This document shows positions 1 through 64,000 of a stretch of 64,000 bases of DNA, one piece after another. Source of the stretch: Globodera rostochiensis (lineage: Eukaryota > Nematoda > Chromadorea > Rhabditida > Heteroderidae). The notes beneath the pieces were generated by a model. The model was not told where the DNA came from. It worked only from the letters and a program-made list of their open reading frames with translations, and ran no database searches. The stretch's first letter is position 1; each line of letters begins with the position of its first letter. Both the position numbers and the translations under genes were made by a program. The stretch is taken from the NCBI GenBank assembly GCA_018350325.1, contig JAEVLN010000041.1:1-64000 (forward strand), read 5' to 3'.

Positions 1-99
1 GCAGCTTGGAGCCGATATTCAACAAGCAAACAATGGAAAGACGACGGACAGAGGCTGGGGGATTTGGACAGAGCGTCGACGACCCTCCTAAACCCCCCC

Positions 100-275
100 C
101 CTCCAGTGGGGGTCTTTTCGGCCACGACGTTCGGCCGCCTTTCGGCCCGCGGACTTCGGCCCCGGACGTTGGCCCAGACGTTGCGGTCCCAGACGTTTCG
201 GCCAGACGTTTCGGCCCAGCTTTCGGCCCCGGCCCAGACGTTTCGGCCCAGACGTTTCGGCCCCACCCTGCAATT
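100..275. repeat. short minisatellite (cagacgtttcggcc-like)
   Basis: Degenerate head-to-tail copies of a 14-15 bp word, cagacgtttcggccc, lie here. The frames across it give Pro/Arg/Gly-rich low-complexity peptides with no family likeness, so I do not call a gene. Confidence 0.7.
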
Positions 276-2167
276 TCTTTCTTGCATATTCACCGACCAA
301 TTTTTATTCAGAAATTTTTTTCAGATGAATTAAAACATAACATTTTTAATCTGAAAATTTGCAAGAAATTTAGGGGCTCATTGGTAATTACTAGAAAGCC
401 AAGAAGAAGTTCCAAAATTTTTGACGTGTAGAATCCGATTCTTCAAATTCAAGCCCAGGCTCAAATTCTAATTCAAAAAATCAATTTTGACCTCGAATCA
501 TTTAAAAAGGGCTGGGTTTCTTTATTAGGCCTAGGCCTAAGCCAACCTAAGCTTAGGTTTAGGCCTAACTCACCCTAAACTCAAAGATGTAAAAAGTACG
601 TAATATCGGAAAACTATGATGTATTTTTCTTTATATGCATCTGGGTTACGTCGAAACAGTTCTATAATTTCGAGCTTTTTTTCGAAAATCGAAATAAAAA
701 AATTTCGTTTTTGAAATTTTTTTTTCGATGAAACATATTTTTCCTTGGGGCCGAAACGTCCTGTTCCCCCCTCCCCCCCCCCCCCCCCACTCGCCCTCTC
801 AGCGCCTTCCTCCCGAAATCGAAGGGCCATGGGGGGGGAGAAGAAAATAGAAGGCAGACAGACAGACACAGTGGTGACCAACAAACTATCGGAAAGGCAA
901 ATATTGAACGAAGAGTGGGAGGAGGTTGAGAAAAGGTGACGACTGTACAACGGGCAATTGGGGACAGAAGGAATGTGAATGTTTATGTTGTTTAGGGGTG
1001 GGAGAGACGAGACGGATCAGCGGTTTAATGAAAATGATCGGAAAGGTGTGTAATATGTGCATATATGTAAGCATGTCGGTTTAGAGTATCCCATCAAAAG
1101 GATGAGAATCTTCTCCTCTTTCGAATGAATACAAACAAACAAATTGTTCATTGCATTTGGAAGGCCCGCGCACATCTTCCATTATTCTCTTCCCATCTTG
1201 AACGCGGAAATGGATCAGAAAAGGAATGATGTTGATGTATTCTTTGCGTTTTCAAATTAAAAATGCTTCAAAAAACGATCAAATTGATAGAAATGGGAAA
1301 AGATGACGAAGGGAGGAGTCGAAGTGCCGAGGGAGACGCCATTTTGCCGAAGAGCAAATCTATGAAGTGGGAGGCAGGCAAGCGAAGCAAAGAGGAGAGA
1401 GTACCCGACATTTGGACAGAGGGAAGGAAGCGAGAGCATTCTAAAAGCAGAAAAGGGAGGGGGGAGAGAGAGAGAGCATGGACATGGAGTGGGGCAGAGG
1501 GCGGGGGAGGGGCGGACACATCACTTTAAATATAAAAAAAATCTAGAAAAACCGAGTTTTTTTAATTCTTTGACAAGAAAAATTCGTATCCTTTTGCAAA
1601 TGAAAATATGGTAGTCGAAAAGCAATTTTTGCCAAAAAGGGGGCGCTAGATATGTATGTAGTCAGTTGGGTCTGGAACGTGGGCCGTATCTAGCCAGTTT
1701 TCAGTAAAAAAAAAGAAGTGGGAGGAGTTTTGGCGGGGGGGGGGGGGGGGTTGGGGAATTGGGAAGGTCATCTCAGCGGCAAAGAGAGGTTGAAGATGAA
1801 TGGCAGGGAATTGAGTGGAAGGGGCTGAAGGTGGGGGAATCGATGCGCCTGGGGTAAGGGAACCAAGCGAGCTGGTCAGTGGGGGCTAAGGGGGGGGGGA
1901 GGGCGACCATATCGTTCATTTATTCTCTTAGAATTTATGAAAATGCAAAAAGCCTTTGAAAGGAAAATGCAAAGAATCGCGCTTACAATTAGCAACAAAT
2001 CAATCACATGCAAAATATGAAACAACAAAAGCGAGTGCATCAAAATCTGTAAATAAATAAATCGAATGCCTTTTCGTAATTCGAAATAACTGAGTTTAGC
2101 AGATGCATTCACAATCTTGAAAAACAAGAGTTATGGGTTACAGCAATTAAAAGTATCAATTCCATTT
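276..2167. other. intergenic, no supportable gene
   Basis: AT-rich stretches alternate with homopolymers: a C run near 765-790 and G runs near 1735-1750 and 1890-1900. A GA-rich frame at 1263-1529 encodes a short Lys/Arg/Glu peptide without recognisable features. I see no splice-phased coding structure. Confidence 0.5.
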
Positions 2168-4070
2168 TTATATTCCATACACAGGATCCACTTTTGGGAC
2201 CTTTTCAATTGGAAGTTTCTCTCTTTGCTGAGGTGGCAAAGCCGAATGAACAATTGGCACCGTTTCTCTCGGCAAAGCATTTTGTCCCAAGCCATCATCC
2301 GGTTGTTGATGCTGATTCGGCATTTGCTGCTGAGAAGACACCGGGTCATAGGCGTGCTCACCCCATCCTAATTTGGGATAAAACCAAAGTGACACCGTTC
2401 ATTCCAGGGGTCACTCCATGGGCGTAGCCAGGGGGGGGATTTTTTTTGTAAAAAACGGAGGACCTTTTCAAATTAAAATTTGTTTTCTTTAAAAAATGCA
2501 CTCCTAAGAATCGACTTTTTTTTTTGGCTCCCCCCCTCCCCCCACCACCACCAAGTTTTCTGGCTGCCCGGGTTTGAGAATATTTATGCAAATGGACCTT
2601 TTTGTTTTCCGTATTCCTTTTCGAATTGCGCCAATTCCTCATCAGTGTAAATCTTTTGTGCCCCGATGTCCTGCCATCCCTCATCCTTCGTCCCCTCAGG
2701 CGCCTGCGCTTCAGTGTCCTAGGCAAGTAAATCAACAATTTACTAAACAACAATAACTTTCTGAGAGACAACAAATTTTAAACGCTTTATCGATCAGACC
2801 TGAAGGAATTCCTGGAGAGAGATGAGTCTGTCCCCGTTTTTGTCCATCTGCTTTACCACGTGCTCTCGCATCCTGTACATTTCCTCGATCCTAAAAATTC
2901 AATAAGTAAATTGAAAAATTCTATGCTCCAATACCTTTCCTTTGGGTCATCATCCGGCGATGTCTCATTGTACACCTTTTCTAGTTGAATCTGGAACAAT
3001 GCTTCGATTTCTTCGTCATTCCAATGACCGTCGCCGTTCAAGTCGTGCAAATTGAAAAAGGATTTCGGGTCGAAACTGTCCTTGTCCATCTATAAGTATA
3101 AACAATTGTATTCGAGGAGAGGGAGAGGCTGAGAGGCCCCCACCCCAAATTAAGGAAAAAACTTTCTTTAAAAAAAAAATGCATCCACTCAAAATCGACT
3201 CACATGGTCTCTCTCCTCCCAAACCTCCTCCAACTGGTCCTTGCCGCCCGGGTGCTTCAACGGCTCGTGTTCTTGATGTCTCTTTTTTGAGCTCTCCAGC
3301 TCCTTCTTCTCTCTTTCCCGATCCTCCGGGGGCAGTTCAGCCAATTTGTGATCTTCCAGTGCTTTCTTTTCCATTTCATACTCCTTGAACTTCTGTTTTC
3401 TCCCCTCATCTATTTTATTCATATCGGTGACCGTCTTAAGTATGAAACTAACAAATTTATGCATTTATGAATTATACCTTTTGGATCAGCTTCCGCAAGT
3501 CTTCCTTGCCAAACTTTTGCCAGTCATTTACGTCCAAATGTTCTGGCAATTGCACGTTCTTCGCGTCCCCATCTTTCTTTATCTGTTCCTCAACGACGGC
3601 TCTCAGCCGCTCGACCTCCTCGACTTTGGCCTTCGTCAATTTGTCGAACACTTCTTGGTCCAACTCATCAAGATGATCTGCTATTTTTCCCGCCTATATT
3701 TCTTCGTTAATTATTTTCTTCACATTTAAAGCACACCTTTATGTCCTGCTCATTCATTCCCTTCAATCGTTCTTGGAACTTTGGCTGACTTTCAAGAATT
3801 TGCACCACTAACTCCAAGTATTTTGAGTAATGAAATTCGTACAGCTAATTGATTATTAAAATAAAATTATTAAATTACCAATGGATAATTAATAATTACC
3901 TTTTCGGGTTCCTCTTCAATTCGATTTTCGGTGTCATTTGGTTTATCCCCATGTTGCAGCTCGGCCTTTTGACGTTTAGCTGGCGGTGGTGGACAAAAAA
4001 CAACCGAAGTTAGTTCGAAGAAAAAAATAAAAAATAAATAAATTGGTAGGAAAGATTTTATTGGCAGCAT
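2168..4070 (-). CDS. nucb-1: nucleobindin (CALNUC-like secreted/Golgi EF-hand protein)
   Basis: Eight exons join with consistent phases: 4070-3900, 3844-3737, 3693-3478, 3434-3204, 3089-2935, 2890-2800, 2718-2598, 2367-2168, giving about 430 aa. The protein starts with a hydrophobic signal peptide (MLPIKSFLPIYLFFIFFF). A long charged helical region follows (basic/coiled-coil part of the family), then two EF-hands: the first around LNGDGHWNDEEIEALF, the second around DKNGDRLISLQEFL. The C-terminus is Gln/Pro-rich. This order matches NUCB1/2, calcium-binding proteins of the Golgi lumen and secretory pathway that also bind G-alpha subunits. I chose ATG 4070 because the signal peptide begins there; an in-frame ATG at 4103 adds 11 residues. 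The last intron (2597-2368) carries a dispersed repeat fragment. Family assignment is strong; the exact C-terminal exon is inferred from phase. Confidence 0.93.
2420..2570. repeat. fragment of dispersed repeat ('gcgtagccaggggggg' family)
   Basis: This lies in the last nucleobindin intron. The words gcgtagcca + G-run, a 'gcactcctaagaatcgac' segment and a poly-T/G tail recur near 35760-35890. Related wording (aaaaaagtcgatttttagg) recurs near 37440 and 44825. It is probably a non-autonomous element, decayed here. Confidence 0.55.
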
Positions 4071-4103
4071 TTTAAAAAGTGTGAAGGAAATGTCTAAAAC
4101 CAA

Positions 4104-4860
4104 AACTTTAGGGTTTTACACAACGAATATTTCGAGTAGAGGCCTTTATCAAAAGTGGGGGACCATCCGAACCTTTACACGTAATTTATCTTTACACAAC
4201 TAAAAGCCAAATAAATTCAACTCATTTTGTGAAAATTTTCGAAAGTTGAAAAATAAAATTTTTACGAGTGAATTTTTTGGTGTTTTTTTGGAAAAACGGA
4301 AAAGTCGGGCCGAGACCGGTCGGGAAATTTGGAATGCCGATCCCAGAAAAGGGCCAAAAAACAAAGAATTCAAGTGAATTAAAAAAAATTATTTATTAAG
4401 GTAACTTATTCAATAAAATATTATTTGCAAGAGAAAACCCCCTGTACTATCTCGCTTTTCCTTTTTATCTCTAACATGTCTCTCACCTTTTTTAATAATA
4501 TTTTGACCATCCCGCACTTCACTCTGGAAAGCTTTTTTTCCCTCCGGCCGATTCTTCTCAAATTTTCGCCATCTTTGCAAAAGACAGGGTTACACACGGG
4601 GTACACGTGATTTTAGCCCGTGTAGGTCGTTAACCCTTGCCCTTGCCCGTGTCATTTGAAAATCCGATCTCTAGTACCTAGCGTGATTTGGGCAAATCAA
4701 TTTCCGATTATTCAGAGAAGCATTAAATGTCCGATAAATCAGATTTTAAGCCTTTTTTTCAATGTTTAAGTAAATAAAAACGGTCATTTGTTGCTTTACT
4801 TTTGCATACCAATGTATAAATATAACATTTTTTAGGCTTTGACATTAATTTATTTTAAAA
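4104..4860. other. intergenic spacer between nucleobindin and SIKE-like gene
   Basis: Divergent promoter region of about 790 bp. It holds a short GC-rich palindromic patch (ccgagaccggtcggg, near 4295-4325) and a 'cccgtgt...cccttgcccgtgtc' patch (near 4575-4655), resembling the self-complementary-word repeats further along the window. No gene is seen. Confidence 0.45.
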
Positions 4861-5536
4861 ATGGACATGGATAAAATTCTCAGTGATATGCGCCAACACA
4901 TATCAAATTTGCAAGATAAGCTTCAATTGGCAAATTCTGCTGTTAACAATGGGCAAATCGTTAATGAAAGAATCACACTAATGAAGGAAGTACGTGTAGA
5001 ATGAATGAATTGTTACAAATAATCGGTCTACGATTTCAGTACCAAGACAAAATTGCTTCGTTGAATTCGTGTTGGAGAGCCAGGAAAAGAACTCAATTGG
5101 TGCATAATTTGCAGCAAGAGAGTCGCCAAATCCTTGCGCTTGAAGAGGAAAATCGTCAGCTTAGATTTGCACTCAAAGAAATGGAAGATGGACTTCACCT
5201 TATCATGAATGACTACCGGAAAGTAATTTCCGACTTTATGAGAGCGGATGCGTTGACGGATGTTGCGAATGCTCAAAACAAAAAGGTTTGGCGGCGGTTA
5301 TAACATAATAGGGAAGAATTGGCCATATAACCGGGTGGGGGGGGCGCTAACGCTACTCCATAATTTATTCTTTATTTCTTTTCACCATTTATATGTATTA
5401 GCATTTTAAGGTTTTTATTGTCGGTGTAAGTTATGAGCAATACATCGGAATTGCGCGGGCTGCCGAAAAATTTATGTCGATTGCAGAATCTAAAATTGCT
5501 GAGGGCGACGAGGTCGACATAAATGAGAATTTTTGA
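4861..5536 (+). CDS. SIKE1/FGFR1OP2-family coiled-coil protein
   Basis: Three exons, 4861-4989, 5040-5285 and 5402-5536, all join in phase 0 and give about 169 aa. The middle exon encodes YQDKIASLN ... QQESRQILALEEENRQLRF ... HLIMNDYRKVI. It aligns by eye with the FGFR1OP2/SIKE core (MKQYQEEIQELN ... QQENRQIRELQQENKELR ... LIMSKYREQM). The last exon holds ARAAEKFMSIAESKIAEGDE, matching the family's AAVMRKAIEIDE segment. These are all-helical STRIPAK-complex components that link striatin/Hippo and IKK-epsilon/TBK1 signalling in other animals. The protein is shorter than the human ones (about 210-250 aa), having lost part of the middle and the C-terminal helix, unless further exons are missed. 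The ATG at 4861 follows an AT-rich stretch. Confidence 0.82.
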
Positions 5537-5618
5537 TTTTTATGTTAAAAATCAAAGAATAACAATATTTTTTAGTAAAATTAAGAATACTGGTCCCGTT
5601 TTTTTAAATTGGGGGGGG

Positions 5619-5907
5619 TATTGGGTTGTCGCAAAGTTTTGAGCTTTTTTCAACATAATCCCGATCACTTGGTGTTCTAGGGAGGCCAGAATGAAGCACC
5701 AATAGCTCCGGCCTGTACTGCTCGAAGTCGGCGCAGACTTGGCAAGCAGTACAGCCTCGGGGAGGACCCGCAGACTTCAGGCGAGGGCGGGAGCTTGTTG
5801 CCCGCTTGCGATTATCTATTGGTGCTTCATTCTGGCCTCCCTGAACACCCAGTAAATTTATACATAATAAATCACAAAGGACTCAAAACTTATACTACAA
5901 CCTATTA
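5619..5907. mobile_element. mariner-like MITE carrying an inner 34-bp inverted repeat
   Basis: Outer ends: left ttgggttgtcgcaaagtttt preceded by TA (5619-5620); right ctcaaaacttatactacaac followed by cctatta. They are imperfect inverted repeats resembling mariner termini, with a probable TA target duplication. Inside, 5671-5705 and 5816-5849 are near-perfect inverted repeats (one-base indel) enclosing a 110-bp GC-rich loop. There is no transposase. Confidence 0.6.
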
Positions 5908-6206
5908 TGCAATTCCGAGAAGTTCTCGGAGGTTAACTACGTAGCTGATCACGAATATTGAAGCAGATTAATCATATGACACCATCTAATACGTGATTAA
6001 CCCTTTGAAAAGTCTTCAAATATGCAACAAAAGCATGAAAAATAGAGCAAATGCACACAAACATTAAAATTTAAAAATTCGAAGATATCTGGAAAAAACA
6101 TTTTCAAAAAGTCAAAGATGTTGAAATCATGTATTTATGTGATGATTTGATGTCAAATTAGTGATCAGCGCCTCGATAACCTCCGATAACTTCTCGGAAC
6201 TGCATA
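5907..6206. mobile_element. second small terminal-inverted-repeat element
   Basis: The left arm (tgcaattccgagaagttctc, 5908 on) and right arm (gataacttctcggaactgca, ending about 6205) are inverted copies with few mismatches. Both also contain a gtgatcag/ctgatcac core just inside. The interior is AT-rich and non-coding. It abuts the preceding element. Confidence 0.6.
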
Positions 6207-7096
6207 AAAAACCCACATTTAAAAAACGTGATCATATTTTTTTTAGTCGATTTAAACACTTTTCACTTTAATTGGGGTCTACCCATTTCATCATCACCAA
6301 TCAAGACCGGACAATAACTTGCCTCAAGCTTAACCCATTCAGAAATTCTTAAAGCCACTCGAAAGATCTCGAAGAGTTGAAGCTAAATTAAGTTAAGAGC
6401 TTTGTGATTGGACAAACATCAAAAAAAAATTGGTCAGAATTGATGATGAGTTTGGGTGGTCATGAGTTGGTGAAGTGGGGGAGACCCCTTTTAATTTTAT
6501 TAGATTACTCGCGGTTTTTGTGGGGGGGGGGGACGAAAAATGATATGATTGGAACTCCAACGTTCCTTCTGACGTATGAATTGGAAATTCCAGAAAAAAT
6601 GTGAACGTTTAGAAAAGTTGATTAAAATTCTAAAAGAATTTAATTTCTACTAATTTTGTTTAGTAATTCGATAAAATATTAATTTAGGTGATCACTCAGC
6701 TCAGGCTCGAGAATCAGACCCTCAGGGCTTTGTTCTACGGACTTTCTCTTCCTTCGTTAAAACAAACTCAAAAGTTGGCTTTCAACCCAATAAAAGATGC
6801 CGAATGTGAACCTCGAGAATGAATCAGATTGAATCTGGTTAGACGACGACCGACTCTGATTAGCACCATCATTATTAATAATATACATACATCATTTGTA
6901 TCTAATTTATTCAACCACTTTGTTTTTGTCAAATTACGAAATAGAGTTAAATTTTTGAAAATTGAATTTCACCTATTTTTTCGGTGCAACTGAATGCGGC
7001 CATTTCTTATCAATAATGCGTTAGTTGTCGTATTGTAAGTGATTCGTCGTTTCGATCTTATCATTTTTGATCAGCAAAACACATTTTATTCTTTCG
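6207..7096. other. AT-rich intergenic stretch
   Basis: The downstream region between the SIKE-like gene and the 3' end of the bisphosphatase gene. It contains a G10 run near 6522-6531. A short open frame at 6404-6604 has no family likeness. No gene called. Confidence 0.5.
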
Positions 7097-8628
7097 TCAT
7101 TGGTCGTACTTCTGGATGTATCCGAGAAGCTCCTCCACGTCATCCTTGGAGCCCAGAAAGATGGGCGTTCTTTGGTGGATGGACTTTGGATGAATGTCCA
7201 GAATGGGGCCCTTCCCCGTGTTGGCCATTCCCCCCGCATTTTCCATTATAAACGCCATCGGGTTGCACTCGTAGAGGAGACGCAGCTTCCCGTTTGGGGC
7301 GTCTGTTTTGGACAACGACATTATAATTTAATCATCTGCTTGTTATGTGATTGACCCGTGGTCGCCGGGTACATAAAAATGCCCCCGTAAAGCAACGTCC
7401 GGTGAACGTCGGCCACCTTCAAAAGTTGCACAATTTGTTTTGGCATATTCAAACAAAGCTGCAATACCATCGAACCGACATAGCGCTGCCCATAAGCCGA
7501 TTTGCCTTCGTCGGGGAATTTGCGCGTGCGGATGTACTCCGTTATCCCTTGAGGGGCGATGCCTTTTACCCAATACTCAAATCCCCCCCCCCCCCGCAAA
7601 TTGGCGACCTTTGGACCATTTTTTAGCATATCCCTCATTTATGCTGTAGATTTTGCCCTTTTTCGGCACTCGCATTGCCGGATTCGTGAGAACGAATTCG
7701 CCGATGCTCTAAATTGGTGAGGGCGCCGAATATGTGGGGCGCGGAAACGAACTGGGTCCAACGTGAACCCGTCGACGCGACCCGGGGTCGATAGCACCAC
7801 CATTGTGGCAGAGCCGTACAGTGCTTGATTTTTCGTACGGAGTCGTGGATTCTGTATTCGATTTACCTACCGTACCCAGCAGCTACCATTTTCCGTCCTG
7901 TGAAGAACCATTCAACCCGTTTTGGGATTGTACAGTTTACCTGGCTGGAGAGTGTCCTCGTCCTTTGTGGATCCGTTGCTAATCTTTTTGAAAATGCCAA
8001 AAATGGTTCCAATGGACACCAAACAGTCGATGTTGGACGAGCCGTCAAGGGGATCGAAGGTGACGATGTATTTACCTAAAAGGGTCCAATTTCAAAATGT
8101 TTCTCCGTGTTTAGAATCCGAAATCACCTTGCTTCCCGATCTCCACCTCAATAACATTTTCGTCCTCCTCCGACACCAAAGCAGCAACGGCGAAGGAAGA
8201 CTTGAGCATGTTGATCATTAACTGAAATGCGCACAATTCACATTGCCAAGTGCCGCCTGTCTTTGGCGTCGCTTACTTCATTGCTTAGCACATCCAACTA
8301 AAACAAAAGGGCCATAACCAACTGCAACAGACCAGCGAAACGGACTGACTTTCTTTACGTCCTCTCCCTGCACGTTCACATTGCCCGCCACTCCGTACAA
8401 CTGTGCCAGCCCGGCCTTGCGGACAGCCGAAGAGATTGCCTAAGGGAGTGAAGGAGAAGAATGAGAGGCTGGCGGCATCTGTTGGAGAAGACCAACTTTG
8501 AAGGCTGTTAGCAGACTGGTCAGCAGAGTGGTCAGGTCGCCGGTTGCATCCGGAAATTTCTTCTGCTCATTTAGCACGAAACGCTGGAGGGTTATCGCGT
8601 CCGTTTCAAATCCATACTCGGAAGGCAT
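7097..8628 (-). CDS. fbp-1: fructose-1,6-bisphosphatase (EC 3.1.3.11)
   Basis: Ten exons with matching phases: 8628-8497, 8439-8359, 8297-8277, 8221-8128, 8075-7941, 7897-7871, 7823-7753, 7708-7609, 7562-7356, 7302-7097; about 357 aa, slightly longer than the usual 330-340. The enzyme hydrolyses fructose-1,6-bisphosphate to fructose-6-phosphate in gluconeogenesis. Visible signatures in order: VSEEDENV, the metal-binding [89 protein letters not shown] and [11 protein letters not shown]. Active-site and substrate-binding segments are all present, so the enzyme should be functional. An extra short insertion ([15 protein letters not shown]) interrupts the usual join between GSMV and ADVHRT; it could be an unremoved small intron. 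Exon 3 is only 21 bp. Confidence 0.95.
7458..7505 (-). other. possible tiny in-frame intron or insertion inside FBPase exon 9
   Basis: FBPases run directly from YVGSMV to ADVHRTL. Here about 15 residues ([16 protein letters not shown]) intervene between VGSMV and VADVHRT. On the coding strand this segment begins GTATTGCAGC..., has an AAAAG before the VADVHR codons, and its length is a multiple of three. It may be a 45-48 bp intron spliced within the open frame, or a real lineage insertion. Confidence 0.5.
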
Positions 8629-9825
8629 TTGAGCTACTTCTTTTTACTAAAAATAATTCCGTATGATCTGAAAGTGTATAAGACGGAAATATTTTATTTT
8701 CGATGGAATAATTGAACTGAAGGACCTTTACCCATTCGCTCACCCATAAACAAATCCATATCGTCGTCTTCATCATCATTAGTCCTCTCTGCTCTCAACG
8801 GGAGGACCTTTTGGTCTTTATGAGGCAGGGGGGGAGGGCGGTTCGCTGTCGTCGTGTTGTGGGGGTTTCCATCATCAAACATCGGCAAAAAGAGGGTCAG
8901 ATGAACAAACGAGGCAATCAATTTTCGATTCTCCACGGAAGAAGTGACCGAAGGGCGATTAAAACGAAACAAAATGGGAAATGGTCGAAGCAAAAGATGA
9001 ATCCTTTCTTGCGCTTCTGTTATCGGTGATACGACATTTGCGGATTTGACATTTGCGGATTTCTAGCGACTTTTGCGGATTTGACATTTGCGGATTTCTA
9101 GCGACTTTTGCGGATTTGACATTTGCGGATCATGCCTTTTGCGGATATCAGAACGACATTTGCGGATCAAACTCCAACTTTTTATTTATACTGTAATCAT
9201 TATAATTACGGGCGACATAAGAAATGAAAACCAGAAAAGCGGTCGTTGGACAAAGAAAAGCCGAGTAAATTAACATTTTAATATTAGGCCTTAAAGAACG
9301 ATCATTAAAACGTTGGAGGTCCGAAGGCTTGACCGAAAATGTAGGTTAAAATTTACATAGGTAGTCTAGCGAACAAGTCCGGAGGTGTCGATAGCGCCAC
9401 CCGAGAATTAAAGAAATTTTAACGATTTTGGTTGCTCCAAATTTCAAAATTCGACATATTTGCCTTGAGAATTTCGTTGGTATGTGTATGGAACCGATTC
9501 TGGCATTGAGCGGTTCCGGTTCCAAATTTTCGCTGTTCCGGTTATGGAACCGGAATTGCTTTGAAACCGGTTCCGGAACCGGGTCATCCATCGCTGTTGG
9601 GGTTGTTTGTATACTCTTCTCACTTTCCCCCCATTGACTCTTCACAAAAGCCAAAATTGGTTGGCCACGCCATTGCTAATCCCCCAACCATTTGGTATTA
9701 ATCCCTCGCCAACAACAACAAATAAATCGCCCTCATTGGACTGGCTCTCCATTCTAATCACTTACAATACATATGCACATTCCATTCGCCATCACAGCAG
9801 GCTCATTCCCAAAACACACAAACTT
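8629..9825. other. intergenic; short 'ttgcggat' repeats and a palindromic 'ccggttccgg' patch
   Basis: 9040-9170 holds direct repeats of gacatttgcggatttctagc / acttttgcggatttg. 9505-9590 is dense in self-complementary ggttccgg/ccggaacc words, like other palindromic-word repeats in this window. A minus-strand frame at 8694-8993 contains an acidic TNDDEDDDMDLFMGE segment that could be an exon of an unidentified transcript; there is not enough evidence to call it. Confidence 0.5.
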
Positions 9826-9935
9826 CCCCCCCCCGCCCCCCGCTTTTTCTTGAAAGACCCCCCCCCCGCCCCCCGCTTTTTCTTGAAAGACCCCCCCCCG
9901 CCCCCCGCTTTTTCTTGAAAGACCCCCCCCCCCCC
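9826..9935. repeat. 31-35 bp minisatellite, three copies
   Basis: Three near-identical copies of C-run + gccccccgctttttcttgaa + agac. Only the length of the C run changes between copies. Confidence 0.85.
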
Positions 9936-10442
9936 GCCCCCGTCTATCGCATCGACGGCTTCTGCAAAAGCGGTTGAATTGATGAGAATTGAATGATGGG
10001 ATGGGCCAGAGAAGCAAATGGGGGGGGGGGACGGGGGGGGCATGGGACGGAAAGTGTTGAAAAGGAAGAAATAGCAAGAACAAAACTATTCCTCTTTAAA
10101 TAAATCCCTCTGCTGCTGAATCCTTGTTTGGGTGAACCTAATTTCTTTGATCTTTTCTTGCTTTCGTCCCTTTGCCCCCCCTTATCATTTTCACAAACCA
10201 AACTAAGCAAATTCCTCTTTCTTTCCCAACCCTTTAAAACTATTAGCAAATACTTAATTCATTAATTTATCGTATCATTTCCGACACCCATCGATGGTAA
10301 AAAATCACTTTGCCAAGTGCAAATAAATTGAAAGGAAAGGAGGCAAAACGAAAGAGATGCGCGAGACGAAAGGCCATCTGTGCACCCTTCTGATCACCTT
10401 CAGTGACTGGGATCATTCGGTCGGTGAGAAGTGAACGCAATG

Positions 10443-13400
10443 AAGTAATGTGGGGGATGAATGAGAGTAATGTGGGGGATGAATGAGAGTAATGTGGGGG
10501 ATGAATGAGAGTAATGTGGGGGATGAATGAGTGTAATGTGGGGGATATGAGAGTAATGTGAGGGATGAATGAGAGTAATGTGGGGGATGAATGAGAGTAA
10601 TGTGGGGGATGAATGAGAGTAATGTGGGGGATGAATGAGAGTAATGTGGGGGATGAATGAGAGTAATGTGGGGGATGAATGAGAGTATGTGGGGGGATGA
10701 ATGAGTGTAATGTGGGGGATATGAGAGTAATGTGAGGGATGAATGAGAGTAATGTGGGGGATGAATGAGAGTAATGTGGGGGATGAATGAGAGTAATGTG
10801 GGGGATGAATGAGAGTAATGTGGGGGATGAATGAGAGTAATGTGGGGGATGAATGAGAGTAATGTGGGGGATATGAGAGTAATGTGAGGGATGAATGAGA
10901 GTAATGTGGGGGATGAATGAGAGTAATGTGGGGGATGAATGAGAGTAATGTGAGGGATGAATGAGAGTAATGTGGGGGATGAATGAGAGTAATGTGAGGG
11001 ATGAATGAGAGTAATGTGGGGGATGAATGAGAGTAATGTGAGGGATGAATGAGAGTAATGTGGGGGATGAATGAGAGTAATGTGGGGGATGAATGAGAGT
11101 AATGTGAGGGATGAATGAGAGTAATGTGGGGGATGAGATGAAGGTACTGTGAGGGAATGAATGAGAGTATTATGGGGGCGATATGAGAGTAATGGGAGGG
11201 ATAGAATGAGAGTAATGTGGGAGGATGAGAGTATGTGGGGGATGATGGAGTAATGTGAGGGATGAATGAGAGTAATGTGGGGGATCTGAATAGTATGTGA
11301 GTGTGAATGAGAGTAGGTGGGAGATGAATGAGAGTAATGTGGGGGGATATGAGAGTAATGTGAGGGGATGACTGAGTAATGTGAGGATGAATGAGAGTAA
11401 TGTGGGGGAATGAATGAGAGTAATGAGGTGGGGATGAAGATTAGGTATGTGGGAGGATGAATGAGAGTAAATGTAGGGGATGAAAGTAGACGTATATGAT
11501 GGGGGATGAATGCAGAGTGTGGGGGATGAGAGTAATGTGGGGGATGAATGAGAGTAATGGGGGATGAATGAGAGTAATGGGGGGGATGAATGAGAGTAAT
11601 GTGGGGATTATGAGAGTAATGTGAGGGATGAATGAGAGTAATGTGAGGGATGAATGAGAGTAATGTGGAGGGATGAATGAGAGTAATGTGGGGCATGAGG
11701 AGAGTAATGTGGGGGATCTATGAGAGTAATGTGGGGATGAATGAGATAATGTGGGGATGAATGAGAGTAATGTGAGGGATGAATGAGAGTAATGTGGAGG
11801 GATGAATGAGAGTAGTGGGGATGATCGAGAATGTGGGGATGAATGAGAGTAATGTGAGGATGAATGAGAGTAGTACTGTGAGGGATGAATGAGGAGTAAT
11901 GTGGGGGATGAATGAGAGTAATGTGAGGGATATGAATGAGAGTAATGTGGGATGATGAGAGTATGTGGGGGATGAAGGAGAGTAATGTGGGGATGAATGA
12001 GAGTAATGTGGGGGATATGAATGAGAGTAAGTGAGGGATGAATGAGAGTAATGTGAGGGATGAATGAGAGTAATGTGGGGATGATGATAGTAATGTGAGG
12101 GATGAATTAGAGTAATGTGGTGGGAGGCATGAGAGTAATGTGGGGGATATGAAGAGAGTAATGTGAGGGGATGAATGAGAGTAATGTGGGGGATGAATGA
12201 GAGTAATGGGGATGAATGAGTGGAATGTGGGGGATATGAGAGTAATGTGAGGGATGAATGAGAGTAATGTGGGGGATGGAATGAGGTAATGTGAGGGATG
12301 AATGAGAGTAATTGTGGGGGGATGATATGAGAGTAATGTGGGGGATGAATGAGAGTAATGTGGGGATGAATGAGAGTAATGTGGGGGGAATGATGAGAGG
12401 AATGTGAGGGATGAATGAGAGGTAATGTGAGGGGCTATGCATGAGAAGTCATGTGGGGGTGTATGATGAGAGTAATGTGAGGGATGAATGAGAGTAAATG
12501 TTAGGGGGATGAATGAGAGGAATGTGAGGGATGAATGAGAGTAATGTGGGGGATGAATGAGAGTAATGGTGAGGGATGAATGAGAGTAATGTGAGGATGA
12601 CATGAGAGTAATGTGAGGGGCTGTATGAGAGTAATGTGGGGGATGAATGAGAGTAATGTGAGGGATGAATGAGAGTAATGTGGGGGATGAATGAGAGTAA
12701 TGTGAGGGATGAATGAGAGTAATGTGGGGATGAATGAGAGTAATGGGGGATGATAGAGTAATGTGGGGGATGAATGAGAGTAATGTGGGGGATGAATGAG
12801 AGTAATGTGGGGGATGAATGAGAGTAATGTGGGGATGAATGAGAGTAATGTGGGGATGAATGAGAGTAATGTGAGGGATGAATGAGAGTAATGTGGGGGA
12901 TGAATGAGAGTAATGTGGGGGATGAATGAGAGTAATGTGAGGGATGAATGAGAGTAATGTGGGGGATGAATGAGAGTAATGTGTGGGGATGAATGAGAGT
13001 AATGTGAGGGATGAATGAGAGTAATGTGGGGGATGAATGAGAGTAATGTGAGGGATGAATGAGAGTAATGTGAGGGATGAATGAGAGTAATGTGGGGGAT
13101 GAATGAGAGTAATGTGAGGGATGAATGAGAGTAATGTGGGGGATGAATGAGAGTAATGTGAGGGATGAATGAGAGTAATGTGAGGGATGAATGAGAGTAA
13201 TGTGGGGGATGAATGAGAGTAATGTGGGGATGAATGAGAGTAATGTGAGGGATGAATGAGAGTAATGTGGGGGATGAATGAGAGTAATGTGGGGATGAAT
13301 GAGAGTAATGTGGGGGATGAATGAGAGTAATGTGAGGGATGAATGAGAGTAATGTGGGGGATGAATGAGAGTAATTGAGGGATGAATGAGAGTAATGTGG

Positions 13401-13800
13401 GGGATGAATGAGAGTAATGTGGGGATGAATGAGAGTAATGTGAGGGATGAATGAGAGTAATGTGGGGGATGAATGAGAGTAATGTGGGGGATGAATGAGA
13501 GTAATGTGAGGGATGAATGAGAGTAATGTGGGGGATGAATGAGAGTAATGTGAGGGATGAATGAGAGTAATGTGGGGGATGAATGAGAGTAATGTGAGGG
13601 ATGAATGAGAGTAATGTGAGGGATGAATGAGAGTAATGTGAGGGATGAATGAGAGTAATGTGGGGGATGAATGAGAGTAATGTGGGGGATGAATGAGAGT
13701 AATGTGAGGGATGAATGAGAGTAATGTGAGGGATGAATTAGAGTAATGTGGGGGATGAATGAGAGTAATGTGAGGGATGAATGAGAGTAATGTGGGGGAT
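10443..13800. repeat. 3.4 kb minisatellite array, 22-bp unit
   Basis: About 150 head-to-tail copies of gaatgagagtaatgtggggg + at. The main variant changes ggggg to gaggg. Both outer blocks (about 10.44-11.1 kb and 12.6-13.8 kb) are nearly homogeneous; the middle (about 11.14-12.6 kb) is riddled with 1-2 bp indels. Because 22 is not a multiple of 3 and the minus-strand unit has no stop in any phase, the array is open in the minus strand over long stretches and encodes a 22-residue HITLIHPPHYSHSS-type period. That is a property of the repeat, not evidence of a gene. Confidence 0.97.
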
Positions 13801-14254
13801 GAAGAAGAGAAGGAGAAGGTAAATAAAGAAATGAGGATGTGCAAAGTTGCTAAAGGGTCATAACACCAAACAGCGGGAGAAGGACGCAAAAGGAAGATTA
13901 ATGAGTGGCACTGGCGTTATTGGGACCGGATGGATGCGTTGAAAGTTTGTTGGGCCCTTTGCTCTCATTTCAACACTTTCAGAACAAAGAAATCACAACG
14001 GCGCACACTTTTGCGAGCACCGACCCGGCCCATTACCCTCAGCATCGGAGGGTTGTGCACTCGCGGCAAATGACAGGTAAATAAGCGATGAGTCAGCAGG
14101 CTTTTAAGCTGGACCATTTGAGGAATTTAAAAAATTGAAAGAATCCAACGGAAGTTGCAATCCGACGCTTTGTTCTCCAGTAGGTCCGACTTCCACTCAC
14201 TGCCTCTGCTCTTTCTCTCGTTTTGGCTTGTCCAAAACACGTAAACAAATTTGC

Positions 14255-14485
14255 GTCCTCATCCCCCCCCCTCCCCCCCCCTCTCGGCAAAGTTCCTCCC
14301 CCCGCCCCCCCCCCCGGGAAAGTTCCCTCCCCCCTCGGCAAAATCCCCCCCCCCCCCCGGGAAAGTTCCTCTCCCCCCCGGGGAAAGTTCCTCTCCCCCC
14401 CCGGGAAAGTTCTTTCCCGCCCCCTCCCCCCTCCAGGAAAGTCCCTCTTCCCCCTCCTCCCCTCCCCCCCCCCCCGGTCGATTGT
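14255..14485. repeat. C-rich low-complexity tract with 'gggaaagttcctc' words
   Basis: Alternating C runs and cggcaaagttcctc / cgggaaagttcctc units of irregular length. The open frames across it are Pro-rich artefacts. Confidence 0.8.
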
Positions 14486-15018
14486 TTGCGCATCTCTCAA
14501 TTCTCTCCCGCCGCCATTTTGTGGTGGAAATCGCTCGTCCCACACTCAATAAGCCCATCACTCGCACGCCGCAATCCGTCGATGATTGATATTATGTAGT
14601 GTGTACGCCGATGATACGTACGTTCCCGCCATCATTGGAAGCTTTCATCTGCCAAATTCAGAATTGTACTTGAAAATAAAGATTTTTGTACTTGAACCTA
14701 GCCTCAACAAGATGGCAACGCTGCGAGGGTCAAATTGGTTTTTGGTTAATGAGAAGGAAAAAGGCTTTATTTATTATTGACACTTTTTTTGTGCTTTGCT
14801 TTGCCCGCTCTTTCATATTTTCTTCAATTGGCCGCCTCTTCCGATTTTATTCTTATCGCCGATTCCCTTAAGAAGAACGAAATGAAGGGGGCACTCCTCC
14901 GCTAAGGAATGAGTTGATCGAGCGGTGAGTGTTCGCTCGCCTTTTCCATTGTCACTTCCCCTGAAGGGTTTCCCAATCCGCTCTCTCCGTCCCCACGGGC
15001 GTCAATTTCGGCTCGGAC

Positions 15019-18000
15019 ATGGTCGAACTCCGTCACGTGCTGCTTTCTTCGCCCATCCCACGCGCGTCGTTGACGGCTTCTGCTCAACAACCTTCTTCAG
15101 CTGGTCGCCTTATCAATTCTCCGCCTGGTGAGAATCGGACAGAAGAGTCGAACGGCCGACTCAGCGGCCACCTGAGACATTTACCCGCCATTGGCAGTCC
15201 GCCAACATCGCCGTTGGCAAGCAGTTTGATCGGAATCCACGAAGTGAGTGCTTCATTGATGAACATACCCTAAAGCGTTGGCTAACTTAAACACAAAATT
15301 GATAACCTTGGTACAATCCCTGATCGAGTCTCGACATTTCCGGCAATCTTTTCTATTTAGGTCTCTCTCTCGTATGCCCGTCCTGAACTTCTCTCTCCTT
15401 CAGCTGCAGCAGAGGAGCCTAATTTGAGTTCACTTCCCTTCCGTTCTTCGGCACTTCCCTCCTCCGGCAGTGTTCAGATGCATTTCAGCGAAGGAAAGTC
15501 GGGGGGCGATGGGCAATTGCTTTACACCGTCGATCGCCCGCAGGGCGATTGGACTTTTGGCGCAGGCAAATTTCTTCAGGTGAATGCTTTTTTGAGCAAT
15601 CGGCTCGCTCATAATCCTCCAAAGCAGATTAGCGACAGCTTTCCGAAAAAAAGCGAAGCATTCCCCGTGACAATGGGGCGAACAACGACAACAAAAGCGT
15701 CGCCGGAAGACATAACAACGCACCCACAGGCAATGGACAAAATGGAATTCACATCGTTGACGAGGTCGGAAGAACGACAAAAACAGCAACCGCCACAGTC
15801 AAGGATGAGAAGAAGCGGGGAGTGGGAATGGAGGTGAGTGGCGGGGGGGGGGGGGGGGGGGAAGCTCTCCTGGCAAAGAAAGAGTCGAGAAATACAATTC
15901 GGGATTATGGGAGGGCGGCAAGGTTCTTTCTTCATCAAGCGGTGATTTATTTGCTTATTTGCTCTGGGGGACGTCTGTGCTGTGGAGGGTGTAACTTTAA
16001 CTGCGATCATTTTCAACTCACAAAACTTCAATTTACCTATTTCGCGTTTTAGAAATTGCACGCCGATGTTTGGCTGGACATCGCCTCCACAAGTTCAACC
16101 CGTCCCTATACTCAGCCATCATCAGACACGTTCCTATGAAAGCAGCGAGGAGTCGAAGATGTCGGAGGAGAGGGGGACGCGCAAATCGCGAACAGTGTTT
16201 GAGAAAACAACCTGTGAACTCCTCACTGAAAAGTCCGTCACAACATTCGGACGAATGCCTAATGCAAAAGTGCCAACGGCATCGAAACAGTCCAAAAGGC
16301 AGAAGGAACAGCAGCCGATCAGAGTTGTTCAACAACGGCAGAGGCTTCCTCGAATTAGCCAGGAAGAGTTGAACGGGACGTACCTGTACACCCGGTATGG
16401 GGAGGAAGAGGACAGAAGACCGGTGGGAGTGAGAGGGGAGAGCGCATACGTCCAGCAGTCGAATGGAGACAGCAGGAGAGAATGGCGAGTGACAGAAGAA
16501 CAGTCGTCGGTAATGAAAGAGATGAGCAGAACGACGAAGAGTTGGAAAGCGCCCGAGGGGAGGGTGGATGAAAGAACGACAACGCCATTGGTAGTTTTGC
16601 TGTCCGAAAGACCTTTTCGTCGGAAAATGCCTGACAAAATGCCAGAAATAGATGAAGGGGACAGAGCAAAACAATTACAGAGAGCACAGACAACGAGACT
16701 CATCGACTTCGAGACGTACAAGAAAGAAGTGGAGCAACTGCAGAGAAAGGCGGCCGCCCTGGGAGATACAGGAAACGGAAATACATCAATCGAATTGCTG
16801 CCATTGGCACCAGCTATTGTTGTAGCCCCCGGGCATAAAAAAGAGATGGCATTGCCGAAGGCAAAACAACCAACTTTGGAGGCAACTCTAAAGTATTTCT
16901 CCAATGAAGAGTTGATAACAGAGACGATTAAAGAAGCAGAGCATAAAAGAAGAGAGGGGGAGGCTGAAGAGGAATGGGAGAGAGTTGAGAAAGAAGCCAG
17001 GGATTGCATGGAAGAGCGAAGAAAGAAGAGACTGGAAGTGCAAGACGAGGAGAAGAAGGAGAGAATGAGGAAGAGTAGAGAAAATGAAGACAAACTGAGA
17101 AGGATGGAAGAAGACAAACTGAGAAGGATGGAAGAAGACAAACTGAGAAGGATGGAAGAAGACAAACTGAGAAGAATGGAAGAAGACGAAGACAAACTGC
17201 GAAAGATGGAAGAAGACAAACTGAGAAGAATGGAAGAAGTCGAAGACAAACTGAGAAGGATGGAAGAAGATGAACTGAGAAGAATGGAAGAAGACGAAGA
17301 CAAACTGAGAAGGATGGAAGAAGATGAACTGAGAAGAATGGAAGAAGACGAAGACAAACTGAGAAGGATGGAAGAAGACAAACTGAGAAGGATGGAAGAA
17401 GACAAACTGAGAAGGATGGAAGAAGAGTTTAGAAAGGAAAAGCCTTCTCTGATCAGACCACAACCAGTTTACGTATCAACTGCATCTGAATATATGGAAG
17501 TGATCAACTTAGAAAGTCCATCGAAGTTGAACATATTTAAAGAAATGGAAGAAAGTCGTCCATTTTCTGCAGCATCTTCGGTGCTAATCGAAAGGGCAGT
17601 GCCGGTAGAGGAGATGGGAAGCAAACAGAGAGTGAAAGTGATGGAAGAGAAAGGAGGTGAGGAGCCAGGAAGAGAAAAAGAAGATGAACGGAATAAGCCG
17701 GAGGGGGAAGTGGAAAAGGAGGAGCAACAGCAGAAAGAGCAGCGGGAAGAAGTCACTCCGATTGAGTTTGAAGCGGACGCGGGCAGAGGCCTGGGGAGAC
17801 ATCTTCTGGAGACTCTGTCGAGAGAGTTGCAGTATCAGGAGGAGATTGACATGGAGGTCAGCAGGAGAAGGCGCAAGATAGTAGCTGACGGAGGAGAAGG
17901 ACGGGAGGCGGAAGAGGAGGGACGGAGGGACGAGCACGAAGACAAAGAAGTTCGGATGGGGCAAAAAAAGAAGAGGCCGACAGAAGAAGAGGAAGAAGAG

Positions 18001-19998
18001 CCTGAACTGTCGCGCATGGAGGACACGGGAGGAGAACACATTTTGTGGGGAAGAGTTCCGCAGCAGCAACAGGTGGGAAGGGGGAGGGGGCTGAGGCGGG
18101 CGAGAAAAATGTCCGGTCGGGTCAACCCAACCGAGTTTTGGGTAACCCAGTGCAACCCTGGAGGGGAGGGGGTGGGGGGGAGGGAGGGGAGGGGGCAAGT
18201 AGAAAACGCCCCGAGGCGTCATTGTGCGCGGATTTTTAATTAGCCTAACCACAGTACCCCCCCCCCCCCCATAAATGCCATTGAATTGACAGAAAGCGAC
18301 AGCGGCGACCTGCTTCGTGCCAATTCATCGTCACGGCGCCAAAGTGTCCATCTCCGGCGAGTTGTCGTCGCTTCCGCCGGTGAGGGAAGAGGGTGAAGAC
18401 GAAGAGCCAACCTTCGAGGAGAAAGTGGTGAGTGTTCGTGTAACCAGACCGCGATGCTTTCCTTTTCTTTCCCAACACGGCCATTCGTTCATCCGAACGC
18501 CGTTTACGAGCAGTTGTTCCCGTCTTTGAATTGTCTGTTCTTCTGCTGCCGACGAATTATCGGACCATTTCCTCCGATAAACTTTGTAATTCCTTCCAAA
18601 AGTGGCCATTTGCAAACATTTCGCCCCAATTTCGTTTTGTGCGTTTCTTATCGGCAATTTGTGACGATGGGTTGAGCCGATTGTGTACAAAACTCGCCGA
18701 ACCGACACAAATTGCTGAAAAGCCCCCCCCCCCTTCGCAAATGATGGAATGTCACACATTCTCTCTCACACTCACTAATCTCTCCAAACGCAATTCCTGT
18801 GAGATCATAAGAAGACGATACAAGCTCATAAAGGCGACTAAGCACTACAAAACTTCAGAAACTTTTGGAATTTTACGAATGAAACAGAGCGAAAAACAAC
18901 GCCAACGACTTCGACACGTACGTGCAGAACAACTGAACAGTGCGTCCGACGTGTCCAGTGAGGGATCAATTTCGCCGGAAGTGCGGCGAGTTCAAAAGGT
19001 GTGATTGGTTTCTCTTTGCAAGCGGGACGGCGCTGACTCATCTCGCGGCTATGCTCAACCCCAACAAATTGTCCATCCCTTTCCCACTTTCATCTCTTTC
19101 CATTCTTCCCGAATCTCACCATTCATTCGTTCCATCCTTTTGTGCTCTCTTTAAATTCCAATCTCGCATTCATAGCAATCATTTTAATGTTTCTTTTTCC
19201 CTGCGAGCAATGATTAAGCAAGCATTGCAAAGCACACTTTGTTTGTTGTGTTTGCAATGCAAACTCTCCCCCCCCTCCCTCCCTCTCTAGTCCTTCCCCC
19301 CCTCCCCCCCCTCCCTTCCCCCCCCCCCTCCCTCTTTAGTCCTTCCCCTCCTCCCCCCCCCCCCTCCCTCTTTAGTCCTTCCCCCCCTCCCCCCCCCCTC
19401 CCTTCCCCCCCCCCTCCCTCCCTCTTTAGTCCTTCCCCCCCTCCCCCCCCCCTCCCTTCCCCCCCCCCCCCCCCCCTCCCTCTTTAGTCCTTCCCCCCCT
19501 CCCCCCCCCTCCCTCTTTAGTCCTTCCCCCCCTCCCCCCCCCTCCCTCTTTAGTCCTTCCCCCCCTCCCCCCCCCCCTCCCTTCCCCCCCCCCCCCCCCC
19601 TCCCTCTTTAGTCCTCCCCTCCTCACAATCAGCACTTCTTTGCTTCATCCTCCCCCTTTCCAATTCACTTCTTTCTTCCTCCCGCCCTCAACCCCTGCTT
19701 AATTAGCGCCATCTTCTCTTATCTGGTTAATTTTTATGCGTTTTTATTCAATCGCTTTTTCTCTATGCATTTTCCATTTTGTTAGGTTGAGGAGACCAGC
19801 ACAACGCAAACAGTTCCCAGCCGAAAGCGAGTGCCTCCTCCGCCCCCTCCGAAACCGCCGCATTCCATCTTCGGCACCGGCACTGCCCACCAACAGACGA
19901 CGGTTGCTTCCGAGCCGCACCTTCGTGAGTCGTCCTTCTCTTCCGTCTACTCCAACTTTCCACAAACTTACTCCACTCTTCACACATACAACACGTAA
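15019..19998 (+). CDS. long Glu/Arg-rich repeat protein upstream of, and possibly spliced to, the IFB-like gene
   Basis: Exons 15019-15243, 15361-15833, 16053-18072, 18293-18427, 18888-18998 and 19786-19994 join with every phase matching, giving about 1058 residues. The first two exons are Ser/Pro-rich. The large exon is strongly charged, with a coiled-coil repeat block of KLRRMEED-type units (residues about 580-700) and flanking Glu/Lys-rich segments. The next exon contains FVPIHRHGAKVSISGELSS, and the last holds a polyproline stretch (VPPPPPPKPP). I do not recognise the family. The last exon either stops at 19996-19998 (acg taa) or uses the gtaagg donor at 19995, which joins in frame to the acceptor just before the IFB ATG at 20308. 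The 5' start is uncertain: ATG 15019 is the first in-frame Met after a stop at 14962, but an acceptor near 14970 could bring in an upstream exon. Probably cytoskeletal; that is inference. Confidence 0.6.
17088..17430 (+). repeat. coding 24/30-bp repeat (DKLRRMEE units)
   Basis: About 13 tandem copies of a 24-bp unit (gacaaactgagaaggatgga + aga), some extended by gacgaa to 30 bp. They are all in frame, encoding (E)DKLRRMEE with variants DELRRMEE and VEDKLRRMEE. The near-identity of copies implies recent expansion. The unit is compatible with a charged single alpha-helix or coiled coil. Confidence 0.9.
18999..19785 (+). other. intron containing a pyrimidine minisatellite
   Basis: Inferred intron between the phase-0 exons ending at 18998 and starting at 19786 (ttttgttag acceptor). 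Most of its 3' half is repeat. Confidence 0.55.
19266..19618. repeat. C/T minisatellite, 30-60 bp units
   Basis: Repeated blocks of ccctctttagtccttccccc followed by C runs of varying length. It lies in the inferred intron; the unit itself carries a ctttag acceptor-like word each time. Confidence 0.9.
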
Positions 19999-20109
19999 GG
20001 CTGGCGTGGCGGTACAAACAAAATGAAAAAGTTTTTGTTGACAGTGATTACGGGGGAAAATAATCCGTTTATGGGGGAGGGATTGTTGTCGTCGTCGTCG
20101 GCTTGGGGG

Positions 20110-20215
20110 GACGGGGCGAGGGATGGGGGGGGGGGGTGGGGGGGGGGGTGCTCATCTGCTGGGGGGGGGGGGGGGCTCTGCACGTCTTCCTCCTCCCCCC
20201 CCCCCCCCTCCCCCG
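20110..20215. repeat. adjacent G-run and C-run tracts
   Basis: G-rich (20125-20175) followed by C-rich (20195-20215) tracts in the intron or 5' region just ahead of the IFB start. They could form a G-rich hairpin or quadruplex. Confidence 0.7.
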
Positions 20216-20307
20216 CCCAATTTATGCATAGTTTTTGCATTTCACAATATATACTTGCCGAATTTCCCCCATCACTGCAAAAACCGTACTTTCCCGCCCC
20301 GCTAAGG

Positions 20308-22345
20308 ATGGATAGTCCGGCCAGCAGCGATTACCGGAGTGCGATTTCCTCCCGTCCGTACTTTCCCCGGCCCCGGCCTTTGTCCCCCGCTCGCTATTCG
20401 TCCGATGGAGGCCCTCGAGTGCTGAAAATGGTCAGCGAGTGCTCCTCCATCAGCAGCCGCCCCATGTCGCCCTACCCCGGTTCCACGGCTGCTTCGGCAA
20501 TCCGGGATGCGCGAGAACGGGAGAAGAAGGAGATGAGCGAGCTGAACGATCGGTTGGCCAACTACATTGAGAAGGCAGGAAGTCTTTTTGAGTAAAACTT
20601 AATCAAACACTTTAGGTTCGCTTTTTGGAGGCACAAAACCGCAAATTGGCCACGGATTTGGACTTTTTGCACAAAAGATGGGGAAAAGACGCGTCCAATG
20701 TGCGCGAAATGTATGAGACGGATTTGCGCCAGGCTAAAAAACTTTTGGAAGAGGCACAACGCCAAAAGAACGAATTGGAGAAGAAGGCGAAAGCGATGGG
20801 AGACGAAATGGAAACTCTGATGAAGAAGTTCGTGAAAGCATCTGGGATCAAAATTAATGACAGGCGATAAAGTGATTTATTGAAGGCACGCCGACGCGCT
20901 GAGTGCTCATGACGAGGACAAAAAGTTGATGGAAGAACTGCTGTTGAATCTTTCCTCCCTGGAGGCCGAGTTGGGCACGTTGAAGCGACGGTTGGGAATC
21001 TTGGAAGACGACCTGAAAGCATTGAGGCGAGAAAACCAGCACTTGAGTGGGGAAACGCATAAGGCCAGGACGGATCTGGACCAGGTTGGAGCAGCACAAA
21101 GTCTTGTCAATAACGGCATTTGGCTCTTGCCAGGAAACGCTGAACAGAATCGACTACCAAAACCAAGTGCAGACTCTGCTGGAAGAGATTGACTTCCTTC
21201 GCCGGGCGCATGAGGCTGAGATTCAGGATTTGCAGGCCATGGCTTCACGTGACACAACCGGGGAAAACCGCGAGTTCTTTCGCAACGAACTCGCCTCGGC
21301 TATCCGTGAGATCCGTAGCAATTATGATGCGTTAGACACCCGAAACCGGAGCGACATTGAGTCCTGGTACAAAATGAAGGTGCAGGAGATACAGACAATG
21401 AGTGCACGCCAAAACCTGGAGCAGAATTATGCCAAGGAAGAGGTAAAGCGGTTGCGCACCCAGCTTGGAGATCTGCGCGGAAAGCTGGCCGATTTGGAGG
21501 GTCGCAACTCTCTGCTGGAGAGGCAGGTGGAGGAGTTGGCCTACCAATTGGAGGACGACCAAAGGGCTTACGAATCGGCACTGAACGATAAGGACTCGCA
21601 GATCCGGAAGTTGCGTGATGAAGCACAAGCACTTATGCTGGAGCTGCAGATGTTGCTGGACACCAAACAGACGCTGGACGCTGAAATTGCCATCTATCGA
21701 AAAATGCTGGAGGGGGAGGAGGACCGGTCCGGGCTGTACCAGCTGGTGGAGCAGGTGGTCAAGAGTCAGAACATCCGACGGCAGGACGAGGCTGGTCAGT
21801 TTACCTGTGGACATATTGGCATTGGCTTAAAATATGCGTCCACACCAACGTCAGAGTCTCAGCGCGTACTGCGTGGCGAAAAGTCCTCCCGGCAGTCTTA
21901 TCAGAGATCTGCCAAAGGAAATGTGTCCGTACTTGAGACCTCTCCCGAGGGGAAGTACGTTGTACTGGAGAACACCCACCGGTCCAAGGAGGAGCCCATT
22001 GGGGGGTGGAAGTTGAGGCGACGCATTGACGGGAAGCGCGAAATTATGTACACTTTCCCCCAAGAGTTTGTGCTAAGGCCCGGAAAAACTGTCAAGGTTG
22101 GGTAAAAGGTCAAAATGAAAGGCCAAAACTTTTTTGAAGGTTTGGGCTCGAGGACAGGGCCTCAATGCCCCGCCCGATCAGTTGGTTTCTGACGGAGAGG
22201 AGTCTTTTGGGACTGGCTCCAACGTACAAACTTTGTTGTACAACCGAGATGGGGAGGTGAGTGAGCGCCGATCGCTAATCGGCTTTTGATTTAAATCGAT
22301 TTGAAGGAACGCGCTTCGCTTATCCAACGTTGCAGCGGCCGCTGA
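20308..22345 (+). CDS. ifb: cytoplasmic intermediate filament protein, IFB class
   Basis: Seven exons: 20308-20574, 20616-20827, 20886-21084, 21134-21794, 21855-22096, 22140-22256, 22307-22345; 578 aa with all phases matching. A Ser/Pro-rich head is followed by the rod: start motif [20 protein letters not shown], the long nematode coil 1B, linkers and coil 2, ending with the classic consensus [15 protein letters not shown]. The tail is a lamin-type immunoglobulin fold ([66 protein letters not shown]). The tail wording is closest to C. elegans IFB-1/IFB-2, obligate partners of IFA proteins in epidermal hemidesmosome attachments and intestine. The chain ends soon after EERASLIQR. The ATG at 20308 follows a tAAG acceptor, so an upstream exon may be spliced on. 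The intron after exon 1 is GC-AG. Confidence 0.95.
20575..20615 (+). other. non-canonical GC-AG intron in the IFB-like gene
   Basis: The rod start is invariant in intermediate filaments ([15 protein letters not shown]). The exon ends ...gag aag and the next begins gtt cgc; the 41-bp intervening sequence starts gcagga and ends tttag. No GT donor could preserve the motif. Confidence 0.9.
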
Positions 22346-23123
22346 TCACTTACTTAAGAGACCGCCTTTTATTACCAATCATTGAATTTGTAAGTACATT
22401 TATTGAACGAACAACCAATCACTTCGCTGAACGTTACTTAGTCATGGCCTCCACAACCTTTATACTGGGGTTAGTCCCCGACCCCAATCCCCGACATGGC
22501 CTCCCCGACCCCCGAGGGGTTGGAGACCAACCCAACTTTATATCACAGCTTCAAACTTTCCTCTTATCATTCCACTTTACTCATAAGGCGCAATTTACCA
22601 TCGAAAATTTACTTTTTCTGCTGCTATTTTCGAGAAATTCCCTTTCTTCTCTTCTAAAAGTGTAATGTCTATCAATTCAATGTGCAAATAAATTGAAATG
22701 TCGGAGGTAATAAATATTATTAATATTGGAACGATTGGTATAAGTTTTGTTCGATTTTGGCTCTGGCCGCTATGACCGAATTTACCATATTTTCAAATAT
22801 TTTTAAAATTAAAATGCGTGCAAAAACATAATGGCTGAAAAAATTCAAATTTTAAACACAAACCCGATCATATTATAAAACTGTAACCACTCACAAGGAA
22901 TAGTTTATAACGGAAGAACATTGAGCGATTAAGGGCAAAAATGCGATGCGGGAGTGAGATCAGCTGAGGATGAAGAATATTGATCAGAGGTGTTAGGGGA
23001 AGATAAGGCAGGACAGGACAGTCAGTCCGTGGACATATCCGAAAGGTATGAAAATGTCTCCATGGACAGCCCAGCCAATTGGGGATGAAGAAGAAGAACA
23101 ACCAAAATGACCAATGACCATCG
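22346..23123. other. convergent 3' intergenic region
   Basis: The region between the 3' ends of the intermediate filament gene (+) and the kinase gene (-). A short open plus-strand frame (22330-22665) has no family likeness. AT-rich stretches with several aataaa-like words (22686-22720) fit 3' end formation. Confidence 0.5.
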
Positions 23124-26529
<3,406 letters not shown>

Positions 26530-28126
26530 TTCCCAATCCAGTGCAGCGGTAGCTGCGAAAAGCGATCAGTGAGGCGCAACTTTCAAAAAGGGGCTTTTTG
26601 GACTCGATCAGTCAGAAGAGTCGCCTCGTGACGAAATGAAATTCATCGGAGACAGACAAAACGAATGGAACTTTAGTAAAAGGTGAACACGGGCCGGGTG
26701 CAATTCGGCGTGTAGAAGGGAAATCTATCTGAGACTGGGGCAATTGATGGGACAACAATTCACCAGTGTGTGGGAGGGGGGGGGGAATTGGGGAGGGGTG
26801 AAGGCGATTGAGATAAGTGAGAGAATGGGGGGGGGGAGTCGGGGGGTTATTGGCTTGTGGGTGACTAATTGGAGAGAATTGGACGAATGGGAGAAGCCAC
26901 ACAGAAACACACTCATTTGGAGAATTAAATCGCATTGATGTTCACAGAGAAAAGAAGGATTAATGGATAGTATAATATCGAAAGAAGGTAATAAGTAAAA
27001 GAAGAAAAGTGGGGGTAATTCATATACTTTTACCCCCCCCCCGGGCAAAAAGCCGAGATATTAAAAGTGCACTTACTAATCCCCTGCCAGAAAGGGACTA
27101 GCAGAACAGCAGCAGGGGGTGAGAAGGATGCGGGGATGACCCACTGGCTTGGGTTGATAGGGGGTAATTGGAAGCTGGATGAAAGGCGGAGTTCGAGTCG
27201 GGAGGACAGTGCCCCCCCCCCTCCGGGCCTCCCCCCCCCCCCCCCCCCAACCCGAAGAAGTTTCGATAAATGTTCATTAAATGTTTGTCGCAAATGATCC
27301 TCAAACGATAATTAGCCGTAAAATGATGTTCAATCGAAATAATGCTAAAGGAGGAGAGGGGCGGGCAGACAAAGGCAGACAGGGGAGGCCAATCATTCCG
27401 TCCAAAAGGTAGGGGGGGGGGGCTCACTTAGCCCAACAAAGATTTTTGAGGAGAGAAAAGGGGAGAAAGGGAGGGAGACAAAGGAAAGGAAGAGAAAGGG
27501 AGGGAAGGAAGAGGAAAGGGAATGTCCGTTTGGGCAGCTGAGTGTCAGGGGAGGGGAGAGGAGGGGAGGGGGCGGGACGGCTGGCAGCAAGAAGAACGCA
27601 TTGAATTGATTGGGACGGAACGGAGACAAAGAAAGGGAAAGAGAGGGAGAGGGAAGGAGACAGGAGAGTTAGGAGTTATAGGAGGAGGGAGAAGGGAAGG
27701 CAAAGAAAAATGGGAGAGACGAGAGAGAACAAAAAGAGAGAGAAAGGAAGGGAGGAAATCGGCGGCGGTTGGCCAAGTGGGATTGCCTCTTTGCCATTGA
27801 AGGAATTGGTGCCGCCAATTTGCCTTCCCCCCCCCCTCCCCCACAATCAATGCCTCCTCCTTTCCCTTTCCCTTCACTCACTTCCCCCCCCCCTCCCCTC
27901 GTTTTGCTGTTAAAGCTATTCTGCCGTTGTCGCTTCGGTGGTGGCCCGAATAATTCCATTGCTTTGAGTGAAAAGAGGGGGCGGGGAGGGGGAGAAGAAC
28001 GGAAAACGAGGACAAGCGAAAGGAGTAAAGCGGAGGAAGAGTAAAGCGAGGGGAAAGAGGCGGCAGGAAGCGAAGAATGTGGAAGGGCAGAGGGCAGATG
28101 AGGACGACGGGGAGGGGGGCGGGGGA
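26530..28126. other. intergenic, purine/pyrimidine-skewed, no gene
   Basis: GA-rich (26760-26900, 27440-27770) and C-run (27030-27040, 27210-27250, 27825-27890) tracts. The open frames are low-complexity Arg/Glu/Gly or Pro peptides. Nothing with recognisable domains is seen. Confidence 0.55.
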
Positions 28127-28490
28127 AGGGGTACGAATTATGGGAAGGGGGGGGGGGAAGGGGGGGGTACGAATTATGGGAAGGGGAGGGGGGCGGGGGA
28201 AGGGGTACGAATTATGGGAAGGGGGGGGGAAGGGGGGGGTACGAATTATGGGAAGGGGGGGGGGGGGGGAAGGGGGGGTACGAATTATGGGAAGGGGGGG
28301 GGGAAGGGGGGGGTACGAATTATGGGAAGGGGGGGGGAAGGGGGGGGGGGTACGAATTATGGGAAGGGGGGGGGGAAGGGGGGGGGTACGAATTATGGGA
28401 AGGGGGGGGGGGGGGGAAGGGGGGGGTACGAATTATGGGAAGGGGGGGGGAAGGGGGGGGTACGAATTATGGGAAGGGGGGGGGGGGATG
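28127..28490. repeat. G-rich minisatellite, about 33-40 bp unit
   Basis: About ten copies of tacgaattatgggaagg followed by G runs broken by 'aa'. Unit length varies with G-run length. High G-quadruplex potential on the plus strand. Confidence 0.93.
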
Positions 28491-28864
28491 GCACTGATTG
28501 TCAAAGATGAAGGCGGGCGGGGGGGGGGGGGGGGGTGAAGGAATTTGAAAATTGGGGGTTTCTTTCTTTAGGGCTGTATTTAAAATTGAAAATGCGACGA
28601 TGATTGATTGAGCCGAGATCACCGAATTTGCTGTGGGATTAAGTCGACCTACCGCCGCCCTCTCCGATATCCTTTCGTCCCAAACTCACCGATGTCCCCC
28701 CCCCCCCCGTCGGATGTGTCAGTTGGGCGCCCGTCTTCCCTCTTCTGCAAGTTTAAGCCATCATCAACAGATTCCCTTTCCTTGCTCCTCTCATTTTCCC
28801 CTTCGATTTTCGTCGGCTGGGACAAAAAACTTTAGAATTTTGTCTTCGACGGACGAAGTAAATA

Positions 28865-31800
28865 ATGGCCTATTGTTGCCCCTGGCTATTGTTGAATGTC
28901 CCTATTTTGACTTTACTTCCAAAATTCTGCAGCCTTTTGCTGTTCTTTTTGCTCTTTGGGTCAAATGCCCAGCGGAGAGAGCACGCGGCCGAAGTTCGCG
29001 CGGTGAAAGGGCAGGTGAAAAGCGAAGGCAAAGGGATTTTTGGGGAGGAAACATTCGCCCCAAAAACTCAAAAATGAATTTTTTGTGAATGTGAGATGAC
29101 TTTTTCAGCTTTTTGTCCATATGCTTCATTCGGCTTACTTCTTCCCACAAACAGGTGAGTGAGTGAATAAACGGAGGGGAGGGGGGGGGGAGGGGAAGAG
29201 AGGGGGGGGATTGGAGGAGGGGGGGGGGATTGGAGGAGGGGGAGGGGGGGATTGGAGGGGGGGGGAGGTGAGGAGCGGGGGTGTGATTGGAGGGGGGATT
29301 GGAGGTGGGGGGGAGGAGGGGGAGGAGGGGGGGAATGGAGGGGGGGGGGAGGGGAAGAGAGGGGGGGGGGATTGGAGGAGGGGGAGGAGGGGGGGGATTG
29401 GAGGGGGGGGGATTGGAGGAGGGGGGGGGATTGGAGGGGGGGGGGGATTGGAGGAGGGGGGGGGGATTGGAGGAGGGGGAGGAGGGGGGGGGGATTGGAG
29501 GGGGGGAGGGATTGGAGGAGGGGGGGGGGGATTGGAGGAGGGGGAGGGGGGGGATTGGAGGGGGGGGGAGTTGAGGAGCTGGGGGTGTGATTGGAGGGGG
29601 GATTGGAGGTGGGGGGGAGGAGGGGGAGGAGGGGGAGGAGGGGGGGATTGGAGGGGGGGGAGGGGAAGAGAGGGGGGGGATTGGAGGAGGGGGAGGAGGG
29701 GGGGGGGATTGGAGGGGGGGGGATTGGAGGAGGGGGGGGGGGGGATTGGAGGGGGGGGGGGGGATTGGAGGAGGGGGAGGAGGGGGGGGGGATTGGAGGG
29801 GGGGGGATTGGAGGAGGGGGGGGGATTGGAGGGGGGGGGGGGATTGGAGGAGGGGGGGGATTGGAGGGGGGGGGGGGGATTGGAGGAGGGGGGGGATTGG
29901 AGGAGGGGGAGGAGGGGGGGGGGATTGGAGGGGGGGGGGATTGGAGGAGGGGGGGGGGGATTGGAGGGGGGGGGGATTGGAGGAGGGGGGGGGGATTGGA
30001 GGAGGGGGAGGAGGGGGGGGATTGGAGGGGGGGAGGGATTGGAGGAGGGGGGGGGGGATTGGAGGAGGGGGAGGGGGGGGGGATTGGAGGGGGGGGGGGG
30101 GGTGAGGAGCGGGGGGTGTGATTGGAGGGGGGATTGGAGGTGGGGGGGGGAGGGGGAAGAGGATTGGAGGGGTGGGGGTGTGCTACTGCCACTTGAATTA
30201 GTGTTGCACATTCCGGGAGCAGGGGTACCTCCAAATGAAGCATGCCATGGGGGGTCGGGGACGAATGCCGTGCCGACCGTATCGTTATTGACGAAAGGGC
30301 TTTTAGTTGAAGTGAAATGGTCCGCTTCGGCTCAGGGACGTCCCAGCCTGCCCCATTGGCTCCACCTGTTCCCCTCCAGACATCGTTCCATCGCCTTCCT
30401 CCTCGGCACTCCGGTGTCCCCCCACTCAAACTTTCCCATCCACGTAATCGCCCGCCGACTCGACACATTCCAAAGCATTGAACGGTCCTTCAGTATCGTG
30501 GCAAATGACGATCGTGAAGCGGCATGTCTCATAAATTCCCCAAAACTTGACTTTTGAAGTTCGATTCAATGGGGCCGTCCAGCAGATCGTCGAAATCCGA
30601 ATAAACAATATGGATGCGGAGGAACTGATCTGGGATCTGATCAGAGGAAATAAAATGGCCAAGGGACTGGAGAGGGCCATCTACTCGACCTTCAAAGGAC
30701 GCGGTGTCAACCCGTTCATCTTCAACATTTTGCCGGGAACGTCAAATCCGCCATCTGATGAAGTTCTTTACCGACTCGGACAACATTTGAAGATTGGGTC
30801 AGTTGGCACTCAATTAAATGTGCCTAAATGTTTGAATGCAGCGCTATTGTCCAAGTTGGAACTCAAGCCCATTTCCACCCGAATGTGCTGCAGTTGACGC
30901 GTGGAATCCAGCTTAATCCGGAGTTCTGCTCTCAAAACAAATTGATCCCGATGGACCGGCACTTCCGCTTACAACAAATTGTGGTGGACTGGTGCAAGTT
31001 GCATTTGGTTGGTCCAAGTGGGAGTGAGTGTTCTAACCGTTTGGTCAAACCCCCCATTTTAAGAGGAACATGACTCTGTTGAAGCAATTGGAGATGCCAT
31101 CTTGGAAAAGGACAGTCCAACAACAGCAGCAAGATGGAGAAGATGAGGCGCTAATGGCAGCGACAGTCGGAGGTACAGCTACAGCCCCGACCGATGGTCA
31201 GATGGAGCAGCTACTGCTTGAGCGCAGCGAGGGTCAGCAACGTCCAGTACCGCCAGTCTATTACATCTGGGAGAGTGTTCTGGTGTGTTTGCCTTTATGG
31301 AGACATTTGGTTCCGGAAATGCAATTGCTCCAATCTCGAAAGGTCTTTCCCCTTCTGGCCGTGTTCTGCTTGCTGTTCATCCTCTGCCTCAGTCTAATTT
31401 TCTTTGGCCGCCGCGAGGGTCAATATTGGCGCGACTACAAAACACCAAAGTCTGAATAAGTGACTTTGTCAGGGCATAATCAGCGCCGTTCTGGTAGGGA
31501 CCAATTGTGCGAATATTTGAATTTACGCGAGTCACAACGCCAACTGCGTGAGCTATCAACCCAAAGACAAGTGCAAATGATGTCTCGAACGGTCGGGCGA
31601 GAACCGTCGGAGGCTTTGAGCATTGGCACTTTTTTGAGGCCTCGGGAAAAAGATCAAAGTCCATCGGCGGCCGAACACCGGCCGATCGGAACGCCAAGGC
31701 CTGGTCAGAAACTGAAATGTTCGCATAGAGTTCCGATAGTTCAGAATTCACTAGCAAAGGCACAATCACTTCAACATCGCGCAGTTCCATAGGCAAACAA

Positions 31801-31962
31801 ACGGTCGCAGAGGCGGCACGGGTGAACGGAGTGTCGATTCATCCGTACAGACATCCGTTGGATTCGGAGGATGAAGACGATGAGGACGAGGGCGGTGTTG
31901 GGTGGGGCTCAGGTTGTTACTTACAGAATGATGCATTTTTGGCCAGGGGGAGGCGGTGGTGA
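28865..31962 (+). CDS. sgca-1: alpha/epsilon-sarcoglycan
   Basis: Nine exons with matching phases: 28865-29014, 29109-29154, 30223-30513, 30560-30797, 30842-31023, 31064-31114, 31161-31449, 31498-31703, 31745-31962; about 556 aa. It is a single-pass subunit of the dystrophin-associated sarcoglycan complex in the muscle membrane. In order: a signal peptide ([14 protein letters not shown]), [12 protein letters not shown] (matches the family's VFVHTLDHETF), a cadherin-like region ([29 protein letters not shown]), then [37 protein letters not shown] (matches FRVDWCNVTLVD) and [10 protein letters not shown] (matches GDGILEHD). A transmembrane helix ([18 protein letters not shown]) and the juxtamembrane GRREG follow, with a cytoplasmic tail containing TPKDQL ... 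QLREL and an acidic [10 protein letters not shown] end. Intron 29155-30222 is filled with G-rich minisatellite. The 31115-31160 intron and the last intron are inferred from phase. Confidence 0.9.
29172..30165. repeat. 1 kb G-rich minisatellite inside a sarcoglycan intron
   Basis: Tandem gggattggagga + G-run units with interspersed gga triplets. Longer blocks containing gtgtgattggaggggggatt recur at about 29279, 29583 and 30116, showing higher-order duplication. The plus strand is almost devoid of C over about 1 kb. Open Gly/Trp/Arg or Pro/Ser frames are artefacts of composition. Confidence 0.95.
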
Positions 31963-32178
31963 GGGGACGGACGGAGGAAGAATCTTTCAAATTAGACGAT
32001 GAACCAATGAAAGAGTGTCGGATATTTTGTTAATTAATATATATAAATGATGTAAAAACAAAATGAGTTTAAAATGGCACATGCCAGCTGCGGAAAACAA
32101 CGGAATGCATTGCATAGAAAGGAATATATATATTTACATGTGGGAAAAGTCGCGCACTTCCCCCCCCCCCCAGCGATT

Positions 32179-34543
32179 TCATTTCCTCGGCGCTAAAAGT
32201 GCCGCGTCCTTCTCCCCCTCGCAGAGTTCGTCCGGCACCTCCGCCTCCACGCACCGCTCCATGTAAAGGTCAAGTGAATGAGCGTATTCGCTGTCCCACT
32301 CCCTCTCGAACATCCTGCGCATTCGTTCCATCAGTCCCGTCGAAGACCCCCCCGGCAACGACTTTGCAGAAGAAGTCGCATTCCCAAGAGCACGCACGAC
32401 GATGGCCACACCGGTGCCCAACCCCTCGAAATAGTCGCCGGACCTGTGCCAATGTTGGCTTTAACCCTTTTTGGGCCTAACCCAGAGTGCCCACCAGTTG
32501 CTGGTGCCAATCACCAAAGATTCGTCAGTCAGCAAAAACTCTAAATTTGGGAGTTATATTGCGCAGTGATCCACTGAAAAACAAAATGTCCCTGCAGAAT
32601 ATAAATTACTTTTGTGCGTTCTCCGGTCTCTCCTCACCACCGACTGTTCGACATCAGCCGAAGTTGGCACTTTGAAAATCTTCTGGCATTGGTTAAATTG
32701 TATAAATCGGCGTTTGTGAATAATAAAAGTTACCACAGCGACGGAACCCGCACGCGGTATCTCTCCGAGGGTTTCCAGCGACTTAAGGAATCGCAAGCCC
32801 GTCTTCGGGAAGTGCAGCGCGGCAGCAATGATTCGCAAATGGACTCCGCGCATAACGGCCTCCCGTAAAGCATTGTCGATTTGGGGCCAATATCTGAAGG
32901 GCCAACCAATTAATTTGTCCTCCAAAGAGTTTGGCCTGAGGGCACCTCCGATTCTGTGAGTACAGAAACATGGGAAAGTAGTCCATCACGTGCACAAATA
33001 TCCTTTTCCGGGCTCCTTTAATCGCATCAATGATCCCAGTCAGGTCCCAGCCTCTTCCCGGACAGTTCATCGCTTGGGGCGATGCCTGCAAAAGTGACGT
33101 CACCCATTTGATTGAATTGAAAGAATATTACCGCCAAATGGACAGCCAATCGCTGTTCACCGTCCATCAGTTTCAACGGCCTTTGTGGGTTAAATTTTGC
33201 AGGAGGCAACTTCTTCACCTGCGCGTGCATTTCGGTGGCCGTTTTCGCATCCGAAGCACGCCAATAAACTTCGAAGATGGAGAGAAGGTCCTGGGCCAAG
33301 CAGGGACAGTCGCGCACCATAACACCCAATTCCATTTTCTGAAATGAGCGGACGAATTTGCAAGAGAGGGACGGAGGAGAAAGGCGGTTTTGCAATTTGT
33401 TAGTTTCTGGCGTGATGTCGTTCATATATTTAAAGTAATGTCAGCCGAAAGAAATGCCATTCTTCCCCGCGGGGGGGGGGGGGGACGTTGCCTGGGACAG
33501 AGATCGCCAGTCCATATTGGCAGAGCCCAAGTAGAAGTGACGGCCATCGGCCACAATGAATTTCGAGTGCATTACGCCACTGCAAATAAAATTGCCGCCT
33601 TAGGCCATTCGAATGCTAAGCCCACGTATGGTAAATGCGCTGGATGTTCAGCAATCTTCTGGCGAGAGCGCCTCTTCGATACAGCGAAAAGCCATCTTCA
33701 TTGTCGCCCTGAAAGCGAGGAACTTTTGTTTCTTTGGGAATTTCGCTCACTTTGTCTTTGGCCACGGCGTTCTCGACCATCCGAATGCCGACGCCCCTCT
33801 CGAGCCCTGCGCGAAGCAAGGCCTAACAACAAATTAAATTATAGCAAATTGAGCGTCGCAGGAACTGAATTATCAACTCACATCAAAAACCATTTCTCCG
33901 TGGGCGGAAAAATTGCTTCGGTTCTGCTCTCCCAATACGTGTTTCCCTATAAATCAAATTTTTTGTGCTCGTAGGGTTTTTACGTTCGATGCTCGGCTCA
34001 CCGCGCAAACTCGTCTTGTAGGCCGCAATGGCTAATGAGTGTTTGGCCTCGCCAATCAGCCGCATCCAAGCGGAAGAAGTTGGAATGGCCAGTGAGTGGG
34101 AACTCAGAATGGGTTGATCAGTGGACGTTGGGTGGCGGTAGAAGGACACATTTTGGGGAATGGTCTCCACCAATTCAATTCTGAGCGAATAATGCATTCT
34201 GCTCAAATCTGCTCACGCACCTGCACGTCTTCGCACATTCGGCCATTTGCGGGTCCATCTGATGGATTGGCACGGGTCCATCTGTGCCAATGCGGCTTCG
34301 AACTCGGAAGGCGGGGAGTTGGATGAGGAGGGCAGTGACAATGCCGAAAAGGGCTAAGGCGGCAAGAAGCTGGGCAAGCAGTAGGGGTCGGTCTTCGGAA
34401 GGCCTTCCCGGGATGGTCGAGCGTCTACCGGAAGTGCCGGAAGGCGGCTCTTCCGGCTGGGGCTCCTTTTCGTCCTCCAATTCCTCTCCCCTTGCACATT
34501 GAGAGTAACGGTTGTTCTTCCCACCGGACGCAACATTTTCCAT
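32179..34543 (-). CDS. PLD3: PLD3/PLD4-like phospholipase D family protein
   Basis: A type II membrane protein: an acidic cytosolic N-terminus (about 60 residues), then one transmembrane anchor ([20 protein letters not shown]), then a lumenal catalytic part. Conserved segments: [20 protein letters not shown], first HKD motif HSKFIVAD followed by [38 protein letters not shown], a [19 protein letters not shown] block, [19 protein letters not shown], second HKD motif HKKFLLTD followed by GTSNWSGDYFE, and [14 protein letters not shown] near the end. Both HxKxxxxD motifs are intact once the short introns are removed (33590s, 32540-32590, 32445-32495). In other animals PLD3/4 are endolysosomal 5'-3' exonucleases with transphosphatidylase activity. 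ATG 34543 is chosen; an in-frame ATG at 34708 would add a second hydrophobic stretch and is less like the family. Confidence 0.9.
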
Positions 34544-34708
34544 TTCTTTGACAATTTGACTGAAGCCTCTAAAAACGGTGGACGAAATATGGCGAAGAAA
34601 AGTTTGGGTGCAAATGATAAGGAAAGAGGAAAGGCTGCAAATGGCCAAAAAATGGCATGACAATCGGAAATGTTTAATAAAATAGCGATGCATTTCAGTG
34701 ACAATCAA

Positions 34709-36110
34709 GCAAAAAAGAATTGAACGGACGGAGTTTTGTATTTGTCGAGGACGGGCCCTTCTTCCTCACCGCTAATTTGTAAGTCCCTCAACCTCAACTC
34801 ATTCCCTTCCCTTTCCATTCCATGCCGTCCGTCACCCTCTTCCCGAGTCGCATCTGCTGACGGCAAAACGATTTGATCAAAAGATACCGTCCGTTCCGAT
34901 TGAGCGGCACGTTGACGTCAATCGGTGAGGGGGGGGGGGGGGGGGACGTTTCGCGGACAGACCCTCCCTCTCCGGTATAAATCACCTCTAACGATATTTG
35001 GACTTTCGCTCGCGATGATCTTATCACCACCACTTCTCCAAGGAACAACAACTGGGGGGAGGGAGGGGCATATTGATATTTGGGAGTATCGTTACCATCG
35101 CCGGAGGGGGGACAACAATGTCTCCTCTACAAATTCCCCTCATGGAAACGAAGCAGTCGAGTCAAGTGATTGACCGACAAAAATTGAGCCGCCGCCGCCG
35201 CCGCTGATAACATTTCCACCAACAGAATGTGGCAGTGTGTGCAAGGTGTACTTGTGCACAAAACCTTCAAAAAGTATTTGTCGTTTTTTTAGATTTCGAC
35301 ATAACCAACCCCCGAGGGGGAGGATGAGGCGAGAAAATATTTTCGGGAGGGGAGGGGGCCGCTAATCGAAAAAAATCGATTTTTTGGAGGGTGTGCGTTT
35401 GGTTTTTATTGCATTTTCCCTAAAGAATTTTTCTTAAGGCTTCATTTCTTATCTTTTTTTTTTTGATTTGGTAGTAATTTTTTCGGCGCTGTTGGTAAAA
35501 ATTTAGGATAAACATTTTTGTAAGGAATCCATTAATCGCCCAAAGTCCGGTAATTGGTCCGCAAGATCGGAATATGAGATGGGCGTTGTCATAGATCAAT
35601 CGGAAACTAATTGAACTTGTACAAAGCCTGGCCTTGTTTTGACTGATGAGTTTTTGTTTGGTTTCGGCTGGGAATGTGCATTTATAATTACGTAACTATT
35701 TGTTCCATATCGACAGACGAAACAACACAACATTTTCTCAGAAGACATCCAGCCAACCAAGGGCGTAGCCACCATTTTTTAAGGGGGGGGGCTGATTCAA
35801 GAAAAAATCGATTTTTAGGAGTGCATTTTTACATTTTTCTTCAAGAATTTTTACCCCAAAAGGATTTTAAGGGAGTATTTTTGGGTTTTATTTAGGGTTC
35901 AGCGAGACCGGGACTTTCAGTTTTTAAAAAATCCCGTCCCGACCGGGACCTGAAAAAACCGGGAATCCGGTCCCGGTTGTAACAAAAAAATGACCAATTT
36001 TTGCAAAACAATAGGGTCCGCCATATGGATTTTTTTAAACAAATTTCATTTCGGGGGGAGGGATTTACGCCCTTGCAGCCAATCCATCAAATCAGTTGTC
36101 GGTTCACTGG
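34709..36110. other. intergenic with decayed repeat copies
   Basis: A G-run at 34929-34944. A copy of the 'gggcgtagcc' dispersed repeat is at 35760-35890. A palindromic-word patch (tcccgtcccgaccgggacc ... ccggtcccggtt) is at 35893-35980, beginning agggttcag like the element at 45211. No gene seen. Confidence 0.55.
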
Positions 36111-38250
36111 TCAGATCACGCGAGACTCTTCGTTCACTTCCTTGACGGAACGCTTCTCCACCAATTTAAACTTCAGTCGGGCTTTCAAGTTGGGCTGTTG
36201 CTTCTCACCAGCAATCGGCAAAATGTTTCGTCGTTGTAAACTCTTTAATCGCTCTAAAGAGCAAAAGTTTGACGGCAGAAATACAAATGGCACATTACCC
36301 TGCAGGACATTGCCTTGGGGGCTCAGTTGGCGGAGTTTGGCGGGAAGCTCGTCGACCGTAAGAATCGGCTCTTCGAAAGGTTCGAACTTCCCGCGGCCGA
36401 GTCTTTTTCGTTCTGTCAACGCTTTTAACGCTCTTTCCCTCTTTTTAAAAATTTGGCGCTTTTCAAGTGCTTCCGATTCTTTGAGCACTTCGGACTTCAG
36501 CGATTTCAAACTAAAAATAACCCAAAAGTTGTCAGAGATACATATCCAATATGCGGTGCCCTCCTCATTATTAGCCCAAGTTTTGGGAGCATTGCCCTCA
36601 CCTCTCCAATTGTCTCCTCATCCGCCCCCCAACTTCCTTCTCGAAATGCTTCTTCGTTGCTTCCTCCGATCGCAATTTTCGGCGTTTCTTCGCTCGTATG
36701 GTTTTCGGCTTAGGATTAACTGAAACGAATGATCAGAGTGAAATGAACCCCCGGAGGGACAATTCATCCGCCGACCTTTTATACGCTCCTCCTTCTCCTC
36801 TTCCTCCTCCCGGTCTCCGCCTTCGTCCTTCACTTCGCATTCCCTTTTCACTCCGCCCCATTTGGCTGAGTATTGGATCTCTTCCCGTAAACTCTTTTAA
36901 AAACGAATTCAAATTTCCAACGGCGTCTATCGACATAATAAAAGAAAGGTTTGCCGAGTGAGTCCCGACTCCATCTGCCCGCGGTCTGGGTGTATTCAAT
37001 GGCACAAAAATATGCCAGAGACCGGACTTCATAAGACTTATAAACCCACCGGCATTGCCGCCGTTTCAGCAATGCTAAGGCCGATTCTTCGCTCCGTCCG
37101 GCGTCGTTTCCTCTCCAATTTCAGTTCTTCCTTTGCGAATTGCTCGGCCATTTTCTGAAATTCTCATTTTGTGGTTTATTTTGAATAATGTTGCCATATT
37201 TGCTTATTCCCACCAAATAACTATCCACGGGCGGATTGTACGACATCCCCTCAGGGGGAGGCACCACAGCCGGAAGCAAATTCGGCACATATTCCACTCG
37301 CTTCTTCCGTTTTCCTTTGGCGGCTTTGTTAGTGCAACCTAAACGGGCATACATTTCAGTAGGACATGCAAATATTTTCATTCTTTGAAAAGAAATCATC
37401 CCAAATGCCCCCCCCAGGCACGTATTTAGGATTTTGCTTTGGAGGGGGTACCGAAAAAAAGTCGATTTTTAGGGGAGTATTTTTGGGTTTTATTGCATTT
37501 TTCTTAAGCAATTTTTTCCGAAAATTTTTGTTTAGGGGGTGTATTTTCCCCTTTTTATTGCATTTAAGCAATTCCCAAAAATGCAAATTTTTTTTTTTTT
37601 GTGAATTCTGCTTTACTTCTGGGGGCGGGTCGGCGGTGCCGATAGGCGCCGCCGAGAAAATTTTGAATTTTTGACCCAATTTTGTTAAGGGATTAGCAAC
37701 CAAAATTTTTAAAATACGGCATTTTTTTGAAACTTTTAGAAATGGGAATGGTCCGACGGTGCCGATAGGCGCCGTCGGGAAAAATTTTGGGATTTTGGCT
37801 CAATTTGTTGAAAGTTGGTCCAAAAATTACGAATTTTGTAAAGGGTCCCCCCTATGGTTTTTTTCCTCAAATTTTCTCTTTGGGGGGGGGGGGGTACGTG
37901 ATCCGTCGTACCCCCCCCCCCCCCCAAATACGTGCCTGCCCCCCCCCCCCCTCTCCAACCTTCGTTCTCCCAAATGTCCCCCCCCCCCCTCTCCAACCTT
38001 CGTTCTCCCAAATGTCCCCCCCCCCCCCCTCTCCAACCTTCGTTCTCCCAAATGTCCCCCCCCCTCTCCAACCTTCGTTCTCCCAAATGTCCCCCCCCCC
38101 TCTCCAACCTTCGTTCTCCCAAATGTCATAGGGCGTCCAATGCCCGTGCGCCTTCTTGCGAAGCTTCTTCCTCAAAACACCAACATATTTTTGCTCCCCC
38201 TCTTCCTTTGTCTCCATTTCGTCATCGTCGCCACTTTTCCACAACTCCAT
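36111..38250 (-). CDS. NOP53: NOP53 (GLTSCR2/PICT1) ribosome biogenesis factor
   Basis: A nucleolar factor for 60S maturation that recruits the MTR4-exosome in yeast. Recognised pieces, from N- to C-terminus: WTPYDIWENEG (family PFYDLW), KKRVEYVPNLLPAVVPPPEG + MSYNPPVDSYLVG (family [20 protein letters not shown]), a basic helical region (KLERKRRRTERR; RAKKRRKLRSEATKKH), KFEPFEEPILTVDELPAKLR + QLSPQGNVLQ (family [20 protein letters not shown] / RTLKPEGN) and ERLKSLQRRNILP ... LKFKLVEKRSVKEV (family DRFKSFQRRNMIEP ... YKVKLVEKRAFREI). The N-terminus is short against the human protein; ATG 38250 is the simplest start but an upstream exon or trans-splice site cannot be excluded. The first intron (38108-37339) holds a tandem duplication of its own donor region and a dispersed repeat. 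VPS53 ends only about 175 bp upstream on the same strand. Confidence 0.88.
37413..37735. repeat. dispersed repeat A (copy 1), contains GATA-loop hairpin
   Basis: It aligns along about 320 bp with 44785-45110: ccaggcacgtatttag, aaaagtcgatttttagg, tgggttttattgcatttttc, gaattctgctttacttct, the hairpin cggcggtgcc-gata-ggcgccgccg (37631-37654) and gagaaaattttgaattttt. It lies in the NOP53 intron. No coding capacity. Confidence 0.85.
37736..37870. repeat. dispersed repeat A, 3' part, second partial copy
   Basis: A partial duplicate of the hairpin and its 3' flank: cgacggtgcc-gata-ggcgccgtcg (37754-37777), then gggaaaaattttgggatttt. The stem has a compensatory G:C to A:T change relative to copy 1. 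Confidence 0.8.
37930..38125. repeat. tandem duplication of a NOP53 exon-intron junction
   Basis: Six consecutive copies of tctccaaccttcgttctccc + aaatgtc (minus strand: gacatttgggagaacgaagg + ttggaga) are separated by C runs of 8-13. The rightmost copy is the genuine end of the coding exon (DIWENEG) with its GT donor at 38108; the other five sit in the intron. Confidence 0.9.
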
Positions 38251-38424
38251 CGGATGTTTTATCCTCTCGATTCGCCTTTCCCAATTTAAAAAGGAACAAA
38301 TTTACACATAATTATGATTTGTATAAAAAGTTTGGTAAATGGCAACCATTGACTCCATTCCATAAAAAAATACACAATTGATTGATTTGTTACTTTGTCA
38401 TCACACTTTGCGTCAATTAAACAT
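38251..38424 (-). other. short gap between VPS53 stop and NOP53 start
   Basis: About 175 bp, AT-rich, between two genes on the same strand. A ttttaaattgggaaag stretch just ahead of the NOP53 ATG could serve as a splice-leader acceptor. Consistent with a nematode operon but not proof. Confidence 0.4.
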
Positions 38425-41400
38425 CACAGTTTCTTAACAAATTTCTCCAATCTTCGTATGCTCGAGTCGCCAATGCTCGCCATCAAAGAGGATGGCATGG
38501 ATTGTGTCGATGTCTGATAATTTACGGACGTTGAGCCCATCAGAGGGTTGGCATCTTAAGTGTTCGGGTCATTTTACGTTAGTTTATTTATTTAAAACCC
38601 ACCTTCAATTTTAGTTTTGTAAATTCGGATTATTTGGTTTTGTTCAGTTTTCCGAATCGGCCGCATCTCCAAAATCCTTTGCAATTCTGCGGCATCGGAA
38701 TCCGGCAAAATGCGAGCAAAATGCGCAACAAATTCCTCTTGGTTCGTCTTGTCCGCCATCAGCGCCTGCAAATTGACAACAAAAGTGAATTAAGTAAAAT
38801 TGACGATGAAAGGCCCGGTCACGGTTCGGAATGACTACAAAATCTTTCCAATGGTTCCATTCGCCTCATTAAACCCAAAACCAGGCTTAATCTCAACATT
38901 CGATGATTGACTGTATTGAAGCAAAAAACACCTTCAGAATCATTTCCGCCTTTGTCATTCCCTTGTTGAGAATGGCCGTGTATTGTGTTGGAGGTTTGGT
39001 CACAATGGCACTTTCAACGGAGGGCAAATTAAGCAGAAAAGTCTTCAGAGAATGCGTGTCCAACAAAAGTTGTTCGGCCCCAGCAATGGAAATCGGACGA
39101 CACTTAAAAATTGCACCCAAAAAACGGTTGACCAGTTGAGTCGCCAATTTCAGACAGAAATGGGCAAAATATTTGCGCCTAAACGTAAAATAAAATAATA
39201 TAACACTGGTGATCTTTCAGTATAAGACAAAGTTTCTCAGAATTTTTAACCTTGCCACTTTCAAGTTAGAAATGTTTATCAATGGAAGCTGACCATAACT
39301 ACTCAAGGCCCATAATATCGCCGATTGAATTGTGAAATGTAAAATGAATGCCCACCGATCCGAAAAATAGTCGCGTATCAGTGGAACCGACGCCCTCAGA
39401 TTTTTTCTGATCGTCGATACATAAGACGATTCGTCGCCCACTTGATCGATGCTCGACCAACTGTTAAAAACAGAAAATCATTTTTTTTTAGTTTTTATTT
39501 TTACTTTATTTTGCTCATCGCCTGCAGGCACGGCTCGCACATCGCTTCGGTGTCCTGCACCAAAATCATCAAAGCGTTGTTGCAAATGCTGTGGAAAAGG
39601 TCGATCTCCTGTTCAAAATCTTCGCTCTAAAATGGTGAAAAAATGGTTGCACATTCTGTCTTCGACAATTTTAAATACAAATAAAATCTTATCAAAAAAA
39701 CTCTTAAATAAGGTTCAGGATTAATAGGTGGGATAGGGAATTTGTTTATAAGCACCATAATCACTAATCCATTGGGCTCGGCCCATTCTTCCCCTCCCTC
39801 CTCCTAATCCCACAGAAATTTTGGTTTGGACAGCACATTTGGAGATTTGGGGCGCTGATACTGGAAGCGGGGGTTCAGCACCTCTGCTGGTTGCGCATTG
39901 GGATTGTCCGACCGACGCGTTCGCCCGAGGCCCTGGATCATCAACTCTTCCTCCCCTGAGGCACTGTGGCCAACCCCTCGCTCTGCACTTTCTCGGCCCG
40001 CCCCTTCGAAGGCCCCTCCCATCTCAACCCCGGCCCGAGCCCGTATAAAAGGAAGGAAGGATGCCCAGCCAATTCGTACCACTTTCTCACTGCTTTCAAA
40101 ACTCTCGACTTTTTGACGATTTACTCTCGACAATAAACCATAAAAACAACTCTCCGTTCTTTTGCTTTCTCCCCTGGACTTAGAGGTATTTCTAAGGCTT
40201 TACCGTAACCCATCGACGTTCTTCTCCCACCCCTTTTTTTTACTGTGTTTGGCACACATTCGCACATTTTCTCATATACCGAGATTCTTTGCCCGAGCTT
40301 CTCCTGAAGTTGCATTGTCGTCTCCGCACTCCAATCGGCGGTGGCGAGCACACAGCAAGTAAAAAAAGTCTGATCGGCGTCGAGTCGAACGACGCTGTCA
40401 TCTCTGATCAAATTTTGCAGAATGGAGGAGGAAGCGCTGATTATTCCGCCCGCCCCCGGCGTAACACCGGAAATCGTTTGGGGCAAAAAGGCGGAAAGGC
40501 ATCCGTGGCCAAACTGGCGAAGGCACTGGCGAAAGAGCTCCACCAATTTGCTATAAAACATTTGGCCAAACATAAAAGAATGCGCAGGACAAATTGCACC
40601 TGAGCACGGCGTTTGGGTCCGCAAACAATTTGGTGGATTCGGTGATTATTTTCTTTACCAACAGAAACAAATTGGCCGCCGATGGGAGTTGAACGGCCGT
40701 CGCGTGCGCTTCCCTCTGCGGCTTCTCCTCGCCACTGCGAATCCGAAGAGAACATTCGTCCAAAAAACGCAACAATTTCCCCCGCTGTTCGATTACGAAA
40801 ATGTCCATATGCGAATCGAACACGGGCCAAATGACCTGAAAATGGTTGAAATTTTGGGAATTCGATAAGAAAAACCTTCTCAAAATTGTAAATGTCTTTG
40901 GTCGGAAAGCGTTTGGTGAGCAATTGCTCAAACATTTGCGTGTGGTTTATGGCATGCGATACCAACTTCCAGTCCAACTCGACCCTCCGACGCTCTGTCA
41001 TTCTGTGCAGCGAATTCCTTTATTTTTCAATACCAACAAAACATAACGAAATTCATAAAGTCTTCCGAACCGCGTAATTGTACAAAATTCCAATGCGAGT
41101 TTCCGTCCCATTTCCCACTGAGGAGGAAAGATTTTGACGACGCCTCTCCGCTCAAATTCCGCCAATTTGTCGACAAACCATCGATATCTGAAGGAATTAT
41201 TTGTTGTTCATGAAGGGGGGGGGCTGTAAGGTGTAGCATATGGGGGGAGCTTAAAGGAGATAATAGAATGGAGAGTCTCCCAAATGCTTTATGTTTAAAA
41301 AACCTTTCTTCGATTCTGTCCAACCAAGCGACATCTTCAGACTCCGCGTAGAGAACTGTGTAAATGGCCAATTGTTGGCTGATAAACCATTTGATGAAAT

Positions 41401-42588
41401 CGTCTTGGAGTTTGCCACCCAAAACACTCTGAAAAGATCTCGAAAAGAAAGTCCAACCGACAAAAATAGTCTGAAAAAAACATAATGCCTAAAAAAAGAC
41501 AGAATTTCTTAGACAAAACTTTCTTACCACAACACGACACATCTCACTGATTTGTTGATCAACTTGACCAGCCTAAATTTTTTAGTAATTCATCCAGGGC
41601 CGTAGTGGGGTTGAGGAGCAAGCCAAAAAAGTCTATTTTTAAGAGAATCCAAACAAAACTATAAGAGAAATTGTCCCCAAATCACTGCCTTAAAAGCCGC
41701 CTTCAAATCGGCGGCCAACTGAACGGTCAATTGTTCGCGAATTTTCTGCACTTTGTCTGTCAGCTGTTTGACGTGTTCAATATGTTGATAGTCCTCGAAA
41801 AGCAGCAGAACGTTCAGAACTGCTGGAAGCTCCACAGCAATGTCTCTATATCGTCGTTCAATGACCCATTGAGCTGCAAAAATAAACAAAAAATGCAAAA
41901 GCACGTTAAATTACTGAGCGAATTCACTCCGTTGAGAAGCAAATGCAAATGGTGTAGAGTGGCGATGGATTCGGTCAAATTTTTCTTGGCGACGTCCAAC
42001 TGTCGGATGTCTTTGGTAAGTTCGTGCACAGAACTCTCCGAGCAAAGCGTTTTGTCACGGATTTCTTGCACTTTCTGCTCCAATTCCGCTATTGTCGTAT
42101 GAGCCTTAAGATTTAAAAGCATTAGTATAACATAAGAAGCGATTGGAAAAACAGAACAAGGACCTGAAGCAAAGCGTTGTTCGCCTCGAGAGCACATCGC
42201 CCGTGTGCTGCAACGGCTTCAGAGAGTTCACGGTCATAATTTGCCTGACATTTTAAATTAATGCCATTTAACATGAGAAAATAGAAATACAATTTCCTCG
42301 TCAACTTTCTTTCCAAAGAAATCCAAATGTACGAGAGATTGTTCGGAAGGAAAAATGGTGTTTATATAAGTTGTTAGATCAAAATCAAGATGGAGCAGTT
42401 CCGAGTCATCAACCTGAGACAGAAATGCTCTGACCTAAACCCTTTTCGTTAATAATGAACAAAAATTACTTCAAATGCACTTTGGAAGAATAAACAGGAA
42501 ACTCGTCGAGAGATTGAATGTCGTCAATAGTTTTTTTCGAATTTGACGCAACTTCCGAGTCTACGTCAGCACTGCTGATGCTAGCCAT
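38425..42588 (-). CDS. vps-53: VPS53, GARP/EARP tethering complex subunit
   Basis: Golgi/endosome tethering factor for retrograde transport. N-terminal exons give [15 protein letters not shown], then [17 protein letters not shown] (family FNAVDYINTLFPTEQSL). A coiled coil follows: [53 protein letters not shown] (family TLNHLHMLAGGVDSL). Middle exons include [16 protein letters not shown] (family QDVAWLDKIDRRY) and [18 protein letters not shown]. The C-terminal half has [13 protein letters not shown], [45 protein letters not shown] and [15 protein letters not shown] segments, all matching the family. More than a dozen exons with short introns are involved; the exception is an intron of roughly 600 bp (about 39.65-40.23 kb). 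The start ATG (42588) and stop (38425-38427) fit the family ends. NOP53 follows on the same strand. Confidence 0.93.
39655..40235 (-). other. large VPS53 intron with an open frame and a TATA-like word
   Basis: This is by far the longest VPS53 intron. On the minus strand 40133-39804 is open for 109 codons (Arg/Glu/Gly-rich, no recognised domain). On the plus strand there is cccgtataaaaggaagg near 40040. Either could mark a nested gene, but nothing independent supports it. Confidence 0.3.
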
Positions 42589-42639
42589 TGGGTCGATAGT
42601 TTGTACCAGCAACTGTCCAAAATGAAGCGCGACGAAAGG

Positions 42640-42890
42640 TTAGGTTAGAAGAGCTTCTCAAACCGCATAATTTAACTTAATAAATTGATCAAAAAAAGAG
42701 GTTTAGGTTAGAAGAGCTTCTCAAACCGCATAATTTAACTTAATAAATTGATCAAAAAAAGAGGTTTAGGTTAGAAGAGCTTCTCAAACGCATAATTTAA
42801 CTTAATAAATTGATCAAAAAAGAGGTTTAGGTTAGAAGAGCTTCTCAAACCGCATAATTTAACTTAATAAATTGATCAAAAAAAGAGGTA
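42640..42890. repeat. four tandem copies of a 63-bp unit
   Basis: Nearly identical head-to-tail copies of the unit beginning aggttagaagagcttctcaa and ending aaaaaaagaggttt. Only single-base indels separate the copies. They sit just upstream of the VPS53 ATG, in its presumed promoter/5' region. Confidence 0.95.
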
Positions 42891-43044
42891 AGTCGCAAAT
42901 TCAAAATAAGGAAGCTCGAAATGCGATAGCGCAAATACAGAATCGCTTTCGTCCATTTGATTATTGTAGCCCTAAAGAGAGCCGTTTGGGTTAGTTTTTG
43001 ATGTTCGGCCGCGCCGGCGATCAGAGGGTTATACGAAACTAGAG

Positions 43045-43700
43045 ATGGGCGGGAACGGGATTCCCGCGGGATTCCCGTGCGGGATTCCCATCCCGCACTT
43101 TTTGAAATTCCCGTTCCCGTTCCCGCAATTTTTATTTTAGCATTTTTCCCGTTGCCGAAAATAATTCATTGGCGAAATGTTTTAAAAATTTAACAACTTT
43201 GGACCAATTTTCATCACCAAAACGCCTTTAAATTTCAAAAATTTTTAATGGCGGCGGCCTATTGGCACCGCCGATCTGGTTAGCGAATTAAGATGTCTGT
43301 AACACATTGAACCGGGGGGTCGTTAGGATCCCGCCCGTCCAGGCTCCACCTCTAACTTGAAATGAAAAAAATGAGTTTTCTAGGACTAAAAATATGGCCA
43401 AATGTTTAAATTTCGAAAAAGTAAAATCTCCCAAAACTACAATCATAAAACTCACTTCTGTGGTGAAATTGGGTACCGAGGACCCCAAAGCTTATTTCGC
43501 ATTACGCGACACTTCTTCAAAAAGTAATCTTTATTCAATACAGCAGCCCTGCCGTCCGGTATGAGCAATGTTGTGCCAGCCGGTATGTGTCCAACCCCCG
43601 CCGGGGAGAACAGGACCAGGATTCCCCCACCACCCCCCCCCCCTTTCCCGTTCTCGTCAAAAGTCCCGTTATTACGGGATTCCCGCGAGACCGGGAATAA
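43045..43700. repeat. palindromic-word repeat ('cgggattcccg' type)
   Basis: It starts near agagatgggcgggaacggga with dense cccgcggg / gattcccg words. It contains a degenerate hairpin (43252-43273) and ends with another such patch (43660-43700, gggattcccgcgagaccggg). Likely a decayed non-autonomous foldback element; exact ends are not determined. Confidence 0.55.
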
Positions 43701-44204
43701 ACGGACAAACCCCGACTCGCTACCCCTTTTAAACCTCTATAACTCAGCTCACGCTGGTTACTCGAGCCTAAAAATGGTACCATTCGTTTTGTCTCATCGA
43801 GGATGAAAAATATGAAATTCAGTCTGAAATTTTAATTGATGATGCATTGGACAAAGTGTTCATACTTGCTAGTGATGCTCGAGACCTAAATTTACCGAGA
43901 CTTGACCCCGAGACTCGAGAATTGACTTCTAAAAATCCGAGACTTTTACCAAAATTTTTTAATTTAGATTCAAAATAGGTTTGCTCCCGAACCCTTGGGG
44001 GTGGGAAAATGGTATGTCAGGGAAGGTCGGGGGGGGGGGGGGGGTTGGCCATGTCGCGGTCCGGGACGACCCAATTTTGAGAATGGGGAGCTACTCTACT
44101 GAGAAAAAATTATATACTTTTTTGAGCCTTCTGTTTTCTTATTTTGGGGCTCGGGGAGCAACCCTAGTTAAATTAAATAATTTTTAGAAAATTCTGCTTT
44201 ACTT

Positions 44205-44480
44205 CAGGGGGGAGTCGGCGGTGCCGATAGGCGCCGTGAACCTTTGACAAAATTGAATCACGTCACTCAGTTTAACCACTACGCCACGAGAGATCATAAT
44301 GAATAGTTGGAAAATTTCAAATATATTACTCAATAAAAGTTCAATTATTCAAGTTTTACCCTGTTCTAGCTTGGCCTGTTCTGTTCCTGTTCCAAGGATT
44401 TTGAATCTGTTCCTGTTCCTGTGCTGTTCTAAATTCTAGAATAGAACAGGAACAGAACAGGCCAAGCTGGAACAGGAAAA
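44205..44480. repeat. composite repeat B (copy 1): hairpin, tRNA-like segment, CTGTTC foldback
   Basis: In order: a truncated hairpin (44216-44236), a minus-strand tRNA-like segment (44244-44300; A-box-like tggcgtagtggtta and B-box-like aaggttca), then an AT-rich spacer. A foldback follows with arms ctgttctagcttggcctgtt (44361 on) and its inverse aacaggccaagctggaacag (ending 44475). The same order and spacing recur at 57550-58265. Confidence 0.85.
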
Positions 44481-44784
44481 CACTGCTAGCGAGTTGGCAG
44501 GTAGCGAGTTGGGTATTTACTAGTGCTGCACGAGACCCAAAATTTCTCGATACTCGAGACTCGAGCTCGAGCCCGATACTTTACCTCGAGACTCGAGCCC
44601 GAGACCCAAAAAACCCGAGACTTTTCTCGAGTCGATACTCGATATCGAGACTTTTTTTCGTAAAATTTTTAATTACTTCAAAAATGTCATAATTTGCTAA
44701 GAACGTCAATTTTAGACCAAATCTAATGATTTCTATCTTGATTTTGACTAAAAATAATCGGTTTAAAAGAAAGATGGTGTGCCC

Positions 44785-45110
44785 AGGCACGTATTTAGCA
44801 TTTTGCTCTGGGGGGGGGGTACCGAAAAAAGTCGATTTTTAGGCGTGTATTTTAGGGTTTTATTGCATTTTTCCTAAGCAAGTTTTTCCGAAAATTTTGT
44901 TTTTAGGGGGTGTATTTTTCGCGTTTTTGATTAAGAAATTTCCCAAGATGCAAGTTTTTTTGAGAATTCTGCTTTACTTCTGCTGGGGGGGGGGGAAGTC
45001 GGCGGTGCCGATAGGTGCCGCCGAGAAAATTTTGAATCTTTGACTCGATTTGTTAAGAGATTTTAACCAAAAATTTTAAAAATGCGGTAATTTTTGTAAG
45101 CTTTTTTAGG
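44785..45110. repeat. dispersed repeat A (copy 2)
   Basis: Same order of segments as 37413-37735, including the hairpin at 45000-45023, where one stem G:C is a G:T wobble. It is nested in the hAT-like element. Confidence 0.85.
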
Positions 45111-45210
45111 TGTAGGAAGGAGGGATTGCAAAAAAATAACCATATTAGGTTTTCTGAGTGATGTGTTTTGTTTTTTGACTATAAATCTGTAAAAAAGAGT
45201 AATTAAGTAT

Positions 45211-45899
45211 AGGGTTCGGACGGGCGCCCGGGTCGGGCGGGCATTCGGCCGGGCGGGCGCCCGACTAGGAAATATTCGATCCGGGCTAAAGCCCGGTATT
45301 CGCCCGGCAAAGCCCGCTCGGAGGAAAACCCCAAAAATATTCGTCCGGTAAAGCCCGCCCGGCTCCTTTTAGGTAGCCCGGAAAAAAGCCCGCCCGGCCC
45401 CAAAAAACCGAATATTTTCCGAATATTTTTTTGTCATTTTTGCAAGTAGGGAACCCCTTTGTTTTGCAAAATTCGTAATTTTTGGACCAATTTTCTTTAC
45501 AAATTGTCATCAAAAATCAAAAAAATTTCCCCGGCGGCGCCTATCGGCACCGCCGAGCCCTCGCATTCGTAAAAACTTCAAAAAAAGGTACCATATTTTT
45601 AAATTTTGGATGATAATCTCTTAACAAATTGAGTAAAAAATTTCTCGGCGGCGCCTATCGGCACCGCCGACCCCCCTCCCGAATCTGGGGCCTCAAAAAT
45701 TACGATACGGGTGATTTTTAGCGAAAATACGAGGCTCTAAATTACGATATTTACGATTACGATACGATACACATCCCTGGTCTATATCGTACATGATCAG
45801 GAATGATCAATCTCCAAAAAATCAAAAAAAGCCCGCCCGGCCACTTTCGGGTTGCCCGGAAAAAAGCCCGCCCGGCCCCAACCCAATTATCCGAACCCT
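45211..45899. mobile_element. non-autonomous DNA element with 10-bp TIR and 10-bp target duplication
   Basis: It begins agggttcgga and ends tccgaaccct (perfect 10-bp inverted repeats), flanked on both sides by aattaagtat (45201-45210 and 45900-45909). Subterminal DNA is gcccgcccgg/ccgggcgggc palindromic words. The centre holds two hairpin copies (45532-45555, 45646-45669) in inverse orientation. No coding frame. The 10-bp duplication is closest to Mutator-like habits. Confidence 0.88.
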
Positions 45900-45927
45900 A
45901 ATTAAGTATTTAATTAAAAGAATAAAA

Positions 45928-46002
45928 AGCGTGGTTCCACTCGGGGATTGAACCTCTGCTAAGGAAAATAATAAACAAGAATTTAACCACTAAGCCACAT
46001 TG
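45928..46002 (-). repeat. tRNA-like sequence (SINE head or tRNA pseudogene)
   Basis: The minus strand reads gtggcttagtggttaaa ... gaggttcaatcccc ... gtggaaccac. It has an A-box-like and a B-box-like block and a mostly paired 5'/3' end. The T-stem does not pair and spacing is off, so it is not called as a working tRNA. Confidence 0.55.
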
Positions 46003-46706
46003 TTATTTTTTTTTGCACAAACATCATTTTTGATAAAAATTGAAAGAAAAATTTTTCCTGCATTTTTTAAATATTTAAGCTCAGAATTTGTGATGAATTT
46101 TCACCAAAAATGCCAACTTTACCAGTGTAAAAAAGTCTCGAAAATCGAGACTAAATACGCGAGACTCGAGCCCGAGCCCGAGACCCAAAAAACTCGAGAC
46201 TTTTCTCGAGTCGATACTCGATACCGAGACTCTCGTGCAGCATTAGTATTTTTTTTTACCGAATAAACTGGGGGGTATTATGCTTAAATGACGTTTTGGT
46301 TAAAATTTCACCTTTTGTTGGCACACGTAGCAGAACAATTACAGGCGTCTAAATAGCGGTGGTATCTTCCGGCGGCTTTCATTGTTATCCTAAATTTGCC
46401 CCTCTGACCTCCCAGCACAAATTTCCAATCCTGCGCCGCCGCCGCCGCCTCCTCTCACAAACGAAAATCTCCGATTGCCCCCTTTATGCAATCAATCGGC
46501 ACCCTTTCCCTTTCGATAGCCCCCCCCCCCTCAATATCCATACATTTCCATTTCCTTCCATTCCCCTTCAATCTCATCACACCAATTCACTTTAGCTCTT
46601 TCTCGTCCGGTTTTATCCATCGCTCCTTTTCGACCATTGAATTCCAATCTTCCACCGTCCATCCCCTCATCTTCCTCATCCTCCATTTCTTTTCATTTCT
46701 CCGCCA

Positions 46707-49296
46707 ATGTTCGTTCCCCGACTCCTCCATGCCCCCCTATTCCCTTTCATCCCCTCCATCGTCGTACTATTTTCCATCCCAATTGCTGTTCGAGCTCAAT
46801 TCCGATTCGACAATCTGTTGGAGGGAATAGGGATGGATGCGGCCCAGAAAATAGTTAACGGGGATTTGGGTCAGCAAAATGACCCGCTCAGAAGTGTTTT
46901 CGGTATTTGGGGACGTCTGCTTAACCGGATGGCACAGAAAACCCCACCGACTGACGATGAATTGCATCTCAAGGTGACTTGTCCCCCGTGTCTAAAACTG
47001 ACCCGTCTTTGGCAGGGAGCCCAAGAAGACAATCGAGAGGAGGGCAATGTGATTGGAGAGGACCCGGAAGGGCTCAATTTCCCTCCCAGAGGAGGGTTTT
47101 TCGGAGGCGGATCCGCCAAATCTTTTGGAGGAGGGACGGTCAGAGCCGCCCCTGTTGGTCCAAATCGAATAATAGACGAACAGCGGCTGAACGAACTTTT
47201 GCCACGACTAAATCCAAATGCCAAAGAAGAAGAAAAGCAGGCACCAAAAACAACAACGACAATAGCAACAAGTATGGCAACAGAAACGATCATGACAACA
47301 ATTGAAACAGAAAAGACAACAGCAACAACAACAATGTCAACTCCGACAACGACAGAAGACCAAACAACGGCAAAAACGAAGAAGAAAATCAAAAAAAATA
47401 AAAAGGCGAGGAGAAAGCCTATAGACACCACGATGATGGATAATGGGACTAACAATAAAACAGCAACCACTAATTCATCATCTTTCAATACTTCCCCAAC
47501 TCCAACAACATCAAAAACTTTGCCGCCGGGCCTTTTTAAGGAGATCAAAGAGATTCAAAATGGGGAACTACAGCAATATTCAAAGAAAGTTGGGGACACA
47601 ATTCAATTGAGAACGACTACGGATGAGAAGAAGAGAGGACAGCTGGAATTGATCAAGGAATGCGAGTTGGGTCTGAATGAGACGGTTGAACGTGCCGAAA
47701 ACGAGACGGCACAACTGATTGCAGAAATCGAGAATGTGCTTGCGGATGCAGAGATGGGCCCAAACGGGCATTGGCTGAGACAGCAAGCAGGGGAGGGAAA
47801 CACGACGAGGACGAGTGGTTGGAGCAGTACACCAAGGGCTGCAGGAACAAACACTGCAGAAATTACATCGGTCTTGGGAAATACAAAAATTATAAGTGAT
47901 AAAGCTAAGGAAGAGAACTCATATGAAGAGGAGGTCGACGAAGGTGCCGGGAAGGGCAAAGAGGAAAGTTACGAGTCGGATGATAGCGAAGAGGAAAGCA
48001 AAGTGAAAGAAGCGGAAGAAGAAATTGGAGGAGGACAAGCAGGAAAGACACTGCTGCAGAACACAACAATGGAAGTGACAACAGCAACTACGATGAGAAC
48101 GGATATTGGGAAAGAGAACGTGACGTTAGAGACGGGAACTTCGAGCAGTACAACAGTTTCTACCTCAACTACCACAGAGACAAGTTCAAATGTTACACAG
48201 AAACGAAACGGAGCAAAGAAATGGATTCCGGAGGCTGAGGAGGAAGATCAGCATCAGCAGCAGCAAATTGGTGAGTGGTTGGCGTCTTTTCATTTTCTTC
48301 TCCCCAATTTTGCCTTTTTAGCGGCTCAACTTCAACTGGACTCTGCCGTGACCGTTTCCTCTTCCACGCCGTCCACCAGCAGCACGCAACAATCGCCCCA
48401 ATCTGCGCAGAATATTTTTAACCTCAATGTGAGTAGGAAAATACCAATCAATCAGCAAAACCCAAATGTTCAGGCCAACTCCAACTCCTACACCAACCCG
48501 AACTTCACCAACGTGATGAAACCCGTCAATTCGATTATTGACGGGATTGGTCCGTTGATTTTGCCTTTAATTGGGTACAGTCAACGGGCCTTTGATGCCT
48601 ATGCTCCGCTTGTAGCACAGAGAACCGAGGGACTGCCCATTTTCAGACCGCCAGCGATAGCCGGTAAGGCGTGGAGCTTTATGCAGAAGGAATCAAAGAA
48701 TAATTAGGAACTTCACAACAACAAAACACGCAACAACAACAAGCCGTTCATTCTCTGATTCCCATTGAGGCAGCATCTGCTGATACTGCTCGGCCTTCTT
48801 CTACAGCGCTTTTCCCCGCCCAACAATCGCTGCCGCCACCTCTCCAACTTCCTCAAGCCGTACTTCCCCAGAATTCCATCGTCAGGTCTTCCCCTCCCAA
48901 AGCGCCCCGCCAAGTGCTCTCATCAGCAGGCAAGGAGCCGTCCGAACCGCCGAGTTTGGAAATGCTCGGACGAATAATCAAAGAAAGGAGGAAAAATGAG
49001 CAGAAACATCGGAGTGAAAAAAGCAGTGCTGACGATGTGAAGGAAGTCGGTGATTTCTGAATTCGACGTCCTTTGACGTGACTTCCATTCAGATTAGCGG
49101 CTCTTCCCCCCCGGGTGCCGAGTTGGCTTTCTTCCCCCCCAATTTGCCCTCTCAAGGCCCTTCTAATCCCTCCGATCAACCGATTCCCGTAAGACCAACG
49201 CTGGAGCAAAAGTCTGATCGGGGTTACGACACCGGACGACAAACCGTACAGAGCACATTCCACGAGGACAGCGGTTGGCTATTGGGGGGAGGGTGA
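46707..49296 (+). CDS. secreted Thr/Ser/Glu-rich low-complexity protein, unknown function
   Basis: Exons 46707-46973, 47016-48270, 48322-48663, 48708-49045 and 49093-49296 join in phase (about 801 aa). The first two introns are multiples of three and open, so a continuous frame to 48707 also exists. An N-terminal signal peptide (FIPSIVVLFSIPIAVRAQ) is followed by a compact segment RFDNLLEGIGMDAAQKIVNG, then long Thr-rich, Lys-rich and acidic stretches. A Gln/Asn-rich segment follows (NVQANSNSYTNPNF). Next comes a more ordered patch (VNSIIDGIGPLILPLIGYSQ RAFDAYAPLV), then a Pro/Gln-rich and basic C-terminus. Potential heavy O-glycosylation fits a cuticle, surface-coat or gland-secreted protein; I do not recognise the family. 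Confidence 0.72.
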
Positions 49297-49560
49297 GGCG
49301 ATAGACCAATGCCACAGGTCTGATGCTGGGCACTCAGCAAACAAAAAGCCATCAGCAGCCTCCTGGCCCAGCCGCTGCTGGTTTCGGCAACGGAAAGAAA
49401 CCCAATGAACCCTTTGGCTTCACCCGTCGATGACAAAACGGCAAAATGAAAGCATTGCAATTGGAATGATTGTTATATTCATTGGTCAATGATTGAACAT
49501 TTTTGTTTATAATATCTCTGAAACTGTGTTTTGTTGTTATAAAATGCACTTCTTCTCCCT
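49297..49560. other. convergent 3' region
   Basis: The gap of about 260 bp between the ends of the secreted-protein gene (+) and the PAN-domain gene (-). No feature seen. Confidence 0.5.
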
Positions 49561-51232
49561 TTATTTCTTCCCGAACAAATTGGCCATCATTCCACCGATC
49601 TCTCCACCCCCACACGGTCTGTTCCCCACTCCAAATGCCCTCGGTGTCGACTGAGTGGGGAACAGTCTCTTCTTCTGCTGGAATTGTGCCACCATTTTAC
49701 TTTTTCCTCCGCCAATCTCTCCGTCTTCGCTGTCCACCGCCCCAACAGTTGCTGTCTTGGTTACCACACATCCATTCAAGATCAATGACCAGCTTTGATC
49801 GGATGGAAGAGTAATATCGGAATTTGGAAATTGACCATAGAGGAGACATCGTCGCGATTGGGCGTGAAATGAAGCGGTCTTCAAGTGTGAATGGCAAAAG
49901 CCTTTGATTGATTCGAGAAGGACTATATGTACCTGACAGTTTTGGTGGTCCATGCACTTGTTTAAGCACTCAGTCAATGTGTGAATCTGTTCTAATGTGA
50001 CCGATGGGCCAAAATTTGGAGAAAAGCGTCGTTGGAGGCGAACTGAAAAGCGAACGGACTCGCGGCAGATGCCGTAACGATGAGCTGAATCACAAAACGA
50101 CCAGAAGTATATAATTATAATACAACAAAAAAGGGCTCACCGGGGACACACCACTTCTCTGCGTATGTTCCCGCGTGTAATGCCGCTGGTTCCGGCTGAA
50201 TAGACACTTTTGAGCTTATTTTTGAATGCAAAAAGCATTTGCTGCCTCCGGGCACATGGCTGAAACCGGCACAGGCCAACACGTTTCCCTCGGGGTCCTT
50301 ATCTTCCGAGTAAATTGATGCATCACAAATGATGACAATTCTACTTGATTTGACGTGCAGAATTGGGCACATTCAGTCTCGGACCAGCCCATAAACTCCT
50401 CCGCCCCTTCGATAGGCTGTCCGCCAACGTACGATAAATAGCCTGTCACGCGGCCAAACGCGGCACAGTCCAGCTCTGTGACCACTCCTCCGGCACTTTC
50501 CGCCTTTAGCACCCGTCCCTCCCCTTCGTGCCTCCCTCCCGAGCCGTTTTCCTCCTTTCTGTCCAATTGGTCGAGCAAAGTGGCCAATTCCTCGTCGCTT
50601 AGAGTGTCTTCCGCTGCAGGCGTCGTCACGGGGATGGGCTTTTTGCCAACACTTTGTACTTGGCTCGGCGCCCCAAACACAGCGCCTTTTTTGGTATTAA
50701 GCGCCAGAAGACGCTGAGTGGGACCTTTTTTGGGATTAGTGTTGGTGGGTTGCAACCCAACAGCAGGTTTAGGCCAAACGAGTGCATACCGACACATTCC
50801 TGCATGCTAGAAGTTCGTCTGTACATGTCGAATCCGTTGGCCGGGTGTATTACCGCCGGCAATTTACGTCCATCGTGACCATACAAACGGCAGCTGTGCT
50901 GGAGATGATCATAGACAACCGAACGACAATAACCAGGCTGTAAGTGGATGAAGCCGACTTAATCTTTCAATAATCACCCCTCCCCCGACGTCTTCCTGCT
51001 CGTCCCCGTTTCCGGTGTGAGTGATGCATTGCTCGAGGCAATCCGTTGGGGCTGAGCGGAAGATTTCTGTCAATGGCTGAGAGTTGTCGATTGAATGGCG
51101 CTCCAATTTTTGGAAGCACCGAGCAACTAATAAAAATGAGCAAAAGATGATTTTGTGGGAATACTCACATTGGAAGGAGGAAATGGATGGGAGGAGAAGG
51201 AGGAAAAGGAGAAATTGGAAATAGAGAGGCAT
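49561..51232 (-). CDS. secreted protein with three PAN/apple-type domains
   Basis: A signal peptide (MPLYFQFLLFLLLLPSISS) is followed by a first PAN module (RCFQKLERHSI, DCLEQCITHTG, CRSVVYDHLQHSCRLYGHDG). A Lys/Pro-rich linker carries an acidic patch (DEELATLLDQLD). A second module has DCAAFGRVTGYL, ETECAQFCTS and ACAGFSHVPGGSKCFLHS. A third has TECLNKCMDHQNCQ, HSHLKTASFHAQSRRCLLYG. It ends with a basic, Gly-rich C-terminus (MMANLFGKK). The Cys spacing (C-x3-C, C-x(n)-C-x-L-x-S/G) is that of PAN_1 domains in nematode extracellular matrix and apical-surface proteins. Introns are short; exon borders in the first module and the linker are only partly resolved. A further PAN gene lies just upstream on the same strand. 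Confidence 0.75.
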
Positions 51233-51793
51233 AATAAAAGAGGGAAAGAAGGAGGCAAGAAAGGTGTTGTGAGCTTGAAAAGTGCGTCCTTAAAAGGATT
51301 TGTCGGTAGCAAAATCTGTTCAAGGATGTCGGTCGGATATAATAATGGGTGGCAGGCGGCGGGTGAAGGAAGATGGAGTGGAAGCTGGAGCAGGAGCAAG
51401 TGGGGGAAGGGGATAGGCGGTGGTGGTCTCTTCGGGAGGTCTTTTCGGGAAGAGGAAAGTCCCTCGAGAGTGCGGGGGGGGGGGGGGGGGGTCGCCGTCC
51501 CCCCCCCCTTCCCCCCTTCCCCTTCATTCCGACAGTGTTTTTGGGTCAACAAATTGTTGTTCCACTGATTGGTTCTTATCCCGCCTTTACTCCATTTCAT
51601 CGCTATTCCTCCAGCTTTTTCCGACCACCGGTTCCAGCTTTTCAAGCATCCGAACCCACTGCAAACGCATGGAAAAACACGATCAAAAAATTGGAAGAAT
51701 TTAAATAAAATCACGAAAATGTCACACACATTCAAATAGTTTTATGATTGATTGATGTCGTCTAGAAGTATCAATAAATCCCTTGGGTTTCTT
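51233..51793. other. spacer between the two PAN genes
   Basis: GA-rich, then a G-run/C-run pair at 51475-51515. Open frames here are low-complexity. No gene called. Confidence 0.5.
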
Positions 51794-52116
51794 TCATATT
51801 TTGCGTTCCTTTAGCGCACTGCCCGCTTCATCTTTCTCCTGCTCTCGACGATGTTCTTCACATTCCTTCTTCATGTACAGATCATGGCCTTTGGCGATCA
51901 CTTCCTGTGCCGCCTCCCCCTCCTCCGCCCCCGAATATAATTGGCAGGTTGAGAAGTGCTTGTGGTACACGACGGTGTTGCAGACACGGTCGGTGGAGCA
52001 AAAGCGGAGACAGTCGTCCGGGGACACGTTGAAGAACTCGTGGGAGGAGGAGGCGTTCGACAGAGCGCGTCCGGGGGAGTGGGTGAAACAATCGAGCATG
52101 GCCGGGGAAATCGGAA
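51794..52116 (-). CDS. PAN/apple-domain protein, C-terminal exon (5' exons unresolved)
   Basis: The exon begins after ttttttag at 52117. It encodes LDCFTHSPGRALSNASS ... NVSPDDCLRFCSTDRVCNTV + VYHKHFSTCQLYSG, a single PAN module with the expected C-x3-C and C-x-L-Y pattern. A charged tail (KKECEEHRREQEKDE) ends at a stop. An acceptor directly before the exon means at least one 5' exon exists, perhaps near 52390-52443 (MRSVPLPIQFHLQDLT), but I could not join it with confidence. Tandem arrangement with the three-PAN gene suggests local duplication. Confidence 0.65.
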
Positions 52117-52443
52117 CTAAAAAACAAATTTTGGAGAGGCGATGAAATGGCTAATGGGAGAGAATTGGTTGGGCGATGGGTTAATTCAGCGAATTATGGA
52201 GCGGGCGATGTAATTGTAGAAGAATATTGTCGATTTAATGTTTAATTCCCTAAAATACCCTCATGGACCCCCAGTTTTATGTTTGAAATTGTTTTGGCAT
52301 AATGTCGTCTTTTTATTGTTTTCTCTCTTTTCCCACACAATAAAATCACTTATGTGATATTGTTGATTGTTCAATTGCCTTTTTTTATTACCGACCGTTA
52401 GATCTTGAAGATGGAATTGTATTGGCAGCGGCACAGAACGCAT

Positions 52444-52977
52444 TTGAGAACATTAGCAAAGCCAAGCTGTTGATCAAGAGAAGTCGCAATGAATAGTTAC
52501 CCATTTTGAAAGTAATTATAATACTAATTGCTTTGCTAACACTTTTGATGTTGGTTTATTCGCTCTTTATGATGCGAGAACAAAACAACAAGCGGCGAAA
52601 TGATCATTTAGGTCATTTTTGGGTGCTAACGAATGACCGGATCAGAACTATCTGATCCAATCCGATTGATCCTTTCCTTTGATTTTCCGCTTCTCTAACA
52701 TCGTGGTCTCGCTTCACCCCAAACGCATCAGGGCCCTCTTCCCAAGTTGGACCATCGCGCGTTTGTGCCACAAATAAGAGCGCGTACGGGCACCGAATCT
52801 GAACACAAATTGTAAATGAGTACGGTGGCGAAGTGAGAACGGATACGGTACTCTGACCGGTGCTGAGTGGGTCTGACAAACATCCAAGGTTCTTCCAGTG
52901 AAAGTTTGGCGTAGGTCGAAAGAGGTGGAGGTCGAATCTGATCATTCAGTTGGAGCAGCCCGAACACTTCATGAAGG

Positions 52978-53011
<34 letters not shown>

Positions 53012-54060
53012 ACTTTAATTCTAAAATAAAAGAAACCTCCCGGAGATGGAAAGGAGTCGGACGCTTGGAATAGGGAAAGGAGGAGCGGCAGAAAGAAGAA
53101 GGGGAGGAGCGGCAAGTTGGAGAAGGACAGCATCCTTCTGCGAGTCGTGGACATTTTCTGAGAATTCTGAGAGACAAAATGATGTGGGGGGGGGGAGTCT
53201 AAATGCTAATAGTAATAATTAAACATTAGGAAGAGGAAACAATTTGCTCTCGCTTCCCCCCCCCTCACCCAGCAGTTAGGTGGTTAGTTCATTATGGATT
53301 ATCCATAAATGGGCAGTATGGGCGGGGGGGGGAAGGGGTGCAGGACGTATTTTGAATATTCCGTTGGCCAATTTGTTTAAGTCATGAGCTTCTTTGAAGT
53401 TCCCTAAGGCAACCAAAAAATGAAAATGCATTTAAAATCCAAAATGAGTATTCTGCCAAACTTTTGTCTAATTGGCCACAAAAGAACTCTTCTGATGACA
53501 TAGTTTACGCTACACCGTCATTCACACTTTAATTTTCAATTGGACTTGTTAAAATCTTCCACATGAAATATAAAAAATAATAATTTGAGTATTGGCAAAC
53601 GGACACTGTCTGTTGGTTGGTGAACAGGGAGCGAGCGAGCTTAACTCTTTCAACAAAAAATGGTATTGAATGGTTTTAAAAAATGGCAAAAGAATTCATT
53701 TTCCATTTGGCAGACAAATTTGACAAATCACCGAAAAAGAGACAAATTTGACAAATCACCGAAAAAGCGAAATGAGAGAAAATCGTCGGATCAAAAAAAG
53801 GAAACAAAATATGCTTTATTTAAGTTGCAGAGAATTGTTGCATTTTATGAGAGACAAATAAATAAAATTGCGCTAAAACACTCCACGAGTTGCGCATTGT
53901 CTGCTGTTAGTTGTGGGGCCTTCGGCCAAGCAGTTCGTTCGTCTTCGTCGTGATGAAACGGTTTTGCTGTAAATGTAAAGGGAATAATGGGCCCGTATTG
54001 AATTCGCACGTAAATTCAACAATTCTATGCCCCTGCGGCGACGCTTTCGCCAATTTTGTT
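52444..54060. other. intergenic; long G-run and a short direct repeat
   Basis: A 32-base G run at 52979-53010, one of the longest homopolymers in the window. The segment around 53707-53765 holds a direct repeat (acaaatttgacaaatcaccg). A Lys-rich open frame at 53660-53953 has no recognisable features. Confidence 0.5.
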
Positions 54061-54078
54061 ATGACATAATTATAATCT

Positions 54079-54475
54079 TTGTTTCGGTATTACCCGTACC
54101 CGCGGGTATGACACCCGCATATACGGGCATTTTTACATCCCTAAAGATGACATTATCCTAGTCTAGTCACATGCGCTCTCCCATTTAAAGGAAATTTTTT
54201 AAACATTTTTAATCGAAATAAGCGCTAAAATGTTTGGTAAAATTTGATCACATCTTTCTGAATTTGCTTTAATTTCTTAACAAAGATTGCCGATTTTTTA
54301 AATTTTCCCCCGGTGGCTAATGTCGGCTCGGCATCTCCGGACTCGCGGGTACGCACGCACCCGTACCCCCCGCGTTGTCCATCCCCGCATGCGGGTACGG
54401 GTATACCCGGCACGCAATGTTCTGCAATATCCGTACCCGAAATTTTTATACCCGCACGCGGGTATTGAACCCAGT
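54079..54475. repeat. palindromic-word repeat ('cccgtacccgcgggta' type)
   Basis: Two GC-rich patches of cccgtaccc / gggtacggg words (54085-54135 and 54340-54470) flank an AT-rich centre in inverse orientation. The architecture matches the other foldback elements in this window. Confidence 0.6.
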
Positions 54476-54649
54476 TAAAAGTGACGTAAAAGGTACGAAT
54501 TGAAACGCAGCATCCTTAACTTTAACTTTGAAAAGTTAAAAGCAAAGTGGAATTGAAACGCGAAGCTTAACTTTTTAAAGTTACACAAAAGTAAAAATCT
54601 TCAAAGTAAAAGTGAAAATTAAAAAATAGCCTGGGCAAATTCCGAGCTA

Positions 54650-55075
54650 TCCCCGACAAATTCCGTGCCATCCCCGTCAAATCCATGCCATCCCCGACAA
54701 ATCCGTGCCATCCCCGACAAATTCCGTGCCATCCCCGGCAAATCCGTGCCATCCCCGACAAATTCCGTGCCATCCCCGACAAACCCGTGCCATCCCCGAC
54801 AAATCCGTGCTATCCCCAACAAATTCCGTGCCATCCCCGGCAAATCCGTGCCATCCCCGACAAATTCCGTGCCATCCCCGACAAATCCGTGCCATCCCCG
54901 ATAAATTCCGTGCCATCCCCGACAAATCCGTGCCATTCCCAACAAATCCGTGCCATCCCCGACAAATTCCGTGCCATACCCGACAAATTCCGTGCCATAC
55001 CCGACAAATCCGTGCCATCCCCGACAAATTTCGTGCCATCCCCGACAAATCCGTGCCATCCCCGACAAACCGCTT
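54650..55075. repeat. 20/21-bp minisatellite (tccgtgccatccccgacaaa)
   Basis: About 21 copies of tccgtgccatccccgacaaa, with an alternating extra t giving 20- and 21-bp versions. Both strands have long open frames (CHPRQIRAIP / GMARICRGWH periods), a by-product of stop-free units. Confidence 0.95.
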
Positions 55076-55180
55076 TACTCTCATCGCCTCTCATTCATCT
55101 TATCGCATCTCATCTCCGTCTCATCTCATCTCGTCTCATCTCATCTCATCTCGTCTCATCTCATCCAGTGTCGGCTTTCA
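55076..55180. repeat. tctcatctcg microsatellite-like tract
   Basis: Repeated tctcatctca/tctcgtctca pentamer-decamer words directly follow the minisatellite. Confidence 0.7.
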
Positions 55181-55353
55181 CTTTTGGATTCTCGCATATG
55201 ACTTCCATGCCTCCCATTCTCCTCCTAATCCAGCCTTTAAAATAATCCCCACACAACGCACCCTTCAAAGTGCTTTCTCTCTTTCTTCAACTTTATTTGC
55301 CTCATTCCGTCTAATTTGGTCATATCGCATCGATCCTTTACCCTGTGGCTGTG

Positions 55354-55773
55354 ATGATAAGCTTTAATGACCCTCATTTGGGCAATGAAGGGCATGATAC
55401 TGTCGATGTGCCAGAATCTGCTCTCGAACCTCGACGAGTACCTCCATTTCCTGCCGTTCCCCGTCCCCACACAACCATCCGCCGACTTTGCTCTTCCGTC
55501 TCAATCAAACCCGGTTTCACTCTCCGATTACTGACTTTTGACAATTCTTCTGACTTTGAAGGAGCTGCGGCCACCGCTGCGTCCTCCCCATCAATTTCAC
55601 CGAGGTCAGCTTCTGGCCGTCAGAAAGTGCTAAGCCGCAAGATATCGGCTCCGAGCCGCTTCAGCAAAAGCAAATCCCGTCGAACTTCCATTCCATCGGC
55701 GTTACTCCCGTCCTTAATTGTTGCCACTGTTGGGGGTGACACGGTGGACACCGGACTTCGGATGGGCGTTAGT
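55354..55773 (+). CDS. possible exon of unknown Ser/Arg-rich protein
   Basis: An open stretch with protein-like composition (NDPHLGNEGHDTVDVPES, then SISPRSASGRQKVLSRKIS, SRFSKSKSRRTSIPS). It is followed by a GTAACA donor-like site at 55774, after which the frame decays into repeat. RxxS/SP words suggest a phosphoprotein. No family recognised; it may belong with the exons near 61 and 62.5 kb on the same strand. Confidence 0.4.
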
Positions 55774-55924
55774 GGAGGTAACAAACAGGAGGGCAGGGAA
55801 GAGAGAGAGAGAGAAAATGGTACATGACGAGAGATGGGAGATGATTTAAATAATGTATGGGTGGGTGGGACGGGTGAAGAGGGCACAAAGGGAGTGATCA
55901 CTTCCACCAAGCAATCGTTGCTAT

Positions 55925-56395
55925 CCCATCCCTCTTTAATCCATTCTTCTCTTCCTTCCTCTTCTCCAACCTTCCCTTCCTTCCTCTTCTCCAACCTTCC
56001 CTTCCTTCCTCTTCTTCCATCTTTCCCTTTCTTCCTCTTCTCCATCCTTCCCTTCCTTCCTATTTTCCATCCTTCCCTTCCTTCCTCTTCTTCCATCCTC
56101 CCTTCCTTCCTCTTTTTCCATCCTTCCCTTCCTTCCTCTTCTTCCATTCTTCCCTTCCTTCCTCTTCTTCCATCCTCCCCTTCCTTCCTCTTCTTCCATC
56201 TTTCCCTTCTTTCCTCTTCTTCCATCCTTCCCTTCCTTCCTATTTTCCATCCTTCCCTTCCTTCCTCTTCTCCAACCTTCCCTTCCTTCCTCTTCTCCAA
56301 CCTTCCCTTCCTTCCTCTTCTTCCATCTTTCCCTTTCTTCCTCTTCTCCATCCTTCCCTTCCTTCCTCTTCTTCCAGCTTCCTTTCTTTATTCCC
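55925..56395. repeat. CT-rich minisatellite, about 26-bp unit
   Basis: About 18 copies of ccttcccttccttcctcttc + ttccat with ttctcc/tatttt variants. A pure polypyrimidine strand; H-DNA (triplex) potential. Confidence 0.93.
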
Positions 56396-56518
56396 TCTTT
56401 CATTTCCAAAAGTGCCGTTTTTGTGTTTTTGCCGAATTCCCCCAATTCGCCATCCTCCCTTTTTCGGCACTTTTGCAGTAAAATTTAGAAAAACACAATT
56501 TAAGAGAATTTACATTGG

Positions 56519-56600
56519 TCGGGGGGGGGGGGGTGGGGGTTTAGTGGGGGTGGTGGGGGTTTAGCGGGGGGGGGGGGGGTGGGGGTTTAGTGGGTGGATG
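56519..56600. repeat. G-rich 'gggggtttagtgggg' repeats
   Basis: Three copies of gtgggggtttagtggg/gcgggg with long G runs. Confidence 0.8.
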
Positions 56601-56811
56601 TGTTAAAGAAAGGTGAGAGGAGCACAATGGGCGAGGTTGGGCGGCTGCCAGGGAATTGGGTAAAGGAAAGCACTCTTTGAAAATTAAAATTTTATTAACG
56701 GCCAATTCCCTCCCCCCGTCATAGCCAAGACTGACTGCCCCATCGGTTGTGTTCTTCATTTGTTCTTTCCCCTCATATCTCATGCCTTTCTTCTGAAATA
56801 TTGCCCAATCA

Positions 56812-56935
56812 GCCCCCCCCCTCCTCCCCCCGCCACCCCCCTCCCCCCCCCCCCACCCGCCACCCCCTCCCCCCCACCCGCCACCCCCCCCACCCGCCAC
56901 CCCCCTCCCCCCCCCCCCCGCCACCCCCCCTCCCA
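56812..56935. repeat. C-rich 'cccgccaccccc' minisatellite
   Basis: Repeated cacccgccacc units with C runs. Confidence 0.8.
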
Positions 56936-57217
56936 CTTCATCAACTCATGTTTGCCCCTGGGCGCTTTATCAAATTTCCGCCCCCCCCTCCCTCACCTCC
57001 TCCACCATCCTTTGCCCATGCCACCCATCCCTCCCAGCAGTTGTCCCTTCTGTGCTTCGTCAAAGCCCCCCCCCCTCAACTCTTTCGGCTTTTTCACCTC
57101 CGTTCGTTCGTTTCTTCACCTTATCGGCCTTTCTTTTCGTACGCATGCACTTTTTGTCTTGGTCAACTCCGATTTTGTTTTGTCTAGTCAATTTTGCCTA
57201 TTTGTCTCCAGTGTTTT

Positions 57218-57380
57218 GCTGTTCCAACAATTTTGAACCTGTTCCTGTTCCTGTTCTGTTCTGAAATCTTAGAACAGCCTATCTGTTCTGTTCCTGTTCT
57301 GTTCCGACCTCGAGAACAGAACAGGAACAGGAACAGAACAGGAACAGAACAGAGTAAACTGTTCTTAGACTGTTCCAAAT
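57218..57380. repeat. CTGTTC/GAACAG foldback repeat
   Basis: Left half ctgttcctgttctgttctga; right half gaacagaacaggaacaggaa in inverse orientation, separated by a few dozen bases. Related to composite repeat B foldbacks. Confidence 0.8.
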
Positions 57381-57529
57381 TAAAAATTTTCCGAGTGAAA
57401 TTCAGTCTGAAATTTTAATCGATGATTCATTGGTCAAAGTGTTCGTCACTTCCTAGTGATGCTCGAGACCTAACTTTAACAAGAGTTGCCCCCGAGACTC
57501 GAGAATAATTTTTTGAGAATTCTGCTTTA

Positions 57530-57650
57530 CATCAGGGGGGAGGGGGGGGGGGGGTCGGCGGTGCCGATAGGCGCCGCCGAGAAAATTTTGAATTTTTGAC
57601 TTAATTTGTTAAGGGATTTGCAACCATTTTTTGAAGATTTTAATGGAATT
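57530..57650. repeat. dispersed repeat A 3' part with hairpin (copy 3)
   Basis: gaattctgctttacatcagg, a G-run, hairpin cggcggtgcc-gata-ggcgccgccg (57556-57579), gagaaaattttgaattttt. Confidence 0.85.
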
Positions 57651-57823
57651 GTTAAAAAATGGTCTTGATTTTTAAAAACAAAACAAAAGGGTACCCCTAT
57701 GATTTTTTTCTTAAGTTTAATGAAACAAATAAAAAATTTTTATGTCTTCAAAAAATATTAATTCTAAAATATTTTTAATTACCATCAAAGTTCGTAAAGA
57801 GAGAAAAAAAGCATTTACAAAGT

Positions 57824-57892
57824 AGGGGGTTCGAACCCACAGCCCCAGGCATCACATATCACTCACCATTACACCACACCAGGGAGTAAAAT
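57824..57892 (-). repeat. tRNA-like sequence
   Basis: The minus strand has tggtgtaatggtgagtgat and a perfect B-box-like gggttcgaaccccc. The acceptor ends do not pair convincingly, so a tRNA-derived element or pseudogene is more likely than a working tRNA. Confidence 0.55.
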
Positions 57893-57939
57893 ATAAAGAA
57901 TAAAAAAGAATTTCACTAGGAAAAGTTGAACCTTAGACA

Positions 57940-58268
57940 AAATTGAATCAAGGCACGCAGTTTAACCACTGCGCCACGTGAGATCATAATGAATCATTGG
58001 AAAATTTCAAATATATTACTCAATCAAGTTCAATTCTTCAATTTTTACCCTGTTCTAGCTTGGCCTGTTCTGTTCCTGTTCTGTTCCTGTTCTGTTCCTG
58101 TTCTGTTCCTGTTCTGTTCCTGTTCTGTTCCTGTTCTGTTCCTGTTCTGTTCCTGTTCTGTTCCTGTTCTGTTCCTGTTCTGTTCCTGTTCCAAGGATTT
58201 TGAATCTGTTCCTGTTCCTGTGCTGTTCTGAAATCTTAGAACAGAACAGGCCAAGCTGGAACAGCAAA
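57940..58268. repeat. composite repeat B (copy 2) with expanded CTGTTCCTGTT array
   Basis: Same layout as 44244-44475: tRNA-like minus-strand segment (tggcgcagtggttaa ... aaggttcaa), AT spacer, foldback arms at 58050 and 58264. The left arm here contains about 11 tandem copies of the 11-bp ctgttcctgtt that copy 1 lacks. Confidence 0.88.
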
Positions 58269-58689
58269 ACACTGTTTGTCTCTTTTCCCCTTCCTTCTTT
58301 TATCTATTTTCATATTCTCTTCTTAATCCATTAGCAATAACAATCGCCCAATTGCGCAAAATTCACTCGGATTACTCTAAATGCCTGCTGGAATTCGTTA
58401 ATTTATTTGTTTTGCTCCGTCGTTTTCCTCTCCGTCGGCACTTTCTTCAAATTCCCACCATCCATCGTTGTATTAGGCCTAAAACGTCCTTCCCTCCCCT
58501 CCCTTCGGGAGGGGGGGGGGGGGCTGTATCGAATTTTATTTTTGGCGTCCGCTTAATTTTGTGCTAAACGGAGATTACTCCTCCCCCCCCCTGCCTGTCC
58601 TTTCCTGTCAACTGCAGCCCCTAGTCCAAATATTTGTTTGGTCAACGGAACAATTTACAAATGACCAAGTTTGGCCCCGTTGTCCGATA

Positions 58690-60675
58690 TCCCTCGTCCC
58701 CCCCTTCCCCCACCCTAACCATCTCGTCCCCCCTTCCCCCACCCTAACCACCTCGTCCCCCCTTCCCCCACCCTAACCATCTCGTCCCCCCTTCCCCAAC
58801 CCTACGTCCCCCCCTTCCCCCACCCTAACCATCTCGTCCACCCTTCCCCCACCCTAACCATCTCGTCCCCCCTTCCCCACCCTAACCATCTCGTCCCCCC
58901 TTCCCCAACCCTACGTCCCCCCCTTCCCCCACCCTAACCATCTCGTCCCCCCTTCCCCCACCCTAACCATCTCGTCCCCCCTTCCCCCACCCTAACCACC
59001 TCGTCCCCCCCTTCCCCCACCCTAACCATCTCGTCCCCCCTTCCCCCACCCTAACCATCTCGTCCCCCCTTCCCCCACCCTAACCATCTCGTCCCCCCTT
59101 CCCCCACCCTAACCATCTCGTCCCCCCTTCCCCCACCCTAACCACCTCGTCCCCCCCTTCCCCCACCCTAACCATCTCGTCCCCCCTTCCCCCACCCTAA
59201 CCATCTCGTCCCCCCTTCCCCCACCCTAACCATCTCGTCCCCCCTTCCCCCACCCTAACCACCTCGTCCCCCCTTCCCCCACCCTAACCACCTCGTCCCC
59301 CCTTCCCCCACCCTAACCATCTCGTCCCCCCTTCCCCAACCCTACGTCCCCCCCTTCCCCCACCCTAACCATCTCGTCCACCCTTCCCCCACCCTAACCA
59401 TCTCGTCCCCCCTTCCCCACCCTAACCATCTCGTCCCCCCTTCCCCAACCCTACGTCCCCCCCTTCCCCCACCCTAACCACCTCGTCCCCCCTCTCTCCC
59501 ACCCTAACCATCTCGTCCCCCCTTCCCCCACCCTAACCATCTCGTCCCCCCTTCCCCCACCCTAACCATCTCGTCCCCCCTTCCCCCACCCTAACACCTC
59601 GTCCCCCCTTCCCCCACCCTAACCATCTCGTCCCCCCTTCCCCAACCCTACGTCCCCCCCTTCCCCCACCCTAACCACCTCGTCCCCCCTTCCCCCACCC
59701 TAACCATCTCGTCCCCCCTTCCCCCACCCTAACCATCTCGTCCCCCCTTCCCCAACCCTACGTCCCCCCCTTCCCCCACCCTAACCACCTCGTCCCCCCT
59801 CTCTCCCACCCTAACCATCTCGTCCCCCCTTCCCCCACCCTAACCATCTCGTCCCCCCTTCCCCCACCCTAACCATCTCGTCCCCCCTTCCCCCACCCTA
59901 ACCATCTCGTCCCCCCTTCCCCCACCCTACCATCTCGTCCCCCCTTCCCCCACCCTAACCACCTCGTCCCCCCTTCCCCCACCCTAACCATCTCGTCCCC
60001 CCTTCCCCCACCCTAACCATCTCGTCCCCCCTTCCCCCACCCTAACCACCTCGTCCCCCCTTCCCCCACCCTAACCACCTCGTCCCCCCTTCCCCCACCC
60101 TAACCATCTCGTCCCCCCTTCCCCAACCCTACGTCCCCCCCTTCCCCCACCCTAACCATCTCGTCCACCCTTCCCCCACCCTAACCATCTCGTCCCCCCT
60201 TCCCCCACCCTAACCATCTCGTCCCCCCTTCCCCAACCCTACGTCCCCCCCTTCCCCCACCCTAACCACCTCGTCCCCCCTCTCTCCCACCCTAACCATC
60301 TCGTCCCCCCTTCCCCCACCCTAACCATCTCGTCTCCCCTTCCCCCACCCTAACCATCTCGTCCCCCCTTCCCCCACCCTAACCATCTCGTCCCCCCTTC
60401 CCCCACCCTAACCATCTCGTCCCCCCTTCCCCCACCCTAACCACCTCGTCCCCCCTTCCCCCACCCTAACCATCTCGTCCCCCCTTCCCCAACCCTACGT
60501 CCCCCCCCTTCCCCCACCCTAACCACCTCGTCCCCCCTTCCCCCACCCTAACCATCTCGTCCCCCCTTCCCCAACCCTACGTCCCCCCCTTCCCCCACCC
60601 TAACCACTTCGTCCCCCCTTCCCCAACCCTACGTCCCCCCCTTCCCCCACCCTAACCATCTCGTCCACCCTCTCC
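58690..60675. repeat. 2 kb minisatellite array, 29-bp unit with higher-order structure
   Basis: About 68 copies of ccctaaccatctcgtccccc + cttccccca. Variants include ccacctcgtc, a 24-bp short unit (aaccctacgtccccccc...), a 'ccaccc' unit and a 'ctctctccc' unit. The combination short unit + 'tcgtccaccc' recurs at about 58802, 59342 and 60129, showing block duplication. Confidence 0.96.
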
Positions 60676-60695
60676 CCCCCCCCTGCTCCCGCGCA

Positions 60696-61412
60696 ATGCC
60701 TTTCAGCCCATTTACGCCATTACAACTCGTCTTCATGTCCTCATCACTTCTTATTCTTCCCCCCCCCCTCTCATTTTCCTCTTCAACCTCGTTTTCTTTG
60801 TACAAGTGTCAATTCCAATCAAATTCTTGCACCCACCATCCAGCCCTTCACTTCCGTCTGTCCGTCCGGCTCCCCATCCTCGGCCTCTACTCTTCGTCAT
60901 CTTCATCTTCACACCGGCGCTTGCGTTCCGCATCAATTCCCTCCCTCCCGCCCCCCACGTTTCATTCATTTATTCCTATTTCTTCTCCTCCAATGCCGCT
61001 AGCCAACCATCGGCCCTCTGCTGCCACCTATTTGTCTTCCTACTCGTCCTCCGCCTCCCACCATTCCCTCTGCAAAAAGCCTTCCTGTTCCATTTTGCCT
61101 CTTCCTCCCGAGCAACAGCAGATGGACCATTTGTCCGGCTTCCTCCCACACCGGCACCGATCCAACTCGTGCATTTGCCTTTCTCAACCGGAAGAAGAAA
61201 CCGCGCAAAATGCCCTAAGGGAACGTCTGCCGATGCCCCGTCGGGAGGGATGTCTTCGAGATACGGCACTCAACTCGTCCAACTCGGCATTGGATCAGCT
61301 AACGGCACCGGAACGACAGCAAACAGCGAAGGACCCGGTGGTGGAGAGCTCACTAGCCATTCGGAAACTGTCCCAAGCATTTGGTCGGTTGAATGGGGAG
61401 TTTGTTGGCTAA
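60696..61412 (+). CDS. possible Ser-rich exon or gene, unknown function
   Basis: An open frame whose 3' two thirds look protein-like: CKKPSCSILPLPPEQQQMDH, RSNSCICLSQPEEETAQNAL, LDQLTAPERQQTAKDPVVES, SLAIRKLSQAFGRLNGEF. The 5' part is low-complexity Ser/Pro. An acceptor-like ctcctccaatgccg region near 60990 may be the real 5' border. An overlapping frame (60806-61561) is also open and cannot be fully excluded. No family recognised. Confidence 0.38.
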   Translation: MPFSPFTPLQLVFMSSSLLILPPPLSFSSSTSFSLYKCQFQSNSCTHHPALHFRLSVRLPILGLYSSSSSSSHRRLRSASIPSLPPPTFHSFIPISSPPMPLANHRPSAATYLSSYSSSASHHSLCKKPSCSILPLPPEQQQMDHLSGFLPHRHRSNSCICLSQPEEETAQNALRERLPMPRREGCLRDTALNSSNSALDQLTAPERQQTAKDPVVESSLAIRKLSQAFGRLNGEFVG

Positions 61413-61689
61413 TTTTAGCTGGTGAAGACGTACAATTAAACTGTGGTGGGATAGAAGGCGGGCGGGCAAAGATTCTTCAAAAGCATTATTTTCAGTTGGG
61501 TGCCAAAATGGCAAAATTAAAATGCGTCGATTGGTGCGTTCGCAACAAAATGTCAAATTGACCCTTGACTCTTTCTTTATATTACCCATTGGACTTAGAA
61601 GATTTTGGACTCTCCAATAACAAATCCCTCCCACTTTTTTTGTCTTCACTTTACTCCGTCGTTTTGCCGTCGTTTTTTACCCTCCTCAA

Positions 61690-61800
61690 TTTGCCAATCC
61701 CCCCCCCCCCGCTCCCCCCCCCCCCCCCGCTTTCCCCCCCCCCCCGCTCCCCCCCCCCCCGCTTTCCCCCCCCCCCCCGCCCCCCCCCCGCTTTCCCTGA
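61690..61800. repeat. C-run minisatellite with 'gctttccc' / 'gctccc' spacers
   Basis: C runs of 7-12 separated by gctttcc or gctcc words. Confidence 0.85.
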
Positions 61801-62537
61801 GGGCGATGGTTTGGGCCATTGCACTCACTTCCTCCCCCTCGTAGACTAACTGCCCAACCCGACAATCCAATTCCCCCTCCCCCTCCACAACTCCGTTTTA
61901 AAGCCACTCCCTCCTCCGCCATTCCCCCTCAAATTCCTTCAACTTCGATTCAAATTTGCTCACTTCGAATCCTTCGTTTAAAACTCAAATATTCCCTCAG
62001 GACTTATTTATTTTTGCCTCCGGACAAATTATTCGCCTTTATTCCTCCCCCCCCCCAACTTTTATTTTCTCAATAATTTATTGAATTCACTTTCTGTTCA
62101 CTTTCCCTTTCATTGGATATTTATTATTTTGCCATAATCAATTTAATCTGAGAGAATCAAAGGGATTTCAGAGGTGGGAACTGTTTGAATCGGTTGGTCG
62201 GTCGGTCGGTCTGTCGCTGGTTGACGTTTGATTTGGCGGGGGGTAGAGGGGGGGGGGGGCGATCGATGGTTGGAAGTATCCACAACAGCAACGATTGTGG
62301 TGATGGTGTGGTGTCTTTTTCTCTAATGGATTGACTCCCCGGTGATCCACCAGCCGTATAATACTCCCGCCACAATCTGTGGCGATAATCCCCCGTCCTC
62401 CCCTCCGGGGTCTTCCTCCCTTTAAGCACTGATTCGATGTGCTCGACTCCGACCACTGACTGATCCCCGCCCCATCCAATTGTATATTTTGCGAATTGCG
62501 TTTCAATATTTGCCCCTCTCACCTTCTTCCATCTGAG

Positions 62538-63156
62538 ATGTCACACTCGCCATCTTCGGCGGCCCATAAACAAACGGAACCAGCTGAGAACTCGCCGAAG
62601 GCAACCACCAAAACAGCCAAAACGACAATTGACATCCCTCAACTGCTGGAGGTCCCCGACCCTTACCCTCCACCGCCCAGCCCAACAAAGCCTTCTCTCA
62701 AGTCTCCGCTGACCCGAAGAAAGTCTCAGGACGAACAGCAGAAGCCGGCTCGGAGGGTGTCCTTCTTCCACAGTCTCAAATACCATTACACCCCTCGGGA
62801 GGACGAACAAAACTCTCACGAAGAATGGGTCAGAGATTACCAGCAGCTCGAGAAAGAGGCGGAAGGACATCGTCAGAAGCGACAACCGATTGGCACAAAT
62901 GTGTATGCTGAGGAGAGGAGGGCGTTCACGAACGAAGTGGAAGAAGATGAAGCTGTAGGCGACCGACGTGAAGTAGAAGTGGCGGAAATGCCGCTGAAGC
63001 CGGACTCGATTGTATTTGCCTGGTCACAAAGGAGAAGCGAGTCGGCAAGGGCACGGAAGCAGCAGAAGGGCAGGAGGAAGTGCATGGGTCTGTTCGGCAT
63101 TAACTCCTTCAGACGCCTGTTCCGCGGGGCAAGTGCTGGCACCAGAGGAGCGAAAA
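62538..63156 (+). CDS. unknown basic/acidic protein with RVSF motif; first exon, gene continues off the repeat
   Basis: From ATG 62538 (preceded by a pyrimidine-rich ttcttccatctgag) the frame runs 206 codons to a gtaagg donor at 63157. It contains a Thr/Lys-rich start, PPPPSPTKPSLKSPLTRRKS (proline-directed and basic phosphosite context), KPARRVSFFHSLKYHY, EEWVRDYQQLEKEAEG and a basic CMGLFGINSFRRLFRG amphipathic end. RRVSFF fits the protein phosphatase 1 docking pattern (R/K)VxF. If the donor is not used, the frame continues into the C-run minisatellite to 63297. Later exons should lie beyond the repeat, probably outside the window. Confidence 0.55.
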
Positions 63157-63282
63157 GTAAGGGCGAAATTGGACCACAAAATTGCAGCATGGAGGAATGG
63201 GACACATTTATGCCCCCCCCCCTCCTCCTCCCCTCTGCTGGTGCATCTGTCACTGATCAGACAGAGAAGCAACCCCTCCCCC

Positions 63283-63650
63283 CCCCCCATCCCCGCTAAC
63301 CCCCCCCCCCCATCCCCGCTAACCCCCCCCCCCCCCCATCCCCGCTACCCCCCCCCCATCCCCGCTAACCCCCCCCCCCATCCCCGCTAACCCCCCCCCC
63401 CATCCCCGCTAACCCCCCCCCCCCATCCCCGCTAACCCCCCCCCCCATCCCCGCTACCCCCCCCCATCCCCGCTAACCCCCCCCCCATCCCCGCTACCCC
63501 CCCCCCCATCCCCGCTACCCCCCCCCATCCCCGCTACCGCCCCCCCCATCCCCGCTACCCCCCCATCCCCGCTACCCCCCCCCCTCCCCCATCCCCGCTA
63601 CCCCCCCCCCCCATCCCCGCTAACCCCCCCCCCATCCCCGCTAACCCCCG
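63283..63650. repeat. C-rich minisatellite (catccccgctaacccccccc)
   Basis: About 18 copies of catccccgctaac/catccccgctac followed by C runs of 6-14. Confidence 0.95.
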
Positions 63651-63719
63651 GGGGGTCAATTGACATAATACAATTTCCACAGCCTTTTTGGTAGCATTTG
63701 AAGGCTCTGAATTGAGGGC

Positions 63720-63750
63720 TGTGTGGGTGGGTGGGTGGGTGGGTGGGTGT
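63720..63750. repeat. gtgg/gggt microsatellite
   Basis: Seven tandem gtgg tetranucleotides (tgggtgggtgggtgggtggg). Confidence 0.9.
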
Positions 63751-64000
63751 GGACATTTAAGTTGATCACTTCCCTTGCCTTGCCCCCATTTTATCGCTAT
63801 TTATTTTTAATAAGCAAATAAGCGATCTGTCGCTTCCTCCCCCCTCCCCCCTCCCCCCTCCCTTTTTATTTGTCCTTTTCTGTGTCTCCTCTCTCTCTTT
63901 GTCCATTGAAATAATGAAAAGGGCGAAATGAAAAACATTCCCCGCCGATCGACCGACCGGCCGGCCGATCAAACCAAATATTCCCTTCCTTTAAACTCGC

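What the first reader, a model, noticed from the sequence alone, without database searches (positions are those of the whole stretch)
15019..22345. Possible 1,600-residue fusion isoform: a charged repeat protein spliced in frame to an intermediate filament
The six exons of the upstream Glu/Arg-rich gene all join in phase. Its last exon offers a GTAAGG donor (19995) in exactly the phase needed to reach the AAG acceptor just before the IFB ATG (20307), adding about 1,058 residues to a 578-residue filament protein. The alternative is a stop three bases after the donor. If used, this would be an intermediate filament with a giant N-terminal extension containing a KLRRMEED helix array and a polyproline segment.
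Basis: partly seen in the sequence, partly recalled or inferred. Interest (0 to 1): 0.75.

Follow-up and report, generated by a model that had tools for sequence, protein, structure and literature searches.

The report
Giant-headed nematode intermediate filament gene
A cyst-nematode-like genome holds a cell-skeleton filament gene preceded, in the same reading frame, by about 1,100 extra residues whose front end matches that of a long Caenorhabditis filament protein (likely EXC-2/IFC-2, which lines worm tubes), so the gene likely makes both a giant and an ordinary filament protein, a layout already known for that worm gene.

Summary
The stop at 19996 is a by-product of the donor: a phase-2 GTAAG donor always reads xxG-TAA when not spliced. 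The gene model was incomplete: the start lies about 4.7 kb upstream (ATG 10357), with three further exons, giving a predicted 1,723 residues (1,686 without an unsupported 37-residue exon). Eighteen gene models from 13 nematode genera carry a long extension joined to a related IF, each with a Met at the junction, as expected for an internal short-isoform start. The first ~45 residues are homologous to the N-terminus of long Caenorhabditis IFs that I take to be IFC-2/EXC-2. In C. elegans that long product is reported on immunoblots, and a second, internal promoter makes the short form. Best reading: one gene, a long isoform by cis-splicing and a short one from an internal start; a known layout on a different IF type, probably A-type rather than 'IFB'. 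No RNA of this species was available. New variant of a known kind, of moderate interest.

The parts
10357..10419 (+). Exon 1: predicted start of the long isoform, first half of the conserved N-terminal module (MRETKGHLCTLLITFSDWDHS)
   Evidence: tblastn with P0002, E 6e-6; phase-compatible with exon 2; same length as H. trifolii at the join. Its donor GTCGGT is weak.
10439..13803 (.). 22-bp minisatellite, about 154 copies, inside intron 1 (10420-13982)
   Evidence: TRF
13983..14076 (+). Exon 2: second half of the N-terminal module (NKEITTAHTFASTDPAHYPQHRRVVHSRQM...)
   Evidence: tblastn with P0002 E 5e-14 and P0004 E 8e-11; only place found in the genome
14873..14924 (+). Exon 3 (short; inferred from phase and weak similarity to Heterodera)
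   Evidence: no database hit of its own
14967..15243 (+).
   Evidence: tblastn with P0002 begins at 14965
15361..15833 (+). Exon 5
16053..18072 (+). Exon 6, Glu/Arg/Lys-rich; KLRRMEED array at 17079-17426
   Evidence: 72.7% identity to G. pallida P0001 over window residues 325-1145
18293..18427 (+). Exon 7 (FVPIHRHGAKVSISGEL), only place found in the genome
   Evidence: a counterpart is seen by eye in P0001-P0003 and P0005
18888..18998 (+). Doubtful 37-residue cassette, phase 0, absent from the G. pallida and Heterodera models
19786..19994 (+). Last extension exon (polyproline; ...LHTYNT); unspliced read-through stops at TAA 19996-19998
   Evidence: end conserved in P0001-P0003
19995..20306 (+). 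Junction intron (phase 2, AC|GTAAGG ... GCTAAG|G); presumed place of the short isoform's promoter or trans-splice site; TATATA at 20248; no AATAAA in 19999-20306
20307..20574 (+). First IF exon; ATG 20308 is the conserved junction Met and the presumed start of the 578-residue short isoform
20616..20827 (+). IF exon (coil 1); the preceding intron has a GC donor
20886..21084 (+). IF exon
21134..21794 (+). IF exon (coil 2); the enclosing open frame matches Pfam Filament, E 1.4e-41
21855..22096 (+). IF exon (tail)
22140..22256 (+). IF exon (tail)
22307..22345 (+). Last IF exon with stop; AATAAA at 22687 and 22709

Best explanation
One gene at 10357-22345 encodes a nematode cytoplasmic intermediate filament that is predicted to be made in two forms: a roughly 1,700-residue form whose extension exons are likely cis-spliced (19994 to 20307) to the filament exons, and a 578-residue form likely started at ATG 20308 from its own promoter or by spliced-leader trans-splicing at the same acceptor. 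Shown by sequence: the in-frame join, the homology of the extension's first ~45 residues to long Caenorhabditis filament proteins, and a join at the same Met in 18 other nematode gene models. Inferred: that those Caenorhabditis proteins are IFC-2/EXC-2, and that both transcripts are made in this species. Inferred mechanism: the long form co-assembles in small amounts with short A- and B-type chains through its ordinary rod. Its extension (conserved docking module, then a long charged helical or disordered spacer) projects from the filament and tethers it to an apical or junctional membrane site. The balance of the two forms would then set how tightly the filament layer is anchored.
For: In-phase exon chain across the junction. 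Eighteen long nematode proteins with extension plus IF in 13 genera: Globodera, Heterodera, Meloidogyne, Aphelenchoides, Halicephalobus, Steinernema, Strongyloides, Parastrongyloides, Rhabditophanes, Brugia, Parascaris, Pristionchus, Mesorhabditis; in 18 of 18 a Met sits at the junction. The G. pallida and Heterodera models end the extension with the same ...LHTYNT. Extension homology: H. trifolii 55.7% over window residues 1-610; 12 of the 18 hit the window's extension directly by BLAST and 4 more in one step. A profile of the N-terminal module built without Caenorhabditis finds P0028 and P0025 at E 1.2e-16 and 4.5e-15, against 0.01 for the best of 2,000 shuffles. In C. elegans the same layout is documented: IFC-2a/b (1,128/1,248 residues) with a non-IF amino-terminal half, reported on immunoblots, and short IFC-2d/e from a second promoter in intron 10 (PMC7035338 section 5, part 1 of 2). 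[quoted passage not shown] No AATAAA between the extension stop and the IF ATG, two after the IF stop.
Against: No RNA or peptide evidence for this species. The 18 proteins are gene models, and models do merge neighbours: P0008 begins with a peroxiredoxin, and P0015 (no extension) runs into a second domain annotated PF01138. Only in-frame merges can be reported, so the in-frame fusion is partly ascertained. Two Steinernema models (P0029, P0030) carry the extension without the IF. The extensions of Brugia and Parascaris gave no BLAST link in the comparisons printed (six queries). Outside its relatives the window's extension aligns mainly through the N-terminal module. P0025-P0028 were not compared with a C. 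elegans IFC-2 sequence, which I did not have. The acceptor is AAG and could equally be a trans-splice site; SL1 sequences are abundant.
Confidence: 0.8

Rival explanations
1. Two genes in an operon-like pair: the upstream gene ends at TAA 19996 with its own poly(A) and the IF messenger is made only by spliced-leader trans-splicing at 20306, so no fusion protein exists.
For: The gap of about 310 bp and an acceptor one base before the ATG suit trans-splicing; SL1 occurs at 122 exact places in the genome; variant poly(A) hexamers AATGAA 20022 and AATATA 20246 lie in the gap; two Steinernema models carry the extension alone.
Against: The stop is automatic for a phase-2 GTAAG donor; no AATAAA in the gap; in-frame joins at the same Met in 18 models from 13 genera; a homologous N-terminal module heads long Caenorhabditis IF proteins, and C. 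elegans IFC-2a/b are reported as protein.
Confidence: 0.12
2. All three products are made: extension alone (like IFC-2c), long fusion and short IF, the first by retaining the junction intron.
For: The same three kinds of product are listed for C. elegans ifc-2; the donor itself supplies the stop.
Against: [quoted passage not shown] here nothing tests it.
Confidence: 0.25
3. The merge is an artefact of gene prediction over conserved gene neighbours, with no functional link.
For: False merges are visible in the same hit list (P0008, P0015).
Against: Would need the same neighbour, strand, order and a joinable frame kept in many genera, and would leave the homology to the long Caenorhabditis IF proteins unexplained.
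Confidence: 0.05

Closest known systems
C. elegans IFC-2a/IFC-2b (EXC-2a/b), gene ifc-2
   Same: Long non-IF amino-terminal half joined to a C-terminal IF, and a short IF-only form from an internal start. Homologous N-terminal module in P0025 (C. briggsae) and P0028 (unnamed), which I take to be IFC-2 from architecture, size and their a/b-like different C-termini.
   Different: P0025-P0028 are only 35-38% identical to the window in the aligned part and P0025-P0027 sit on a very long branch. The window has about 1,210 residues before the rod against about 760 in P0025 and P0028, and a KLRRMEED array not seen in either.
Long IF gene models of other nematodes, e.g. Pristionchus 'Ifa-1' (P0013), Brugia BM12386 (P0006), Strongyloides ratti (P0018), Heterodera (P0002, P0003)
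   Same: Extension plus IF with the junction Met; 48-91% identical over the part aligned to residues 925-1636 of the fusion.
   Different: Body of the extension diverges strongly; charged repeats present in only some lineages.
Nematode IFB-1
   Same: Cytoplasmic IF with a lamin-like rod.
   Different: The distant IF gene on contig C1 (L020) fits IFB-1 better by recalled motifs; the only gene-level name shown among the close nematode hits is 'Ifa-1' (P0013; names are cut off in the listing). Not settled.
Vertebrate IFs with giant terminal domains (nestin, synemin, neurofilament M/H; recalled)
   Same: A rod carrying a very long projecting charged domain, thought to space or tether filaments.
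   Different: Those extensions are C-terminal; no homology claimed.

Membership tests
Cytoplasmic intermediate filament protein | Filament rod (PF00038) | tested here: met
   E 1.4e-41, 143.6 bits against cut-off 40, one exon's open frame alone
Cytoplasmic intermediate filament protein | Lamin tail domain (PF00932) | tested here: inconclusive
   Precomputed for P0001-P0003; my Pfam scans listed it in 2 of 6 long relatives (P0009, P0014) and not in P0002, and not in the window frame given, which lacked the last two exons
EXC-2/IFC-2-type long IF | Homologous N-terminal module | tested here: met
   Profile without Caenorhabditis: E 1.2e-16 and 4.5e-15 to 2 of 4 IFC-2-like proteins; the other 2 models start downstream of the module. 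C. elegans IFC-2 itself was not in hand
EXC-2/IFC-2-type long IF | Extension in frame with the IF | tested here: met
   (as a reading frame; not as RNA)
EXC-2/IFC-2-type long IF | IFC-2-type IF moiety (orthology) | tested here: not met
   P0025-P0027 form a separate, long-branch clade; the window groups with Heterodera and Meloidogyne, 100/99
EXC-2/IFC-2-type long IF | Second promoter or internal start for the short form | not testable with these tools
   Only suggestive: TATATA 20248 and a conserved junction Met
IFB-1 | Closer to B-type than to A-type IFs | tested here: inconclusive
   No labelled IFB-1 in hand; the 'Ifa-1' name on P0013 and a more distant C1 paralogue point to A-type
SL operon | Downstream mRNA carries a spliced leader and upstream mRNA its own poly(A) | not testable with these tools
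   SL1 sequence present 122 times; no RNA data

The most novel reading that the evidence does not exclude
The giant-headed IF is the ancestral nematode state: a nematode-wide N-terminal anchoring module belongs to an A-type filament gene with a dual start, and Caenorhabditis ifc-2/exc-2 is the derived case in which the module sits on a strongly diverged filament. The EXC-2 tube-anchoring function would then be an ancient property of A-type filaments in parasites and free-living worms alike.
Probability: 0.45. Interest if true: 0.65.

Novelty: new variant of a known kind. Interest (0 to 1): 0.5.

Why it matters
EXC-2, which a review sets apart for its much longer N-terminal domain, has been proposed as key to lumen regulation in the C. 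elegans excretory canal (PMC7557474 passage). Finding a homologous module on a different filament type, in the window and in 10 of the 18 long gene models of other nematodes, gives a conserved ~45-residue target to mutate and an evolutionary handle on what it binds. It also warns that nematode filament genes catalogued only by their ~580-residue form may be missing their largest product.

Tried and rejected
Search with the six-sequence extension alignment A2 scored 7,984 candidates and returned nothing at E<=0.01; its low-complexity words probably swamped the candidate list and its length limits excluded the known long relatives, so I do not read it as absence. A trimmed alignment A3 returned 2 proteins among 7,994 candidates. 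Pfam scan of the N-terminal module: no family for 2 of 2 sequences. PDB search with one of them: nothing better than E 0.62. I did not predict structures: the long relatives exceed the 1,200-residue limit and the rules did not clearly cover fragments. An alternative exon-1 donor (10424, GTGAGA) was rejected because its phase does not fit exon 2. Exon 18888-18998 was kept only as doubtful.

The tree could not date the move of the module: the IFC-2-like clade, a mollusc row and the C1 paralogue are long branches, and 10 of 22 inner branches are open. Of 30 returned proteins 22 went in; left out: P0001, P0021, P0028-P0030 (not given), P0020, P0022, P0023 (rod motif not matched). The C23b paralogue was not given either.

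Literature: search listings (several capped: 15 of 50, 10 of 29 and 10 of 138 papers shown) held no paper whose title or abstract start describes a long A- or B-type IF isoform outside Caenorhabditis. Beyond listings I saw passages of PMC6362198, PMC7035338, PMC7557474, PMC4351089 and PMC10281669 and section 5, part 1 of 2, of PMC7035338. Al-Hashimi 2018 was not held; Karabinos 2019 was seen only as a reference.
Full report
WHAT IS THERE. The window is the start of a contig in a 92.6-Mb, 80-contig genome. The locus encodes a protein 86% identical to a Globodera pallida model over 1,414 aligned columns (148 of them gaps), so the source is a Globodera-like cyst nematode (inference). Six exons join in phase to a 1,058-residue frame, and the 19994|20307 join is in frame with a seven-exon, 578-residue intermediate filament. 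IF exon 2 follows a GC-AG intron. Three of the six IF acceptors end in AAG, like the junction acceptor, so the junction acceptor is not unusual for this gene.

THE STOP IS NOT EVIDENCE. The upstream frame 'ends' at TAA 19996-19998. With two coding bases before a GTAAG donor, unspliced reading is always xxG-TAA. The stop therefore follows from the donor and cannot be counted as a separate sign that the gene ends there. It only makes an extension-only product cheap if the intron is retained.

A short exon at 14873-14924 closes the phase between them. Intron 1 carries about 154 copies of a 22-bp minisatellite.

RELATIVES. A database search with residues 925-1636 of the fusion gave 28 hits at E<=0.001 among 7,979 scored candidates: 18 long nematode proteins with extension plus IF, 1 Dirofilaria IF without extension (P0015), 5 mollusc proteins, and 4 IFC-2-like proteins (3 Caenorhabditis, 1 unnamed). 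In all 18 a Met followed by the same head motif sits at the junction, as expected if that Met also starts a short isoform. BLAST among extensions cut at that Met (hits printed for six queries) links the window directly to P0001-P0005, P0009, P0010, P0012, P0013 and P0017-P0019 (12), and in one further step to P0008, P0011, P0014 and P0016 (4); P0006 and P0007 were not linked. Meloidogyne, Heterodera and G. pallida also share the exon-7 motif and the polyproline exon just before the junction (read by eye). A later search (A3) found the extension without the IF in two Steinernema models, P0029 and P0030.

THE LINK TO EXC-2. The N-terminal ~45 residues (L-C/A-T-L...F/Y-x-D...T-T/S-x-H-x-F...Y-P-Q-x-R) occur in the window, in 10 of the 18 long proteins (P0011 only partly), partly in the Steinernema extension-only model P0029, and in 2 of the 4 IFC-2-like proteins. 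A profile built from nine sequences without Caenorhabditis scores P0028 and P0025 at E 1.2e-16 and 4.5e-15; the best of 2,000 shuffled sequences reached 0.01, and none of the other eight real proteins given appears among the eight best rows printed. Mesorhabditis P0014 and C. briggsae P0025 also align further inside (26% over about 260 residues, E 1e-7). I take P0025-P0028 to be IFC-2/EXC-2 because of their architecture, their lengths, and the different C-termini of P0025 and P0028, which resemble the published a/b forms; I had no C. elegans IFC-2 sequence to compare. In C. elegans this gene makes IFC-2a/b with a non-IF amino-terminal half, reported on immunoblots, and IF-only IFC-2d/e from a second promoter in intron 10; an N-half-only IFC-2c is unproven (PMC7035338 section 5, part 1, and passage). 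The window locus has the same plan.

WHICH FILAMENT TYPE. The genome searches gave five loci with filament-rod matches (a lower bound): window, two on C23, C1 and C15. The C23 genes are about 70% identical in coil 2; C1 is much further away. Pristionchus P0013 is named 'Ifa-1' by its source, and by recalled motifs the C1 gene looks like IFB-1. A-type is therefore more likely, but I had no labelled IFB-1 to test. The N-terminal module was found only here in the genome, so no second long IF carries a recognisable copy.

HOW IT PROBABLY WORKS. Shown: frame, splice signals, homology. Inferred: the long form is made by cis-splicing, the short form from ATG 20308. The 312-bp intron holds TATATA at 20248 and no AATAAA; SL1 occurs at 122 exact places in the genome, so trans-splicing at the same acceptor is possible. 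The extension would project from the filament: a conserved docking module, then a spacer whose 100-residue bins reach 65-68% charged residues at residues 601-800. [quoted passage not shown] The same review credits the C-terminus with retaining EXC-9 at the apical surface; the docking role of the N-terminus is my inference.

LIMITS. No RNA, no peptides, and no DNA of the other nematodes. Gene models can be falsely merged, as P0008 and P0015 show. The in-frame joins are partly ascertained, since out-of-frame neighbours would not appear as one protein.

Noticed in passing
window 10439-13803: A 22-bp minisatellite of about 154 copies (unit AATGAGAGTAATGTGGGGGATG, 87% matches) fills most of the first intron.
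   Followed up: partly
window 17079-17426: The in-frame KLRRMEED array is itself a DNA tandem repeat (24/54-bp periods); the G. pallida model carries a differently arranged array, so the helix length probably varies between species.
   Followed up: partly
window 19269-19657: Long C-rich tandem tracts with repeated CTTTAGTCC acceptor-like words in the intron before the last extension exon.
   Followed up: no
L019 (G000:C23:2648000-2657000): Second C23 filament gene copy looks degraded next to L018: small gaps and no match beyond query residue 399 within the 9 kb read; possibly a pseudogene of a tandem duplication.
   Followed up: no
P0008 and P0015: Apparent annotation merges: a peroxiredoxin in front of the Halicephalobus filament protein, and an unrelated PF01138 domain behind a Dirofilaria filament protein.
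   Followed up: partly
P0004: The search's precomputed Pfam list gives PF24161 for the Steinernema protein, which my own Pfam scan did not list at E<=0.1.
   Followed up: no
G000 contigs C12 (4258591-4283811) and C23 (4804578-4823284): Tandem arrays of the 22-base SL1 sequence, spaced about 1.2 kb and 1.6 kb.
   Followed up: no
window 20575-20615: 41-bp GC-AG intron in the filament gene.
   Followed up: no
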